DNA of 64,000 nucleotides from Blastococcus sp. DSM 46786. Lineage in GTDB: Bacteria; Actinomycetota; Actinomycetes; Mycobacteriales; Geodermatophilaceae. Position numbers and translations under genes: made by a program. The stretch is from NCBI RefSeq assembly GCF_900109665.1, contig NZ_FOAO01000012.1:83706-147705 (forward strand), written 5' to 3'. The first letter of the stretch is position 1. Every line of letters begins with the position of its first letter. The notes beneath the pieces were generated by a model, which made no database searches, had not been told where the DNA came from, and was given only the letters and a program-made list of their open reading frames with translations. Below are positions 1 through 64,000 of this stretch, one piece after another.

Positions 1-42
1 CTCCTGGGGAACGCTCCGGGGTCCGGCCAGCACGTCGGTCAT
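1..42 (-). CDS. gabT: 4-aminobutyrate aminotransferase, N-terminal fragment (runs off the left edge)
   Basis: Only the first 14 codons are inside the window, read leftward from an ATG at 42. A strong ribosome binding site (GAGGAGG) lies just upstream. The visible peptide is MTDVLAGPRSVPQE. The block ending in PQE resembles the N-terminus of GabT (GABA:2-oxoglutarate aminotransferase). The gene is divergent from a PucR-type regulator and lies near aminobutyraldehyde dehydrogenase and permease genes, which fits GABA or putrescine breakdown. The identification rests on a short peptide plus context, so it is tentative. Confidence 0.55.
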   Translation of the reverse strand, partial: MTDVLAGPRSVPQE

Positions 43-183
43 CGGTCCTCCTCGGGAATGGGTCGCGCGCCCCCCGGGAGGGGGACGAGCGGTGTCCAGG
101 GTCCGCCGCCCCGCCCCGCGGCGGTACTGTCCACTCCGGCGCCCGGGAGGCGTCGGAGTGTCCGCTTCGTCGAAGGTCTGCCC

Positions 184-1698
184 GTGCCGGTCACCGTCGC
201 CACCCTGCTGGGCCACCCCGCTCTCGGTCTCACCCTGCACACCCGCTCGGCCCCGGTGGACCGGCGGCTGTCCTGGGTGCACGTCAGCGAGCTCGCCGAC
301 CCGGCCCCGTTCCTCGAGGGCGGTGAGCTCCTGCTGACCACCGGCCTCCCGCTGACCCCCGACGGCGACCGCTGCCTCGAGTACGTCGACCGGCTGGCCG
401 GAGCCGGGGTGGCCGCCCTCGGCCTGGGCACCGGGCTCAGCCACCCGCACGTGCCCCGGGAACTGGTCCGCGCGGCCGACGAGCGCGGCCTCGCCGTGCT
501 CGAGGTCCCCCGCCGGACGCCGTTCATCGCACTGTCCCGAACCGTCTCGGCAGCCCTGGCCGCCGACGAGTACGCCGCGGTGGCGAAGGCAGCCGCGGTC
601 CAGCAGGAGCTGACCCGCGCGACGCTGGGCACGGGGGCGCCGGCGGCGGTGGTGGAGCGGCTGGCGCGCCACCTGGGGGGTTGGGCGCTGCTCGTGGACG
701 CCGCCGGGACGCCGCTGCAGGCCGCGCCCCGGTCCGCCCTGCAGCGGGCGGGCGACCTGGTCCCGGCGATCGACCGGCTGCGCGCCGCGCGGCCGCCGGC
801 CGGTGCGGCGCTCACCCGGCCCGAGGACGTGGTCCTCCTCCAGTCGCTGGGCACCGGCGCACGCGCCCGCGGCTTCCTGGCCGTCGGCCGGCGGGGCCCC
901 TTCCCCGCGGCGGACCGCTCGGTGGTCAACGCCGCCGCCCTGCTGCTGACCCTGCGGCTGGAGCAGTCCCGCGCCCTCGACGGCGCCACGGCGCTCCTGC
1001 GCGCCGCGCTGCTGCGGCTGCTGCTCGAGGGTCAGGATGCCCTGGTCGGCTCGGTCCTCGGCGAGCTGGGCGAACGGCTGCCCGATGCGCCGGTCCGACC
1101 GCTGGTGGTGCTGGGCGGTGCGGACCAGCGCGCCGCCGCCGTGGACTCCGCCGGGGACGCCGCCGCCCATGCCGGGGAGACGCTCTTCGCCGCGGACCTC
1201 GACGGCGCCCTGGTGATCCTGGTGGCCGGCGGCGGGAAGCTCGCGGATCGGTCGACGGGCCTGACCGGCGGCGTCGCCGGCGCCGTCCTGGGCACCGCCG
1301 AGCCGGTGCCGTGGCCGCGGCTGGCCGACGGCGTGCGGCAGGCCCGCCAGGCCGCCGAGCACGGCCGGGCGGGCGGGCACGCGGCCACCGCCTTCGCCGA
1401 CCTGGCCGGTCGCGGGCTGGGTGCCCTGCTGGACCCGGCTGCCACGTCGGCGTTCGCCGAGGCGACGCTGGCGCCGCTCGTGGCCGCGGACCGGGCCGGG
1501 CCCGGGGACCTGGTCGACTCCCTGCGGATCTGGCTGTCCTGCCACGGCCAGTGGGAGCCCGCGGCCGCCCGGCTCGGCGTGCACCGCCACACCATGCGCA
1601 AGCGCATCCGGCGGGCGGCGGAGCTGCTCGGCCGCGATCTGGACGACCCCGCCGTCCGCGCCGAGCTCTGGCTGGCCCTGCACCCGCCCACGGCTTGA
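184..1698 (+). CDS. PucR-family transcriptional activator
   Basis: This is a regulator of about 504 residues with the PucR layout. The N-terminal PucR domain starts around the PVTVATLLGHP segment and contains the ELLLTTG motif. A variable GGDEF-like middle follows. The C-terminus is an HTH_30 domain (WLSCHGQWEPAAARLGVHRH, then TMRKRI). PucR proteins activate purine, GABA or amino-acid catabolic genes. It is divergent from the gabT fragment, its likely target. The frame is open back to 58, but the PucR domain begins right after a GTG at 184 with a weak GAAGG upstream. The longer form would run into the divergent promoter region. A possible -10 (TACTGT) lies at 125-130. No frameshift is seen. 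Confidence 0.88.
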   Translation: MPVTVATLLGHPALGLTLHTRSAPVDRRLSWVHVSELADPAPFLEGGELLLTTGLPLTPDGDRCLEYVDRLAGAGVAALGLGTGLSHPHVPRELVRAADERGLAVLEVPRRTPFIALSRTVSAALAADEYAAVAKAAAVQQELTRATLGTGAPAAVVERLARHLGGWALLVDAAGTPLQAAPRSALQRAGDLVPAIDRLRAARPPAGAALTRPEDVVLLQSLGTGARARGFLAVGRRGPFPAADRSVVNAAALLLTLRLEQSRALDGATALLRAALLRLLLEGQDALVGSVLGELGERLPDAPVRPLVVLGGADQRAAAVDSAGDAAAHAGETLFAADLDGALVILVAGGGKLADRSTGLTGGVAGAVLGTAEPVPWPRLADGVRQARQAAEHGRAGGHAATAFADLAGRGLGALLDPAATSAFAEATLAPLVAADRAGPGDLVDSLRIWLSCHGQWEPAAARLGVHRHTMRKRIRRAAELLGRDLDDPAVRAELWLALHPPTA

Positions 1699-1700
1699 TC

Positions 1701-1828
1701 CGAGCGTGGTGACGGGATGGAACGGCCACCCTTCAGGGGCCCGCGCCGAGCGTGGTGACGGGATGGAACGGCCACCCTTCAGGGGCCCGCGCCGAGCGGA
1801 GCGAGGTGTGGGGGGAAGGGTGGTCCTT
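1701..1828. repeat. Intergenic palindromic repeat with tandem 46-bp duplication (family A)
   Basis: A 46-bp unit beginning CGAGCGTGGTGACGGGATGG occurs twice in perfect tandem (1701-1746 and 1747-1792). The core GAGCGGAGCGAG and an inverted copy of the CCACCCTTC arm follow, so the second unit and its tail can fold into a long hairpin. A related element with the same ATGGAACGGCC arm and GAGCGGAGCGAG core is at 31633-31764. It sits between two convergent genes, where it may also act as a terminator. Confidence 0.8.
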
Positions 1829-3526
1829 CTACTCGGGCAGGCGCACCGGCGCCAGATCCTGGAACAGGTCCCCGGGCCCCGGGTTGCCCGGGTGCGTCCG
1901 GCCACCGAGGTGGTGGAGCACGCCCCACACCGCGTTGAGCGCCGTCTGCACCGCCCCCTCCGCCCAGCCCGCCGTCCAGGAGATGTCGTCGCCGGCGAGG
2001 AACAGCCCCCGGAAGCGCTCCGGCAGCTCGTCCTGCATGAAGTGCGTGAACAGCCGCCGCTGGTAGCGGTAGTGGCCGGGCAGGTTGGCCTTGAACGCGC
2101 CCATGAAATCGGGCTCGGACTCCCACGAGACGGTGACCGGTGAGGCTATGACGTGCCGGCGCAGGTCCACGTCGGGGTAGATCTGGCGCAGCGAGGCCAG
2201 CATGACCTCCATCCGGTCCTGCGCGGACAGGGGCAGCCACTTGAGCGAGTCGTCGGCCCACGTGTACGACAGGCAGATCAGCCCGGGGCGGCCCTTCCCC
2301 TGGTCGAGCAGGTAGGTGCCGCGGGTCATGCGGTCGGTGAGCGTCATGCTCATGCGGTCCCGGCCGGTGGCCGGGTCGACGTCCTGCCAGAACGGGCGGT
2401 CCACGAGGCAGAACAGCTTGGTGGACCCCATGTAGTGGGTCCGTTCGATCGCCGTCCAGTGGTCGATCGGGAACAGGTCCTCGTCGCAGGAGATCCGGGA
2501 GAGCAGCATCCAGCTCTGCGCCGTGAAGACCGCGGCCGGGTAGGTCCGGATCGAGCCGTCGCCGGCGGTGACCGTGAGGTGGTGCGGCGCGGTGCGGTGC
2601 AGCCGGGTCACCCGCGGCAGCGGTCGCCCGCCGGGGTGGAGGGAGGCCAGGGTCGTGCCGGCCGGCCAGTGCGCGGGATCGGCGGGCGCCGCGTGCCACA
2701 GGCCCACGGGCAGCTGCTGGCTGCCGCCCACGATGCTCAGGTGGTCGTCGTCGGCGGCGGTGTAGACCACGCGCAGGATCTCGAGGATCGAGTTGGGGTA
2801 GTCGGTGTCCCAGCCGCCGGTACCGAAGCCGACCTGGCCGAAGATCTCACGGTGCCGGAACGAGCGGAACGCCGGCGAGGCGGCCAGGAACCCGTAGAAG
2901 GTGGTGTCGTCGAGCCGCTCGACCAGCTCGTCCCACAGCTTCTTGATCGTGACGACGTCCCGCGTGCGGATCGCGTCCTGCATCTCCGCCAGCCGCGCCC
3001 CCTCGACGAGGGTCTGGTGCCAGGCGTCGGCGACCTCGCGGTAGACCGGCGGCAGGTCGTCCAGGGTGCGGGCGTAGTGGGTCTCCCCCTTCAGATCGAC
3101 GACCGTGCTCGGCGTCGCGACGTCGAGCGGGTTGGGGAACCGCTCGGTCGCCAGGCCCAGGGCGCGCACGTAGTGGAACAGGGCGGTCGACGTCGGCGGG
3201 AAGCGCATGGCGCCCATCTCGGCGACGACGCCGGGGTGGCCGTCGAAGCCCACCGAGCGCAGCCGGCCACCGATCTCGTGCGCCTCGTAGACGACCGGGC
3301 GCAGGCCCAGTCGCATCAGCTCGTACGCGGTCACGATCCCCGAGAGCCCGCCGCCGATGACCGCCACCTCGGTGCCCAGTGCGGCCTCCGGCAGCCGGCC
3401 CAGGCCCGCCGGGTGCGCCAGCCAGTCGTCGTAGGCGAACGGGAAGTCCGGCCCGAACATGGTCAGCGACCGCGCCGGCCGCTCCTGGCCCGGCTCGTAG
3501 GCGTTGACGGGGATCGCGGACGTCAT
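1829..3526 (-). CDS. Flavin monoamine oxidase family protein, tryptophan 2-monooxygenase-like
   Basis: The 565-residue product is an FAD-dependent amine or L-amino-acid oxidase. The FAD dinucleotide motif is at residues 54-63 (VAVIGGGLSG), the ribose-binding Glu follows in VVYEAHEIGG, and the GGRLRS block is at 86-91. The EMGAMRFP segment at 103-110 is characteristic of the tryptophan 2-monooxygenase and L-amino-acid oxidase branch. The C-terminal GDDISWTAGWAEGA block is the FAD-capping motif. Members oxidise amino acids or amines with O2. The start ATG has GGAGGA 8 nt upstream. It is the last gene of the leftward permease-LLM-oxidase set. The true substrate cannot be read from sequence. Confidence 0.88.
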   Translation of the reverse strand: MTSAIPVNAYEPGQERPARSLTMFGPDFPFAYDDWLAHPAGLGRLPEAALGTEVAVIGGGLSGIVTAYELMRLGLRPVVYEAHEIGGRLRSVGFDGHPGVVAEMGAMRFPPTSTALFHYVRALGLATERFPNPLDVATPSTVVDLKGETHYARTLDDLPPVYREVADAWHQTLVEGARLAEMQDAIRTRDVVTIKKLWDELVERLDDTTFYGFLAASPAFRSFRHREIFGQVGFGTGGWDTDYPNSILEILRVVYTAADDDHLSIVGGSQQLPVGLWHAAPADPAHWPAGTTLASLHPGGRPLPRVTRLHRTAPHHLTVTAGDGSIRTYPAAVFTAQSWMLLSRISCDEDLFPIDHWTAIERTHYMGSTKLFCLVDRPFWQDVDPATGRDRMSMTLTDRMTRGTYLLDQGKGRPGLICLSYTWADDSLKWLPLSAQDRMEVMLASLRQIYPDVDLRRHVIASPVTVSWESEPDFMGAFKANLPGHYRYQRRLFTHFMQDELPERFRGLFLAGDDISWTAGWAEGAVQTALNAVWGVLHHLGGRTHPGNPGPGDLFQDLAPVRLPE

Positions 3527-3577
3527 GACGGGGGTCCTCCGGCCGGGACGGGGTGCTGGGCGCAGCGCGGACGTGCA

Positions 3578-3615
3578 GGGGCCCGGTCCACCCCGTGCTG
3601 GGTGGGCCGGGCCCC
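3578..3615. terminator. Hairpin between LLM oxidoreductase and amine oxidase genes
   Basis: The arm GGGGCCCGG at 3578-3586 pairs with CCGGGCCCC at 3607-3615, and CCACCC/GGGTGG extends the stem inside. No U-tract follows. It lies in the 106-nt gap inside a co-directional gene set, so it may be a partial terminator or an mRNA-processing hairpin that lowers amine oxidase expression. Confidence 0.6.
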
Positions 3616-3632
3616 GGACGCCGCGGCAGAGG

Positions 3633-4679
3633 CTACGCGAACGCGGGCATGACCTCGTCGTGCAGCAGCTGCAGCTGCTCCTCCACGGTGGCGACCCCGG
3701 GCAGCTCGCGGCCGGTGAACGCCTTGACCAGGGATGCGTCGGTGAGGGCGGCGACGACGTGGTTGACGCCGGCGGGCTCGATCTCCTTGATCTTCGCCGT
3801 CACCTCCTCCGGCGTGCCGGCGAAGGACAGTTTGTCGGCGAGCTCCGGGCTGGTCAGCTCGATGCCCCGGGCGAGGTCGCCGCCGGCGATCGCGTCGATG
3901 ATCGGCTTGAGGCTGTCCGGGTCCACGCCGTTGCGCTGCAGTTGCTCGGCCGGCATCGAGGAGGCGTAGATGCCGACCATGCTCCGGGCCGCGTCCTTGG
4001 CCGCCGCCGAGTCCCGGCCGACGGCGACCACGACCCAGGCTCCGAAGTCCAGCGTCGTCCAGTCCTTGCCGGCCCGCTCGGCACCGATGCGCAGGTGCTC
4101 GGCGGCGTACTCGTAGGCCTCGCGCGTGTAGCTCAGCGCGTGGTGGCAGCCGTCGGAGTGCTCGGCCGCGGCCTCGAAGGACTTCGGACCCCGCATCGCC
4201 CCCATCTTCACCGGCAGCCGCTCCTGCACCGGCCGGGCGAAGGTGAACAGGCCCTCGTAGGAGAAGAACTCCCCGTCGAAGGTGATCGCGCCGTCGTCGA
4301 GGAACGTGCGCATCACCTTGACGCCCTCGATGACCCGCGACAGCGGCTTGGTCTTCGTCCAGTCCGTCTTGTACTGGGCGAGCAGGCCGAAGTTGCCGCT
4401 GGAGAGCACGACCTCCGCACGGCCACCGGTCAGCTCGTCGAGCGTTGCGGCGGCCTGCGCGATCAACGTCGGCTCGCGCAGGGTCACCGCCGAGACGCTG
4501 GGCCCCATCCGCACCCGCGAGGTCTGGGCGGCCGCGGCGGCGAAGATCAGCCAGAGGTCCTTGTGCCAGGTCTCGTCGGCCGCGTAGACGGCGTGGAAGC
4601 CGAGCTCGTCGGCCAGCCTGATCGCCCGGAGCGACTCCTCGAGGGGGTAGTCGGGCAGCATCGCGTAACTGAACTTCAT
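3633..4679 (-). CDS. LLM-class (probably F420-dependent) flavin oxidoreductase
   Basis: The 348-residue protein is of the luciferase-like monooxygenase / methylene-tetrahydromethanopterin reductase family. It begins MKFSYAMLPDYPLEE and has the typical TIM-barrel blocks: FHAVYAADE, RMGPSVSAVTLREP, LIAQAAATLDELTGGRAEV with its LSSGNF continuation, and VKMGAMRGPKSFEAAAEH. Related actinobacterial enzymes use F420H2 or FMNH2. The start overlaps the end of the permease gene by 4 nt (ATGA), with GAGGAG before the ATG, so the two are probably translationally coupled. The association with an amine permease and an amine oxidase suggests a catabolic oxidoreductase, but the substrate is unknown. Confidence 0.85.
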   Translation of the reverse strand: MKFSYAMLPDYPLEESLRAIRLADELGFHAVYAADETWHKDLWLIFAAAAAQTSRVRMGPSVSAVTLREPTLIAQAAATLDELTGGRAEVVLSSGNFGLLAQYKTDWTKTKPLSRVIEGVKVMRTFLDDGAITFDGEFFSYEGLFTFARPVQERLPVKMGAMRGPKSFEAAAEHSDGCHHALSYTREAYEYAAEHLRIGAERAGKDWTTLDFGAWVVVAVGRDSAAAKDAARSMVGIYASSMPAEQLQRNGVDPDSLKPIIDAIAGGDLARGIELTSPELADKLSFAGTPEEVTAKIKEIEPAGVNHVVAALTDASLVKAFTGRELPGVATVEEQLQLLHDEVMPAFA

Positions 4680-6211
4680 CGGATCTCCTCGGTCACCTGG
4701 GCGCGGCTCTCGCGCCGGATCTGCTGGAGCTGTGCGGCCACCTCCCGGGCATCACCTTCCGGGATGTGCGAAGAATGCCGGTCCGGCCGGGCCAGGAACA
4801 GGTACAGCAGCCCGCTGCCTGCGACGACGGCCAGCCCGATGGCGACGATCCAGCGGTCGAGGAAGGTCTCCGTGCCGGGTGCGGGCTTGATCAGCAGGAC
4901 GATGGCGAAGATCCCGTAGGCCAGCGCGAGGACGTTGACCACGAGTCCGGCGGTCCCCAGGTTCCAGAGACCGGCCGGCCGCCAGCCCTTGAGCCGCTGC
5001 CGCAGCGCGGCCAGCACCACGGCCTGGAAGGAGACGTAGATGCCGAGGACGGCGAAGGCGGTGACGCGGGCCAGGATGTCCTCCTGGAAGTAGACGAACA
5101 CCGCGATCAGCACCGGCACGACGCAGACGACCAGCAGCGCGTTGATGGGGACGGCGTGCGTCGGTGAGACGCGGGCCAGCCACCCGCTCGCCGGCAGCAT
5201 GCGGTCGCGGGCGAACGCGTAGAGCAGCCGGCTGCCGGCGGCCTGCAGGGACAGCACGCAGGACAGGAACGCGATCACGATGACGACCAGGAAGACCTTC
5301 GACCCGGCCGTTCCCAGGGAGCTCTCGAGGATCGACGGGATCGGGTCGGCGTCCTCCCCGTTCACGATCGCCTGCAGATCCGGCGCGGCGAGCACGTAGC
5401 CGGCGTAGGACAGCAGGCCGGAGACCCCGCCGACCAGGATGGTCAGGATCATCGCGCGCGGGATCTGCCGGGTCGGGTCGGCGACCTCCTCGGCGACGTC
5501 GCCGCAGGCCTCGAAGCCGTAGAACAGGAACAGCCCGGACAGCGACGCGGCGAGGAACACCCCGAGGTACCCGTCGCCCCCACCGGCACCGAGCGTGTCG
5601 AAGAAGACCGAGAACGGCTGCTCGCGGCGGAACAGCAGCAGGAACAGGCCGAGCGCGATGACGCCGATGAGCTCCGCGGCCAGGCCGATCTGCGCGATCC
5701 GCGCCAGCGTGCGGGTGCCGCTGTAGTTGACGGCGAAGGCCACCACGAGCAGGGCGACCGCGGTGAGCAGCACGACGCCCGAGGTCGCCTCCAGGTCGAA
5801 CAGCGCGGCCACGAAGCCGCCGCCGAACTCGGCCACCGCCGTGACGGTCACGATGATCGCCCAGATGTAGATCCACGAGACGATCCACGCGTAGCGCCGG
5901 CCCCACAGCCGCCGGGTCCACGGGTAGATGCCGCCGGCGAGCGGGTACTGGGACACGACCTCGCCGAACACCAGGGACACCATCAGCTGGCCGGCGCCGA
6001 CGATGACGATCCACCAGATGGCGGGCGGCCCGCCGATGGAGAGGCTGTAGGCGAACAGCGAGTACACGCCGACCAGCGGCGACAGGTACGTGAACCCGAG
6101 CGCCATGTTGGCCCACAGGCCCATGCTGCGATGGAACTCGCCGGTGTAGCCGAGCGCGGCGAGCTGCGCGTCGTCGTCGCTGGTACCGGTGGGTGCACCG
6201 GGTCGGGTCAC
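4676..6211 (-). CDS. APC-family amino acid/amine permease
   Basis: This is an integral membrane transporter of about 511 residues with 12 or more hydrophobic segments. APC landmarks are MALGFTYLSPLVGVYSLF in TM1, YPLAGGIYPWTRRLWG, the LFLFYGFEACGDVAEEV block and RQIPRAMILTI. The family imports amino acids, GABA, ethanolamine or polyamines in exchange or with protons. The frame is open to a GTG at 6271. The GTG at 6211 has an excellent GAGGAG 6 nt upstream and is preferred. It leads the leftward set with the LLM and amine oxidase genes. A motif shared with the 7.9-kb promoter overlaps its putative promoter. Confidence 0.88.
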   Translation of the reverse strand: MTRPGAPTGTSDDDAQLAALGYTGEFHRSMGLWANMALGFTYLSPLVGVYSLFAYSLSIGGPPAIWWIVIVGAGQLMVSLVFGEVVSQYPLAGGIYPWTRRLWGRRYAWIVSWIYIWAIIVTVTAVAEFGGGFVAALFDLEATSGVVLLTAVALLVVAFAVNYSGTRTLARIAQIGLAAELIGVIALGLFLLLFRREQPFSVFFDTLGAGGGDGYLGVFLAASLSGLFLFYGFEACGDVAEEVADPTRQIPRAMILTILVGGVSGLLSYAGYVLAAPDLQAIVNGEDADPIPSILESSLGTAGSKVFLVVIVIAFLSCVLSLQAAGSRLLYAFARDRMLPASGWLARVSPTHAVPINALLVVCVVPVLIAVFVYFQEDILARVTAFAVLGIYVSFQAVVLAALRQRLKGWRPAGLWNLGTAGLVVNVLALAYGIFAIVLLIKPAPGTETFLDRWIVAIGLAVVAGSGLLYLFLARPDRHSSHIPEGDAREVAAQLQQIRRESRAQVTEEIR

Positions 6212-6281
6212 GGGGTTCTCCTCGGGTGCGGGCGACGGGCCGTCCACGGACACGGCTGTGTCCGAGGTCACGATGTCGAGG

Positions 6282-6301
6282 AAACCTATAGAGCCAGAGT
6301 T
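6282..6301. promoter_or_regulatory. Putative operator upstream of the permease gene
   Basis: The sequence AAACCTATAGAG followed by CCAGAGTT closely matches the site at 7899-7919 read on the other strand (AAACCTATGGAA, then TCAACGGTT). On the minus strand it overlaps a possible promoter, -35 TTGTCC and -10 TATAGG, spaced 15 nt. The obvious candidate binder is the adjacent FCD-type GntR regulator. The assignment is inferred from motif sharing. Confidence 0.45.
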
Positions 6302-6346
6302 CAGAGGACAAGAGCACGCGAGCGCGGGCTCGTCCCGCCACGCCGC

Positions 6347-7066
6347 TCAGGCGGTGAGGACGCTGCCGCCGTCCGCCGGGACCACGCGCCACGGCGTACC
6401 GGGGACCTCGACGACCGGGCCGGCCGCCGCGGCACCGGCCGGCAGCAGCCCGCCCACCAGCCAGCGGGCGGCCGTCGAGAGGACGATGCGACCCTCTTCG
6501 TCGACCAGGACGAACGGTGCCGGGAGCCGGCCGAGGACGCGCAGCAGGTGCGCCTCGAAGCTGCGCACGGGGACGTCGGCGCCGGCCACGCCGGCGAACT
6601 CGCCGTCGACCACCACCGGCTCGGTCAGGGTCAGGAGGTAGCGGCCGGTGCCGTGCACGTCGACGTAGGGGCCGACCACGTGCCGGCGCCCGGTCCGGCG
6701 CGGCACGTCGAACCACTCGGCCGCGGTGTAGTCGTAGTACCCCAGGCTGGTCGGTTTCAGGTCCGGCTCGAGCGAACGCAACCGGCCGCCATCGGGGTCG
6801 ACCTGCCACCACTCCAGACGCAGCGGGAGCCCGCGCTCGGGGCGGGGCGCGACGACCAGGCCGAGACCGACGGCGAGCTGGTCCGACTCCCGGAGGAGCT
6901 CGCGGACGTCGTCGGCGAGCACCGGCCCCCGGGTCAGGAAGCCCTCCCGCGCGCCGGGCCGCAGCGCCTCGGCGCGCACGGTGCCGACGGTGCCGAAGAC
7001 CCGCTCCACCACCTCCGCGACGGCCGCGGCCACCCGCGGGGCCTCCGCCGCAGGCGCGGGGGTCAC
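6347..7066 (-). CDS. Soluble Cache-domain (PDC sensor) protein
   Basis: The 239-residue protein has no signal peptide or membrane segment. The middle resembles a Cache/PDC small-molecule sensor fold: WWQVDPDGGRLRSLEPDL, then YYDYTAAEWFDVPRRTG, then VGPYVDVHGTGRYLLTLTEP and VVVDGEFAGVAGADVPV. Cache domains usually sense amines, amino acids or carboxylates outside the cell, fused to signalling outputs. Here the domain stands alone and is probably cytoplasmic. The GTG start overlaps the regulator's stop by 4 nt (GTGA), so it is coupled to the FCD regulator and could act as its co-sensor. No catalytic motif is recognised. Confidence 0.75.
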   Translation of the reverse strand: MTPAPAAEAPRVAAAVAEVVERVFGTVGTVRAEALRPGAREGFLTRGPVLADDVRELLRESDQLAVGLGLVVAPRPERGLPLRLEWWQVDPDGGRLRSLEPDLKPTSLGYYDYTAAEWFDVPRRTGRRHVVGPYVDVHGTGRYLLTLTEPVVVDGEFAGVAGADVPVRSFEAHLLRVLGRLPAPFVLVDEEGRIVLSTAARWLVGGLLPAGAAAAGPVVEVPGTPWRVVPADGGSVLTA

Positions 7067-7842
7067 GAGACCTCCCGCGGGCGGTCGGCCGCTGCGTCCG
7101 CACCGGGCAGCCGCAGGCGCAGCTCGATCGACCAGAGCGTCCGCGTCTCGATGTGCTGCTCCGCCCGCGCCCGTGCGCCGGCCGGGTCGCGCGCCTCGAC
7201 GGCGTCCACGACGGCCCGGTGCCCGGCGACGATGACCCCCAGCAGCTCCGGGGCGTGCGCCGGGGGCCACGGCAGCTGGCCGAGCTCGAGGTGCAGGTCC
7301 ATCTCCTGCATCGTCAGCCGCACCGACTGCGCGCAGGCGGCCAGCTCGACGTAGAAGCGCCCCTCCGCCCGCCGCTGCCCGGTGACGGAGTCCGCCTCGG
7401 CCAGCCGGTCGACGATGTCCCGGAGGCGGGCGATCTCGGTGCGGGAGGCACGCGCGGCGGCCAGCCGGGCGGCGGTCGCCGCGACGGCCCCGTGGACGTC
7501 CCCGAGCTCCCGCAGGTCCGCGGTGCCGAGCTCGGCCAGCCGGGCCTCGGCCAGCCCCGCCAGCACGTCCTCGCGCGCCCGCACGAAGCTGCCACCGCCG
7601 CGGCCGCGGCGGGTCTCGACCAGCCCGAGCTTCCGCAGCTCGGCCAGCGCCTCCCGCAGGGTCACCGTGGAGACGTTGAGCATCGTCGCCAGGTCGGTCT
7701 CGGTCGGGAGCTGCTCGCCGTCACCCAGGAGCCCGAGCGCGATCGCACTCCCGACGCGCCGCACCACGGCCTCGCTGCGCAGGGCGCCGTCGTCGAGCGG
7801 GGCGAAGACCGCGCGCCGCGCGTCACCGCTGAGCAACTGCAC
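7063..7842 (-). CDS. GntR-family regulator with FCD ligand domain
   Basis: The product has about 259 residues. The N-terminal winged helix of the GntR type reads LPTETDLATMLNVSTVTLRE, then ALAELRKLGLVETRRGRGGG. The all-helical FCD domain follows, with candidate metal/ligand residues in RRAEGRFYVELAACAQ and GHRAVVDAVEARD. FCD regulators respond to small carboxylates or amines and usually repress neighbouring genes. The GTG at 7842 has GAGGAGG 5 nt upstream. A longer form from a GTG at 7881 lacks a good site. It is divergent from the Fe-S/FAD oxidase set and overlaps the Cache gene, so it likely controls both flanking sets. Confidence 0.85.
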   Translation of the reverse strand: MQLLSGDARRAVFAPLDDGALRSEAVVRRVGSAIALGLLGDGEQLPTETDLATMLNVSTVTLREALAELRKLGLVETRRGRGGGSFVRAREDVLAGLAEARLAELGTADLRELGDVHGAVAATAARLAAARASRTEIARLRDIVDRLAEADSVTGQRRAEGRFYVELAACAQSVRLTMQEMDLHLELGQLPWPPAHAPELLGVIVAGHRAVVDAVEARDPAGARARAEQHIETRTLWSIELRLRLPGADAAADRPREVS

Positions 7843-7898
7843 GTCCGCCTCCTCGGTCCGGGATGACCGGAAGTCTCCCACCCACCGCCCGCGGGCTT

Positions 7899-7932
7899 AA
7901 CCGTTGATTCCATAGGTTTTGGTGGCTACTGT
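7899..7932 (+). promoter_or_regulatory. Promoter of the Fe-S/FAD oxidase set, with overlapping putative operator
   Basis: A sigma-70-type promoter is visible: -35 TTGATT at 7904-7909, a 17-nt spacer, and -10 TACTGT at 7927-7932. It would give a leader of about 33 nt. The motif at 7899-7919 (minus strand AAACCTATGGAA, then TCAACGGTT) covers the -35 and also lies upstream of the divergent FCD gene. Its near-copy is at 6282-6301. Repression by the FCD regulator is inferred. Confidence 0.6.
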
Positions 7933-7971
7933 GACGCACGCCCCAGCCTTCCTGTGACGAGGAGCACCGCA

Positions 7972-9480
7972 GTGACACAGGTCCAGCCCGAACGGGCACC
8001 CGGGCAGGCCCCCCGGGTCGACGCCCTCTCCGAACCGTTCACCCCCGGGGCCCCCTCCAACTCGCCCGAACTGGCGGAGTTCCCCGAGACGCTCGCCGGA
8101 CCGGTCCCACCGCCGGTGCAGGACCCGAGGACGGCCGCGTTCGTCGAGCAGTGGCGCAACACCTCGTACAACTGCTTCTCCTCGGGCCACAAGTTCTGCC
8201 GCGAGGTCTGCCCGGTCACCCAGGTCGAGCGCAACGAGTCGTGGACCCCCACGGCCTTCCACGCCAACGTCGTGGCGATGGAGCGCGGCGAGCTGTCCAT
8301 CGAGGACATCGCCGCCGACTACGTCAACTGCACCCAGTGCGGCGCCTGCGAGCTGCGGTGCCCCAACACGCTCTTCACCGGCGACTTCTACCGCTTCCGC
8401 ACGCGGACGGTGGACGTGGTGAAGGCGGTGCGCTCGCTCGCCGTCGAGAGCGGTGTGCACCAGCCGGGCTGGCAGAGCTGGAACGAGCGCACCGACCTGC
8501 GCACCCACGAGCCGGTGCTGGGCGAGACGCCGGTCAGCCAGGAGAAGGTCCGGGACTGGGCCGAGGGGCTCGACATCCCGATCGGCGGCGAGACCGTCCT
8601 GTTCGTCGACTGCGAGGCGGCCTTCTACCGCACCTCGGTGCCGCGCGCGGTGGCACAGATGCTGCAGCTGGCGGGCTACGAGTTCGGCCTCATGGGCGAG
8701 CAGTGGTGCTGCGGCGGGCCGGCCGCCGAGATGGGCTACGCCGAGCAGGCGCAGCGCTTCGCCCGGCACAACCTGGACAACTGGCGGGCCACCGGCACCA
8801 CGCGCGTGCTCGTGCTCGACCCGCACGACTACATCAGCTTCACCGAGGACTACCCGAAGTACTTCGGCGAGGAGTTCGACATCGAGGTCGTCCTCGTGAT
8901 CGAGGTGCTGGCCCAGCTCCTGCGCGAAGGGAAGCTGACCCCGTCGTTCCCGGTCGACCGGGCGATCACCTACCACGACCCGTGCCGGCTCAACAAGCGC
9001 AAGGGCATCTGGGCCGAGCCGCGGGAGCTGCTGCGGGCGATCCCCGGGCTGCGGTTCGAGGACGTCGACCGGGTGACCCAGTGGTCCTACTGCTCCGGTG
9101 GCGGTGGCGGCCTGCCGATCGAGAAGCCGGAGCTGACGCGGAAGATCAGCGCGCTGCGCCTGGAGCGGGCCGCGGAGCTCGACGTCGACACCGTGGTCAG
9201 CGCCTGCCCGTGGTCGGAGCGACCGCTGTCGGAGGCCGGCGACGCCGAGGACATCGACGTCGTCGACCTGCACGAGCTGTTCGCCCAGTCGCTCGGGATC
9301 ACGGTCGGCGGTTCCCGCGGGGACGTCGGCGACCGCCGGCTGGCGCAGGAACGCACCGGCGTGCCCGGGCGGGCGCGGCGGACCCGCGGCAGCTCCGGTG
9401 GCTGCGGTGGGGGTGGCTGCGGCGGCGGCTGCGGTTCCGGGGGATCGGGCAACGGCGGCTGCGGGTGCGGAGGGCACTGA
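7972..9480 (+). CDS. Fe-S oxidoreductase with CCG domains and a Cys/Gly-rich tail (GlcF/HdrD-like)
   Basis: The 502-residue protein belongs to the glycolate oxidase Fe-S subunit / heterodisulfide reductase D type. A first Cys cluster is atypical (C68, C76 and C80, in NCFSSGHKFCREVCP). A second is classical (C120-x2-C-x2-C-x3-CP, in CTQCGACELRCP). Two cysteine-rich CCG-type repeats follow, with QWCCGGPAAEMG, HDPCRLNKRKG, YCSGGGGGLP and ACPWS. The last 27 or so residues are almost only Gly, Cys, Ser and a final His. It is likely an electron-transfer subunit working with the adjacent FAD oxidase. The GTG at 7972 has GAGGAG 7 nt upstream and is preferred over the GTG at 7954. Confidence 0.85.
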   Translation: MTQVQPERAPGQAPRVDALSEPFTPGAPSNSPELAEFPETLAGPVPPPVQDPRTAAFVEQWRNTSYNCFSSGHKFCREVCPVTQVERNESWTPTAFHANVVAMERGELSIEDIAADYVNCTQCGACELRCPNTLFTGDFYRFRTRTVDVVKAVRSLAVESGVHQPGWQSWNERTDLRTHEPVLGETPVSQEKVRDWAEGLDIPIGGETVLFVDCEAAFYRTSVPRAVAQMLQLAGYEFGLMGEQWCCGGPAAEMGYAEQAQRFARHNLDNWRATGTTRVLVLDPHDYISFTEDYPKYFGEEFDIEVVLVIEVLAQLLREGKLTPSFPVDRAITYHDPCRLNKRKGIWAEPRELLRAIPGLRFEDVDRVTQWSYCSGGGGGLPIEKPELTRKISALRLERAAELDVDTVVSACPWSERPLSEAGDAEDIDVVDLHELFAQSLGITVGGSRGDVGDRRLAQERTGVPGRARRTRGSSGGCGGGGCGGGCGSGGSGNGGCGCGGH

Positions 9481-9482
9481 CC

Positions 9483-11036
9483 ATGACGATCACCGAACCG
9501 GCGCCGTTCACCACCGAGCCGCTCAGCGACGACCGGCTGCACCAGCTCGTCTCCGCCCTGCGGCCGGTCCTGGACGACGACCAGATCCTGCTGGCGAAGA
9601 CCGACCGCTACAACCGGGCCCGCGTCCCCGCACCGTTCCCGGTGCACCGCTGGTCGGAGCGGGTGCCCGACGTCGTGGTGATGCCGCGGACGACGGAGCA
9701 GGTCGCCGCCGTCGTGCGGATCGCCAACGACCTCCGCATCCCGGTCGTCCCCCGGGACGGCGGCACCGGGCTGACCGACGGCGCGGTGCCCATGCGGCGC
9801 GGCATCGTCGTCGACGTCAAGAAGATGAACCAGATCCACGAGCTGGACCTGGTCAACCGCACGGTGACGGTGGGCACCGGGATCAGCATGCTCAAGCTGA
9901 ACGAGCGGCTCGCGCAGCACGGGCTGTTCTACCCCGACGACCCGGCGTCCTACCCGTGCTCGCTGGTCGGCGGGCGGATCGGCACCAGCGGCTGGTCGCT
10001 GATCGGCTCGCGCTACGGCCACACCCGGGACCTGGTGCTCAGCTTCGACCACGTGCTCCCCACCGGCGAGGTCCTGCACGTCGGTGACGGCATCGGGGGG
10101 AAGATCAGCAAGAGCTCGAGCGGCTACCAGCTCAAGCACCTGTTCATGGGCCACCAGGGCACGCTGGGCATCGCGACCAAGGCCACGCTCAAGCTGTTCC
10201 CCAAGCCGGAGGCCGAGCTCTCCCCGTTCTGGGCGTTCGACAACTACGAGAACGCGCACGCCTGCACGGGTGCCCTGGCCCGCGCCGGGGTGGCGACCTT
10301 CGCCGGCGCCGTCCTGTTCGACGAGCACAAGGTCGCCTACCTGCGGCGCGACGACGAGGCCTACATCCCGCAGCCGGCGGACGTCCGGGCGCTGGTCTGC
10401 TCGGTGATGTACGGCTACGAGGACGAGGTCCGCGCCGGGGGGAAGCGGCTGTTCCGCATCGCGAAGGAGCACGGGGCCCGCTACCTCGGCGACGAGATCT
10501 CCGAGGGCGACTGGGCGGCCCGGCACGACCGGTACGCCACGCCCCTGCACGGCCGCACCAAGGACGGCCAGGTCATCCCCATGTCCTGGCACTGCGAGGA
10601 CGCCGCGGTCAACTTCTCGAACGTGCCCGCGGTCAGCCGTGCCTGGCACAAGATCCTGGCCGACCTGCGGCGCAAGACCGACGTCTTCGACGACTGGGGC
10701 ATGTTCGCCTACACCTCGGCGGCCACCGGGGTGGACTACCTCACCGAGATCGACGTCGGTATCTGGGAGCAGCGCCTCGACGACGCGGCCTGGGCGGCCT
10801 GGGTGCAGGCCAAGCGGGAGATCGCGGCGGTGGCGCTCGCGCACGGCGGGTCGATGAGCGCCTGCCACGGGTCCTGCCGGGAGGGCGAGGTCGATCTGCT
10901 CCCCCAGGAACTCGGCAAGGGGTTCGACGTGATGCTCGACGTCAAGCGCGCGCTCGACCCGAACAACATCATGAACCCCGGCAAGTACCTGCTGGACCGC
11001 GCGTACGGGAGGGACACGACCGATGAGGGACGTTGA
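9483..11036 (+). CDS. FAD-binding oxidase/dehydrogenase (GlcD/FAD_binding_4 type)
   Basis: The 517-residue flavoprotein of the PCMH/VAO superfamily begins 2 nt after the Fe-S gene stop. The FAD-binding half contains VVVMPRTTEQVAAVVRIAND, VPRDGGTGLTDGAVP and the GGRIGTSGWSLIGSRYGHTRD stretch, and GHQGTLGIATKATLKLFPKP closes it. The C-terminus has the usual ACHGSCREGEVDLLPQELG and RALDPNNIMNPGKY blocks. These proteins oxidise 2-hydroxy acids such as glycolate or D-lactate, with an Fe-S partner carrying the electrons onward. The substrate is not determined. The amine-catabolic context suggests a downstream acid or an unusual amine-derived substrate. Confidence 0.87.
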   Translation: MTITEPAPFTTEPLSDDRLHQLVSALRPVLDDDQILLAKTDRYNRARVPAPFPVHRWSERVPDVVVMPRTTEQVAAVVRIANDLRIPVVPRDGGTGLTDGAVPMRRGIVVDVKKMNQIHELDLVNRTVTVGTGISMLKLNERLAQHGLFYPDDPASYPCSLVGGRIGTSGWSLIGSRYGHTRDLVLSFDHVLPTGEVLHVGDGIGGKISKSSSGYQLKHLFMGHQGTLGIATKATLKLFPKPEAELSPFWAFDNYENAHACTGALARAGVATFAGAVLFDEHKVAYLRRDDEAYIPQPADVRALVCSVMYGYEDEVRAGGKRLFRIAKEHGARYLGDEISEGDWAARHDRYATPLHGRTKDGQVIPMSWHCEDAAVNFSNVPAVSRAWHKILADLRRKTDVFDDWGMFAYTSAATGVDYLTEIDVGIWEQRLDDAAWAAWVQAKREIAAVALAHGGSMSACHGSCREGEVDLLPQELGKGFDVMLDVKRALDPNNIMNPGKYLLDRAYGRDTTDEGR

Positions 11037-11349
11037 CCAGGAGCAGGACCCGGGCCCGGCCGCGACCGCGCCGTACCGCTTCGCCGACCAGCACACGCCG
11101 CCCGCGGCGCAGCGGGTCAGCGAGGTCGCCCGGACGACGTTCGAGCACGTCTACGAGGTCGACCCCCGGCTGATGGAGGTGCACGTCCTCCAGCAGGTGT
11201 TCCCCAACTGGGACACGTTGCGCATCATGCGCAGCCGGCAGGACCACCTCGAGTGGATGCACCACCACTTCGCCGAGAAGGTGGTGACCGGCTCGGAGCT
11301 CCTGGCCGAGGTGGAGCGCGAGAGCGCACCGACGCCGCCACCCCTGTAG
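11023..11349 (+). CDS. Small protein of unknown function in the oxidase set
   Basis: The 108-residue protein starts 14 nt inside the end of the FAD oxidase gene (ATG at 11023, with GGGAGGGAC upstream), which indicates coupling. It is soluble, acidic and His-rich near the end (DHLEWMHHHFAEKVVTG), with a helical core (RVSEVARTTFEHVYEVDPRL). I do not recognise a family. Its position as third gene after an Fe-S and a FAD subunit suggests an accessory or third subunit of that oxidoreductase. This is a contextual inference only. Confidence 0.75.
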   Translation: MRDVDQEQDPGPAATAPYRFADQHTPPAAQRVSEVARTTFEHVYEVDPRLMEVHVLQQVFPNWDTLRIMRSRQDHLEWMHHHFAEKVVTGSELLAEVERESAPTPPPL

Positions 11350-11470
11350 GACGGCGCCGCCCCCCGGCCCGCGCGTCCCGGACGGCCAGCGACCTACGGA
11401 TCCCGTTCACATCCCGGCTGCGCGCCGCGAAGACTAGCGCGCAGGCACTTCCGACCGATAGGAATCAGTC

Positions 11471-12916
11471 GTGACCGAGAAGCTGGAACTGAAGAACTTC
11501 GTCGGTGGGCAGCAGACCGACACCACCGACGGCCGACGCATGGACCTGGTCGACCCGAGCACCGGCGAGGTCTTCGCCTCCGCGCCGGTCTCCGGGCCCG
11601 AGGACGTCGACCGGGCCTACCGCACCGCCGCCGATGCGTTCGAGACCTGGCGCGACACCACGCCCTCGGAGCGGCAGCGGGCATTGCTGCGGCTGGCCGA
11701 CGCGGTGGAGGAGCACGCCGAGGAACTCATCGCACTGGAGAGCCGCAACACCGGCAAGCCGATCGGGCTGACCGCGTCGGAGGAGATCCCCCCGATGGTC
11801 GACCAGATCCGGTTCTTCGCCGGTGCCGCCCGGACCCTGGAGGGCAAGGCCGCAGCCGAGTACATGGCCGGGCACACCAGCTGGATCCGCCGCGAGCCGA
11901 TCGGCGTCGTCGGTCAGGTGACGCCCTGGAACTACCCGATGATGATGGCGGTCTGGAAGATCGCCCCGGCGCTCGCGGCGGGCAACACCGTCGTCCTCAA
12001 GCCGTCGGACACCACGCCGGTGACCACGCTCCGGCTGGCTGAGCTCGCCGCCGACATCCTCCCGCCGGGCGTCCTGAACGTCGTCTGCGGGGACCGGGAC
12101 ACCGGCCGGGCGCTGGTGGAGCACCCGACGCCCCAGCTGGTGGCGATCACCGGCTCGGTCCGCGCGGGCATGGAGGTGGCCGGAGCCGCTGCGCGGGACG
12201 TCAAGCGGGTGCACCTGGAGCTCGGCGGCAAGGCGCCGGTCGTCGTCTTCGACGACGCCGACCTCGAGGCCGCCGCCGAGGCGATCGCCGTGGCCGGCTA
12301 CTTCAACGCCGGGCAGGACTGCACCGCCGCGTCCCGGGTGCTGGCCGGCCCCGGCATCCACGACGACTTCGTGGCGGCGCTGACCGAGCAGGCCCGGAGC
12401 ACGGCCACCACGTACGAGAAGGGCGCCGAGGACGAGGACGCCATGGTGCCGCCGGTGAACAACGCCAACCAGCTGGCCCACGTCACCGGGTTCCTGGACC
12501 GGGCGCCCGGCCACGCGGAGGTCACCGCGGGTGGCCGCCGGCAGGGCGACCGGGGTTTCTTCGTCGAGCCCACCGTCGTCGCCGGGCTGCGGCAGGACGA
12601 CGAGATGGTGCAGCGGGAGATCTTCGGCCCGGTCATCACCGTGCAGCGGTTCACCGACGAGGACGAGGCGGTGCGCTGGGCGAACGGTGTGGAGCTCGGC
12701 CTGGCCTCCAGCGTGTGGACCAGGGACTTCGGCCGCGCGATGCGGATGAGCAAGCGGCTGGACTTCGGCTGCGTGTGGATCAACGCGCACATCCCGCTGG
12801 TCGCCGAGATGCCGCACGGCGGGTTCAAGCACTCCGGCTACGGCAAGGACCTCTCCCTCTACGGGCTCGAGGACTACACCCGGGTCAAGCACGTCATGGC
12901 CAACATCGAGTCCTGA
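11471..12916 (+). CDS. NAD-dependent aldehyde dehydrogenase, likely gamma-aminobutyraldehyde dehydrogenase
   Basis: The 481-residue ALDH is of full length. Key blocks are VTPWNYPMMMAVWKIAPALA, VVLKPSDTTP, the NAD-site ITGSVRAGMEVA, the general-base motif LELGGKAP and the catalytic-Cys motif FNAGQDCTAASR. The C-terminus has EMPHGGFKHSGYGKDL. The IRREPIGVVGQVTPWNYPMM segment resembles aminobutyraldehyde/betaine-aldehyde enzymes, which turn 4-aminobutanal into GABA. It starts at a GTG with AGGA upstream, 121 nt after the small gene, and could be read with the oxidase set. The GABA transaminase gene at the left edge would take the product further. Confidence 0.88.
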   Translation: MTEKLELKNFVGGQQTDTTDGRRMDLVDPSTGEVFASAPVSGPEDVDRAYRTAADAFETWRDTTPSERQRALLRLADAVEEHAEELIALESRNTGKPIGLTASEEIPPMVDQIRFFAGAARTLEGKAAAEYMAGHTSWIRREPIGVVGQVTPWNYPMMMAVWKIAPALAAGNTVVLKPSDTTPVTTLRLAELAADILPPGVLNVVCGDRDTGRALVEHPTPQLVAITGSVRAGMEVAGAAARDVKRVHLELGGKAPVVVFDDADLEAAAEAIAVAGYFNAGQDCTAASRVLAGPGIHDDFVAALTEQARSTATTYEKGAEDEDAMVPPVNNANQLAHVTGFLDRAPGHAEVTAGGRRQGDRGFFVEPTVVAGLRQDDEMVQREIFGPVITVQRFTDEDEAVRWANGVELGLASSVWTRDFGRAMRMSKRLDFGCVWINAHIPLVAEMPHGGFKHSGYGKDLSLYGLEDYTRVKHVMANIES

Positions 12917-12929
12917 CCGCCCCGACGCA

Positions 12930-12963
12930 GCGAGGCCCCGGTCCGAGAGGACCGGGGCCTCGC
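12930..12963. terminator. Bidirectional terminator between two aldehyde dehydrogenase genes
   Basis: There is a perfect 15-bp stem, GCGAGGCCCCGGTCC at 12930-12944 and its complement at 12949-12963, with a GAGA loop. It sits between convergent genes, so it can serve both. Confidence 0.85.
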
Positions 12964-12977
12964 CGTCTCCAGCGGGT

Positions 12978-14414
<1,437 letters not shown>

Positions 14415-14513
14415 GGCTCCTCCTCGGGTTCCGGACGGAGCCTGCCCGAGTCCCGCGATCCCGCGGGATGTCCGGTCCGGCCACTCCGCGCCGGCCGGTA
14501 CGCCATCCCGGCA

Positions 14514-15605
14514 CTAGCGGCCCAGGACGTCCTCCAGCGCGGCCAGCACGAGGCCGACCCTGGCGGGCGACGCGTTCGGGCCCATCAGCCCGATCCGCCA
14601 GACGGTGGCGGCGTACGCTCCGGCACCCGCGCCGATCTCCAGGTCGTACCGCTCGAGCAGCTCCGCGCGGACGGCGGCCGGGTCGACGCCCTCGGGCACC
14701 TTCACCGTCGTGAGCTCCGGTAGCCGGTGGCCTTCCGCGGCGAAGAGCTCCAGCCCGAGCTCGGCCAGCCCCTCGTGCAGCAGCCGTCCGGCCTCGGCGT
14801 GCCGGGCGTGCACGGCGTCCAGCCCCTCGTCGAGGATCCGCCCGAGCCCGGCGTGCAGCGACACGACCATCCCGGTGGGTGCGGTGTGGTGGTAGGTGCG
14901 GCCTCCCGAGCCGGCGGCCTCGCCCGCGTACCCGCCGAGCATGCCGAGGTCGAGGTACCAGCTCTGCGGCTTCTCGATCCGCCGCTCCCAGGCGCGGTCG
15001 GAGATGGTGAACGGCGCGAGCCCCGGCGGGACGCCCAGGCACTTCTGCGAGCCGGAGTACGCCAGATCCACGCCCCACTCGTCCAGCCGCACCGGGATCC
15101 CGCCGAGCGAGGTGACGCAGTCGGCGAGCAGCAGGGCGTCGCCCTTGCCGGCGGCGAGCGGCTCGAGGTCCGAGCGCACGCCGGTGGAGGTCTCGGCGTG
15201 CACGGCGGCGATCAGCTTCGGCGACGGGTGCGCGGCCAGCACCCGCTCGGCGTCGACCGGCTGCCCCCAGTCGTGCTCGACGGCGACGACCTCGGCGCCG
15301 CACCGGGCGGCGACGTCGGTCATCCGCTGCCCGAACAGGCCGTTCACCGCGACGACGACGACGTCGCCCGGCCCCACGGTGTTGACGAACGCCGCCTCCA
15401 TGCCCGCCGACCCGGTGGCCGACAGCGGGAGCGTGCGCCGGTTCTCCGTCCCGAACACCTGACGCAGCCGGTCGGAGGTCTCGTCCAGCACCTGCAGGAA
15501 CAGCGGGTCGAGGTGCCCCAGCAGCGGCAGGCCGAGCGCGGCGGTCGCCTCCGGGTAGGGGTTGGACGGACCGGGACCGAGCAGGGTGCGGGCGCGCAGC
15601 GGCAT
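14514..15605 (-). CDS. Class V aminotransferase (alanine-glyoxylate / serine-pyruvate type)
   Basis: The 363-residue PLP enzyme starts MPLRARTLLGPGPSNPYPEA, with the LLGPGPSNP signature of alanine-glyoxylate aminotransferases. The PLP-binding Asp region is ALLLADCVTSLGGIPV, and the Schiff-base Lys is in YSGSQKCLGVPPGLAP. Members transfer amino groups to glyoxylate or pyruvate. The ATG at 15605 has no Shine-Dalgarno. Instead TAGTTT lies 7 nt upstream, so the mRNA is probably leaderless. It is divergent from the ASCH gene with only 18 nt between the starts. A link to the nearby catabolic enzymes is likely but unproven. Confidence 0.9.
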   Translation of the reverse strand: MPLRARTLLGPGPSNPYPEATAALGLPLLGHLDPLFLQVLDETSDRLRQVFGTENRRTLPLSATGSAGMEAAFVNTVGPGDVVVVAVNGLFGQRMTDVAARCGAEVVAVEHDWGQPVDAERVLAAHPSPKLIAAVHAETSTGVRSDLEPLAAGKGDALLLADCVTSLGGIPVRLDEWGVDLAYSGSQKCLGVPPGLAPFTISDRAWERRIEKPQSWYLDLGMLGGYAGEAAGSGGRTYHHTAPTGMVVSLHAGLGRILDEGLDAVHARHAEAGRLLHEGLAELGLELFAAEGHRLPELTTVKVPEGVDPAAVRAELLERYDLEIGAGAGAYAATVWRIGLMGPNASPARVGLVLAALEDVLGR

Positions 15606-15623
15606 GTCCAGCAAACTACCGGC
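15606..15623. promoter_or_regulatory. 18-nt divergent leaderless promoter region
   Basis: On the minus strand TAGTTT (15618-15613) lies 7 nt from the aminotransferase ATG. On the plus strand CAAACT (15612-15617), a weaker -10, lies 6 nt from the ASCH GTG. The two -10 elements overlap almost fully, so the promoters should compete. The -35 regions would fall inside the opposing coding sequences. Confidence 0.5.
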
Positions 15624-16121
15624 GTGGCCACCGACCAGCCGGACGACCTCGACCGCACGGCCGCGATCGCGATGTACCGCGAGTACGCCGCCACGCTGCC
15701 CGCTCCGCCGCTCGAGGAGCCCGCGGTCGAGAAGTTCGGCGACAGCGCGTCGCTGGCCGACGAGCTCATCGGCCTGGTGCTCGCCGGGACCAAACGTGCG
15801 ACGGCCGCACTGGTCGTCGACTTCCTCGACGACGACCAGCCGCTGCCGCGCATCGGCGGGCACTGGATCGCCTGCGACGGCAGCGGCGCGCCCCGCTGCG
15901 TCCTCGAGACGACGGAGCTGCGGCTCGGCCCGCTGCACAGCGTCGACGACGCCTTCGCCTGGGACGAGGGAGAGGACGACCGGACGCGGGACAGCTGGCT
16001 GCGCGAGCACGAGCGCTACTTCCGGCGCACCCTGCCCCCGCGCGGCCGGACCTGGGCCGACGATCTCGAGGTGGTCTTCGAGCGCTTCCGCGTCGTGTGG
16101 CCCCCCGAGGTCACCGACTGA
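15624..16121 (+). CDS. ASCH-domain protein
   Basis: The 165-residue protein carries an ASCH domain (PUA-like, RNA- or nucleotide-associated). The signature VLAGTKRATAALVVDFLDDD, GHWIACDGSGAPRCVLETTE and the C-terminal LREHERYFRRTLPPRG match the family. The function of ASCH proteins is poorly defined; some hydrolyse modified nucleosides or regulate translation. The GTG start has no Shine-Dalgarno and is probably leaderless. It ends facing aspS, with a repeat-rich spacer between them. Confidence 0.8.
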   Translation: MATDQPDDLDRTAAIAMYREYAATLPAPPLEEPAVEKFGDSASLADELIGLVLAGTKRATAALVVDFLDDDQPLPRIGGHWIACDGSGAPRCVLETTELRLGPLHSVDDAFAWDEGEDDRTRDSWLREHERYFRRTLPPRGRTWADDLEVVFERFRVVWPPEVTD

Positions 16122-16167
16122 GGACCTCTCGGCCGGCGGCGCACCCGCCCCGGGCCGCACCACTGCG

Positions 16168-16285
16168 CCCGGGGCAGTCGCGCTCTGCCCAGCCCACCTG
16201 GGACAGAGAGGTACTGCCGCCACGAGACCTCCCGGGGACAGTCGCTCTCTGCCCACCCCACGTGGGCAGAGACCTACTGTCCCGG
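16168..16285. repeat. Two copies of palindromic repeat family B, probable bidirectional terminator
   Basis: Copy 1 (about 16168-16217) and copy 2 (about 16231-16285) share GGGGCAGTCG or GGGGACAGTCG, then a CTCTGCCCA arm, then an inverted TGGG(C/A)CAGAG arm and TACTG. In copy 2 the stem CTCTGCCCAC at 16247-16256 pairs perfectly with 16262-16271. A related half element (GCACGTGGGCAGAGGCAGAG) is at about 22229-22248. Between the convergent ASCH and aspS genes it can act as a terminator. Confidence 0.7.
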
Positions 16286-16331
16286 CAGCACCTCGCCCTG
16301 GCCGGCCGACGACCGTGGGAAGGGCGAACGG

Positions 16332-18107
16332 CTACTTCGTCGGGTCCGAAGGCCCCGGCGCGCCGGGCTCGCCGGGCAACGCCGGCTCCTCGGGCCTCGC
16401 GTCGATGCCGGCCTCCTTGCGCTGCGCCTCGGTGATCGGCGTCGGCGCGCCGGTCAGCGGGTCGAACCCCGCGCCGGTCTTCGGGAAGGCGATGACCTCG
16501 CGGATCGACTCCACGCCCGAGAGCAGCGCCGAGAGCCGGTCCCAGCCGAGCGCGGCGCCGGCGTGCGGCGGCGGACCGTAGGCGAAGGCCTCGAGGAAGA
16601 AGCCGAACCGCTCGCGGGCCTCCTCGCGGGACATCCCGAGGGTCTCGAACACCCGCTCCTGCAGCTCGGCGTCGTGGATGCGGACCGAGCCGCTCATCAC
16701 CTCGTTGCCGTTGATCACCATGTCGTAGGCGTCGGACAGCGCCGCGCCCCTGTCCTCGGCGAACCGGTCCCGCCACTCGGGGGTGGGCGAGGTGAAGGGG
16801 TGGTGCATGAAGGTCCAGTCACCGTCCTCGGTCTCCTCGAACATCGGGAAGTCGACGACGAAGAGGAACGACCAGGAGCCAGTCTCGATGAGCTCCAGCC
16901 GCTTGGCGATCTCGTTGCGGGCCGCGCCGAGCAGTTCCTGCGAGGTGCGGCGGGCACCGGCGGCGAAGAAGACGCAGTCGCCCGGCGCAGCACCCACGGC
17001 CTCGACCAGCCCGTCGCGCTCGGCGTCGGAGATGTTCTTGGCGACCGGGCCGCCGAGCGTGCCGTCCTCGGCGATCGTGACGTAGGCCAGACCGCGCGCG
17101 CCCCGGGACTTGGCCCAGTCCTGCCACGCATCGAACGCCCGCCGCGGCTGCGAGCCGCCGCCGGGCATCACGACGGCACCGACGTAGGGCGCCTGGAAGA
17201 CCCGGAACGGGGTGCCGGAGAAGTACGACGTGAGCTCGGTCAGCTCGATGCCGAAGCGCAAGTCGGGCTTGTCCGAGCCGAACCGGTCCATGGCCTCGCG
17301 GTAGGTCATCTGGGGGATCTCGGGGATCTCGTAGGACGCCAGCTCCCGCCACAGCGCCCGGACGACGTCCTCGGCGATCGCGAGCACGTCGTCGCGCTCG
17401 ACGAAGCTCATCTCGAAGTCCAGCTGGGTGAACTCCGGCTGCCGGTCGGCGCGGAAGTCCTCGTCCCGGAAGCAGCGGGCGATCTGGTAGTACCGCTCCA
17501 GGCCGCCGATCATCAGCAGCTGCTTGAACAGCTGGGGCGACTGCGGCAACGCATACCACTTGCCCTGCTGCAGGCGCACCGGCACCAGGAAGTCCCGCGC
17601 GCCCTCGGGGGTGGAGCGGGTGAGGTTCGGCGTCTCCACCTCGGTGAACCCGTGCCCGGCCATCACCCCGCGGGCGATGCGGCTGATCTCCGAGCGCAGC
17701 CGCATCGCCTTCGCCGGGCCCTGCCGGCGCAGGTCGAGGTAGCGGTACCGGTAGCGGACGTCGTCGGACGCCGCCTGGTCGGTCTCGATGGGGAACGGCA
17801 GCGGCGCCGCGGTGGACAGCACCCGCAGCTCCGTCGTCGCCACCTCGATCTCGCCGGTGGGCAACTCGGGGTTCTCGTTGCCCTCCGGACGACGCCGCAC
17901 CTCGCCGGTGACGAGCACGCAGTACTCGTTGCGCAGGTGGTGGGCCTCCTCCTCGCGGACGACGACCTGCACGTACCCGGAGGCGTCGCGCAGGTCGAGG
18001 AAGACCACCCCGCCGTGGTCGCGGCGGCGGGCCACCCAACCGGCGAGGGTGACGGTGGTGCCGGCGTCGGACGCGCGCAGCGTTCCGGCGTCGTGGGTGC
18101 GGAGCAC
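16332..18107 (-). CDS. aspS: Aspartyl-tRNA synthetase
   Basis: The 591-residue class II synthetase of bacterial type charges tRNA-Asp. An N-terminal OB-fold anticodon domain is seen ([20 protein letters not shown]). Motif 2 is [24 protein letters not shown] insertion lies in the middle, and motif 3 includes [15 protein letters not shown] near the end. Length and domain order are normal. It begins with GTG at 18107 after AAAGG and lies 32 nt downstream of the aldo/keto reductase gene, in the same leftward set as hisS. Whether it is discriminating between tRNA-Asp and tRNA-Asn was not judged. Confidence 0.97.
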
Positions 18108-18139
18108 GGAGGTGCCTTTCGAGAGAGACAGGGAGGGGG

Positions 18140-19129
18140 TTACCAGCGGTCGTGCACGTGGGCGCGGATGCGCTCGTCGTACACGCGCTCGAGGTCGGCG
18201 AGCTGGCTGCCCGACAGCGGCGCCATGGTGGCGGCCGCGACGTTGCCGCGCACCTGGGTGACGTTGCGCGCCCCCGGAATGACGGTGGTGACGCCGGGCT
18301 GGTCGATGACCCAGCGCAGCGCGAACGCCGCGGTGGGCACCGCGTCGCCGGCGATCTCGGCGACCTCGCGGGCCGCGGCGACGCCGACGTCGAACGGCAC
18401 GCCGGCGAAGGTCTCGCCGACGTCGAAGGCCTCGCCGTTGCGGTTGAAGTTCCGGTGGTCGTCGGCCGGGAAGGTCGTCGACTCGTCGTACTTGCCGGTG
18501 AGCAGCCCGCTGGCCAGGGGGACGCGGGCGAGCACGCCCACGCCGGCGGCGGCAGCGGCGGGCAGCAGCTCCTCCAGCGGCTTGCGCCGGAAGATGTTGA
18601 GGATGACCTGGATGGTGGCCACGCCCTCGTGCTGCAGGGCCGTCAGCCCCTCGGCCACGGTCTCGACCGAGACGCCGTAGGCGGCGATCGAGCCGTCGGC
18701 GACGAACCCGTCGAGGGTGTCGAACACGTGCTGGTCGGAATAGACGGCGGTCGGCGGGCAGTGCAGCTGCACCAGGTCGAGGGTGTCGACGCCGAGGTTG
18801 CGGCGCGACCGGTCGACCCAGGCGCGCAGGTTCTCCGGCGTGTACTGCGCGGCCTCGAACGGGTCGGCGCGCCGGCCGGCCTTGGTCGCCACGAACGGCC
18901 GGTCGGCCCGGGGCGCGAGCGCCTTGCGGATCCGCTCCTCGGAGCGGCCGTCGCCGTAGACGTCGGCGGTGTCCAGCAGGGTCACCCCGGCGTCGAGCGC
19001 GGCGTCGAGCACCTCGGCGGCGGTGTCCTCGTCGACGTCGCCCCAGTCACCGCCGAGCTGCCACGTGCCCAGCCCGATCACGCCGACCTCGGCCCCGGTC
19101 TTCCCGAGCGGTCGCTGCTCCATGCTCAT
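18140..19129 (-). CDS. Aldo/keto reductase
   Basis: The 329-residue NADPH-dependent oxidoreductase of the AKR superfamily folds as a TIM barrel. Visible landmarks are the N-terminal [20 protein letters not shown], the catalytic tetrad region with Asp-Tyr in [14 protein letters not shown], Lys in [13 protein letters not shown], and His in DLVQLHCPP. The C-terminal cofactor block is [19 protein letters not shown]. Its start overlaps the hisS stop by 4 nt (ATGA), so it is translated with hisS. The substrate is unknown. AKR genes often travel with core operons without a clear link. Confidence 0.9.
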
Positions 19130-20388
19130 CCCTCCACACTCGCACGCACCCGGTCGAACAGCTCGCCCACGGGGACGGCCACCTGCTCGCCGGTGCGCAT
19201 GTCCTTGAGCTGGCCGACGCCCTCGGCCAGGTCCCGGTCCCCCACGACGACGACGTGCGTGGCGCCGGACCGGTCGGCGGCCTTCATCGCGCCCTTGAGC
19301 CCGCGGTCGCCGTAGACGGTGTCGGCGGCCACCCCGGCCTGCCGGAGCTGCCCGACCAGCCGGACCGCCACCCGCTTGGCCTCGGCCCCCAGCGGGACGA
19401 CGAACGCCTGCACCGTGGCGGCCACGCCGACGTCCAGCCCCTCGGCCTGGACGGCGAGCAGCGTGCGGTCGACGCCCACGGCGTACCCGATGCCCGAGAC
19501 GTCAGGGCCACCCAGGGCCGCCGACAGCCCGTCGTAGCGCCCGCCGCCGCCGATGGCCGACTGCGCGCCCAGGCCGTGGTGCACGAACTCGAACGTCGTC
19601 TTCGTGTAGTAGTCCAGCCCGCGCACGAGCTTCGGCGCCTCGGTCCACGTCACGCCGAGGTCGGTGAGGTGCTGGCGGACGGCGTCGTAGTGGGCTTTCG
19701 TGGAGTCCGAGAGGTGGTCGACCATCAGCGGGGCGTCGTCGAGCTGCGCCTGCACCTCGGGCCGCTTGTCGTCGAGCACCCGCAGCGGGTTGATCGCCGC
19801 CCGGCGCCGGGTCTCCTCGTCGAGGTCCAGCCTGTCGAGGTAGGCGACGAGCAGCTCGCGGTACTGCGGCCGGCAGGTGGCGTCGCCCAGCGAGGTGAGC
19901 AGCAGCTCGAAGTCGGTGAGGCCGAGGTCGCGGAACCCCTGCACGCCCAGCGCCACCACCTCGGCGTCCAGCGCCGGGTCGTCGACGCCGAGCGCCTCCA
20001 TGTCCACCTGGGTGAAGTGGCGGTACCGGCCGGCCTGCGGCCGCTCGTAGCGGAACGCCGTGCCGACCGTCCACAGCTTCACCGGCAGCGCGCCGCCGTG
20101 CAGGCGGTGCTCGATGAAGGCGCGCATCAGCCCGGCGGTGAGCTCGGGGCGCAGGGTCAGCGAGCGACCGCCGCGGTCGGTGAAGGTGTACATCTCCTTC
20201 GTGACGACGTCGGTGGACTCACCGACGCCGCGCGAGAAGACGGCGGTCTCCTCGAACACCGGCGTCTCGACGTAGCCGTAGCCGGCCCGGCGCAGCGGCG
20301 CGGTCAGCGTGTCGCGGACGGCGAGGAAGCGGGCGGAGTCCGGCGGCAGCGTGTCGAAGGTGCCCTTCGGCGCGGTCAGCCCGCTCAC
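19126..20388 (-). CDS. hisS: Histidyl-tRNA synthetase
   Basis: The 420-residue class II synthetase is of normal bacterial length. Motif 1/2 regions include [31 protein letters not shown] and [18 protein letters not shown]. The histidine-specific motif is [15 protein letters not shown], and motif 3 lies in [14 protein letters not shown]-terminal anticodon domain follows. It sits 97 nt downstream of the metallo-beta-lactamase-fold gene and overlaps the next gene by 4 nt. The cyclophilin/MBL/hisS grouping beside relA is common in actinobacteria. Confidence 0.97.
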
Positions 20389-20485
20389 GTGTCCTCCTCG
20401 CTGTCCCCCGCAAGCGGGAGGTGCCCCCAGCTCGTCAGCCGCGTTCGCGGAGCTGCTGTGTCCTCTGGTGAGCTCGCAAGCTCGC
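20389..20485. repeat. Hairpin-rich spacer between MBL-fold and hisS genes
   Basis: Three nested or adjacent inverted repeats are visible: CCCGC/GCGGG at about 20408-20420, an AGCTCGTCAGCC arm facing CGGAGCTGCT, and GTGAGCTCGCAAGCTCGCTCAC at about 20467-20488, overlapping the MBL stop. It resembles a compound REP-like element and could terminate MBL transcription ahead of hisS. Confidence 0.5.
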
Positions 20486-21169
20486 TCACAACCCCCGCCC
20501 CTTCGGCGCGGCCGCGGCCTCGGCCAGGTAAGGGTTGGTCGCCCGCTCGCGGCCGATCGTCGTCGCCGGGCCGTGGCCGGGCAGCACGACCGTCTCGTCG
20601 GCGAGCGGCAGGACGACGTCGCGCAGCGACGAGAGCATCGCGTCCCACGAACCGCCGGGCAGGTCCACGCGGCCGACCGAGCCGGCGAACAGCACGTCGC
20701 CGGCGAGCAGCCCGGGCGCCTCCCCGAGGTCCAGCTCGAAGACCACCGAGCCCTGGGTGTGCCCGGGCGCGTGCCGCACGGTGAGGTCCACCCCGGCCAG
20801 CGACAGCACCGCGCCGTCGTCGAGCGACTTCACGTCCGACGGGTCCGGCAGCCGGACGCCGGTGATCAGCGGGGCCAGCGCGGGCCCGTGCCAGCGGGCC
20901 GGGTCGCTGAGCATCCCGGAGTCGTCGGGGTGCAGGTAGGCGGGGATGTCGTAGCCGTCGCAGACCGGCAGCACCGAGAAGGTGTGGTCGAGGTGCCCGT
21001 GGGTGAGCACCACGGCGACGGGCTTGAGACCGTCCTCGGCGAGCAACCGGGCGAGGGGCTCGACGGCGTCCATGCCCGGGTCGACGACGACGCACTCCTG
21101 CCCCGGTCCCGACGCCACGGCGTAGCAGTTGGTGCCGAATGCGCCGGCGGGGAACGAACGGATGAGCAC
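20486..21169 (-). CDS. MBL-fold metallohydrolase (glyoxalase II-like)
   Basis: The 227-residue protein has a metallo-beta-lactamase fold. The zinc motif THGHLDHT and downstream ligands ([37 protein letters not shown]) match the hydroxyacylglutathione-hydrolase-like subgroup. The substrate could be a thioester of mycothiol or another thiol, but this is only inferred from the host type. The GTG start has TAACCT 6 nt upstream and no Shine-Dalgarno, so a leaderless transcript is likely. It is divergent from the cyclophilin gene. Confidence 0.88.
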
Positions 21170-21315
21170 CCGTGCAGGTTACGCGGGGGCGCACGCGGGT
21201 TCCGGCGCTGCCAGGGAACGTCCAGTCCCGCCACCTAGACTTCCACCCCGACCAGCGCCGCCGCCCGCCGTCGCGGCCGCCCACGAAGCCCCGTCCGCCC
21301 GAGGAGTCCGCCCCC

Positions 21316-22152
21316 GTGCCCACGAACAAGCAGCGTCGGGAAGCCGCGCAGCGCCACCTGCAGCGCCAGCTGGAGCGCCGCGCCGACCAGGCGAAGAAGC
21401 GCCGCCGCAACCTCGGGCTGCTGCTCACCGCGCTCGCCGTCGTCGTGGTCGTCGGGGCCGCCCTGCTCATCACGAACGTGTTCGGTGGCGACGACGCGAC
21501 CGACGACCTGGCGGCCGAGCCGACCACGCCGGCGGCCACCTCGTCGGCGGCGCGCACCACCAACGCCGACGGCACGGTCACCTGCGAGTACCTGCCCGAC
21601 GAGTCGGGCAACACCAACCTCACCGACGTGGGCACCCCGCCCAACCCGGAGGCCACGCCCACGCAGGGCACCGCCACCGTGCTGATGAGCACCGACCAGG
21701 GCGACCTCACGCTCACCCTGGACCGGGCGCAGGCCCCCTGCGCGGCGGCCAGCTTCACGTACCTCACCGAGCAGGGCTTCTACGACGGCACTCCCTGCCA
21801 CCGGCTGGTCGACGCCGAGACCTTCGGGGTGCTGCAGTGCGGCGACCCGACCGGCACCGGCTCCGGCGGGCCCAGCTACAAGTACGCCGAAGAGGTCACC
21901 CCGGACACGACCTACCCCCGCGGGACCGTCGCCATGGCCAAGACCGCGGCCCCGAACAGCACGGGCGGCCAGTTCTTCCTGACCTTCGTCGACACCGAGC
22001 TGCCCCCGGAGTACACGGTGGTCGGCACGATCGACGAGGCCGGCCTGGGTGTGCTCGACGCGGTCGCCGCCGGCGGGGTCCAGGGAGCCGAGGGCCCGGG
22101 CGACGGCGCCCCGAACATCCCGGTCACCATCGAGGACATGGCCGTCGTCTAG
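21316..22152 (+). CDS. Membrane-anchored peptidyl-prolyl cis-trans isomerase (cyclophilin)
   Basis: The product has about 278 residues. A basic N-terminus (KKRRRN) is followed by one membrane segment (LGLLLTALAVVVVVGAALLI), a Thr/Ala-rich linker and a C-terminal cyclophilin domain. The domain shows ASFTYLTEQGFYDGTPCHRL, VAMAKTAAPNSTGGQFFLTF and YTVVGTIDEAGL. It should catalyse prolyl isomerisation on the outer face of the membrane. Some human-cyclophilin active-site residues are altered (CHRLV rather than FHRII). GAGGAG lies 9 nt before the GTG at 21316, and this start keeps the KRRR-TM anchor at the N-terminus. Confidence 0.9.
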   Translation: MPTNKQRREAAQRHLQRQLERRADQAKKRRRNLGLLLTALAVVVVVGAALLITNVFGGDDATDDLAAEPTTPAATSSAARTTNADGTVTCEYLPDESGNTNLTDVGTPPNPEATPTQGTATVLMSTDQGDLTLTLDRAQAPCAAASFTYLTEQGFYDGTPCHRLVDAETFGVLQCGDPTGTGSGGPSYKYAEEVTPDTTYPRGTVAMAKTAAPNSTGGQFFLTFVDTELPPEYTVVGTIDEAGLGVLDAVAAGGVQGAEGPGDGAPNIPVTIEDMAVV

Positions 22153-22166
22153 CACGCGCCCAGCCC

Positions 22167-22210
22167 ACGACGAGAGCGCCGGTCCCCGAAGGGATCGGCG
22201 CTCTCGTCGT
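22167..22210 (+). terminator. Terminator after the cyclophilin gene
   Basis: The arm ACGACGAGAGCGCCG from 22167 pairs with CGGCGCTCTCGTCGT ending at 22210, enclosing a short imperfect inner stem and a GAA loop. It lies 14 nt after the stop. Confidence 0.85.
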
Positions 22211-22280
22211 TCCTCGCCAGATCAGGGAGCACGTGGGCAGAGGCAGAGCGACCGCGCAGGGTCGGTAGGGTGTCGCGCTC

Positions 22281-22634
22281 GTGGCCACCATCACCGTCTA
22301 CCGGGAGTACGGCGCCCCGCTCGTCGGCCGGATGCAGGTGTTCGTCGACGGGAACCGGGTGGCCGCCCTGCGCAGTGAGGGCAGCGTTGACATCACGATC
22401 GATGGCGGGCAGCACACGGTCCGTGTCGCCCTGTGGCCGCAAGCCAGTGCACCCGTCGAGCTCGACCTCCCTGCCGATGGCCGGGTGACGCTCCGCGCCC
22501 GCGTCGGCCTGCGCGCGAACACGTTCGCCGCCCTGTTCCGCCAGCGCGGCAAGGCCCTCGACCTCGACGTGGTGGCCGGGCGCCCGCGGATCCCGGCGGC
22601 GCGCACGGCGCATGTCGACATCAGGCACGTCTGA
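22281..22634 (+). CDS. Hypothetical 117-residue beta-rich protein
   Basis: A small soluble protein with alternating beta-strand pattern: ATITVYREYGAPLVGRMQVF, VDGNRVAALRSEGSVDITID, GGQHTVRVALWPQ. The VDGNRVA...GGQHTVRV arrangement recalls PEGA-like or other small beta-sandwich domains, but I do not recognise a family. The C-terminus is basic. TAGGGT at 22266-22271 is 9 nt from the GTG start and no Shine-Dalgarno is present, so it is probably leaderless. It lies between the cyclophilin gene and the relA terminator. Confidence 0.7.
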   Translation: MATITVYREYGAPLVGRMQVFVDGNRVAALRSEGSVDITIDGGQHTVRVALWPQASAPVELDLPADGRVTLRARVGLRANTFAALFRQRGKALDLDVVAGRPRIPAARTAHVDIRHV

Positions 22635-22672
22635 GTCAGCACCGGGGCGGTGCCCACAGCACAGAGCACGGT

Positions 22673-22702
22673 CCCCAAGCCGGCGTCGGCGGTGGCTTGG
22701 GG
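22673..22702. terminator. Terminator of relA
   Basis: CCCCAAGCC at 22673-22681 pairs with GGCTTGGGG at 22694-22702, and inner GCCG/CGGC pairing lengthens the stem. It lies 12 nt past the relA stop and also downstream of the rightward 117-residue gene, so it may serve both. Confidence 0.8.
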
Positions 22703-22714
22703 GCTCCGGGCCGA

Positions 22715-25198
22715 CTAGGCGGTGACGCGCTCGACGTCGAAGACGCCCTCGACGTTGCGCACCGTCTGCAGCACCGCGCCCAGGTGCGCGGGGTCGGCCA
22801 GCTCGAAGGTGAACCGGCTGATCGCGACGCGGTCGCGGCTGGTCTGCACCGATGCGGAGAGGATGTTCACCCGCTCGTCGGCCAGCGCCTTGGTCACGTC
22901 CGAGAGCAGGCGGTGCCGGTCGAGGGCCTCCACCTGGATGGCCACGAGGAACACCGACCCCGGCGAGGAGGCCCACTCGACCTCCACCAGACGTTCAGGC
23001 TTGCTGCGCAGGTCCCCGGCGTTGGTGCAGTCGGTGCGGTGCACGCTGACACCCCCGCCGCGGGTCACGAAGCCGAGCACCTCGTCGCCGGGCACCGGGG
23101 TGCAGCACTTGGCGAGCTTGGCCCAGACGTCGGTCATGCCGTGGACGATGATCCCCGGGTCGCCGCGGGCCGTGCGCCGCGTCGAGGGCCGACGGGTCGG
23201 GATGGCGGTCTCGGCGATGTCCTCCGCCGCGCCCTCGCTGCCGCCCAGGGCGGCCATGAGCTTCTCGACCACGGAGGCGGCCGAGAGCTGGTGCTCCCCC
23301 ACCGCCGCGTAGAGGGCGGTGACGTCGGCGAACCGCAGGTCCTTGGCCAGCGTCGACAGCGCCTCGCCGCCGAGCAGCCGCTGCAGCGGCAGGCCCGCCT
23401 TGCGCATGGCCCGGGTCAGCGCCTCCTTGCCGGCGTCGACCGCGTCCTCACGGCGCTCCTTGGTGAACCACTGGCGGATCTTCGTCCGGGCGCGCGAGGA
23501 GCCGACGAAGGTCAGCCAGTCCTTCGAGGGGCCGGCCGTGGGCGACTTCGAGGTGAAGATCTCGACGACGTCGCCGTTGGAGAGCTTGCTGTCCAGCGAG
23601 ACCAGCGAGCCGTTCACCCGGGCTCCGATGGTGCGGTAGCCGACCTCGGTGTGCACCGCGAAGGCGAAGTCGACCGGCGTGGACTCGCCCGGCAGGCTGA
23701 CGACGTCGCCCTTGGGCGTGAAGACGAAGACCTCCTGAGGCCCCAGGTCGTAGCGCAGGGTCTCGAGGAACTCCCCGGGCTCCTGGGCCTCGCGCTGCCA
23801 GTCCAGCAGCTGGCGGAGCCACAGCATGTCGTCGGCCGAGCCGGCCTTGGGCGGCGCGCCGCTCTCCCCCGCCGCGGGCTTGCCGCCGGCGCGGGCCTTC
23901 TCCTTGTACTTCCAGTGCGCCGCGATGCCGTACTCGGCGGTGCGGTGCATGTCGTGGGTGCGGATCTGCAGCTCGACCGGCTTGCCCTGCGGCCCGATGA
24001 CCGTGGTGTGCAGCGACTGGTACATGTTGAACTTCGGCATCGCCACGAAGTCCTTGAACCGGCCGGGCACCGGCTGCCAGTGGGCGTGCATGATGCCCAG
24101 CGCCGCGTAGGTGTCGCGCACCGAGTCGACCAGGATCCGGATGCCAACGAGGTCCCAGATGTCGGTGAAGTCCCGGCCCCGGACGATCATCTTCTGGTAG
24201 ATCGAGTAGTAGTGCTTCGGGCGGCCGGTGACGACGGCCTCGATCTTGGCCGCCCGCAGCTGCTCGGTGACCGACGCGGTGACCTCGGCCAGGTAGGTGT
24301 CGCGGGAGGGCGCCCGCTCGGCGACCAGCCGCACGATCTCGTCGTAGCGCTTGGGGTAGAGCGTGGCGAACGCGAGGTCCTCGAGCTCCCACTTGATCGT
24401 GTTCATGCCCAGCCGGTGGGCCAGCGGGGCGAGGATCTCCAGCGTCTCGCGCGCCTTCTTCTCCTGCTTCTCGGGCGGGAGGAAGCGCAGCGTGCGCATG
24501 TTGTGCAGCCGGTCGGCGAGCTTGATGACCAGCACCCGCGGGTCGCGGGACATCGCCACGATCATCTTGCGGATCGTCTCGGCCTGGGCCGCGTCGCCCA
24601 GCTTCACCTTGTCGATCTTGGTGACGCCGTCGACGAGGTGGGCGACCTCCGAGCCGAAGTCGGTGGTGATCGTCTCCAGGGTGACGCCGGTGTCCTCGAC
24701 GGTGTCGTGAAGCAACGCCGCGATCAGCGTCGTGGTGTCCATGCCGAGGCCGGCGAGGATGGTGGCGACGGCGAGCGGGTGGGTGATGTAGGGGTCGCCG
24801 CTCTTGCGCTTCTGGCTGCTGTGCGCGCTCTCCGCGACGTCGTAGGCCCGCTGCAGCAGCACCAGGTCGGCCTTGGGGTGGCTCTGCCGGTGCAGGGCGG
24901 CGAGCGGTTCCAGGACCGGCCGGACCAGGCCGCTGCGCTGGCCGGCGACGATCCGGCGGGCGAGCCGGTCGCGGACGCGCCGGCGCGGGATGCCGGGCTC
25001 GGCGTCCGGCTCCGCGCCGACGTCGTCGGGACGGCGGACCGCCGGGCGCTCGGGCAGCGGGCTGCGCACGGGCGCCTCGGCCACGGGCTCGGCGACGACC
25101 CCACCGGTGGCTGCCCCGGCCCGCGCGGCAGCCGCGTCGGCGGCTACTTCGGAGGCCACGGCGACTCCTGCGGCTGGCAGAGGGGGGACCCGCACCAT
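22715..25198 (-). CDS. relA: Bifunctional (p)ppGpp synthetase/hydrolase (Rel)
   Basis: The 827-residue long RSH enzyme makes and degrades (p)ppGpp in the stringent response. The order is: a variable acidic/Ala-rich N-terminus of about 100 residues; an HD hydrolase domain ([39 protein letters not shown]); the synthetase domain ([33 protein letters not shown]); TGS ([16 protein letters not shown]); a Cys region ([20 protein letters not shown]); and ACT at the end. The HD residues are intact, so hydrolase activity is expected. The frame is open far upstream, but the ATG at 25198 gives a normal length and clears the apt gene, which ends 53 nt upstream. Confidence 0.96.
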
Positions 25199-25251
25199 GC
25201 TAGCGGGACCGCGCCCGCCGCCGCCGGGCTCGCGACCGGGATCTCCCTCGG

Positions 25252-25839
25252 TCAGGTGGCCCAGAGGGCGTGCACGGTGTGCGGGGCCAGCAACTGCCGG
25301 CCACCGAGCGCGGCCAGCTCCACGACCACCGAGATCCCCGCCACGACCCCGCCGAGCTGCTCCACCAGCGCGACGGCGGCGCCGAGCGTGCCACCGGTGG
25401 CGAGCACGTCGTCCACGAGCAGCACCCGCTGCCCGGGCCGGACGGAGTCGGCGTGCAGCTCCAGCGTCGCGGTGCCGTACTCCAGGGTGTACTCGGCCGA
25501 GACCCGTTCGCGCGGCAGCTTGCCCGCTTTGCGGACCGGCACCACCCCGACGCCGGCGTCGAGGGCGACGGCCGCGGCGAGCAGGAACCCGCGCGCCTCC
25601 ACCCCGGCGACGACGTCGAACGGCCGCCCACCGGGGTACCGGGCGGCCAGCGCGGCCGTCCGGGGGTCCGACGCGCCCGGGGTGGCCAGCCCGTCGACCA
25701 TCCGCCGGAAGGCGTCGCCGTCGGCGAAGACCGGCGTCAGGTCCCGGAATACGATCCCGGGCTCGGGGTGGTCCGGGACGTCGACGGTGAGCGAGGCGAT
25801 GAGCTGATCGAGCGGGAGCTCGGCGGGCACCGCGCTCAC
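25252..25839 (-). CDS. apt: Adenine phosphoribosyltransferase
   Basis: The 195-residue purine-salvage enzyme converts adenine and PRPP to AMP. The PRPP-binding motif is [32 protein letters not shown] and [11 protein letters not shown] are typical of Apt. The GTG start overlaps the secF stop by 4 nt (GTGA). The secDF-apt-relA order is conserved across actinobacteria, which supports the assignment. Confidence 0.95.
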
Positions 25840-27170
25840 CGGCGCCGCTTGCCCGACGGCCGGCCGGCGCCCGGGCGCTGCGGCCGGGCGCCAGGCCGCG
25901 GCGCGGCGGTCGCGCCCCGCGCCCCGTCCGGGCGCACCGACGCGGGTGACTCCACGACGACGTCCGCGGGCACGCTCTCGGGCAGGTCGGCCACGGCCAC
26001 CCCGCCGGCCGGCCGGCGCCGCCGGGCGCTGGCGACCGGGCCGGCCGGGGCGGCAGCACCGCCCGTGCGGGCGGCCGAGGAACGCCGGGCCAGCACCCGC
26101 CGGCGGAGCGCCTGGACCTCGGGCTCCCGCTCCTTGAGGTCGGCGACGATCGGCGTGGCGAGCACGATCGAGGAGTAGGTGCCGGCGGCCAGGCCCACGA
26201 AGAGCACGAGGGCGAGGTCCTTGAGGGTGCCGACGCCGAGCAGCCCGGCCCCGACGAAGAGCAGGCCCGCGACCGGGAGCAGCGCGATGACCGAGGTGTT
26301 GATCGACCGCATCAGTGTCTGGTTGACGGCCAGGTTGGCCGCCTCGCCCCAGGTCATCCGGGCGCTGCGCTCGAGGTCGCGGGTGTTCTCGTCGACCTTG
26401 TCGAACACCACCACGGTGTCGTAGAGCGAGAACCCGAGGATGGTCAGGAAGCCGATGACCGTCGACGGCGTCACCTCGAACCCGACCAGCGAGTACACCC
26501 CGGCGGTGATCACGATGTCGTGCACCAGCGCGGCCATGGCGCCGACCGCCATCTTCGGCTGGAAGCGCACGGCCAGGAAGAGGACGACCGCGACGAGGAA
26601 GACGGCCAGCGCGACGAGCGCCTGGTCGGTGATGTCCTGGCCCCACTCGGCGCTGACCGACTCCGGGCTGACCGACTCGGGCGCGATGCCGACGGTCTCG
26701 GCCAGCTCCTCCACCACGGCGCGCTCGGTCTCGTTGTCCAGCTGGGCCGTGCGGATGAGCAGTGTGTCCCCGCCGACGATCTGCGCCGTCGCGACCTCTG
26801 CCCCGGCGTCCTCGGCCGCGGCCCGGGCGTCCTGCAGCTGCTCCTGGGTGCCGGGCAGCCGGAAGCTGTTGCCACCGGCGAAGTCGATGCCGAAGTTGAA
26901 GCCGCGGAAGACCATGGAGGCGATGCACAGCAGCACCACCACAGCGGTGATCTTGTAGATCAGCCGGCTCCGGCCGACGACGTCGAGGCCCGCCTCGCCG
27001 TTGTAGAGCCGGTGCGCGAGGCCCGCGCGGCCGGTCCGCCGGACCGGGGGCGCGGCGACGTCCTCGCCGGCCTCGTCCTGGGGCAGCCCGGCGTCGGCGA
27101 GCGCGTCCTCGCCGGTGCCCACCGGCTCGTCCGCGGGCGTCGGCTCCGCCGGGTCCGTCGGGCGGGTCAT
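25836..27170 (-). CDS. secF: Protein translocase subunit SecF
   Basis: The 444-residue RND-fold membrane protein helps Sec export using the proton gradient. Six membrane segments are visible, with the family blocks [36 protein letters not shown] and [20 protein letters not shown]. The tail of about 100 residues after TM6 is long, basic and Pro/Arg-rich, as in other actinobacterial SecF. It overlaps secD by 4 nt (ATGA) and apt by 4 nt. Confidence 0.96.
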
Positions 27171-28753
27171 GAGGTGCTCCTGTCCTGGCGGCCGCCCGCG
27201 GCGGCGCCGACGAGTTCCCCGGCCGGCGCGTCCGTGCCCGGCCGGCGGGTGTGCTCCACCCGTCCCAGCCCGGAGAAGCGGTTCCGGCCGAAGCCCTTGA
27301 ACCGCGACAGCACGGCCATGAGCGGGTGGGTGAAGAGGAAGACGACGACGAGGTCCAGGACGGTGGACATGCCGAGGGTGAAGGCGAAGCCCTTCACGTC
27401 CCCGATCGCCAGCAGGTAGAGGATCGCCGCGGCCAGGAAGCTCACCGCGTCCGCGGACAGGATCGTGCGCCGCGCGCGGACCCAGGCCCGCGGGACGGCG
27501 GAGCGCAGCGACCGGCCCTCACGGATCTCGTCCTTGAGTCGCTCGAAGTACACGACGAAGGAGTCGGCGGTGATGCCGATCGAAACGATGAACCCGGCGA
27601 TGCCGGCGAGGCTGAGGGTGAACCCGATCTCGCGGCCCAGCAGGATCAGGCAGGCGTAGACCACCACGGCCGAGAGCACGAGGCTGGCGATCATCACCAG
27701 GCCGAGCAGCCGGTAGTAGAACAGCGCGTAGACGAACACCAGGGCGATGCCGATGGCTCCGGCGATCAACCCGGCCTCGAGCTGCTCCTCGCCGAGCTCG
27801 GTGGAGATCGACTGCGCCGTCGCCTGGGTGAAGGTCAGCGGCAGGGCGCCGTAGCGCAGCTGGTTGGCCAGCTCGGTGGCCGACTCCTGGTCGAACTGAC
27901 CGGTGATCGTCGTCGGGTTGGTCGTGATCGGGCTGTTGACGGTCGGCGCCGAGATGACCCGCCCGTCCAGCGTGAAGGCGACGGGCGAGCCGACGTTGGC
28001 GGTGGTGTAGGCCGCCCACGTGGCCAGGCCGTCGGACTGGAAGTCCAGCAGCACGATCCACTCACCGGTCCCGGGCTCGGTGCCCGGGTTGGCGTCGTCG
28101 ATCTCGGTGCCCTCGATGATCGTGGGGCCGAGCAGGTACTTGGCGGTGCCGTCCTCGCTGCACGCGGCCACGAAGTCCTCGGGCCGGGTCACCTCGCCGA
28201 GCAGCTCCTCCGCCTCGCAGGTCAGGGTCGCGAAGGCGGCGGCGGCCTCCTCCTGGGTGACCGCGGGGGCGTCGGGGTCGGGCAGGGTCGGGTCCTCGAC
28301 GGCGCCGTCGCCGACCTCGGGGTCCGCGCCCTCCTCGGCCCCCTCCTCCGTGGCGGGGTCCTCCTCGGCCGGGACGGCCGGGACGGGGCCCTGGACCACC
28401 GGCCGGAACCGCAGCTGCGCGGTGGCGCCGAGCTCGCGCGCCTGCTCGCCGTCGTCCCCGGGGACGGAGATGATGATGTTGCTGTCGCCCTCGGTGACCA
28501 CCTCGGCCTCGGCGACGCCGAGCCCGTTCACCCGCTGCTCGATGATCTGGCGGGCCAGCTCCAGGTCCTCCTGGGCCGGCGCCTGGCCGTCGGGGGTCCG
28601 GGCGGCGAGGGTCACCGTGGTACCGCCGCGCAGGTCGAGGCCGAGCTGCGGGGTACGGGTGTCCCCGGTGAAGAACACCAGCCCGTAGAGCAGGGCGACG
28701 ATCAGCGCGAACGCGCCGAAGTAGCGCCCCGCCGGGAGCGTGCGGTTGGCCAC
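27167..28753 (-). CDS. secD: Protein translocase subunit SecD
   Basis: The 528-residue partner of SecF has an N-terminal TM and a large extracytoplasmic P1 region, starting with [13 protein letters not shown] and [16 protein letters not shown]. Five membrane segments with [20 protein letters not shown]-type sequence (here [18 protein letters not shown]) follow. The P1 region carries an acidic Glu/Asp/Pro insertion ([20 protein letters not shown]), probably an unstructured loop. A GTG at 28753 with GGAG upstream gives normal length. It lies 14 nt after yajC. Confidence 0.96.
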
Positions 28754-28767
28754 GGAGCTCCTCCGGG

Positions 28768-29079
28768 TCAGACGGTGCCGTCGGCCGGGCGCGCGGTGTC
28801 CCCGTCGGACTGCGCGGCGCCTGCCGGGCGGCGCACCTCGAGGATCGCCTGCCGGGCGAAGGTGACGACGACGCCCGGGGCGATCTCCAGGTCCAGCGTC
28901 GTGTCCCCCAGGGCGGCGACGGTGCCGTGCATGCCGCTGGTGGTCATGACCGGGGTGCCGATCACGAGGGAGGCCTGCAACGCGGCCTGCTGCTCCTGCA
29001 TGCGCTTGCGCTGCCGCGCGGGCAGGACGAACAGCACGACGGCCAGCAGGGCCAGCATGATCAGCGGGAAGTACTCCAC
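28768..29079 (-). CDS. yajC: Preprotein translocase subunit YajC
   Basis: The 103-residue single-pass membrane protein starts MEYFPLIMLALLAVVLFVLP and continues RQRKRMQEQQAALQASLVIG, VMTTSGMHGTVAALGDTTLD, LEIAPGVVVTFARQAI, all typical of YajC. It associates with SecDF. GAAGAGAGG lies before the GTG. A 147-nt gap separates it from ruvB. TAGACT at 29229-29224, which includes the ruvB stop codon, is a possible -10 for the yajC-secDF set. Confidence 0.95.
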   Translation of the reverse strand: MEYFPLIMLALLAVVLFVLPARQRKRMQEQQAALQASLVIGTPVMTTSGMHGTVAALGDTTLDLEIAPGVVVTFARQAILEVRRPAGAAQSDGDTARPADGTV

Positions 29080-29226
29080 GACAGGTGTGCCTCTCTTCCG
29101 CGACAGGTGCCTCGCGGTGGTGCGGCCCGGGACGGGACCGCTCGGGTGCGTCGGTTGCCGTGCACGCGGCGACCAGGCGGGACGCGCACGGCCCGGCCTG
29201 CGAGTTGCGCGCCAGCGTCCGGGAGT

Positions 29227-30348
29227 CTAGGCGTCGAACAGCGTCTCTGACGACGACCCCGGTACCGGTGGGTCTGCTGTGACCCGCCCGAGGGGGACGC
29301 CGCCCCGCGGCACCGGCCGGCCCAGGTGCTCCCAGGCGGCCTCGGTGGCGACCCGCCCGCGCGGCGTCCGCGCCAGCAACCCGGCCCGCACGAGGAACGG
29401 CTCGCACACCTCCTCGACGGTGTGCGGCTCCTCCCCCACGGCCACCGCGAGGGTGGCGACCCCCACCGGCCCGCCGCCGAACTTGCCCACGAGCGCCTCG
29501 AGGACGGCACGGTCGAGGCGGTCCAGCCCGAGGTGGTCGACGTCGTAGAGGGCCAGCGCGGCCTCGGCGACCTGACGGGTGACGCGGCCGTCGGCCTCCA
29601 CCTCGGCGTAGTCGCGCACCCGGCGCAGCAGCCGGTTGGCGATGCGGGGGGTCCCGCGCGAACGGCCGGCGATCTCCGCCGACCCCTCGTCGGTCAGCTC
29701 GACGCCGAGCAGCGCGGCGCTGCGGGCGAGCACCCGCTGCAGGTCGGCCGGCTCGTAGAACTCCATCTGCCCGACGAAGCCGAACCGGTCGCGGAGCGGG
29801 CCGGTCAGCAGCCCGGCCCGGGTGGTGGCCCCGACGAGGGTGAAGGGGTTGATCTCCAGCGGGATCGCCGTCGCCCCCGGCCCCTTGCCGACGACGACGT
29901 CGACGCGGAAGTCCTCCATCGCCATGTAGAGCAGTTCCTCGGCGGGGCGCGCGATGCGGTGGATCTCGTCGATGAACAGGACGTCGCCGGGCGCCAGGTT
30001 CGACAGCATCGCCGCGAGGTCGCCGGAGCGCTCGATCGCCGGGCCGCTGGTGATCTTCACCGAGGTGCCGAGCTCGGAACCGATGATCAGCGCCAGGCTC
30101 GTCTTGCCGAGCCCCGGCGGCCCGGACAGGAGCACGTGGTCGGGCGTGCGACCCCGCCGCTTGGCCCCCTCGAGGACCAGGGCGAGCTGGCGGGCGACCT
30201 TGGGCTGGCCGATGAAGTCCTCGAGCGAGTGCGGCCGCAGCGCCGACTCGACGACCCGCTCCTCATCGCCGGCCTGCGGCGACACCGTCCACTCCGGCGT
30301 GGCGTCGGCCAGCTCACCGGTCAGCGACCGGTCGAACGGCGCGCTCAC
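29227..30348 (-). CDS. ruvB: Holliday junction branch-migration ATPase RuvB
   Basis: The 373-residue AAA+ motor drives branch migration with RuvA. Walker A is [17 protein letters not shown], Walker B is [20 protein letters not shown], sensor 1 lies in [11 protein letters not shown], and the C-terminal winged helix contains [20 protein letters not shown]. The GTG start overlaps the ruvA stop by 4 nt. A C-terminal tail of about 25 residues after the winged helix is variable. Confidence 0.97.
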
Positions 30349-30983
30349 GACCTACCCAGCTGCTGCAGCGCCCGCCGCAGCAGCACGGCGACCTCCACGC
30401 TCCCGGTCGCGGCGATCTGCTCGTCGGCCACCGGGGCGAGCTGGGTCACCGCGCTCTCGGCCTCCTTGCCGCTCCACCCCAGGCCGACGAGCGCGCTGGT
30501 GAGCTGATCGCGCCACGGCGCCACCGGCGTCACCGAGGGCAGCCCCGCGGGCACGGGCGCGTCGAGGGAAGTGTCGGTGGAGGTGGAGCCCAGCCGGTCG
30601 CGCAGCTCCAGGATCAGCCGCTCGGCGCCCTTCTTGCCGATGCCCGGCACCTGCATCAGCGCCTTGACGTCGGCCATCGACACCGCCCGGCGGACCTCGC
30701 GCGGCGGGTGGATGGCCAGCACCGCCTGCGCCAGGCGCGGGCCGACGCCGTTGGCGGTCTGCAGCAGCTCGAACAGCTGGCGCTCGTCGTCGTCGGCGAA
30801 GCCGTAGAGGGTGAGCGAGTCCTCGCGCACCACCAGGCTGGTGGCCAGCCGGGCGGCCTCCCCCACCTGCAGGCGGGCGATGGTGCCGGGGGTGCACTGC
30901 ACCGCCAGGCCGATCCCGCCGACCTCGACGACGGCGCCGTCCGGGGAGACCGCGGCGACCCGGCCGCTCACGCTGGCGATCAT
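30345..30983 (-). CDS. ruvA: Holliday junction branch-migration protein RuvA
   Basis: The 212-residue protein binds Holliday junctions as a tetramer and loads RuvB. It begins [20 protein letters not shown] (OB fold), has the [20 protein letters not shown] strand and two helix-hairpin-helix motifs ([16 protein letters not shown] and [18 protein letters not shown]), then the C-terminal RuvB-contact domain. Overlaps of 4 nt with ruvC and ruvB place all three in one operon. Confidence 0.97.
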
Positions 30984-31549
30984 CGCGCCGCCACCCCCGT
31001 CCACCGCGGCAGCGTGGTGGACCGCACCGGCGCACCGATGCCGCCGGCGAGCGCCGCCGTGCGCAGCCGCTGCTGCGCCGGACCGCGCCAGGCGTGGCAG
31101 ACGGCCAGCGCGAGCGCGTCGGCGGCGTCGGCCGGCTTGGGGGCGGCGGCGAGCCCGAGGACCCGGGTGATCATGAGGGTGACCTGCTCCTTGTCCGCGC
31201 GGCCGTTGCCGGAGATGGCCGCCTTGACCTCGCTGGGCGTGTGCCAGGCGACCGGCCGGTCGGCCTGGGCCGCGGCGAGCGCGGCGACCCCGGCCGCCTG
31301 CGCCGTCCCCGTGGCGGTGCCCTTGTTGTTCTGGGTGAACACCCGCTCGATGGCGACCACGTCGGGGCGGTGCTCGCGCAGCAGCGCCGTGACCGCGGTG
31401 TGCAGCTCCAGCAGCCGCAGCTCCAGGTCCAGCTCCGCCAGGGTCCGGACCACCCCGACCCCGATCGCCGTCGGCCGCGCCCCCGGGCGCCCGTCGACCA
31501 CTCCCCACCCGCACCGGGTGAGGCCCGGGTCGATGCCGAGCACCCGCAT
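30980..31549 (-). CDS. ruvC: Crossover junction endonuclease RuvC
   Basis: The 189-residue Holliday junction resolvase has the RNase-H-like catalytic acidic residues in [47 protein letters not shown] and [15 protein letters not shown]. The ATG at 31549 lies 7 nt after GGGAG. A GTG two codons upstream is possible but too near that site. It is first of ruvCAB. The repeat-rich spacer at 31.6-31.76 kb separates it from yebC. Confidence 0.96.
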
Positions 31550-31629
31550 GGTCACGCTCCCGTCAGCCGAACTGGTGTTCGACCGAGGCTAACCCCGCCC
31601 CCCGACCGACCCCCGCCAACACGCCCGGT

Positions 31630-31764
31630 GACGTGATGGAACGGCCCCGGTGCAGGGCCCCGCCACGAGCGGAGCGAGTGGTGGGGGGCACCGGGGTCCT
31701 TCTGGGCCCCGGTGCAGGGCCCCACCCCGAGCGGAGCGAGGGGAAGGGGGGCACCGGGGTCCTT
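31630..31764. repeat. Intergenic palindromic repeat, family A (two arms)
   Basis: It begins GTGATGGAACGGCCCCGG and contains GAGCGGAGCGAG twice (about 31676-31687 and 31731-31742), each flanked by CCCCGGTGCAGGGCCCC-like and GGGGGGCACCGGGGTCCTT-like arms that can pair. The layout matches the element at 1701-1828 although the arm sequence differs (CCCCGGTG instead of CCACCCTT), so arms and core evolve separately. It lies between yebC and ruvC. Confidence 0.8.
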
Positions 31765-32522
<758 letters not shown>

Positions 32523-32526
<4 letters not shown>

Positions 32527-33164
32527 GGCTCTCCCCTCTCTGCGTCGGCCAGGTGACGGCGCACGATGTCGACGAACAGCGCGTGCACCCGGCGGTCCCC
32601 GGTCAGCTCGGGGTGGAAGCTGGTGGCCACCACGTCCCCCTGGCGGACCGCGACGATCCTACCGTCGGCCGGTCCGCCGACGACCCGGCCGAGGACCTGC
32701 ACCCCCGGCCCGGCCTCCTCCACCCACGGCGCGCGGATGAACACGGCGTGCACCGGCCCCCCGGTCAGCCCGTCGAGCTCGACCCGGGTCTCGAAGGAAT
32801 CGACCTGGCGGCCGAAGGCGTTGCGGCGGACCGTCACGTCCAGCCCGCCGACGGTCTCCTGGCCCGGCGGCGCGTCCAGCAGCCGGTCGGCGAGCAGGAT
32901 CATCCCGGCGCAGCTGCCGTAGGCGGGCAGCCCGGCGCGGACGGCGTCCCGCAGCGGCTCCAGCAGGCCCCACCGCGCGGCCAGCTTCGCCATGGTGGTC
33001 GACTCCCCGCCGGGGACGACGATGCCGTCGAGGCCGGCGAGCTCCTCCGTGCGGCGCACCGGCCGGGCGTCGGCGCCCTCGGCGTGCAGCGCGGCGAGGT
33101 GCTCGCGCACGTCGCCCTGGAGGGCCAGCACCCCGATGACGGGCGGGTTGGTCGAACTGCGCAC
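32523..33164 (-). CDS. pdxT: Pyridoxal 5'-phosphate synthase glutaminase subunit PdxT
   Basis: The 213-residue class I glutaminase supplies ammonia to PdxS for PLP synthesis. The family signature [17 protein letters not shown] and [14 protein letters not shown] are present. The nucleophile Cys is in [14 protein letters not shown], and the His-x-Glu pair is in [16 protein letters not shown] lies 7 nt before the GTG with no Shine-Dalgarno, so it may have its own leaderless promoter. It is separated from pdxS by a membrane-protein gene. Confidence 0.96.
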
Positions 33165-33185
33165 GGTGCCGACGGTACGGCTGGC

Positions 33186-34283
33186 TCAGAGCGCCGGCGC
33201 CGACGGGGCGAGCCCGGCCGCGCGGCTCGACGTCCAGGTGAGCAGCGACTCCAGCGGCCCGCGGCCGACGGTGCGCCGCCACCCCCACGCACCGGCCAGC
33301 GCGGCTCCGGCGAACCACAGCCACAGGACGGGGCCCTGCACCCGGCCGGGGGCGACCTCCACCAGCACCCGGATCGCCACGAGGTGGGTGGCGTAGACGG
33401 TGAGCGCCAGCGCTCCCACGGCGGCCACCGGGGCGGTCAGCCGCGGCAGCCGCTCGGTGACGGCCAGGCAGCCGACCACCACGAGGACGGCGAAGCCGGT
33501 GGAGCCGAGGACATCGAAGGTGGTCCCGCTGTGCGGCTCGGCGCCGGTCAGCCAGTCGACGTCGAAGACCCCCGGGACGGTGAAGCCGGTCTCCGGGCCC
33601 GCGGAGGGCGCGCCGCCGGCGAGCAGCCGCGTGCTCACCCAGCCCCCGCCGTAGCCGAGGACCGCGGCCGCCGCCCCCGCCGCGGCCAGCCGCAGGCGCA
33701 CCGCACCGGAGGCCAGGTCCAGCCGGCCCACCGCGAGGCCCACCAGCACGAAGGCGATCCAGAGCAGCGCCGGGTAGTAGCCGGTGACCAGCAGCGAGGC
33801 GAGCAGCCCCTGCGCCGCCCCCGTCGTGGTGAGCACCTGGCCGGCGATCACGAGCAGCGGCGGGACGACGACGGCGACGACGCCCGCGGTCACGAGCAGC
33901 CGGCGCACCGGCCACCGCAGGAACGGCAGCACGAGCAGGAACAGCACCCCGTACACGCCCAGGATGACCGCGACGAAGGTGCCCAGCGCCTCCAGGACCA
34001 GCCCGAAGGCGAAGACCCACAGCGCGCGGACGACGATCCGCACCCGCACCCGGCCGAGTTCCGATCCCTCGGGCGGCCGGTCGCGCCCGGAGAGGAGCGC
34101 CACCGAGATGCCGGCCAGGGTGGCGAACAGGACCGACGAGCGGCCGTCGACGACCGCGGTCCAGGTTCGCGGGTCCGGGTGCAGCTCGCCGCCCACCCGC
34201 AGGTGGGCGGCGAACATGCCGAGCACGGCGAGCCCGCGCGCGACGTCCAGCCCGCCGATGCGTCGCCGGACGTCCACGGTCAC
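33186..34283 (-). CDS. HGSNAT/DUF1624-DUF418-type acyltransferase-like membrane protein
   Basis: The 365-residue protein has about ten hydrophobic segments. The N-terminal block [20 protein letters not shown] is the signature of the heparan-alpha-glucosaminide N-acetyltransferase catalytic-like and DUF418 family. [20 protein letters not shown] and the late [15 protein letters not shown] block fit too. Members may move acyl groups across the membrane. The GTG start overlaps the pdxS stop by 4 nt, so it is coupled to pdxS, although no link with PLP synthesis is known. The substrate is unknown. Confidence 0.82.
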
Positions 34284-35188
34284 CAGCCGCGGGTGGCGTA
34301 CCGCTCGCTCTCCGGGAGCGTCGCGACGTTGATCCCCACCATCGGCTCCCCCAGCCCGCGCGAGACCTTGGCGATCACGTCGGGGTCGTCGTGGAAGGTG
34401 GTGGCCTGCACGATGGCGGCCGCGCGCTGCGCCGGGTCACCCGACTTGAAGATGCCCGAGCCGACGAAGACGCCCTCGGCACCGAGCTGCATCATCATCG
34501 CGGCGTCGGCGGGGGTGGCGATGCCGCCGGCGGTGAAGAGCACCACGGGGAGCTTCCCCAGCCGCGCCACCTCGGCGACCAGGTCGTGCGGGGCCCGCAG
34601 CTCCTTGGCGGCGACGAAGAGTTCGGTCTCGTCCAGGGTCGCCAGCCGGCGGATGCCGGCGCGCAGGGCCCGCATGTGGCGGGTCGCCTCGACGACGTTG
34701 CCGGTGCCCGCCTCACCCTTGGAGCGGATCATCGCCGCCCCCTCGGAGATGCGCCGCAGCGCCTCACCGAGGTCGGTGGCGCCGCAGACGAAGGGCACGG
34801 TGAACGCGTGCTTCTCGATGTGGTGCGCCTCGTCCGCGGGCGTGAGCACCTCGGACTCGTCGATGTAGTCGACGCCCAGGGACTGGAGCACCTGCGCCTC
34901 GACGAAGTGCCCGATGCGGGCCTTGGCCATCACCGGGATCGAGACCGCGTCGATGATGCCCTGGACCATGTCGGGGTCGCTCATCCGCGCGATCCCGCCC
35001 TGGGCGCGGATGTCGGCCGGCACCCGCTCCAGCGCCATGACGGCGACCGCGCCGGCGTCCTCGGCGATCCTGGCCTGCTCCGGGGTGACGACGTCCATGA
35101 TGACGCCGCCCTTGAGCTGCTCGGCCATGCCGCGCTTCACGCGCTCGGTCCCGGTCCCGTCGTCCGTCCGGTCGAGGTGCCCTGCCAC
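34280..35188 (-). CDS. pdxS: Pyridoxal 5'-phosphate synthase subunit PdxS
   Basis: The 302-residue TIM-barrel synthase makes PLP from ribose 5-phosphate, glyceraldehyde 3-phosphate and ammonia. Landmarks are [56 protein letters not shown] (with a catalytic Lys), [27 protein letters not shown] and [10 protein letters not shown]. The GTG at 35188 has GAAGG upstream. It heads the pdxS-membrane protein-pdxT-yebC set. The PLP enzymes elsewhere in the window would use its product. Confidence 0.97.
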
Positions 35189-35238
35189 TGTTGTCCGCCT
35201 TCGCTAGCCCAGCTGAGTTGCGAGCAACCTTACGGCCG

Positions 35239-35844
35239 TCAGGACGCGAGGCGGCCGGCGACGTCGGCACCCGCCCCCACGTCGCCCAGCCGGTCGTCGT
35301 CGCCCAGCCGGTCGTCGTCGCCCAGCCGGTCGTCGTCGCCCAGCCGGTCGTCGATGTCGAAGTAGCGCGGCAGCGGGCGCCTGCGGTGCAGCCCCGCCCA
35401 GCGGGAGGCGCGACGGCCGCGGAGCTCCCGGGTGTCGCGGACGGCGTCGTTGTAGAAGCGGCGGGCCAGCGCGACCCGCGTCTGCGTGCCCGCCAGGTCG
35501 GTGCGCAGCGCGGCCGGGACGCCGGGCAGGTCCGGCGGCAGCTCCCGCAGCTCGTGGCCCAGCGCGTTCTCCGCCAGCTCCCGGTCCCCCGTGTCCCGGG
35601 CGGCCCGCGCCCCGGCGGCACCGCTGGCCAGCCGGGAGCGGACGTCGTCGCCGAGCGCGGCGGGGTGGTGCCGGGCCAGCTCCTCGGCCAGGCCGGCGCG
35701 GCGCTGCAGCTGGGCGTCCAGCGCGGCCCAGGCCCGGTCCACGCGTGCGGCCAGCCGGCGCAGCCGGGTGAGCGTCCACCCGGTCCAGACCACCAGGAGC
35801 AGGAGCACTCCGGCGGCGAGCAGCAACCAGGCCTCGGGCGTCAC
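35239..35844 (-). CDS. LemA-like membrane protein with C-terminal hexapeptide repeats
   Basis: The 201-residue protein has one N-terminal membrane segment (WLLLAAGVLLLLVVWTGWTL) and a helical region (RVDRAWAALDAQLQRRAGLA, then RFYNDAVRDTRELRG) like LemA proteins. Its tail has four DDRLGD units in a row. LemA function is poorly known. A GTG at 35844 has TAGCCT 8 nt upstream, and that hexamer starts with the pimA stop codon, so transcription is probably leaderless from inside the end of pimA. Confidence 0.75.
   Translation of the reverse strand: MTPEAWLLLAAGVLLLLVVWTGWTLTRLRRLAARVDRAWAALDAQLQRRAGLAEELARHHPAALGDDVRSRLASGAAGARAARDTGDRELAENALGHELRELPPDLPGVPAALRTDLAGTQTRVALARRFYNDAVRDTRELRGRRASRWAGLHRRRPLPRYFDIDDRLGDDDRLGDDDRLGDDDRLGDVGAGADVAGRLAS
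35284..35355. repeat. 18-bp tandem repeat inside the LemA-like gene
   Basis: About four copies of an 18-bp unit (CAGCCGGTCGTCGTCGCC) in perfect or near-perfect tandem encode DDRLGD on the minus strand. The near identity at the DNA level implies recent slippage expansion, and copy number should vary between strains. Confidence 0.9.
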
Positions 35845-35855
35845 GGTCCCCGAGG

Positions 35856-37070
35856 CTAGCGGCGCGGCCGCCGGATGCGGGGAGGTCCGGCCGCGGTGCC
35901 GGTCGGCGGCACTCCGGGGAAGTCGTGCTCGGGCGCGGCGGTGACGACGCCGCCACCGGGCGGGAGCACGGTCTCGTAGACGGCCAGGATGCGCCGGGCG
36001 AGCACCTGCCAGTCGTAGCGCGCGGCCGCCCGGGATCCGCGCGCGGCCAGCTCGGCGCGCCGGCCGGGGTCGGCGAGCAGGTCGGACAGCGCCTGCCCGA
36101 GCGCGGCGGGGTCGTCCCGGCGCACCACCACGCCCGCCGCGCCGTCGTCCAGCACCCGGACGAAGGCGTCCAGGTCGCTGGCGACGACCGGCGCTCCGGC
36201 GGCCATCGCCTCGATCAGGATCACGCCGAAGGACTCGCCGAGCAGGTTGGGCGCGCAGTACACGTCCACGCTGCGCAGCAGCGCCGCCTTGTCCGCCTCC
36301 GACACCTCGCCGAGGAGCGTCACGTGCGGCCGGAGCTCGGCGCCCACCATGGACCACAGCTGCTCGGCGTCGCCGCGGCCGGCGATGAGCAGCCGCGTGC
36401 CCGGGTGCTCCCGGACGACGCTGCGCATGGCCTCGAGCAGCACCGGCAGGCCCTTGCGGGGCTCGTCGAACCGGCCGACGAACCCGATGGTCGGCGGGCC
36501 GCCGCGGCCGCGCCCGAGGCCCGGCAGCGCGGGGCCGTCGGCGAAGAACGGCACGTGCACCCCGTTGGGCAGGATGACCGCGTCCCCCCCGAGGTGCTCC
36601 ACCTGCACGCGCCGGGCGAAGTCGGAGACGGCGATCCGGCCGCTGATCTTCTCCAGCCACGGCCGGGCCATCGGGCCGACGGCCGCCAGCCACTTGGAGC
36701 GCGTGGTCGCCGCGTGGAACGTCGCCACGATCGGCCCGGTCGCGATCATGCAGACCAGCAGCGACACCGACGGCGTGGCCGGCTCGTGCACGTGGACGAC
36801 GTCGAAACGACCGTCCCGCAGCCAGCGGCGCACCCGCGCGGCCGACACCGGCCCGAACTGCAGGCTGGCCATCGAGCCGTTGTACGGGACCGGGACGGTG
36901 CGCCCGGCGAAGGTGAGCCAGGGGTCGGTGACCGACTCCTCGTGCTGGGCGGGGGTCAGCACCTCGACGTGGTGACCCATGCCGCGCAGCGTCCCGGCGA
37001 GGTCGCGCACGTGGTACTGGACGCCGCCGGGGACGTCCCACCGGTAGGGGCAGACCAGGCCGATGCGCAT
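35856..37070 (-). CDS. pimA: Phosphatidylinositol alpha-mannosyltransferase PimA
   Basis: The 404-residue GT4 glycosyltransferase moves mannose from GDP-mannose to phosphatidylinositol, the first step of PIM synthesis, at the inner membrane face. MRIGLVCPYRWDVPGGVQYH is the PimA N-terminus. FDVVHVHEPATPSVSLL, TIGFVGRFDEPRKGLPVLLE and the E-x7-E motif in LLGESFGVILIEAMAAG follow. The ATG overlaps the patA stop by 1 nt (TGATG). pgsA-patA-pimA is the order found in mycobacteria. Confidence 0.95.
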   Translation of the reverse strand: MRIGLVCPYRWDVPGGVQYHVRDLAGTLRGMGHHVEVLTPAQHEESVTDPWLTFAGRTVPVPYNGSMASLQFGPVSAARVRRWLRDGRFDVVHVHEPATPSVSLLVCMIATGPIVATFHAATTRSKWLAAVGPMARPWLEKISGRIAVSDFARRVQVEHLGGDAVILPNGVHVPFFADGPALPGLGRGRGGPPTIGFVGRFDEPRKGLPVLLEAMRSVVREHPGTRLLIAGRGDAEQLWSMVGAELRPHVTLLGEVSEADKAALLRSVDVYCAPNLLGESFGVILIEAMAAGAPVVASDLDAFVRVLDDGAAGVVVRRDDPAALGQALSDLLADPGRRAELAARGSRAAARYDWQVLARRILAVYETVLPPGGGVVTAAPEHDFPGVPPTGTAAGPPRIRRPRR

Positions 37071-38008
37071 CAGGACGCCGCCTCCGCGCGGGGCGGGTCG
37101 GGCGGGACGTCGGGCCAGATCCGGCCCAGCACGTGCCAGTCCTCGGGGCGCTCGGCGATGCCGGCGGCGAACGCGTCGGCGACCTGCTGCATCGCCGTCG
37201 GCACCCGGTCCTTCAGCCGGCCGGGCCCGTGCACCGGCACCTCGGGGTGCACGCACATCCGCCAGCCGGCCCCGCTGAACTGGCAGACGGCCGGGATCAG
37301 GGCGGCGCCGGTGCGATCGGCGAGCAACGCCGCGCCGCCGGGCATCGTGGCCGTCCGCCCGAAGAAGGTGACCGGCACCCCGCCCGCGCCCAGGTTGCGG
37401 TCGACGAGCAGGCAGGCCACGCCACCGTCGGCGAGCCACTCCCGCAGCACCTCCGAGCTGGGGCGCTCCCCGCCGGTGAGCGGCACCACCCGGAAGCCCA
37501 GCGACTCGCGGTAGTCGAGGAAGCGGCGGTAGAGCGACTCGGGGCGCAGCCGCTCGGCGACGGTCATGAACGGCCCGTCCAGCCAGTCGGTGAACCAGGC
37601 GCCGGCGGCGTCCCAGTTCCCGCTGTGCGGCAGCGCGACGACCACCCCGCGCCCCTCCGCGCGGGCGCGGGCGATGTGCTCGATCCCGGGGACGTCGCTG
37701 TCGTCGCGGATCCGCTCCGCGGTCAGCGTCGGCAGCCGGAAGGCCTCCTGCCAGTAGCGGGCGTAGGAGCGCATCGCGCGGCGGGTCAGCTCGGCGAGCT
37801 CCGGCTCGGTCAGCCGCCCGCCGGTGACCACGCGCAGGTTGGCCCGCAGCTGGCGCACGCCCCTGCCGTCGCGGCCGGCGGCCCGCTCCCCCGCCCGGTC
37901 GAACAGCGCCCGCGCAGCCGGCTCCGGCAGCATGCGCACCGCCCGCCAGCCGGCCGCGTACCCGGCGTCGGACAGCCGGCCGGCGAGCCGCTCCCGGGCA
38001 CCGCTCAC
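37070..38008 (-). CDS. patA: Phosphatidylinositol mannoside acyltransferase (PatA-like)
   Basis: The 312-residue acyltransferase of the HtrB/LpxL lysophospholipid type carries the catalytic H-x4-D in VVVALPHSGNWDAAGAWF, then GFRVVPLTGGERPSSEV, ACLLVDRNLGAGGVPVTFFG and LADRTGAALIPAVC. In mycobacteria PatA acylates the mannose of PIM. The GTG start overlaps the pgsA stop by 4 nt, and the stop overlaps pimA by 1 nt, so expression of the three genes should be tightly linked. Confidence 0.92.
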   Translation of the reverse strand: MSGARERLAGRLSDAGYAAGWRAVRMLPEPAARALFDRAGERAAGRDGRGVRQLRANLRVVTGGRLTEPELAELTRRAMRSYARYWQEAFRLPTLTAERIRDDSDVPGIEHIARARAEGRGVVVALPHSGNWDAAGAWFTDWLDGPFMTVAERLRPESLYRRFLDYRESLGFRVVPLTGGERPSSEVLREWLADGGVACLLVDRNLGAGGVPVTFFGRTATMPGGAALLADRTGAALIPAVCQFSGAGWRMCVHPEVPVHGPGRLKDRVPTAMQQVADAFAAGIAERPEDWHVLGRIWPDVPPDPPRAEAAS

Positions 38009-38622
38009 GACGCGATCCGCCGGCCGTCGGCGGCGCGCTTCACCGCCAGGACCCGCTGGGCCACCGTCACCGCGCTGCCGGCCAGCAGCACCCAGAGCGC
38101 CACGTGCACGGCGTACGGGATGCCCAGCCCGGTGAACCCGGTGCCGGTCAGCACGAGGATCAGCCGCTCGGTCCGCTCGACGACCCCGACGTCGCACGTC
38201 AGGCCCATGCCCTCCGCCCGCGCCTTGATGTAGGAGGTGAGCACGCCGAGCACGAGGCAGAGCAGGGCGAGCAGCACCAGCAGGCGGTTGTCGCCGCTGC
38301 CGGAGAACCACCAGACCAGCGCACCGAAGATCGCGGCGTCGGCCGCACGGTCACCGGTGGAGTCCAGCACCGCACCGAACACCGAGCCGCCGCCGCGCAG
38401 GCGGGCGAGCGCGCCGTCCAGCATGTCCAGCAGGACGAACACCGTGACGGTGAACGCGCCCCAGAAGAGGTGCCCGGTGGCGATCAGCCCCGCGGCCCCG
38501 GCGATCGCGCCGACCGTGCCGGTGATGGTCACCATGTCCGGCGAGATCCCCATACGGGCCAGCCGGACCGCCAGCGGGTTGACCACCTTGGCCACCACGG
38601 GCCGGGCGTTGACGCCGAGCAC
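38005..38622 (-). CDS. pgsA: Phosphatidylinositol phosphate synthase (CDP-alcohol phosphatidyltransferase)
   Basis: The 205-residue membrane enzyme has the CDP-alcohol phosphotransferase motif D-x2-DG-x2-AR-x8-G-x3-D-x3-D, beginning LDMLDGALARLRGG and ending AVLDSTGDRAAD. About six membrane segments are present. Its place directly before patA and pimA supports phosphatidylinositol-phosphate synthesis from CDP-diacylglycerol and inositol phosphate. The GTG start follows the HIT gene stop with no gap (TGAGTG). Confidence 0.94.
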   Translation of the reverse strand: MLGVNARPVVAKVVNPLAVRLARMGISPDMVTITGTVGAIAGAAGLIATGHLFWGAFTVTVFVLLDMLDGALARLRGGGSVFGAVLDSTGDRAADAAIFGALVWWFSGSGDNRLLVLLALLCLVLGVLTSYIKARAEGMGLTCDVGVVERTERLILVLTGTGFTGLGIPYAVHVALWVLLAGSAVTVAQRVLAVKRAADGRRIAS

Positions 38623-39201
38623 TCAGGCCTCCGGTACCGCGACGGCGTGGTCGGCCCACGCGCCGGCGAGCAGCGCCCGGGTCTCGCCCAGCACCTGCGG
38701 CAGCACCCGGGTGAGCCCGACCACCGGCATGAAGTTGGTGTCCCCGCCCCAGCGCGGCACGGCGTGCTGGTGCAGGTGGTCGGCGATGCCCGCCCCGGCC
38801 ACGGCCCCCTGGTTCATGCCGATGTTGAACCCGTGGGCCCCGGTCACCGCGCGCACGACCCGCATCGCCGTCTGGGTGAACGCGCCGAGCTCGGCGACCT
38901 CCTCGGGCGTCAGGTCGGTGTAGTCGGGCACGTGCCGGTAGGGCACGAGCATCAGGTGGCCGGCGTTGTACGGGTAGAGGTTGAGCACGGCGAACACCGA
39001 CAAGCCGCGCGCCACCACCAGCCCCTCCTCGTCGCCGAGCGTGGGGATCACGCAGAACGGGCAGTCGTGCGCCCCGGTGGGCTTGCCCTCACCCCGGATG
39101 TAGGCCATCCGGTAGGGCGTCCACAGGTGCTCGAACACCGTCGCCGGGCCGCCGTCGTCGGAGGAGACCGGCACCCGGTAGGGGGCGTTGTCCTCGCTCA
39201 T
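38623..39201 (-). CDS. HIT-family protein, Ap4A phosphorylase-like
   Basis: The 192-residue HIT protein has the histidine triad in [40 protein letters not shown] and [19 protein letters not shown] are also typical. The mycobacterial orthologue at the same position (between thrS and pgsA) is an Ap4A phosphorylase, so this may recycle the Ap4A made by tRNA synthetases. The ATG overlaps the thrS stop by 4 nt, which fits that link. Confidence 0.92.
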
Positions 39202-41267
39202 CCGGGGACCGCCCCGGTCTCCGCCGTCGGGTCGGCGTTGCTGCGGGCCGCGATCCAGCCGGCGATCCGCTCGACGGCGGCGTCCACCGCCACGCCGTTG
39301 TCCTGGCTGCCGTCGCGGAACCGGAAGGAGACCGCGCCGGCCTCGGCGTCGGTGGCGCCGGCGATGAGGACGAACGGGATCTTCTGCTTGCTCGCCGTCC
39401 GGATCTTCTTCTGCATCCGGTCGTCGGAGTCGTCGATCTCCACGCGGATGCCCCGGGCGCGCAGCTTCAGGGCGACGTCGGCCAGGTAGGGCACCTGCTC
39501 GTCGGTGACCGGGATGCCCACCACCTGAACCGGGGCCAGCCAGGCCGGGAACGCGCCGGCGTAGTGCTCGGTGAGCACGCCGAAGAACCGCTCGATCGAG
39601 CCGAACAGCGCCCGGTGCAGCATCACCGGCCGCTGTCGGCTCCCGTCGGCTGCCGTGTACTCCAGACCGAAGCGCTCGGGCAGGTTGAAGTCGACCTGGA
39701 TGGTCGACATCTGCCAGGTCCGCCCGATCGCGTCCTTGGCCTGGACGGAGATCTTCGGCCCGTAGAACGCGGCGCCGCCCGGGTCCGGGAACAGCTCGAG
39801 CCCGGAGTCCAGCGCCGCCTGCCGGAGCGCCTCGGTGGCCCGTTCCCAGCCCTCGTCCGTGCCCACCGACTTCTCCGGGTTCCGGGTGGACAGCTCCAGG
39901 TAGAAGTCGCTCAGCCCGTAGTCGGCCAGCAGTCCCAGCACGAAGTCGAGCAGCCCGCGGAGCTCGCCGGCCATCTGCTCCGGGGTGCAGTAGATGTGCG
40001 CGTCGTCCTGGGTGAACCCGCGGGCACGGGTGAGCCCGTGGACGACGCCGGACTTCTCGTAGCGGTAGACGGTGCCGAACTCGAACAGCCGGAGCGGCAG
40101 CTCCCGGTACGAGCGGCCGCGGGAGTCGAAGACCAGGTTGTGCATCGGGCAGTTCATCGGCTTGAGGTAGTAGTCCTGCCCCTGGCGCCGGACGTTGCCC
40201 TCGCTGTCGCGCTCCTCGTCCAGCTGCATCGCCGGGTACATGCCCTCGGCGTACCAGTCCAGGTGCCCGGAGGTCTCGAACAGCTGCCCCTTGGTGATGT
40301 GCGGGGTGTTGACGAAGGAGTAGCCGGCCTCCTCGTGCCGTCGCTGGCTGTACTTCTCCAGCTCCCGCCGGATGATCCCGCCCTTGGGGTGGAACACCGC
40401 CAGCCCGGAGCCGACCTCGTCCGGGAAGCTGAACAGGTCCAGCTCGGCGCCGAGCCGCCGGTGGTCGCGGCGCTCTGCCTCGACCAGGTGCTCCAGGTAG
40501 GCCTTGTGCGCGTCCTTGCTCTCCCAGGCGGTGCCGTAGACGCGCTGCAGCTGCGGGTTCTTCTCGCTGCCGCGCCAGTAGGCGGCGGCCGACCGGGTGA
40601 GGCTGAAGGCCGGGATGTTGTTCGTGCGTGGCAGGTGCGGGCCGCGGCACAGGTCGGTCCAGACCCGCTCGCCGGTGCGGGCGTCGAGGTTGTCGTACAT
40701 GGTGAGCTGCGCGCCGCCTCCCTCGACGGAGGCGCCATCATCCGAGGACGCAGCCTCGCCGCCCTTGAGCCCGATCAGCTCCAGCTTGTAGGGCTCGTGC
40801 GCCAGCTCGGCCTGGGCGTCGGCGTCGCTGATCTCGCGGCGGGCGAACCGCTGCCCGGCCCGGACGATCTCGGTCATCTTCTTCTCGAGGGCGGTGAGGT
40901 CCTCGGGAGTGAAGGGCCGCTCCGGGTCGAAGTCGTAGTAGAAGCCGTTCTCGACCGGCGGGCCGATGCCCAGCCGGGTGCCCGGGAAGAGTTCCTGCAC
41001 GGCCTGGGCCAGCACGTGGGCGGCCGAGTGGCGGATGACCGCGCGGCCGTCGGCGCTGGACGCCGCCACGGCCTCCACCTCGGCGTCGGCGTCCGGCGCC
41101 CAGGCGAGGTCCCTGAGGTCGCCGGTGGCCACCTCGCGGACGACGACGGCGCCGTCGGCGCCCTTCAGCGGGATCCCGGCCGCCTTGAGCGCGTCCTGCG
41201 CCGTCGTCCCGGCCGGCACCCGGATCGGTCCGACGGCGGTGGGCGAGGGCTGGGTGGACACGAGCAT
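39198..41267 (-). CDS. thrS: Threonyl-tRNA synthetase
   Basis: The 689-residue class II synthetase starts with a TGS domain ([20 protein letters not shown]). An editing-type domain follows, with [17 protein letters not shown] and the later H-x2-DDA equivalents. The catalytic core includes [34 protein letters not shown]-like sequence (here [20 protein letters not shown]) and DDAHIYC. An anticodon-binding domain ends the protein. The leader holds a palindrome (GGGCGTCGCGCGACGCCC at 41288-41305) but nothing recognisable as a T-box. GGAG lies before the ATG, and TAGGCT further up is a candidate -10. Confidence 0.97.
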
Positions 41268-41339
41268 GCTCCAGGGATCGAGGCGGCGGGCGTCGCGCGA
41301 CGCCCGTTCTGCGGGCCCCGAGCCTAGTGCGCGCCGGGC

Positions 41340-42458
41340 TCAGTCCCGGACGACCTCCAGCCCGGCCGCCACCGCGCCGCGCCGGTCGAGGACGTCGAAG
41401 ATCCGCGCGGAGCTCACCGGGTCGGCCGGCACCACCCGCACGCCGGCGCCGAACTCGATGCGCAGGGGCACCGCCTCGGCCGCCGAGACGGTGAACCGGC
41501 CGTCGGCCCCGCGGGTGAAGGTGAACCGCGCGGCCACCGAGTCCTCGGTCGCGTACCCCCGCGTGGCGTGCTCGGCGACGTGGTTGCCCAGGCCGTAGGC
41601 GACCCACTCGCCGCCGATCCGCTCGAAGGGCTGCACCACGTGCGCGTGGTGCCCCAGCACGAGATCGACGTCGGGCGAGGCCAGCAGGGCGCGCGCCGCG
41701 GCCTCCTGGGCCGCCGTCGGGTCGTGGTCGTACTCCTGGCAGCAGTGCAGGCTCGCGACGACGACCTCGGCACCGGCGGCCCGCGCCCGCGCCGCCCCCG
41801 CCAGCATCCCGGTGACGTCGGGCACGGCGACGACGTCGACCGACCACTCCCGCCCGGCCGGCAGCGGCACCCCGTTGAGGCCGAACGTCGCGGCGACGTG
41901 GCCGACCCGCACGCCGTCCACGTCGACGACCGTCGGCTGCGCGCTCTCCGCCTCGCTGCGGTACGTGCCGGTGACCGCGATGCCGGCGTCCTCCAGGGCG
42001 TCGACGGTGCGGGCGAGCCCGTCGAAGCCGGCGTCCAGCGAGTGGTTGGACGCCGTCGAGCACACGTCGTACCCCGCGCCCGCGAGCGCGTCGACGATCT
42101 CGGGCTGGACGCTGAAGCCCGGGTAGCCGCGGTAGGGACCACCCTCGGGCGCCACCGGCGTCTCCAGGTGGCAGATCGCCAGGTCGGCCCCGCCGATGAT
42201 CCCGGAGACCGGGGCGAACACCCCGCTGAAGTCGTACGAACCATCGGGCCGCGACGCCCCGGAGGTCAGCGCCCGCCCCTGGTGCACCAGCACGTCGCCG
42301 GTCGCCACCAGCGTGAAGCTCTCCGGCTCCGCGGGCGGCTCGGCAGCCGGGGCCGTGGTCGCCGGGGCGGGCTCGCCCGCCGGTCCCGGGCTCTCCGGCC
42401 CGCTCCCGCAGCCGGTCAGCAGCAGCACGGCCGCCCCCGCGGCCCACCAGCGACGCAC
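41340..42458 (-). CDS. CapA-family metallophosphatase-like lipoprotein
   Basis: The 372-residue protein has a lipoprotein signal (AAGAAVLLLTGCGSG) and a Pro/Ala linker. The CapA/PgsA-type fold follows, with TLVATGDVLVHQGRALTSG, LAICHLETPVAPEGGPYRGY, CSTASNHSLDAGFDGLAR, VVASLHCCQEYDHDPTAAQ and LVLGHHAHVVQPFERIGG. The conserved Asp, Asn-His and His residues for two metals are present. Members act in poly-gamma-glutamate export or have unknown surface roles. The GTG start has TAGCGT 8 nt upstream, whose TAG is the MOSC stop codon. Confidence 0.88.
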   Translation of the reverse strand: MRRWWAAGAAVLLLTGCGSGPESPGPAGEPAPATTAPAAEPPAEPESFTLVATGDVLVHQGRALTSGASRPDGSYDFSGVFAPVSGIIGGADLAICHLETPVAPEGGPYRGYPGFSVQPEIVDALAGAGYDVCSTASNHSLDAGFDGLARTVDALEDAGIAVTGTYRSEAESAQPTVVDVDGVRVGHVAATFGLNGVPLPAGREWSVDVVAVPDVTGMLAGAARARAAGAEVVVASLHCCQEYDHDPTAAQEAAARALLASPDVDLVLGHHAHVVQPFERIGGEWVAYGLGNHVAEHATRGYATEDSVAARFTFTRGADGRFTVSAAEAVPLRIEFGAGVRVVPADPVSSARIFDVLDRRGAVAAGLEVVRD

Positions 42459-42469
42459 GGACGACGACG

Positions 42470-43015
42470 CTAGAGCCGGACGGGGTCGCCGACGGCGATC
42501 TCGCCGGGCTGCCGCACCTCGGCGTACACGCCCAGGCAGTGCTTCGGCGTCCGGACGACGGCCAGCCGCGCGGTGCCGATGCGCAGCTCCCGGCCCACCC
42601 AGGTCCGCTCGTCGTCGTCGGGCAGGTCCAGCAGCACGTTGGCGCGCGGGTCCTCGGCCGAGCAGCCCTCGGGGACGTCGCCCGCCGCGGCCCGGTCGAT
42701 CGCCTGCCGGGAGACCAGGTGCACGGGCGCGGCATCGGCCGCGGAGCCGCCCGGCGCCGGCTCGACCCGCACCGGCCGGCCCAGCGCGCCGGCGACCGCT
42801 CCGGCGTCGGCACCCGGGTCGCCGGTCGGCGTGAGCGCCGCCAGGCCGGGGGCGTGCTTGCCGCGCACGACCTCCCCGCTCGCCGCGTCGACGACCGTCC
42901 AGGCGCGGTCGCCCTCAGGTCCCGCCGCGTGCAGGTGGACCCGCTCGCGGGCCGTGCCGCCGAGGGACTTGACGGGGTAGACCCAGATCCGCGTCACGCG
43001 CCCGCTCGTCGTCAC
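42470..43015 (-). CDS. MOSC-domain protein
   Basis: The 181-residue protein has an N-terminal beta-barrel region (RVTRIWVYPVKSLGGTARER) and a MOSC domain with FNVL-like ANVLLDLPDDDERTWVG, RIGTARLAVVRTPKHCLGVY and the conserved Cys. MOSC proteins handle sulfur or molybdenum-cofactor-dependent reduction. The GTG has TAGGGT 7 nt upstream, sharing its TAG with the stop codon of the HNH gene. The partner and substrate are not known. Confidence 0.87.
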   Translation of the reverse strand: MTTSGRVTRIWVYPVKSLGGTARERVHLHAAGPEGDRAWTVVDAASGEVVRGKHAPGLAALTPTGDPGADAGAVAGALGRPVRVEPAPGGSAADAAPVHLVSRQAIDRAAAGDVPEGCSAEDPRANVLLDLPDDDERTWVGRELRIGTARLAVVRTPKHCLGVYAEVRQPGEIAVGDPVRL

Positions 43016-43025
43016 GGCACCGACC

Positions 43026-43418
43026 CTAGGCCGCCGGGCGGGACCGGCGCAGGCGGCGCAGCTGGGCGCCCAGGTAGGGCCGGGCCCGCCGCTGCCCACC
43101 GCTGCGGGCGATCGCCGCGGCGAGGTCGTCCAGGGCCCGCGCCAACCGTTCCGCGTCGGCCGGCCACCCGCGGCGCCGGCACTCCTCGAGCCACTCGACC
43201 GGGCTGCGGTGCCCCCGCTCCCCGTTGCACCGACCGCATGCCGCCAGCTCGTTCTCCAGCCACGACGGCCCGCCCTTGACCCGGGGGACGACGTGCTCGG
43301 TGGTGGGGCGGACCAGCGGTGAGAAGCAGCGCCCGCACCACACGCAGGTCGGGCCGTCGCGGTCCAGGACCAGCTGGAGCCGGGCGGCACGGTCGGGCTG
43401 GGCGGTCATCACGGCCAT
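43026..43418 (-). CDS. HNH endonuclease-domain protein
   Basis: The 130-residue protein has a zinc-ribbon HNH fold: CVWCGRCFSPLVRPTTEHVV, PRVKGGPSWLENELAACGRC, NGERGHRSP. The catalytic His is in TEHVVPR, the Asn in NELAACGRCN, and the C-x2-C pairs are intact. A basic helical tail follows. Such single-domain HNH proteins are common in actinobacterial chromosomes, without clear mobile context here. The start is either ATG 43418 or ATG 43409; neither has a strong ribosome site. Confidence 0.85.
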   Translation of the reverse strand: MAVMTAQPDRAARLQLVLDRDGPTCVWCGRCFSPLVRPTTEHVVPRVKGGPSWLENELAACGRCNGERGHRSPVEWLEECRRRGWPADAERLARALDDLAAAIARSGGQRRARPYLGAQLRRLRRSRPAA

Positions 43419-43518
43419 GGTCCCGCGATCCGTCTGCCGGCGCCGCAGGGGCGGGACGGGCGGGAACGACGGAGGGCCAGGTTCCCCGTCTCCGGGTTTC
43501 CCTGGCCCTGCGTGCCGG

Positions 43519-43590
43519 TGGGCGATACTGGGTTCGAACCAGTGACCTCTTCGGTGTGAACGAAGCGCTCTACCACTGAGCCAATCGCCC
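43519..43590 (-). tRNA. tRNA-Val(CAC)
   Basis: A 72-nt cloverleaf starts GGGCGATTGGCTCAGTGG. The anticodon stem CTTCG/CGAAG encloses the loop TTCACAC, giving anticodon CAC. The T arm is CTGGTTCGAACCCAG and the acceptor is GGGCGAT/ATCGCCC. CCA is not encoded. The body matches the tRNA-Val(GAC) at 46476-46547 apart from the D-stem and anticodon stem. Confidence 0.96.
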
Positions 43591-43616
43591 GTTGCGCTTC
43601 CGATTGTGCCAGACGC

Positions 43617-44078
43617 TCATCGCCAGAGCGGCACCCACCCCGGCACCCAGTCCGGCACGCCCATCAGGTGCAGGCTGACGACCAGGATGCCGTAGACGGA
43701 GGCCGCCGTCGCGAGCCCGAGGAGCAGCCGCACCCACATCCGCTGGGCGCCGACCCAGTCGGTCCAGCGGGCGACGTGCCGCCTGGTGAATGCGAGCAGC
43801 CGCTCCGCCCAGGTGAACTCGGTGGCCAGGATGAAGAGGCCGGCGATCACGGTGAGCCACCCCGGGCCGGGCAGCGGGATGGTGGCCAGGCCCAGGGCGA
43901 CGACCAGGCTGCCGACGATCCCCACGGCCACGCGGTAGCCGTGGTCGATGCTGCGGCGCACCGCCAGCCGCCGGCGCCAGCGGGCCTCGGCGACCCGCTC
44001 GCGCAGGCTGTGCACCTCGTCGGTGTCGTACCGCGCGCGCCGGTCCTCCGGGCTCCCCGGCTGCCGCGGCCCCGCCAC
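43617..44078 (-). CDS. PGPGW-motif small membrane protein (TIGR02611-like)
   Basis: The product has about 153 residues. A charged N-terminus (RERVAEARWRRRLAVRRSID) is followed by two pairs of membrane segments around the signature TIPLPGPGWLTVIAGLFILA and TEFTWAERLLAFTRRHVARW. The family is of unknown function and is widespread in actinobacteria. No start codon with a Shine-Dalgarno is found after the anti-sigma gene. The GTG at 44078 is the best choice; a CTG overlapping the anti-sigma stop is possible. Confidence 0.82.
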   Translation of the reverse strand: MAGPRQPGSPEDRRARYDTDEVHSLRERVAEARWRRRLAVRRSIDHGYRVAVGIVGSLVVALGLATIPLPGPGWLTVIAGLFILATEFTWAERLLAFTRRHVARWTDWVGAQRMWVRLLLGLATAASVYGILVVSLHLMGVPDWVPGWVPLWR

Positions 44079-44104
44079 GGGTGCCGTCGTCGTCTCTCGC
44101 GCGC

Positions 44105-44899
44105 TCAGCTGGTCACCTGCCCGGTCGCGACTACCTCCGTCGGTGCCGACGGAGCCTGCCGACCGGGCTCGATGCTGATGCCGTACTCCGGGAAGCCGTC
44201 GAGACCGGTCTCCCCGGAGCCTACGGTCTGCACCTCGATCTGCGAACGCTCGACGTCGAACGCGCCGAGCGCCACGGGGTCGCCCGCGCCGAGCCCCCAC
44301 AGGACGTAGGTCGAGGACGACGTGTCGTTGCGCGCCAGCCCGTCGGTGACCACCTGGACCGCCTCGTCCCGGACCACCACGGTCGCCACCTGCCGCTCGT
44401 CGGCGGTCAGCGGTGCGATCGTGGCCCGCCCCGGGCGCAGCAGCTCGGCCACCGCCTGCTCCTGGGCGGCGAGGGTGGAGCGCAGGTCGTCGCGGGCGCG
44501 GTCGAGCGCGGCCACCCACACGCCCAGCCCGACGACGGCGGCAACGGCCGCGGCGACCAGCGCGCGCGGCAGCAGCGTCCGCCGCGCCGGTGCCGGGTGG
44601 GGCACCGGACGCGCCTCCTCACGGGAGGGAGCGGGAGCCGGCGGCGCGGAAGCTGCCCGCGGCGGCAGCTGCTCGGTGGCCTCGACGGCGGCCCGGAGGC
44701 GGTCCCGGAGCTGGGGTGACGGCTCGGCGGCCGGCAGGTCGTGCGCCATGGCCGCCATGACCTCCGACGTCTCGGCCACGGTGCGGGCGCAGCGCTCGCA
44801 GGTGGGCAGGTGCCGCGCGAAGCGCGCGTCGTCCTCGGGTTCGAGGGCGTGCAGGGCCCAGCCGACCGCGAGCTCGTCGTACGCGTGCTCGCCGCTCAT
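44105..44899 (-). CDS. Zinc-finger anti-sigma factor (RskA-like)
   Basis: The 264-residue membrane anti-sigma factor has an N-terminal H-x3-C-x2-C zinc motif (FARHLPTCERCARTV), a Pro/Ala linker, one membrane segment (LVAAAVAAVVGLGVWVAAL) and an extracytoplasmic RskA-type beta domain (TLAAQEQAVAELLRPGRATI; STYVLWGLGAGDPVALGAFD). It should hold the upstream-encoded ECF sigma factor at the membrane until proteolysis. The ATG overlaps the sigma gene stop by 4 nt. Confidence 0.92.
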   Translation of the reverse strand: MSGEHAYDELAVGWALHALEPEDDARFARHLPTCERCARTVAETSEVMAAMAHDLPAAEPSPQLRDRLRAAVEATEQLPPRAASAPPAPAPSREEARPVPHPAPARRTLLPRALVAAAVAAVVGLGVWVAALDRARDDLRSTLAAQEQAVAELLRPGRATIAPLTADERQVATVVVRDEAVQVVTDGLARNDTSSSTYVLWGLGAGDPVALGAFDVERSQIEVQTVGSGETGLDGFPEYGISIEPGRQAPSAPTEVVATGQVTS

Positions 44900-45546
44900 C
44901 GCGTCGTCCCGTCCACCGACGAGCCACCCTCCAGCGCGCTGCCGCCCGGCGGGCCGCCCAGCCCACCGAGTTCCGACCTCAGCCTGCGCATGCCGGCCAG
45001 CATCCTCGTCTTCACCGTGCCCAGCGGCGTCCCCGTCAGCGCGGCCACCTCCCGCTGCGTGTAGCCCCCGTAGTACGCCAGCGTCAGCGCCTCCTTCTGG
45101 GCCGCGGGGAGCTCGCCCAGCGCGGAGCGCACCTGCTGGGAGACCACGCGGGACCAGGCGTCGTCCTCGACGTCGCGGGCGGCCACCGGGCCCTCGAGCA
45201 CCGCCTGGTCCTCGGCCCGGTTCTGCCGCCGGCGCTGGGACTCCTCGCGGCGCACTGCGTCGACCGCCTTGTGGTGCACGACGGCCAGCAACCAGGAGGA
45301 GAAGCTCCCCCGCGCCCGGTCGTAGGCGTCGGGATCACGCCAGACGCCGAGGAACACCTCCTGCAGCACGTCCTCGGCCAGGCCGTCGTCGGCCAGGATC
45401 CGCCGGGCCAGCGCGAAGGCCGGCCGGCGGAAGCGCTCGTACAGCTCGTCGACGGCGGTCCGGTCCCCGGCACGGATGCGCCGGAGGATCTCGACGTCGC
45501 CGACGCCGTCCTCCGGCCGGAGGACCGGTCGGCTCACGGCTCCCAT
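44896..45546 (-). CDS. ECF RNA polymerase sigma factor (SigK-like)
   Basis: The product has about 216 residues. Region 2 is VDELYERFRRPAFALARRIL, then GLAEDVLQEVFLGVWRDPDA and SWLLAVVHHKAVDAVRREES. Region 4 is LGELPAAQKEALTLAYYGGY, then TQREVAALTGTPLGTVKTRM. It pairs with the overlapping RskA-like anti-sigma gene, as in SigK/RskA systems. The frame is open to 45714. The ATG at 45546 gives a typical ECF length, but ATG 45561 is possible and no ribosome site decides. It is divergent from the SsgA-family gene. Confidence 0.9.
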   Translation of the reverse strand: MGAVSRPVLRPEDGVGDVEILRRIRAGDRTAVDELYERFRRPAFALARRILADDGLAEDVLQEVFLGVWRDPDAYDRARGSFSSWLLAVVHHKAVDAVRREESQRRRQNRAEDQAVLEGPVAARDVEDDAWSRVVSQQVRSALGELPAAQKEALTLAYYGGYTQREVAALTGTPLGTVKTRMLAGMRRLRSELGGLGGPPGGSALEGGSSVDGTTR

Positions 45547-45673
45547 GGTCACACGGGGCATTCGGTAGGACGCGCCCAGATGGTTCAGAACACCCGTCTG
45601 TGACGCATGATGCTGGAGTGACTCGACGACACGAAGCACGTCACTTCTGCCAACCGCGGTCGTTGGAACTGTC

Positions 45674-46138
45674 ATGACGAGCCGATGGACTCCCGGCCAC
45701 ATCTCCCCCATCACTCTTCACCTGGTCGGCCCGCGGTCGTGGACCGAGGTCCCGGCCCTGCTGTGCTACGACCCCACCGACCCCTATGCCGTGCGCATCG
45801 CCTTCGGTGACGCCGACGACCAGGACGGCGGGGCCGACGGCGAGGAGGGCATCGCCTGGCTGGTGAGCCGGGAACTGCTCCAGGCCGGGCTCGAGCACCC
45901 GGCGGGCGACGGCGATGTCCGCGTCTGGCCGGCTCGCGCGACGGCCGACCTGCTGTACCTGCACCTGCGCGCCCCGTCGGGCGAGGCGCTCTTCGAGCTC
46001 TCCCGCGCGACGGTCGCCGCCTTCCTGCGGCACACCGAGGCCCTGGTGCCCCCCGGGTCGGAGGGGGAGCTGCTGCAGCTGGACCAGGAGCTCGACGCCC
46101 TGCTGTCCAACGGCGGACCCGACTCGCCGGGGCGCTGA
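45674..46138 (+). CDS. SsgA-family sporulation/cell-division regulator
   Basis: The 154-residue SALP protein shows CYDPTDPYAVRIAFGDADDQ, GIAWLVSRELLQAGLEHPAG, DGDVRVWPARATADLLYLHL and FLRHTEALVPPGSEGELLQL. In streptomycetes SsgA/SsgB proteins position FtsZ and peptidoglycan enzymes during septation. In a Geodermatophilaceae-like host it may govern its multiseptate growth, which is an inference. It is divergent from the ECF sigma gene, which could control it. A hairpin terminator follows. Confidence 0.9.
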   Translation: MTSRWTPGHISPITLHLVGPRSWTEVPALLCYDPTDPYAVRIAFGDADDQDGGADGEEGIAWLVSRELLQAGLEHPAGDGDVRVWPARATADLLYLHLRAPSGEALFELSRATVAAFLRHTEALVPPGSEGELLQLDQELDALLSNGGPDSPGR

Positions 46139-46160
46139 CCTGCGAGGACGCTCCGGCGGA

Positions 46161-46178
46161 GCCCCCCTGGGAGGGGGC
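46161..46178. terminator. Terminator after the SsgA-family gene
   Basis: GCCCCC at 46161-46166 pairs with GGGGGC at 46173-46178, with loop CTGGGA. A second G/C-run pairing (GGGGGGACCCCCC-like) follows at once. It lies 22 nt past the stop. Confidence 0.6.
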
Positions 46179-46233
46179 GGGGGGACCCCCCTGCACACCC
46201 CCTCAGGACGTCCGCTAGAGTTCTCCCCGTAAC

Positions 46234-46306
46234 GCGGACGTGGCTCAGCTGGTAGAGCATCACCTTGCCAAGGTGAGGGTCGCGGGTTCGAATCCCGTCG
46301 TCCGCT
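46234..46306 (+). tRNA. tRNA-Gly(GCC)
   Basis: The 73-nt tRNA begins GCGGACGTGGCTCAGCTGG. Anticodon stem CACCT/AGGTG encloses TGCCA, giving anticodon GCC. The T arm is GCGGGTTCGAATCCCGT, and the acceptor GCGGACG pairs with CGTCCGC. It is first of a Gly-Cys-Val cluster. Confidence 0.97.
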
Positions 46307-46347
46307 CGGGACCTCGGGCACCGGTCGAGAGACTGGTGCCCGCGTGC

Positions 46348-46418
46348 GGTGGAGTGGCCGAGAGGCGAGGCAACGGCCTGCAAAGCCGTCTACACGGGTT
46401 CAAATCCCGTCTCCACCT
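46348..46418 (+). tRNA. tRNA-Cys(GCA)
   Basis: The 71-nt tRNA begins GGTGGAGTGGCCGAGAGGC. Anticodon stem ACGGC/GCCGT encloses CTGCAAA, giving GCA. The T arm is ACGGGTTCAAATCCCGT, and the acceptor GGTGGAG pairs with CTCCACC. Confidence 0.97.
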
Positions 46419-46475
46419 CGTCGCTTCCTCGCGGGGCACGAGCGCGGAGGAGGGAGCCGGTCAGCTGACCGGATC

Positions 46476-46547
46476 GGGCGATTGGCGCAGTGGTAGCGCG
46501 CTTCCTTGACACGGAAGAGGTCACTGGTTCGAACCCAGTATCGCCCA
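46476..46547 (+). tRNA. tRNA-Val(GAC)
   Basis: The 72-nt tRNA begins GGGCGATTGGCGCAGTGG. Anticodon stem CTTCC/GGAAG encloses TTGACAC, giving GAC. The T arm is CTGGTTCGAACCCAG. It is near identical to the tRNA-Val(CAC) gene 3 kb away. CCA is not encoded. Confidence 0.97.
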
Positions 46548-46553
46548 CCGGAC

Positions 46554-46587
46554 GAACCCCGGGACGCCGGCCGGGCGCCTGGGGTTC
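46554..46587. terminator. Terminator of the Gly-Cys-Val tRNA cluster
   Basis: GAACCCC at 46554-46560 pairs with GGGGTTC at 46581-46587, with further imperfect inner pairing (GGGACGCC/GGGCGCCT). It also lies just downstream of the leftward GNAT gene, so it may be shared. Confidence 0.65.
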
Positions 46588-46603
46588 TGCCGTTCCCGGG
46601 AGT

Positions 46604-47355
46604 TCACGCCCGGTCGTGCAGCACCCGCTCCGCGACGACGAGTCTCCCGTCGGTGACCGTGGTGAGCCCCAAGTCGCCCAGCAGCGGGGCAGGCCGGCGG
46701 CGGTCGGCCCGACCCGCACCGTCGAGGCACCGGCCTCCCGTGCGCGCTGCAGCAGCAGCTCCGCCGCGGCCCGCCCGATCTCCCGGCCCCGGGCCTCGGT
46801 GACCAGCCAGAGCCCCGCCTCCAGGACGCCGGACTCGCCGGTCCGCCGCAGCCGGCCGGAGCCGACGACCCGCTCGTCGTCCCCGGCAGCCTCGACCACG
46901 ATCCAGGTCGCCTCCCGCGCCGGCCCGTCGAGCCCCACGCGCCGCTCGCGGTGGAACGCGCGCAGCCACTCCACGCGCTCGGGCGACCACCGCTCCCCCG
47001 GCGTGACCCGCGGTGTCACCTCGTCTGCGGCCACCCCGCGCAGGGCCGAGGCGACCAATCGCGACAGGGCCGCCTCGGTGACGGGTGCCAGGTCGACCGC
47101 GGGGAGCTCGGCCAACCTCGCGTTCGCGCGCCCGAGCCTGCGCCACGAGGCGAGCACGAGGCCGAGGTAGCCCACCGCCAGGATCACCCACCCCCACCGC
47201 AGCCACGACGACGTGTCCTCGTCCGCCCAGGAGAGACCGGCCAGCCCGCCGTAGACCCCGCCCAGGCCGGCCTGCAGGCGCAGCTGCCTCCGCGCGCCGA
47301 TGACCTCCTGCTGCGCCTCCCGCCGACCCCGGACGAGCGACCCGGCGTCAGCCAC
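46604..47355 (-). pseudogene. Membrane-anchored GNAT acetyltransferase with a C-terminal frameshift
   Basis: The product would have about 250 residues. The N-terminal half has two short hydrophobic segments (LRWGWVILAVGYLGLVLASW). The second half is a GNAT domain (RVVGSGRLRRTGESGVLEAG, then LWLVTEARGREIGRAAAELL, LQRAREAGASTVRVGPTAAG). After AAGLP the frame is lost. The expected GNAT end, LLGDLGLTTVTDGRLVVAER, then VLHDRA and a stop at 46604, continues one frame over. One base appears missing near the CCCC at about 46690. This is either a true frameshift or a sequencing error. The GTG at 47355 overlaps the coaE end by 8 nt. Confidence 0.75.
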
Positions 47356-47944
47356 GCGCCGGCTCGACCCGCTCCGCCCAGAACCGGTCGACCTGCTCGG
47401 CCAGCTGCTCCGGCGTCCCGCTGTTGTCCAGGACGACGTCCGCGACAGCCCGCCGCTGCTCGTCCGTGGCCTGGGCGGCGATCCGGGCCCGGGCGTCGGC
47501 CTCGCCGAGCCCCCGCCCGACCAGCCGGGCCACCCGCGTCTCCCGCTCGGCCGCCACGACGACGACGAGGTCGTAGCTCCCCGCCTGACCGGTCTCCACG
47601 AGCAGCGGGACGTCGTTGACCAGCACGGCGTCGTCCGGGGCCGCGGCGACGAGCGCTGCCGAGCGCTGCCGCACGAGCGGGTGGACGAGCGCATCGAGCC
47701 GCCGTCGCGCGCCCTCGTCGGAGAAGACGATCGCCGCCAGGGCGGCGCGGTCCAGGGAGCCGTCGGCGGAGAGCACCCCGTCACCGAACTCCGCGACGAC
47801 GGCGGCGAGCCCGGGGGTGCCGGGTTCGAGCACCTCGCGGGCGATCCGGTCGGCGTCCACGAGCACGGCTCCGAGTTCGACCAGCAGCCTGGACACGGTG
47901 CTCTTGCCCGACCCGATCCCGCCCGTCAGTCCGATCCTCAGCAC
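47348..47944 (-). CDS. coaE: Dephospho-CoA kinase
   Basis: The 198-residue kinase does the last step of CoA synthesis. The P-loop is [18 protein letters not shown], and [12 protein letters not shown]-like (here [20 protein letters not shown]), [13 protein letters not shown] and [11 protein letters not shown] follow. A GTG at 47944 has TACTGT 6 nt upstream with no Shine-Dalgarno, so it is likely leaderless. In mycobacteria coaE also lies beside rpsA. Unlike mycobacterial CoaE it has no C-terminal UPF0157 extension. Confidence 0.95.
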
Positions 47945-48089
47945 GCACGGACAGTAGCGACCACCCGGCTCGAGATCACGGAGAGGTAACACGCGGCCGA
48001 AGCGCCCGGCGCGTCGCTCCAGTCACACGCGCACCACCGCTAACGTCTGCCCCGGCGATCTTCCCCGCCGAGAGAGGCAGACCGAGAAC

Positions 48090-48350
48090 ATGTCCCGTCA
48101 CACGCCCGCTGCGTCCCCGTCGTCCCACGCCGCCGGCCGGCACCGGCTCGGCTCCGCCTCGGGCGTGCGCTGCGCCGACATCCCGGCCGTCCGCGAGCGG
48201 ATGGAGTTCCAGCGCCCGGCCGTCGCCCACCGCAGCTCGTTGCTGCGCTGGATGTTCTCGACGCCGACCACCGGCCGGCACACCTGGAGCTTCCTCGCGG
48301 GCTCCGGCGGGCGGCCCCGCACGGCGTTCGCCATCATCCTGAGCCTGTAA
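48090..48350 (+). CDS. Small basic hypothetical protein
   Basis: An 86-residue open frame starts at ATG 48090, 20 nt after a purine-rich stretch (GAGAGAGGCAGACCGAGA). TAACGT at about 48040-48045 is a possible -10. The protein is rich in Arg, Ser and His (ASPSSHAAGRHRLGSASGVR) with a short hydrophobic end (TAFAIILSL). It has no recognised domain. The codon pattern fits coding, but confidence that it is translated is moderate. Confidence 0.45.
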   Translation: MSRHTPAASPSSHAAGRHRLGSASGVRCADIPAVRERMEFQRPAVAHRSSLLRWMFSTPTTGRHTWSFLAGSGGRPRTAFAIILSL

Positions 48351-48458
48351 GGCCCCGTCCCGCGGCTCGCCCCGAGCCTGCGAGGGGTGCGGAGGACGGG
48401 GTCCTCCTGCTCCCCCGCACCGCCGCACGCCGCGGCGACGCGCACCCGGAGTGCGACC

Positions 48459-48489
48459 GAAGGCCCGTGGACACCGTCCGCGGGCCTTC
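48459..48489. terminator. Hairpin, possible terminator of the 86-residue gene
   Basis: GAAGGCCCG at 48459-48467 pairs with CGGGCCTTC at 48481-48489, with GGAC/GTCC inside. It lies about 110 nt after the small gene, in a spacer that holds no other gene. Upstream, 48352-48402 has a REP-like arrangement: GGCCCCGTCC, then CGAGCCTGCGAG, then GGACGGGGTCC. Confidence 0.6.
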
Positions 48490-48534
48490 AGCGTGCCCGG
48501 ATCCGGTGGTGGCAGGCCTCAGGCACCTCGGAAG

Positions 48535-48576
48535 ACGACGGAGGCCCAGGACCGAACGGTCCTGGGCCTCCGTCGT
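48535..48576. terminator. Terminator of rpsA
   Basis: A 20-bp perfect stem has its left arm ACGACGGAGGCCCAGGACCG at 48535-48554 and its complement at 48557-48576, with an AA loop. It lies 27 nt past the rpsA stop. Confidence 0.9.
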
Positions 48577-48603
48577 GCGGTGCTGGTGGGTCAGACCCTC
48601 AGG

Positions 48604-50067
48604 TCACTCGCCGCCGGCCAGCTTGGCGCGGAGCGCGGCGAGCGCCTCGTCGCTGGCGAGCGTGCCACCGGTGCTGGGAACGTCCGGCGTCGCGTCGGCG
48701 CTGGAGTAGCTGCCGCCGGCCGCAGCCTCGGCGTCGGCCTCCTTGGCCGCCGCGATCTGCTTGCGGTGCGCCTCGAAGCGGGTCTGGGCCTCGGCGTACT
48801 GGCGCTCCCACGTCTCGCGGGCCTCGTCGTAGCCCTCGAGCCACTCGCCGGTCTCGGCGTCGAAGCCCTCGGGGTAGATGTAGTTGCCCTGCTCGTCGTA
48901 GGAGGCGGCCATGCCGTAGGCGGCCGGGTCGAAGGTCTCCTCGTCGCCGACGACGCCCTCGTTGGCCTGCTTGAGCGACAACGAGATCCGGCGGCGGTCC
49001 AGGTCGATGTCGATGACCTTGACCAGGATCTCGTCGCCGACCTGCACGACCTGCTCGGGGATCTCCACGTGGCGCTCGGCCAGCTCGGAGATGTGCACCA
49101 GGCCCTCGATGCCCTCGTCGACGCGCACGAACGCACCGAAGGGGACGAGCTTGGTGACCTTGCCCGGCACGACCTGACCGATCTGGTGCGTGCGGGCGAA
49201 CTGGCGCCACGGGTCCTCCTGCGTCGCCTTCAGCGACAAGGACACGCGCTCGCGGTCGAGGTCGACGTCGAGGACCTCGACGGTGACCTCCTGGCCCACC
49301 TCGACGACCTCGGACGGGTGGTCGATGTGCTTCCAGGACAGCTCGGAGACGTGCACCAGGCCGTCGACGCCGCCCAGGTCCACGAAGGCACCGAAGTTGA
49401 CGATCGAGGAGACGACGCCGCTGCGGACCTGGCCCTTGGCGAGCTTGTTGAGGAACTCGCTGCGCACCTCGGACTGGGTCTGCTCCAGCCACTGGCGGCG
49501 GGACAGCACGACGTTGTTGCGGTTCTTGTCCAGCTCGATGATCTTCGCCTCGAGCTCGCGGCCCACGTAGGGCTGCAGGTCGCGGACGCGGCGCATCTCG
49601 ACCAGCGACGCCGGGAGGAACCCGCGCAGGCCGATGTCCAGGATGAGACCACCCTTGACGACCTCGATGACGGTGCCGGTGACGACCTCGTCGGCTTCCT
49701 TCTTGGCCTCGATCGTGCCCCAGGCGCGCTCGTACTGCGCGCGCTTCTTGGAGAGGATCAGCCGCCCTTCCTTGTCCTCCTTCTGGAGGACCAGGGCTTC
49801 CACCTCGTCGCCGACCTTGACGACCTCGTTCGGGTCGACGTCGTGCTTGATGGAGAGCTCGCGCGAGGGGATGACGCCCTCGGTCTTGTAGCCGATGTCC
49901 AGCAGCACCTCGTCCCGGTCCACCTTGACGATGACGCCCTCGACGATGTCGCCATCGTTGAAGTACTTGATCGTCAGGTCGATGGCGGCGAGGAAGTCCT
50001 CGGCGGAACCGATGTCGTTGATGGCGACCTGGGGGGTGCTGGAAGGACGGACCTGAGTGGAGGTCAT
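48604..50067 (-). CDS. rpsA: 30S ribosomal protein S1
   Basis: The 487-residue protein has four S1 RNA-binding repeats, about residues 35-105, 120-190, 205-275 and 290-360 (for example [20 protein letters not shown] and [20 protein letters not shown]), then an Ala/Glu-rich tail. It has four domains where E. coli has six, as in other actinobacteria. It starts at ATG 50067 after GTCCGGAGC. The 219-nt divergent spacer holds a possible -10 (TACCAT) giving a leader of about 130 nt with a CCGCGG/CCGCGG hairpin, which might serve autoregulation. Confidence 0.96.
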
Positions 50068-50286
50068 GTGGTTGGTTGCTCCGGACGGTTTATGCGTAGG
50101 GACAGGACGACCCGCGGCCGTCGGACCGCGGGGAGGTACAGCGGGGAGAACCGGCGCGGGCATTCCCGGGAGGGAAGGGCACGGCAGACCTCTGGCGCCC
50201 CTCCATGGTACGGACGCCGGGAGCCTCCGGTCCACCTGGGTGGGACCGCTCCTGCCCGGCCGGCGGCGTGTCACGATCGGCGTGTC

Positions 50287-51135
50287 ATGACCGCACCCCC
50301 TCCTCGCCCCGGCCTCCCCCTCGGCAGCGACGGCTACCCCGTCGCGGGCGGGGTCGCCCGCCGCGCGGCCGGCACCGAGGAGTCGGCTCGCGCGAACCGC
50401 CGCTGGTGGGACGCCGCGGCCCCGGCCTACCTGGCCGAGCACGGCACCGACCTCGGCGATGTCGACTTCCTGTGGTGCCCCGAGGGCCTCCGCGAGGCCG
50501 ACGCCCACCTGCTCGGCGATGTCGCCGGCCGGCGGGTGCTGGAGATCGGCTGCGGCTCGGCGCCCTGCGCCCGCTGGTTGCGGGCCGCCGGGGCCGACGT
50601 CGTGGCCCTCGACCTCTCCGGCGGCATGCTCGCCCGCGCCGCCGGGCTCAACCGGACGACGGGGATCGCCGTCCCGCTGCTCCAGGCCGACGCCGGTGCG
50701 CTGCCCCTGGCCGACGCCGGCCTGGACGCCGTCTGCTCGGCGTTCGGCGGGCTGCCCTTCGTGGCCGACGTGGGGGCCGCGCTGCGGGAGGTCGCACGGG
50801 TGCTGCGTCCCGGCGGGCGCTTCGTGGCGTCGGTCAACCACCCGATGCGCTGGCCGTTCCCCGACTCCCCCGACCCCGCGGACCTGCGGATCGCCTCCTC
50901 CTACTTCGACCGGACGCCCTACGTGGAGACCGACGACGCGGGCCGCGCCGTGTACGTGGAGCACCACCGCACGGTCGGCGACTGGGTGCGCGCCGTGGTC
51001 GGGGCCGGCCTCGTGCTCGAGGACCTCGTGGAACCGGAATGGACGCCCGGGCGCACGGAGAACTGGGGCCAGTGGTCGCCCGAGCGCGGCGCGCTGGTCC
51101 CGGGCACGCTGATCCTGGTCGCCACCCGACCCTGA
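50287..51135 (+). CDS. Class I SAM-dependent methyltransferase
   Basis: The 282-residue protein has a methyltransferase-11-type core. Motif I is [17 protein letters not shown], motif II/III regions are [19 protein letters not shown] and [20 protein letters not shown], and the post motif is [18 protein letters not shown]. The substrate is unknown. It is divergent from rpsA and lies at the usual actinobacterial position between rpsA and polA. ATG 50287 lacks a clear Shine-Dalgarno. Confidence 0.9.
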
Positions 51136-51150
51136 ACCTCTGGTCGAGGC

Positions 51151-52218
51151 TCAGCCTCCGGCGATGGGCCGGGACCCGTGCCGCACCCACAGCTCGTGGC
51201 CGGCGGCCGAGATCGCCGCGGCGAGCGGCACGAACAGCAGCGCCCCGGCGATCCCCCACAGCACGCCGCCGACGGTGACCGCGATCAGCACCGTCACGGC
51301 GTTGAGGGGCAGCCGGTTGCGCATGACGTACGGCTCCACGAACGAGTTGCCCAGCTGCTGCACGACCACCACCAGCCCCAGGACCAGGGCGGCCGTGACG
51401 AGCCCGCCGGACGCGTAGGCGACCACCACCGCGACGAGCCCCGCGACGAACGCACCGATCGTGGGGATGTAGGACGCCAGGAACTGCAGCGCCGCGAGGG
51501 TCAGCGCCAGCGGGACGCCGAGCAGGAGCAGACCGACGCCGATGCCCACGGCGTCGAACACCGCCACGATCGTCAGGCCGCGGACGTAGCCGCCGACGGT
51601 CGTCCAGGCCGCGCGGCCGGCGGCGTCGACGTCCTCGCGCACCCGGCCGCCGAACTTCCCCAGCAGCCAGCGCCAGATACCCGGCCCGCCGTGCAGGAAG
51701 AGGTAGGCGAGCGCCACGACGAGGAACGCGGCGATCACGACCTCGACCACCGTCCGCGCCGGGCCGAGCAGGTCACCGGCGCTGGTCCCGCCGCCGGAGC
51801 CTCCTCCGCCGCCCCCGGACGAGCCGAAGCTCGGCAGCTCGACGCCGAAGCGCTGCGACAGGTCGGAGGAGACCTGCTGGAACTGCTCCCGCAACCGGGG
51901 CAGCTGGCCGGCGATGCGCGCACCCAGGGCCAGGAGCCCGCCGCCGAGGACGCCGACCAGGAGCAGCACCGCCCCGCCCGCAGCCAGCCAGCGGGGCGCC
52001 CCGCGGCCGTGCGCCCACTCCACGAGCGGCGCCAGGATGCCCGCGACGAGCAGCGCGATCAGGACGGCCACCAGCGGCAGAGTCACCTTGACCGCGAAGC
52101 CGGCGAGCAGCCAGAGCAGGACCGCGAGGACGAGCAGCCGGCCGCCCACGGCCGACGACCGCGCCAGCCAGGCGGGGACCGGTGGACCGTTCGGACCGGA
52201 GGGTGCAGGGGAGCCCAT
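51151..52218 (-). CDS. AI-2E-family transporter (UPF0118)
   Basis: The product has about 355 residues and around eight membrane segments. The family pattern is visible: LLAGFAVKVTLPLVAVLIAL at the start, a central soluble region with a Gly/Ser stretch, and then LGVPLALTLAALQFLASYIP, TIGAFVAGLVAVVVAYASGG and VEPYVMRNRLPLNAVTVLIA. Members export diverse small molecules or Na+. The ATG at 52218 gives a short cytoplasmic N-terminus. The frame is open further to 52284. It is read in the same direction as polA and lies 105 nt downstream. Confidence 0.88.
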   Translation of the reverse strand: MGSPAPSGPNGPPVPAWLARSSAVGGRLLVLAVLLWLLAGFAVKVTLPLVAVLIALLVAGILAPLVEWAHGRGAPRWLAAGGAVLLLVGVLGGGLLALGARIAGQLPRLREQFQQVSSDLSQRFGVELPSFGSSGGGGGGSGGGTSAGDLLGPARTVVEVVIAAFLVVALAYLFLHGGPGIWRWLLGKFGGRVREDVDAAGRAAWTTVGGYVRGLTIVAVFDAVGIGVGLLLLGVPLALTLAALQFLASYIPTIGAFVAGLVAVVVAYASGGLVTAALVLGLVVVVQQLGNSFVEPYVMRNRLPLNAVTVLIAVTVGGVLWGIAGALLFVPLAAAISAAGHELWVRHGSRPIAGG

Positions 52219-52323
52219 GGACCCGGTGTGGACCGGGGAGCGGCCTATGACACATCCACCGGGTCCACCGGCCCGGATCGACAACAGCCTGTAACGCGAG
52301 GCGCGCTGGCCGGGGCGCCGCCG

Positions 52324-55062
52324 TCAGTGGGCCGCGGCGTCCCAGCTCGACCCGACGCCCACCGAGACCTCCAGCGGCACCGACAGCTGCGCGGCGCCCG
52401 CCATCTCGCGACGGACGAGCTCCTCCAAGGCGTCCTTCTCCCCCGGCGCGACCTCGAGCACCAGCTCGTCGTGGACCTGCAGCAGCATCCGCGACGCCAG
52501 CCCTTCGGCCGCGATGGCCTGCTCCACGTTGAGCATCGCCACCTTGATGACGTCGGCGGCCGAGCCCTGGATGGGGGCGTTGAGCGCCATGCGCTCGGCC
52601 ATCTGCCGCCGCTGCCCGTTGTCGCTGGTCAGGTCGGGGAGGAAGCGCCGCCGGCCCAGGGTGGTCTCGGTGTAGCCGGTCTGCCGGGCGTCGTCCACGA
52701 CGCCGTCGAGGTAGTCGCGGATGCCGCCGAAGCGCTCGAAGTAGGCGTGCATCTGCTCGCGCGCCTCCTCGACGGAGATGCGCAGCTGCCCGGACAGCCC
52801 GTAGGCGGAGAGCCCGTAGGCCAGCCCGTAGCTCATCGCCTTGATCCGGCGGCGCATCTCCGGGTCGACCTCCTCGATCGGGATGTCGAAGGCTCGCGAG
52901 GCGACGAAGGAGTGCAGGTCCTCCCCCGACGTGAACGCCTCGATGAGCCCCTCATCGCCCGAGAGGTGCGCCATGATCCGCATCTCGATCTGGCTGTAGT
53001 CGGCCGTCATCAGCGACTCGTAGCCCTGGCCCACGACGAACGCCTGCCGGATCCGCCGCCCCTCGGCGGTGCGGATCGGGATGTTCTGCAGGTTGGGGTC
53101 GGTCGAGGAGAGCCGGCCGGTCGCCGCGATCGTCTGCTGGAAGGTGGTGTGGATGCGCCCGGCGTCGTCGACCATCGGGATCAGCCCGTCGATGACCGTC
53201 CGCAGCCGGGTGACGTCGCGGTGGCGCATCAGGTGCTCGAGGAACGGGTGCCCGGTCTGCGCGAGCAGGTTGGTCAGCGCATCGGCGTCGGTGGTGTAGC
53301 CGGTCTTGTTCTTCTTCGTCTTGGGCAGCCCCAGCTCGTCGAAGAGCACGATCTGCAACTGCTTGGGCGAGCCCAGGTTCACCTCGCGGCCGATGACGGC
53401 GTAGCACTCGGCCGCCGCGGCGGCGACCCCCTCGGCGAACTCGCGCTGCAGGTCGTGCAGGAAGTCGAGGTCAGCGGCGATGCCCCGGTGCTCCATGCGG
53501 CCCAGCACGAACGTCAGGGGCAGCTCGATCTCGCCGAGCAGGTGACCGCCGCCCCGCTGGCCGAGCACCTGCTCGAGGGCGTCGGAGAGGTCGTTGACCG
53601 CCACCGCCTTGAGGACGTCGGCCTTCGCGGCCTCGGCGGCGACGTCGTCCTCGCTCGGCCCCAGGCCGTCGAGGGTCAGCTGCCCCTCGGGCTCGGCGGC
53701 GTCCTTGAGCTCGCGGCGCAGGTAGCGGACCGCCAGGTCGCCGAGGTCGAAGGAGCGCTGCCCCGGCAGCGCGAGGTAGGCGGCCAGCGCGGTGTCGCTG
53801 ACCACCCCGGCGAGGTCCCAGCCGCGGGCCCAGATGGCCAGCAGCGGGCCCTTGACCTCGTGCACCACCTTCGGCCGGTCGGCGTCGGCCAGCCAGGTGG
53901 CCAGCGCCTGCTCGTCGGCGACGTCGAGCGCGGGGCCGAGGTCGACGAAGGCCGTGTGGTCGTCGGCGGCGGCGAGCGCGAGACCGGTGAGCTCCCCGGC
54001 GCCCCGGCCCCAGCTGCCCCGGAAGATCACGCCGGTGCGGCCGGTGCGCGCGTGCGCGTCCAGCCAGGCGCCGAGCTCGCCGGGCGCAACCTCGTCGACG
54101 GTGACCTCGAAGCCGCCCTCCACCTCCGGCTCGGCGCTGGTGAGGGTGGCGAAGAGCCGGTCCCGCAGCACCCGGAACTGCAGGTTGTCGAAGAGCGTGT
54201 GCACCTCGTTGCGGTCCCACGGCTGGACGGCGAGGTCAACGGGCCCCACCTCCAGGGGCACCTGCCGGTCGAGCTCGGTGAGCCGCCGGTTCTGGAGCAC
54301 CGACGAGAGGTGCTCGCGCAGCTTCTCCCCGACCTTGCCCTTGACCGTGTCCACCTGGTCGACCAGCGCGTCCAGCGACCCGTACTCCCGGACCCACTTG
54401 GCGGCGGTCTTCTCCCCCACGCTCGGGATGCTGGGCAGGTTGTCGCTCGGGTCGCCCCGCAGCGCCGCGAAGTCGGGGTACTGCGCGGGCGACAGGCCGT
54501 ACTTGGTCTCGACCTCCCCCGGCGTGAAGCGCGTCATGTCCGAGACGCCCTTGCGCGGGTAGAGGACGGTGACGTGCTCGTTGACGAGCTGGAGGGCGTC
54601 GCGGTCGCCGGTCGCGATCAGCACGTCCATGCCCTGCTCGACGGCCTGCACGGCGAGCGTGGCGATGACGTCGTCGGCCTCGTAGCCCTCGGCGGTGATC
54701 ACCGGGATGCGCAGTGCGCCGAGCACCTCCTGCACCAGGCTGACCTGCCCGCGGAAGTCGGTCGGGCTCTCGGCGCGGTTGGCCTTGTACTCGGCGTAGA
54801 TCTCGCTGCGGAAGGTCTTGCGCCCGACGTCGAAGGCGACGGCGAGGTGCGTGGGCTGCTCGTCGCGCAGGATGTTGATCAGCATCGACGTGAAGCCGTA
54901 GACGGCGTTCGTCGGCTGCCCCGTCGTGGTCGAGAAGTTCTCCACCGGCAGCGCGAAGAACGCGCGGTAGGCCAGCGAGTGCCCGTCGAGGAGCAGCAGC
55001 CGCGGGCGCGTGCCCTGGCTCGAGGGGACGGCGGGTGCGGAGGTGGAGACCGGAGCGGACAT
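52324..55062 (-). CDS. polA: DNA polymerase I
   Basis: The 912-residue enzyme fills gaps and removes primers. The 5'-3' exonuclease domain occupies about 20-300 (LLLLDGHSLAYRAFFAL, VLIATGDRDALQLV, LRGDPSDNLPSIPSVGEKTA). The central 3'-5' exonuclease-like domain, about 330-520, lacks the clear DxE metal site and is probably inactive, as in mycobacteria. The polymerase domain has motif A TADYSQIEMRIMAHL, motif B RRRIKAMSYGLAYGLS and motif C LLQVHDELVLEV. TACGAT lies 8 nt before the ATG, so the mRNA is probably leaderless. Confidence 0.97.
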   Translation of the reverse strand: MSAPVSTSAPAVPSSQGTRPRLLLLDGHSLAYRAFFALPVENFSTTTGQPTNAVYGFTSMLINILRDEQPTHLAVAFDVGRKTFRSEIYAEYKANRAESPTDFRGQVSLVQEVLGALRIPVITAEGYEADDVIATLAVQAVEQGMDVLIATGDRDALQLVNEHVTVLYPRKGVSDMTRFTPGEVETKYGLSPAQYPDFAALRGDPSDNLPSIPSVGEKTAAKWVREYGSLDALVDQVDTVKGKVGEKLREHLSSVLQNRRLTELDRQVPLEVGPVDLAVQPWDRNEVHTLFDNLQFRVLRDRLFATLTSAEPEVEGGFEVTVDEVAPGELGAWLDAHARTGRTGVIFRGSWGRGAGELTGLALAAADDHTAFVDLGPALDVADEQALATWLADADRPKVVHEVKGPLLAIWARGWDLAGVVSDTALAAYLALPGQRSFDLGDLAVRYLRRELKDAAEPEGQLTLDGLGPSEDDVAAEAAKADVLKAVAVNDLSDALEQVLGQRGGGHLLGEIELPLTFVLGRMEHRGIAADLDFLHDLQREFAEGVAAAAAECYAVIGREVNLGSPKQLQIVLFDELGLPKTKKNKTGYTTDADALTNLLAQTGHPFLEHLMRHRDVTRLRTVIDGLIPMVDDAGRIHTTFQQTIAATGRLSSTDPNLQNIPIRTAEGRRIRQAFVVGQGYESLMTADYSQIEMRIMAHLSGDEGLIEAFTSGEDLHSFVASRAFDIPIEEVDPEMRRRIKAMSYGLAYGLSAYGLSGQLRISVEEAREQMHAYFERFGGIRDYLDGVVDDARQTGYTETTLGRRRFLPDLTSDNGQRRQMAERMALNAPIQGSAADVIKVAMLNVEQAIAAEGLASRMLLQVHDELVLEVAPGEKDALEELVRREMAGAAQLSVPLEVSVGVGSSWDAAAH

Positions 55063-55128
55063 CGCCGCCGATCGTAGGGCCAGCCACCGACACCGGGGAC
55101 GCGCCGGACCGGTCGTTACGGTGCCGGG
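55063..55128. promoter_or_regulatory. Divergent leaderless promoters of polA and the thioesterase gene
   Basis: Minus-strand TACGAT (55076-55071) lies 8 nt from the polA ATG. Plus-strand TACGGT (55117-55122) lies 6 nt from the thioesterase GTG. No Shine-Dalgarno is seen for either. Confidence 0.6.
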
Positions 55129-55545
55129 GTGAGCACCCCTCCCCCGGGCTGGCTGCCCGACGGCATCAGCAGCCCCCTCGACGACAAGCTCGGCGTGCGG
55201 ATCACCGACTGGAACCCCGACCGGCTGGTGGCGACGATGCCGGTCGCGGGCAACGAGCAGCCCTTCGGCCTGCTGCACGGCGGGGCCACCTGCACGCTCG
55301 CCGAGACGATCGGGTCGATGGCCGCAGCCGTGGCCGCCGGACCGGACAAGCAGGTCGTCGGCATCGAGCTCAACGTGAGCTACCTGCGCGCCGCGACCGC
55401 CGGCACGGTCACCGCCGTCTGCACACCGGTGCGCCGGGGCCGCACGCTGTCGACGTTCGTCATCGAGATCAGCGACGACCGGGGCCGGCAGACCGCCACC
55501 GCCAGGCTCACCTGCATGACGCTGAAGGCGCCGCGCGACCTCTGA
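55129..55545 (+). CDS. PaaI-family hotdog-fold thioesterase
   Basis: The 138-residue hotdog thioesterase has the PaaI signature VAGNEQPFGLLHGGATCTLA followed by ETIGSMAAAVAAG, then VGIELNVSYLRAATAGTVTA. The HGG and E residues for thioester hydrolysis are present. The substrate is likely an acyl- or aryl-CoA. It is divergent from polA and probably leaderless. Confidence 0.9.
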   Translation: MSTPPPGWLPDGISSPLDDKLGVRITDWNPDRLVATMPVAGNEQPFGLLHGGATCTLAETIGSMAAAVAAGPDKQVVGIELNVSYLRAATAGTVTAVCTPVRRGRTLSTFVIEISDDRGRQTATARLTCMTLKAPRDL

Positions 55546-55675
55546 GCCGGCGTCCTGCTCCACCACGAACGGGTGCCCGGCGTGTCGCGGAAAGGTCACA
55601 GGTCGGTGCGCGATGGGGGGCAGATCACACAACTGCGTTAGGTTCCCTCCTCAACGAAACCGCCGAGGAGGTCGA

Positions 55676-57040
55676 GTGACGCACCCGACGGACCGTGTCC
55701 GCCGGCACGGTCGACGAAGCAGTACCGCGAGAGCGGGGGCTCGGATACCGGCCGGTGGACCACCGCACCCAGGTCTCACCGCTGTACGCCTGGTGCTGGT
55801 CGGCCTGTTCGTCGCCGGGCTCACCGCCCTGGTGCCGGGCGCCGCCCACGCCGCCGAGGATGCCGGTGAACGGATCTTCGGCACCCTGCAGACCAGCGTG
55901 AGCGGGCCGATCGAAGGCATCTCCGTCGAGGTCGCCGAGATGTCCGGCGCCGAGGTCGACACGGTGGAGACCGACGAGCAGGGCCGCTGGTCGGTCGACC
56001 TGCCCGGCCCCGGCCAGTACACGGTCACGGTCGACGCGGGCGATCTCCCCGAAGGCGTCACCCTCAACGGCGAGCCGAGCCGGACCGTCACCGTGGACGA
56101 GGGCCGGCAGCAGGGCGTCATCATCGGGCTCAACGACGGGAGCCGGAACTCCGGCGGCGGTTCCATCCGCTGGGTGGAGCTGCTGGTCTCGGGGCTCCGA
56201 TTCGGCCTGCTGATCGCCATGGCCGCCATCGGCCTCTCGCTGATCTTCGGCACCACCGGCCTGGTCAACTTCGCCCACGGAGAACTGGTGACCATCGGGG
56301 CGATCGCCGCATGGTTCATCAACGTGGGGGCCGGCGTACCGCTGATCCCCGCGGCCATCCTCGCGATGGTCGTCGGCGCGGGCATCGGTGCGCTCAACGA
56401 GGTCGCCCTGTGGCGACCGCTGCGCCGGCGGGGCACCGGCCTGGTGGCCGCGCTCGTCATCTCGATCGGCCTGTCCCTCCTGCTCCGCTACCTGTACCAG
56501 GTCTTCTACGGCGGGCGGTCCAACGCCTTCGCCGACTACCGCGGCCAGCGCAGTGTCGACTACGGCGCGTTCTCGATGACCAACAAGGACCTCACGTCGA
56601 TGGTCGTGGCGCTGGTGGTCCTCGTCCTCGTCGCCCTGATGCTGCAGCGGACCACGATGGGCAAGGCCATGCGGGCCGTCTCCGACAACCGCGACCTCGC
56701 CGCCTCCTCGGGCATCGACGTCAACCGGGTGATCCTGGTCGTCTGGATGGTCGGTGGCGCACTCGCCGCGCTGGGCGGCGTCCTCCTGGGCCTCTCGGAC
56801 GAGGTCCAGTGGGACATGGGCTTCCGGCTGCTGCTGCTCATGTTCGCCGGCGTCACGCTCGGCGGTCTCGGTACCGCCTACGGCGCCCTCATCGGCAGCA
56901 TCGTCGTCGGCGTCTTCGTCCAGATGTCGACGCTGGTGATCCCCAACGACATGAAGTACGTCGGTGGGCTCCTCCTCCTCATCGTCATCCTCATCGTGCG
57001 GCCGCAGGGCATCCTCGGCAGCCGGGCCCGGATTGGTTGA
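55676..57040 (+). CDS. livH: Branched-chain amino acid-type ABC permease LivH with an N-terminal beta-sandwich domain
   Basis: The 454-residue protein starts at a GTG preceded by GAGGAGG. Residues 1-60 are a signal-like segment (AVRLVLVGLFVAGLTALVPG, then AAHAAED). Residues 66-152 look like a carboxypeptidase-regulatory/CnaB-type beta domain (ISVEVAEMSGAEVDTVETDE, then GRWSVDLPGPGQYTVTVDAG). From about 165 it is a standard LivH permease: ELLVSGLRFGLLIAMAAIGL, SLIFGTTGLVNFAHGE, MRAVSDNRDLAASSGIDVNR. The extra domain should lie outside the membrane where the binding protein docks. It is first gene of livHMGF. TAGGTT at about 55639-55644 is a possible -10. Confidence 0.9.
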   Translation: MTHPTDRVRRHGRRSSTARAGARIPAGGPPHPGLTAVRLVLVGLFVAGLTALVPGAAHAAEDAGERIFGTLQTSVSGPIEGISVEVAEMSGAEVDTVETDEQGRWSVDLPGPGQYTVTVDAGDLPEGVTLNGEPSRTVTVDEGRQQGVIIGLNDGSRNSGGGSIRWVELLVSGLRFGLLIAMAAIGLSLIFGTTGLVNFAHGELVTIGAIAAWFINVGAGVPLIPAAILAMVVGAGIGALNEVALWRPLRRRGTGLVAALVISIGLSLLLRYLYQVFYGGRSNAFADYRGQRSVDYGAFSMTNKDLTSMVVALVVLVLVALMLQRTTMGKAMRAVSDNRDLAASSGIDVNRVILVVWMVGGALAALGGVLLGLSDEVQWDMGFRLLLLMFAGVTLGGLGTAYGALIGSIVVGVFVQMSTLVIPNDMKYVGGLLLLIVILIVRPQGILGSRARIG

Positions 57041-57043
57041 GCC

Positions 57044-58042
57044 ATGGCTGAACTCATCGACGCACTCGCCGTCGCACTCAAGGCCGGGCTCGGCTTCCAG
57101 GCCGCCTTCTTCGCCCTGCTGGCGATCGGGCTCAACATCCAGTTCGGGTACACGGGGCTGCTGAACTTCGGGCAGATCGCCTTCGCCATGCTGGGCGGGT
57201 ACGGCATCGCGATCTCCGTCTCCCAGTGGGGGCTGCCCTTCTGGGTCGGCGTGGTCATCGGCATCGCCGCCGCCGTCGTCCTCGCGCTGCTGCTGGGCAT
57301 CCCGACGCTGCGGTTGCGCGCCGACTACCTCGCGATCGCCACCATCGCCGCCGCCGAGGGGCTCCGGCTCACGTTCCGGTCGGTCTCGGCGACGCCGATC
57401 ACCGCAGGTACCCGGGGTCTGTCCGGCTTCAGCGATCCCTTCGTCGAGCTCGCACCGTGGGACACCGCCCAGCGCTACAGCATCCTGGGCACCCGCTGGA
57501 GCGGAGCGGACCTCTGGGTGACGTTTGTCGGCTGGGTGCTAGTCGCGCTGGCCTGCCTGCTGGTGTGGCTGCTGGTCCGCAGCCCCTGGGGCCGGGTCGT
57601 GAAGTCCATCCGCGAGGACGAGGACGCCGTCCGGGCGCTCGGCAAGAACGTCTACGTCTACAAGATGCAGGCGCTCGTGCTGGGCGGCGTCCTGGGTGCA
57701 CTGGGCGGCATGGTCTACGCGCTCGGCACCGCCTCGGCCACTCCGGACCAGTACCAGAACGCCAACACGTTCCTGGCCTACGCGGCGCTGATCCTGGGTG
57801 GAGCGGCCCGCGTCCTCGGGCCCGTGATCGGCGCCATGATCCTGTACTTCATCATCCAGTTCGCCGACACCGGGCTGCGTACGCTGATCAGCAACGGGAT
57901 CATCCCGGAGAACGTGCTGTCGGCCACCGACGTGGCCCAGATCCGGTTCGTCCTGATCGGTCTCGGCCTGATCCTGCTGCTGATCTTCCGGCCGCAGGGC
58001 ATCTTCGGCGACCGACGAGAGGTGATGCTCGATGCCCGCTGA
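57044..58042 (+). CDS. livM: Branched-chain amino acid-type ABC permease LivM
   Basis: The 332-residue second permease subunit starts 3 nt after livH. Landmarks are FFALLAIGLNIQFGYTGLLN, FGQIAFAMLGGYGIAI, GIPTLRLRADYLAIATIAAA, RVVKSIREDEDAVRALGKNV and ALILGGAARVLGPVIGAMIL. About eight membrane segments are visible. It is of normal length, with no extension, unlike its partners. It overlaps livG by 11 nt. Confidence 0.94.
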   Translation: MAELIDALAVALKAGLGFQAAFFALLAIGLNIQFGYTGLLNFGQIAFAMLGGYGIAISVSQWGLPFWVGVVIGIAAAVVLALLLGIPTLRLRADYLAIATIAAAEGLRLTFRSVSATPITAGTRGLSGFSDPFVELAPWDTAQRYSILGTRWSGADLWVTFVGWVLVALACLLVWLLVRSPWGRVVKSIREDEDAVRALGKNVYVYKMQALVLGGVLGALGGMVYALGTASATPDQYQNANTFLAYAALILGGAARVLGPVIGAMILYFIIQFADTGLRTLISNGIIPENVLSATDVAQIRFVLIGLGLILLLIFRPQGIFGDRREVMLDAR

Positions 58043-59045
58043 GCCGACGCCCACCGGGGCGCACGCCCTGTCCACGACCGGCGGTGCCGGCAGCGCCCCG
58101 CAACGGCTGGCCCAGGCCGCGCTGCGGGATCTGCCCTGGGAGGTCGGGATCGCCAAGCCCGACCCCGCGATCGTGGTCGACGGCGTGGTCCGGACCTTCG
58201 GCGGCCTCACGGCCGTCTCGGTCGACCACCTGGAGATCCAGCGCGGCGGCATCACCGGGCTGATCGGGCCGAACGGAGCCGGCAAGACCACGCTGTTCAA
58301 CCTGCTCACCGGGTTCGACCAGCCAGACGGCGGTACCTGGTCGTTCGACGGCCGGCCGCTCGGGAAGCTCGCCCCGCACCAGGTGGCGCGGCTCGGCGTG
58401 GTCCGCACCTTCCAGCTCACCAAGGCGCTGTCCCGGCTCACCGTGCTGCAGAACATGCTGCTGGGCGCGCAGGGGCAGAAGGGTGAGAGCTTCCTCCGCG
58501 CTCTCGTCCCCGGTACGTGGCGGGCACAGGAGAAGGCCAACACGGAGAAGGCCATGGAGCTGCTCCGCCGCTTCAAGCTCGACGCCAAGAAGGACGACTT
58601 CGCCGGCACCCTCTCCGGGGGCCAGCGCAAGCTGCTCGAGATGGCCCGCGCGCTGATGAGCGACCCCCAGGTCGTCATGCTCGACGAGCCGATGGCCGGG
58701 GTGAACCCGGCGCTGACGCAGAGCCTGCTCGGACACGTCAAGGACCTGCGCGAGCAGGGCATGACGGTGGTCTTCGTCGAGCACGACATGGACGTCGTCC
58801 GTGACATCAGCGACTGGGTGGTCGTGATGGCCGCGGGCAAGGTCATCGCCGAAGGCCCGCCGGAGTCCATCAGCCAGAACCAAGCGGTGGTCGACGCCTA
58901 CCTCGGTGCACACCACGACGCCGCACTCACCATCGAGGAGGAGGACCGCGTCCTCGCCGAGGCGGAGGAGAGCATCTCCCGCGAGGAGCACCCCGACGAC
59001 CTCCGGCGCCCCGGACGCCCCGACGAGAAGGGCACGGACCGATGA
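58032..59045 (+). CDS. livG: ABC transporter ATP-binding protein LivG with extra tails
   Basis: The 337-residue ATPase is about 80 residues longer than usual LivG. Residues 1-45 and the last 45 or so are extra, charged and low-complexity (EEEDRVLAEAEESISREEHP). The core is complete: Walker A GLIGPNGAGKTTLFNLLTG at about 77, signature TLSGGQRKLLEMARALM, Walker B VVMLDEPMAGVNP and FVEHDMDVVRDISDWVVVM. It overlaps livM by 11 nt and livF by 4 nt, so all four importer genes are coupled. Confidence 0.93.
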   Translation: MPAEPTPTGAHALSTTGGAGSAPQRLAQAALRDLPWEVGIAKPDPAIVVDGVVRTFGGLTAVSVDHLEIQRGGITGLIGPNGAGKTTLFNLLTGFDQPDGGTWSFDGRPLGKLAPHQVARLGVVRTFQLTKALSRLTVLQNMLLGAQGQKGESFLRALVPGTWRAQEKANTEKAMELLRRFKLDAKKDDFAGTLSGGQRKLLEMARALMSDPQVVMLDEPMAGVNPALTQSLLGHVKDLREQGMTVVFVEHDMDVVRDISDWVVVMAAGKVIAEGPPESISQNQAVVDAYLGAHHDAALTIEEEDRVLAEAEESISREEHPDDLRRPGRPDEKGTDR

Positions 59046-59956
59046 GCATCGACCCCGGCCAGGGCAAGGACCCGCGCGAGAGCACCGACCCGGAGTACGA
59101 GTTCGACCGGCCGGTCGACCAGGGGGACGCATCAGCGGCCGCCGACCGGGGACCGACCCGGGCCGAGTCCTCCGGCGACCTCTCGCCCGCCGAGCAGGCG
59201 GCCACGCGCGGGGAGCACGTCCGCCTCGCCGCGGACGCGCTCATCCGGGCCGACGAACTCGTCGCCGGCTACCTGCCGGGGGTGAACATCCTCAACGAGT
59301 GCGACTTCTACCTGAACGACGGCGAGCTGGTGGGGATCATCGGTCCGAACGGTGCCGGCAAGTCCACGTTGCTGAAGGCGCTGTTCGGCCTCATCCCGGT
59401 GCGGTCCGGGTCGGTGACGCTGCGCGGCGAGGACATCACGTCGGCGCCGGCACACCGGCTGGTCTCCCTGGGCGTGGGCTACGTCCCGCAGAACAACAAC
59501 GTGTTCCCCTCCCTCACCATCGAGGAGAACATGGAGATGGGTGCCTACCTGCGCCCGAAGGTGGTCAAGGAGCGGTTCGACTACGTCGCCGAGCTGTTCC
59601 CCATGCTCGGGGAGCGCCGCAAGATCAAGGCCGGCTCGCTGTCCGGCGGTGAGCGGCAGATGGTGGCGATGGGCCGGGCGCTGATGATGGAGCCGTCGGT
59701 GCTGCTGCTCGACGAGCCGTCTGCCGGCCTGTCCCCCGCCTACCAGGACGAGGTGTTCATCCGCTGCCGTCGGATCAACGCCACCGGGGTCTCGATCATC
59801 ATGGTGGAGCAGAACGCCCGGCGCTGCCTGCAGATCTGCGACCGCGGCTACGTGCTCGACCAGGGCCGCAACGCCTACACCGCGACCGGCGAGTCGCTGA
59901 TGCACGACCCCAAGGTCATCGAGCTGTACCTCGGCACGCTGGCCAAGGCGCACTGA
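59042..59956 (+). CDS. livF: ABC transporter ATP-binding protein LivF with N-terminal extension
   Basis: The 304-residue ATPase has an acidic N-terminal extension of about 65 residues (DPGQGKDPRESTDPEYEFDR) before the normal start at ALIRADELVAGYLPGVNILN. Walker A is GIIGPNGAGKSTLLKALFG, the signature SLSGGERQMVAMGRALM, and Walker B LLLDEPSAGLSPAYQ. It completes the importer. The extension has no recognised motif and, with the tails on LivG, suggests extra regulation or assembly contacts. Confidence 0.93.
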   Translation: MSIDPGQGKDPRESTDPEYEFDRPVDQGDASAAADRGPTRAESSGDLSPAEQAATRGEHVRLAADALIRADELVAGYLPGVNILNECDFYLNDGELVGIIGPNGAGKSTLLKALFGLIPVRSGSVTLRGEDITSAPAHRLVSLGVGYVPQNNNVFPSLTIEENMEMGAYLRPKVVKERFDYVAELFPMLGERRKIKAGSLSGGERQMVAMGRALMMEPSVLLLDEPSAGLSPAYQDEVFIRCRRINATGVSIIMVEQNARRCLQICDRGYVLDQGRNAYTATGESLMHDPKVIELYLGTLAKAH

Positions 59957-59984
59957 CCGGTCCCAGCCCCCTCCCCCTCAGCGC

Positions 59985-60019
59985 CCGGCGCCGTCCCCCC
60001 TCCCGGGGGACGGCGCCGG
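59985..60019 (+). terminator. Terminator of livHMGF
   Basis: The 15-bp stem CCGGCGCCGTCCCCC at 59985-59999 pairs with its complement at 60005-60019, around a 5-nt loop. It lies 28 nt after livF. Confidence 0.9.
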
Positions 60020-60355
60020 AGCCGTCTACCGGCCCGCAGGACCCGCACAGGGCACCTGAGGCCCCTACCCGGTCGTCCACGATTCCGGACGCCGTCCAGC
60101 CCACGACGGGCCGGTGCAGATCCGGAGGCGGACCGGCAGCCGCGTCGGACGCCGCCGGTGAGCTCGTCTTGGACGGGGTCGCTCGCACCTGCCGTCGGCC
60201 ACGGACGCGCCGTCGCACACTCCTGGCTGCCCACCGGCGATGGCCCGCGGCCCACGGTGGGGCCACATACCGCGGTCGCTCGGCGTGCAGCACGGCCACC
60301 GCAGGGGCGTGCCCCGGTCTGCACCGTCGGGTCGTGCCCGCCGGGTCCCGGACGG
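60020..60355. other. Spacer without recognisable gene
   Basis: Between the two convergent terminators there are 336 nt. Short frames exist in several directions, but none shows domain-like sequence, a ribosome site or a good start. I see no tRNA, repeat or promoter pattern I can support. Confidence 0.6.
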
Positions 60356-60395
60356 CACAGTGGCCCGGCACCCCGTGGGGTGTCGGGCCACTGTG
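60356..60395 (-). terminator. Terminator of livK
   Basis: CACAGTGGCCCGGCACCCC at 60356-60374 pairs with the reverse arm at 60377-60395, with one G-T wobble. It lies 54 nt after the livK stop on the minus strand. Confidence 0.88.
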
Positions 60396-60449
60396 ACCGG
60401 CGGTCAGCCGTGCCGCGTCACCGTGACGACGCGGCGCGGCCGGGTGACC

Positions 60450-61799
60450 TCAGCTGCGCGCGGGACCGATGCCCTCGGCGTTGAGCGCCTCGATGATCCG
60501 CGCCGACTCCTCGAAGCCGATGACCACGATGGCGTCGGGGTTGAACTCCACCATCTGCTGGACCTCGGCGTCGAAGTTCGCCGCCTGCGGGTCGTAGGTC
60601 AGCGTCTCGATGCTGTCCGCGGAGAGCCCGGCCGCCTCCAGGTTCGCGACGGTGTTCTCCATGAGACCGGTGCCGTACGGGTCGTTCAGCGCCATGATCC
60701 CGACGGTGTTGTTGCCGTCGTTGATGATCAGGTCCGACAGCGCCCGGGCCTGCAGGGTGTCCGGCGGAGCCGTCCGGAAGTACAGCCCGTTGTCGTTGTA
60801 GGTCGTGAACTGGTCCGACGTGTTGGCCGGCGAGAACTGGACCACACCGGCGCGGGTGATGGCGTCGATGACGGTCAGGCTCACCCCGGACGACGCGGCA
60901 CCGACGATGACGTCGACGTTCTGCTGCAGCAGCCGGTCCACCGTCTGCGAGGCGGTGTCGGTCGAGGCGTCGCCCGAGTCACCCTCGACCAGCTGCACCT
61001 CCTGGCCGAGCACGCCGCCGGCCTCGTTGATCTCCTGGACGGCCAGGCGCGCACCGGCGACCTCGGGCGGGCCGAGGAAGGCCAGGTTGCCGGTCAGCGG
61101 CAGCAGCGTGCCGATCACCAGCGGGTCCGTGGAGGTCGTGCCGGGCGCGGCCGGCGCCGGGCCCTCGTCGGTGGCTGCGTTGCCCTCGTCACCGGAGATC
61201 TCGAAGGTGGTCTGGCCCTCGTCGAGCGCGTTGTCCGCACCGAACTCCAGGATGCCGAAGCTCGCCTGAGCCGGCTCACCCGGCTCGGTGAAGCTCAGCG
61301 GCCCGGAGACGCCGTCGTAGTCGGGATTCCCCCCGCCGCTGATGATCTCCGAGCAGGAGCTGAAGCTGTCGCACGCCTCGCCCCCGAAGGTGACGCCGTT
61401 GATGTACGGGGCGAACTCCGTGGGCACCGTGCTACCCGCCAGCTGCGAGGCCAGCGCGCTGATGATGATCGCGTCGTAGGTCTCGGCCGAGTAGTTGAAG
61501 TCCTGCAGATTCGGGTCGACCGCCAGCAGCCTCTCCTGGAACTCCGTGCCCAGGTCGGTGAGCGGGGTGGTCCCCCTCATGCCGGCAAGGGCGCCCTCCG
61601 TCGTGAACGACTCACCGAGGGCGTTGCCCATGTTGCCGTCGGTGCCGTAGACGTTGACCTGCTTCTCGCCGCCGCCATCGCCGCCGCCGCCGCCACCTTC
61701 GGCCGACGTGCCGCCCTCGTCGCCGCCACCGCAGGCGGTCAGCGCCAGCAGGGCAGCACCGGTGACGGCGATGCTGCGGGCAGTAGTGCCAGTGCGCAT
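60450..61799 (-). CDS. livK: Branched-chain amino acid-type substrate-binding lipoprotein, circularly permuted
   Basis: The 449-residue type I periplasmic binding protein has a lipoprotein signal ending LLALTAC (Cys23) and a Gly-rich linker. Residues 48-195 are the usual C-terminal part of the family (VYGTDGNMGNALGESF, SAETYDAIIISALASQLAGS, YDGVSGPLSFTEPGEPAQAS). An Ala/Pro/Asp linker (about 205-225) follows. Residues 226-447 are the usual N-terminal part (PLVIGTLLPLTGNLAFLGPP, ARLAVQEINEAGGVLGQEVQ). The order is therefore swapped relative to LivJ/LivK. ATG 61799 has GGGAG 7 nt upstream. It is convergent with livHMGF and is the presumed substrate receptor. Its substrate is unknown. Confidence 0.93.
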   Translation of the reverse strand: MRTGTTARSIAVTGAALLALTACGGGDEGGTSAEGGGGGGDGGGEKQVNVYGTDGNMGNALGESFTTEGALAGMRGTTPLTDLGTEFQERLLAVDPNLQDFNYSAETYDAIIISALASQLAGSTVPTEFAPYINGVTFGGEACDSFSSCSEIISGGGNPDYDGVSGPLSFTEPGEPAQASFGILEFGADNALDEGQTTFEISGDEGNAATDEGPAPAAPGTTSTDPLVIGTLLPLTGNLAFLGPPEVAGARLAVQEINEAGGVLGQEVQLVEGDSGDASTDTASQTVDRLLQQNVDVIVGAASSGVSLTVIDAITRAGVVQFSPANTSDQFTTYNDNGLYFRTAPPDTLQARALSDLIINDGNNTVGIMALNDPYGTGLMENTVANLEAAGLSADSIETLTYDPQAANFDAEVQQMVEFNPDAIVVIGFEESARIIEALNAEGIGPARS

Positions 61800-61882
61800 C
61801 AAGCAACTCCCAGTGTCATCAGTGCGCCCGGACGCCGGCGCGTACGCGACGACGATCGACCGGGCGCCGATCGGTGCGCAGA

Positions 61883-61895
61883 ACCTAGCCTCCGT
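61883..61895 (-). promoter_or_regulatory. Possible livK promoter (-10)
   Basis: TAGGTT on the minus strand, near 61886-61891, lies about 90 nt before livK, in a 235-nt spacer to pdtaR. The same TAGGTT occurs upstream of livH. No clear -35 is seen. The rest of the spacer shows no gene. Confidence 0.35.
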
Positions 61896-62034
61896 CCGGG
61901 GGGTTGCACCCTGCTGCGGAACGACCGTGATGAGGTCGTGACCTGCGTCTCCTCACCGTGCGACCGGCAGCACGGTGCGTTGAGGGCGGATGACGCTGCC
62001 GCGCGGCACGCGCGATCGGGGCACGACCCGGGGG

Positions 62035-62631
62035 TCAGGCGGAGCCTTCGCCGGCCGTCGTCGCCGCCAGGATGGACTCCGCCAGGGCCTTCATGCTGGT
62101 CCGCTGGTTCATCGCGGTGCGCTGGATCCAGCGGAAGGCCTCGGCCTCGGTCATGCCCTGATCGGCCATCAGCCGGCCCTTCGCCCGCTCGACGACCTTG
62201 CGGGTCTCCAGCCGCTCCCCGAGGTCCTTGACCTCCCCGTCCAGCGCCGTCATCTCGGCGAAACGACCGCGCGCCACCTCGATGGCCGGCACGAGGTCGT
62301 TCTTGGAGAACGGCTTGACCAGGTAGGCCATCGCGCCCGCGTCGCGGGCGCGCTCGACCAGCTCGCGCTGGCTGAAGGCGGTGAGCACGATGACCGGCGC
62401 GATCCGTGCCGAGGCGATCCGCTCCGCGGCGGAGAGACCGTCGAGCACCGGCATCTGGATGTCCAGGATGACCAGGTCGGGACGCAGCTCCTCCGCACGC
62501 TCCACGGCCTGCTGGCCGTCGCCGACCTCGGCGACGACGCGGTACCCCTCCTCCTCGAGCATCTCCTTGAGGTCGAGACGGATCAGCGCCTCGTCCTCGG
62601 CGATCAGGACCCGGATCGGCTCGCTGCTCAC
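62035..62631 (-). CDS. pdtaR: ANTAR-domain response regulator (PdtaR-like)
   Basis: The 198-residue regulator begins with a REC domain (IRVLIAEDEALIRLDLKEML; phospho-acceptor Asp in DLVILDIQMPVLDG; the switch T in VIVLTAFSQ; Lys in AYLVKPFSKNDL). A C-terminal ANTAR RNA-binding domain follows (RLETRKVVERAKGRLMADQG, then MTEAEAFRWIQRTAMNQR). It should bind nascent RNA hairpins and prevent termination when phosphorylated. The GTG has TAGGCT 8 nt upstream, consistent with a leaderless mRNA. No kinase gene is in the window. Confidence 0.95.
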   Translation of the reverse strand: MSSEPIRVLIAEDEALIRLDLKEMLEEEGYRVVAEVGDGQQAVERAEELRPDLVILDIQMPVLDGLSAAERIASARIAPVIVLTAFSQRELVERARDAGAMAYLVKPFSKNDLVPAIEVARGRFAEMTALDGEVKDLGERLETRKVVERAKGRLMADQGMTEAEAFRWIQRTAMNQRTSMKALAESILAATTAGEGSA

Positions 62632-62706
62632 GGGACGGCAGCCTATCGGCGTCGGTCGCCGGGCACCGCCCCGCTACTCTTCTCGGGCGCCGGTCGCACC
62701 CGGCAC

Positions 62707-62780
62707 GCCCCCGTACCCCAATCGGCAGAGGGAGCGGATTCAAAACCCGCGCAGTGTGCGTTCGAGTCGCACCGGGGGCA
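62707..62780 (+). tRNA. tRNA-Leu(CAA), compact form with a short variable region
   Basis: The 74-nt tRNA begins GCCCCCGTACCCCAATCGG. Anticodon stem GCGGA/CCCGC (one A-C mismatch next to the loop) encloses TTCAAAA, giving anticodon CAA. The variable region is only about 5 nt (GCAGT), and the T arm is GTGCGTTCGAGTCGCAC. The acceptor GCCCCCG pairs with CGGGGGC. Normal tRNA-Leu has a long variable arm, so this is an unusual leucine-type gene. CCA is not encoded. Confidence 0.85.
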
Positions 62781-62792
62781 CTGGACTGGATT

Positions 62793-62811
62793 GCCGATCC
62801 TCCGGATCGGC
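62793..62811 (+). terminator. Terminator hairpin after the tRNA
   Basis: GCCGATCC at 62793-62800 pairs with GGATCGGC at 62804-62811 around TCC, 13 nt past the tRNA. The remaining spacer to 62993 repeats GGACCCTCCGGGCCC twice (about 62869 and 62951) but holds no gene I can support. Confidence 0.75.
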
Positions 62812-62993
62812 GACCGCGGCCAGGTGCCGTCCCCTGCGCCGTTGAGCCGTTGCCGGCGCTCCTCGAGGACCCTCCGGGCCCACTCGTCGCGCCGTCTCGC
62901 GGAGCGGCTCGCGTCCCAGCGTCTTCGGCTCACGTCTCGACATGCCTCGGGGACCCTCCGGGCCCCGCTCGGCATGCCGAATAGTCTCGGCTG

Positions 62994-64000
62994 GTGACCG
63001 AGCCCGCGCCGCACATGACGCCCGAGCAGTTCCGGCAGCACGGCCACGAGGTCGTCGACTGGATCGCCGACTACTGGACGCGCATCGGCTCCTTCCCGGT
63101 GCGCTCCCAGGTCTCCCCCGGCGACGTCCGGGCCGCGCTGCCCGAGCGGGCGCCCGAGCAGGGCGAGCCGTTCGCCGCGGTCCTCGCCGACCTCGACCGG
63201 GTGGTCCTGCCCGGCGTCACCCACTGGCAGCACCCCGGCTTCTTCGGCTACTTCCCCGCGAACACCTCGGGTCCCTCGGTGCTGGGCGATCTGGTGTCCG
63301 CCGGTCTGGGGGTGCAGGGGATGTCGTGGGTGACCAGCCCTGCCGCGACCGAGCTCGAGCAGCACGTCATGGACTGGTTCGCCGACCTCCTGGGGCTCCC
63401 CGGGTCGTTCCGCTCCACGGGCAGCGGCGGCGGCGTCGTCCAGGACTCCAGCTCCGGGGCCAACCTCGTGGCCCTGCTCGCCGCGCTGCACCGGGCCAGC
63501 GGCGGCGCGACCGTCCGCCAGGGCGTGCAGCCCGAACGCGCCACGGTGTACGTCTCCAGCGAGACCCACTCCTCGATGGAGAAGGCCGTCCGCATCGCCG
63601 GCCTGGGCACCGAGGCGGTCCGGATCGTCGAGGTCGACGGCGACCTCGCCATGAACCCCGCCGCGCTCGCCGCCCGGCTCGAGCGGGACGTCGCCCGCGG
63701 GTACCGGCCCGTGCTGGTCTGCGCCACCGTGGGCAGCACCTCCACCACGGCGGTCGACCCCCTCGCCGCCATCGGGCCGATCTGCCAGCGCCACGGCGTG
63801 TGGCTGCACGTGGACGCCGCCTACGCCGGGGTCAGCGCGGTCGCCCCCGAGCTGCGCGAGCTGCAGGCCGGCGTCGAGTGGGCGGACAGCTACACCACCG
63901 ACGCGCACAAGTGGCTGCTCACCGGCTTCGACGCCACCCTGTTCTGGGTCGGCGACCGCGCGGCCCTCACCGGCGCGCTGGCGATCCTCCCCGACTACCT
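62994..64000 (+). CDS. Pyridoxal-dependent (aromatic L-amino-acid type) decarboxylase, N-terminal part
   Basis: Only the first 335 codons are present; the gene runs off the right edge. It begins VTEPAPHMTPEQFRQHGHEV, then VDWIADYWTRIGSFPVRSQV, the start of group II decarboxylases. Also seen are HWQHPGFFGYFPANTSGPSV, SSGANLVALLAALHRA, WLHVDAAYAGVSAVAPELRE and the PLP-Lys motif YTTDAHKWLLTGFDATLFWV. It decarboxylates an amino acid such as Phe, Tyr, Trp or DOPA to an amine. TAGTCT at 62982-62987 is 6 nt from the GTG, so it is likely leaderless. Confidence 0.93.
   Translation, partial: MTEPAPHMTPEQFRQHGHEVVDWIADYWTRIGSFPVRSQVSPGDVRAALPERAPEQGEPFAAVLADLDRVVLPGVTHWQHPGFFGYFPANTSGPSVLGDLVSAGLGVQGMSWVTSPAATELEQHVMDWFADLLGLPGSFRSTGSGGGVVQDSSSGANLVALLAALHRASGGATVRQGVQPERATVYVSSETHSSMEKAVRIAGLGTEAVRIVEVDGDLAMNPAALAARLERDVARGYRPVLVCATVGSTSTTAVDPLAAIGPICQRHGVWLHVDAAYAGVSAVAPELRELQAGVEWADSYTTDAHKWLLTGFDATLFWVGDRAALTGALAILPDY

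Follow-up and report, generated by a model that had tools for sequence, protein, structure and literature searches.

In this study, we show that a 449-aa lipoprotein of the soil bacterium Blastococcus sp. DSM 46786 is a naturally occurring circular permutant of a LivK/HAAT binding protein of the ordinary kind, and that the permuted arrangement is conserved and under purifying selection. The gene lies in a stretch of 64,000 nucleotides (contig NZ_FOAO01000012.1), here called the window, to which all coordinates refer. Judged from its relatives, the rearrangement is real and old. We consider it highly probable that a circularly permuted LivK-type lipoprotein (HAAT, type I fold) here serves the convergent LivHMGF ABC importer; permutation by duplication, in at least three events, is its likely origin.

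The livK frame (60450..61799, minus strand), assigned to a LivK/HAAT-type solute-binding lipoprotein by sequence, rotation test, Pfam and AlphaFold2, runs unbroken over 449 codons from the ATG at 61799 to the stop at 60452-60450. All its parts lie on the same strand. Residues 1-23 (61731..61799) read as a signal peptide with the lipobox LTAC, ending in Cys23, which is invariant in an alignment of 26 permuted proteins. A Gly-rich linker follows (residues 24-46, 61662..61730), apparent in the sequence and in the AlphaFold2 model. The segment that closes an ordinary LivK chain here comes first, at residues about 47-203 (61191..61661), as delimited by sequence comparison and the model; its landmarks are, in order, VNVYGTDGNMGNAL, ETYDAIIISALA and DGVSGPLSF. 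The same two sources delimit an Ala/Pro-rich linker (about 204-226, 61122..61190) that leads from the old C-terminus to the old N-terminus. Last comes the segment that opens an ordinary LivK chain (residues 227-449, 60453..61121), which matches Peripla_BP_6 profile positions 2-216; the segment proper spans 227-447, and the protein ends EALNAEGIGPARS. The first-pass annotation had claimed this swapped order, with residue ranges that are correct to within about ten residues. Antisense to livK, a 663-aa open frame occupies 60240-62231 of the plus strand; high GC is its most likely cause.

Concerning the order of the segments, the native protein matches Peripla_BP_6 (PF13458) over residues 227-445 only, corresponding to profile positions 2-216 of 343, at 124 bits (curated cut-off, 31.7 bits), and the full profile is not found collinearly in one chain. 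On rotation of the sequence this match reaches profile 2-304 (132 bits), and ANF_receptor, matched over 6-201 in native order, is matched over 6-350 of 353. The rotated form outscores the native one against 103 of 103 ORFs of ordinary order (median 345 vs 242 bits), and with each of the eight best it forms a single alignment of 371-379 residues, 58-62% identical. In the PDB, the top match (4gnr) likewise extends from chain residues 8-220 to 10-297, spanning the new joint. The swapped order is thus borne out by rotation, by Pfam and by the extended PDB match, and collinearity with ordinary LivK is rejected. Four other Peripla_BP_6 proteins of the same genome cover the profile from position 1 or 2 to 330-342, whereas the permuted LivK stops at 217; two more matches are partial and below the cut-off.

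AlphaFold2, run on the alignment of 26 permuted sequences, predicts a single confident fold (pLDDT 87.2, pTM 0.84). An ordinary Rhodococcus relative taken as control gave similar values (84.6 and 0.83). In the permuted model residues 1-43 fall below pLDDT 50, and the second linker is well predicted. Permuted and ordinary models contain 15 and 15 secondary-structure elements in the N-block and 11 and 12 in the C-block, in rotated order. In the permuted LivK the ordinary elements are predicted to form a single compact domain. Foldseek placed leucine-binding proteins and their kin in the top four positions; these aligned with the ordinary control over 378-392 columns (TM-score by target length 0.83-0.84) and with the permuted model over 200-222 columns (0.50-0.55), a short span that is expected when a sequential aligner meets a permutation.

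The permuted order recurs in relatives, where a search for it had been proposed. In an order-wide sample of 397 genomes, 181 gave a match with an E value of at most 1e-20. By a hand count over the listed rows, a full-length collinear match, which denotes permuted order, was present in 67 of the 75 Geodermatophilaceae genomes (f1), in 67 Micromonosporaceae genomes (f16) and in one f13 genome. A phylum-wide sample of 396 genomes yielded 70 with a match, eight of them collinear including the window's own. Where the order is ordinary, the match falls into two pieces in exchanged positions, for instance in f10 and f4. ORFs holding both halves were sorted by segment order in two sets that share some genes: 59 permuted and 41 ordinary in the first (n=100; six one-half ORFs, L043-L046, L103 and L104, left unclassified), 27 permuted and 62 ordinary in the second (n=89; two left unclassified, the second ORF of L176 and L190).

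In the proposed mechanism, the signal peptide would direct export, Cys23 would be lipidated and the Gly-rich linker would act as a tether. The protein would then close on its ligand, a branched-chain or other amino acid, and deliver it to LivHM. With lobe limits that we take to be those of E. coli LivJ, the cut would fall where the backbone returns to lobe 1 from lobe 2, immediately ahead of the VYGTDGN strand; such a position, after the lobe-2 segment, would imply three crossovers. The Ala/Pro linker between old C- and old N-terminus would stand in for the lost crossover, so that three connections stay and the cleft is still built by both segments.

Permutation by duplication, a standard model (PMC3320104), is the likely route. 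It would start from tandem livK copies. Copy 1 would then lose its N-terminal segment behind its signal peptide, and read-through into copy 2, itself truncated at the crossover, would complete the permuted gene. A lipoprotein must keep its leader, and for this reason it would be the N segment behind leader 1 that is lost and the end of copy 2 that is trimmed. Raw material for these steps exists: ordinary livK genes stand in tandem, two or three together, at seven loci (L127, L147, L148, L149, L154, L156, L168), in Nonomuraea and others. A fused intermediate or duplicated segment was found in none of the 189 two-half ORFs at the ORF level, and the duplication route is to that extent inferred. 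This null result speaks for a different origin, the fusion of segments from two different livK paralogues or a cut-and-paste event in place of duplicates of one gene, as do the N- and C-segment trees, which place the f16 and cut-B groups differently. We regard such an origin as the less likely one. For both segments, the same f8 (Nocardiaceae-type) proteins of ordinary order are about as close as any other ordinary protein; the identities are 67% and 57% to L071 (f8), and 67% and 54% to L086 (f30). The tandem arrays also argue against it, as does a weak resemblance of the second linker to an ordinary leader. In comparisons of 37 distinct second linkers with ordinary leaders, between 0 and 86 of 100 shuffles reached the observed score (middle 9), as against 1 to 94 (middle about 65) for 40 distinct first linkers used as control. 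The linkers are related and not independent, and the likeness is therefore only a hint that the second linker may be a relic of an ordinary leader.

How often the permutation arose was addressed with trees and AU tests, for which groups were named after the first tree seen. Group A comprises Geodermatophilaceae, f13 and Micromonosporaceae and has its cut immediately ahead of the YGTDGN strand. Group B comprises Acidimicrobiaceae and other Actinobacteria MAGs (f30, f43, f84), retains the YGTDGN strand C-terminally and starts about 20 residues after cut A. Single strains of Marmoricola, Nonomuraea and Streptomyces make up a third group, which shares the cut of A but sits among ordinary Nocardioidaceae sequences in the tree. 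Rows were dropped before tree building: 16 of 100 for the first tree, 40 of 100 for the segment trees and the smaller AU set (close Geodermatophilaceae, other near copies and long-branch ordinary rows) and 109 of 189 for the larger tree, with 11 further rows from six loci removed for the larger AU sets. Trees of both segments need three changes when built from the 100-ORF set and four when built from the 189-ORF set; the starred branches force two or three, and at least three in the trees of the 189-ORF set.

The AU tests, which by their nature do not separate gain from replacement by transfer, rejected all permuted proteins as one group (p 0.0013 in the smaller set, 5e-62 in the larger), A and B as one group (p 0.0002, larger set), the third group with A (p 7e-5) and the third group with B (p 1e-45). 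They did not reject A alone as a group (p 0.29 in the smaller set, 0.28 in the larger) or B as one group (p 0.187, smaller set). B may be two groups, since the f30 pair stands away from its other members, though this position lacks strong support. Together, the full-length trees (AU p <0.0003) indicate at least three lineages of permuted LivKs with two cut sites, and the permutation probably arose several separate times. A single ancient permutation, with the interleaved ordinary relatives as horizontal-transfer replacements or reversions, appears unlikely. In its favour, the best C-segment tree unites every permuted row, with a support of only 19/0, in 16% of bootstrap trees and in a set that holds no third-group rows, and the branch of the Micromonosporaceae is long and uncertain in position. 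Both the AU rejections, obtained with rows of both segments, and the distance of about 20 residues between the two cuts stand against it.

In the window, permuted livK stands tail to tail with livHMGF on the plus strand. The livH permease (BPD_transp_2; 55613..57040), identified by Pfam and operon order, is followed by genes for a livM-type permease (57044..58042), a livG-type ATPase (58032..59045) and a livF-type ATPase (59042..59956), the last being the convergent neighbour of livK. These three were placed by conserved operon order and are presumably livM, livG and livF. Pfam locates a CarboxypepD_reg-like domain at 55874-56110, N-terminal to the LivH permease core; akin LivH extensions occur at permuted loci (L050, L063, L064, L124) and at ordinary loci (L034, L035, L092, L094). 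Just upstream of livK, on the minus strand, lies a gene for a response regulator with an ANTAR domain (62035..62631; Pfam and neighbour survey).

Within 1.5 kb, a convergent livF accompanies livK in 78 of 103 entries of ordinary order and in 51 of 86 of permuted order, counts in which some loci end before livF would be reached. Among Geodermatophilaceae entries, 40 of 46 have the convergent livF and 34 of 46 the ANTAR response regulator beside livK. Ordinary livK genes have the convergent livF in Nocardiaceae (5/7), Gordoniaceae (3/3) and f8 (8/8), and the ANTAR regulator upstream in the same families (6/7, 3/3 and 8/8, respectively). With both neighbours in common, the permuted gene occupies the place of the ordinary orthologue. 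The window's LivH was present at 69-100% identity in four genomes with the permuted gene. It was not found in any of 10 searched family genomes without that gene, in which matches reached 30-36% only; these comprised the eight gene-less family genomes of the order sample together with G009 and G010, the search being confined to them by setting aside family MAGs that are incomplete and in which the gene has no match, a weak one or fragments only (G027, G039, G044, G046, G050, G052).

These associations suggest that the permuted LivK acts as a working uptake component, and the gene is very likely working. That the protein is instead a sensor or sink seems improbable. A response regulator adjoins livK in the window, and orphan, fast-evolving copies in the Micromonosporaceae fit such a role, but the 40 Geodermatophilaceae entries tail to tail with livF and the common absence of the gene and its LivH point to transport. 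Association with a LivHMGF importer is found for the window's LivK and not for the Micromonosporaceae copies: livF adjoins none of their 24 entries (L038-L040, L052-L062, L069, L070, L132, L134-L136, L139, L140, L142 and L146 are loci of this type), and the window's LivH found only 29-35% matches in four Micromonosporaceae genomes. Lying on a long branch and lacking an adjoining livF, the Micromonosporaceae copy need not be part of a transporter, and it possibly has another role.

The first-pass annotation had spoken of a working permuted gene. That the gene is real, conserved and under purifying selection holds; its working is the inferred part, favoured by sequence conservation, co-absence with LivH and the confident model. 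In all six comparisons dN was lower than dS in both segments, with dN/dS of 0.34-0.66 in the C segment and 0.14-0.43 in the N segment, ratios in which dS is probably compressed by GC bias. The linkers gave 0.22-1.53 and 0.14-1.01 in the six comparisons, and constraint on them is not clear. Rearrangement in pseudogenes can yield swapped orders of this kind, which counts for a decaying or chimeric gene without function. We regard decay as very improbable and reject a pseudogene, since the frame is open, dN is below dS in both segments, the gene is kept across a family and co-absent with its LivH, and a confident fold is predicted. That faulty assembly or binning put together pieces of an ordinary livK in a false order, which had been argued against from the start, is hardly credible: the genome is a draft of 47 contigs, but many other assemblies, among them the single-contig G007 and G021, are collinear with it in identical order and joints, and the other matches in the genome itself are just 26-29% identical, so that a close ordinary copy as source is rejected as well.

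The nearest ordinary counterparts, LivK of Rhodococcus and its kin (L071-L073, L165, L167), share about 62% identity over 372 residues after rotation. Like the permuted protein they have a lipobox, a convergent livFGMH locus and an upstream ANTAR regulator. They differ in that their first segment is the last of the permuted form and that the linker from old C- to old N-terminus is missing. LivJ/LivK structures 4gnr, 3td9, 3ipc and 4n0q, which by sequence or fold belong to the best PDB matches, have ordinary order as well, and about 200-224 of their columns align to the permuted model.

Among the matches listed from the open-access literature, a permuted LivK was not found, and one natural permuted type I binding protein was. 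This is TpMglB-2 (Tp0684) of Treponema pallidum, a crystallised lipoprotein that is naturally permuted like the window's LivK and for which PMC4990184 proposes a 'Type Ic' class and reports glucose binding with a change of shape. According to the same paper, it belongs to the MglB sugar family, has permuted N-lobe strands and a fourth crossover, and its permuted part is 13% identical to EcMglB. The window's LivK differs in belonging to HAAT/LivK, in the clear homology of its permuted part and in its spread over at least three lineages. Its cut also lies elsewhere, presumably at the second crossover if the LivJ lobe limits assumed above apply. Permutation within type I lobes is further described for the Thermotoga ribose-binding protein, where the permuted single lobes are engineered and not natural (PMC9815098). 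What is apparently new is a permuted HAAT/LivK that is recurrent and has unpermuted orthologues at the same locus; a permuted type I binding lipoprotein as such was already known.

Natural permutations with clear homology, common synteny and unpermuted orthologues at one locus are of value, all the more when they recur. In the present case a tree can locate the events, the joints lend themselves to comparison, and the effect can be tested on a textbook binding-protein fold that is used in biosensors. We tentatively propose that permutation of LivK has been both recurrent and selected in Actinomycetota, at least three lineages having independently moved the lipid-anchored N-terminus away from the beginning of lobe 1 to the hinge crossover, at two sites some 20 residues apart, and that the reason is that anchoring at the hinge alters opening, closing or docking on LivHM. 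Doubtful as this joint proposal is, it would, if true, amount to a natural replicate experiment on the placement of chain termini. The authors of the TpMglB-2 study likewise raised tethering as a possible reason for permutation (PMC4990184). A sequential profile detects only half of a permuted protein, and more such proteins may hence hide among partial matches. One protein of an Acidimicrobiales MAG (L112:3734-5191) has a linker unlike that of its relatives, perhaps from compensating indels.
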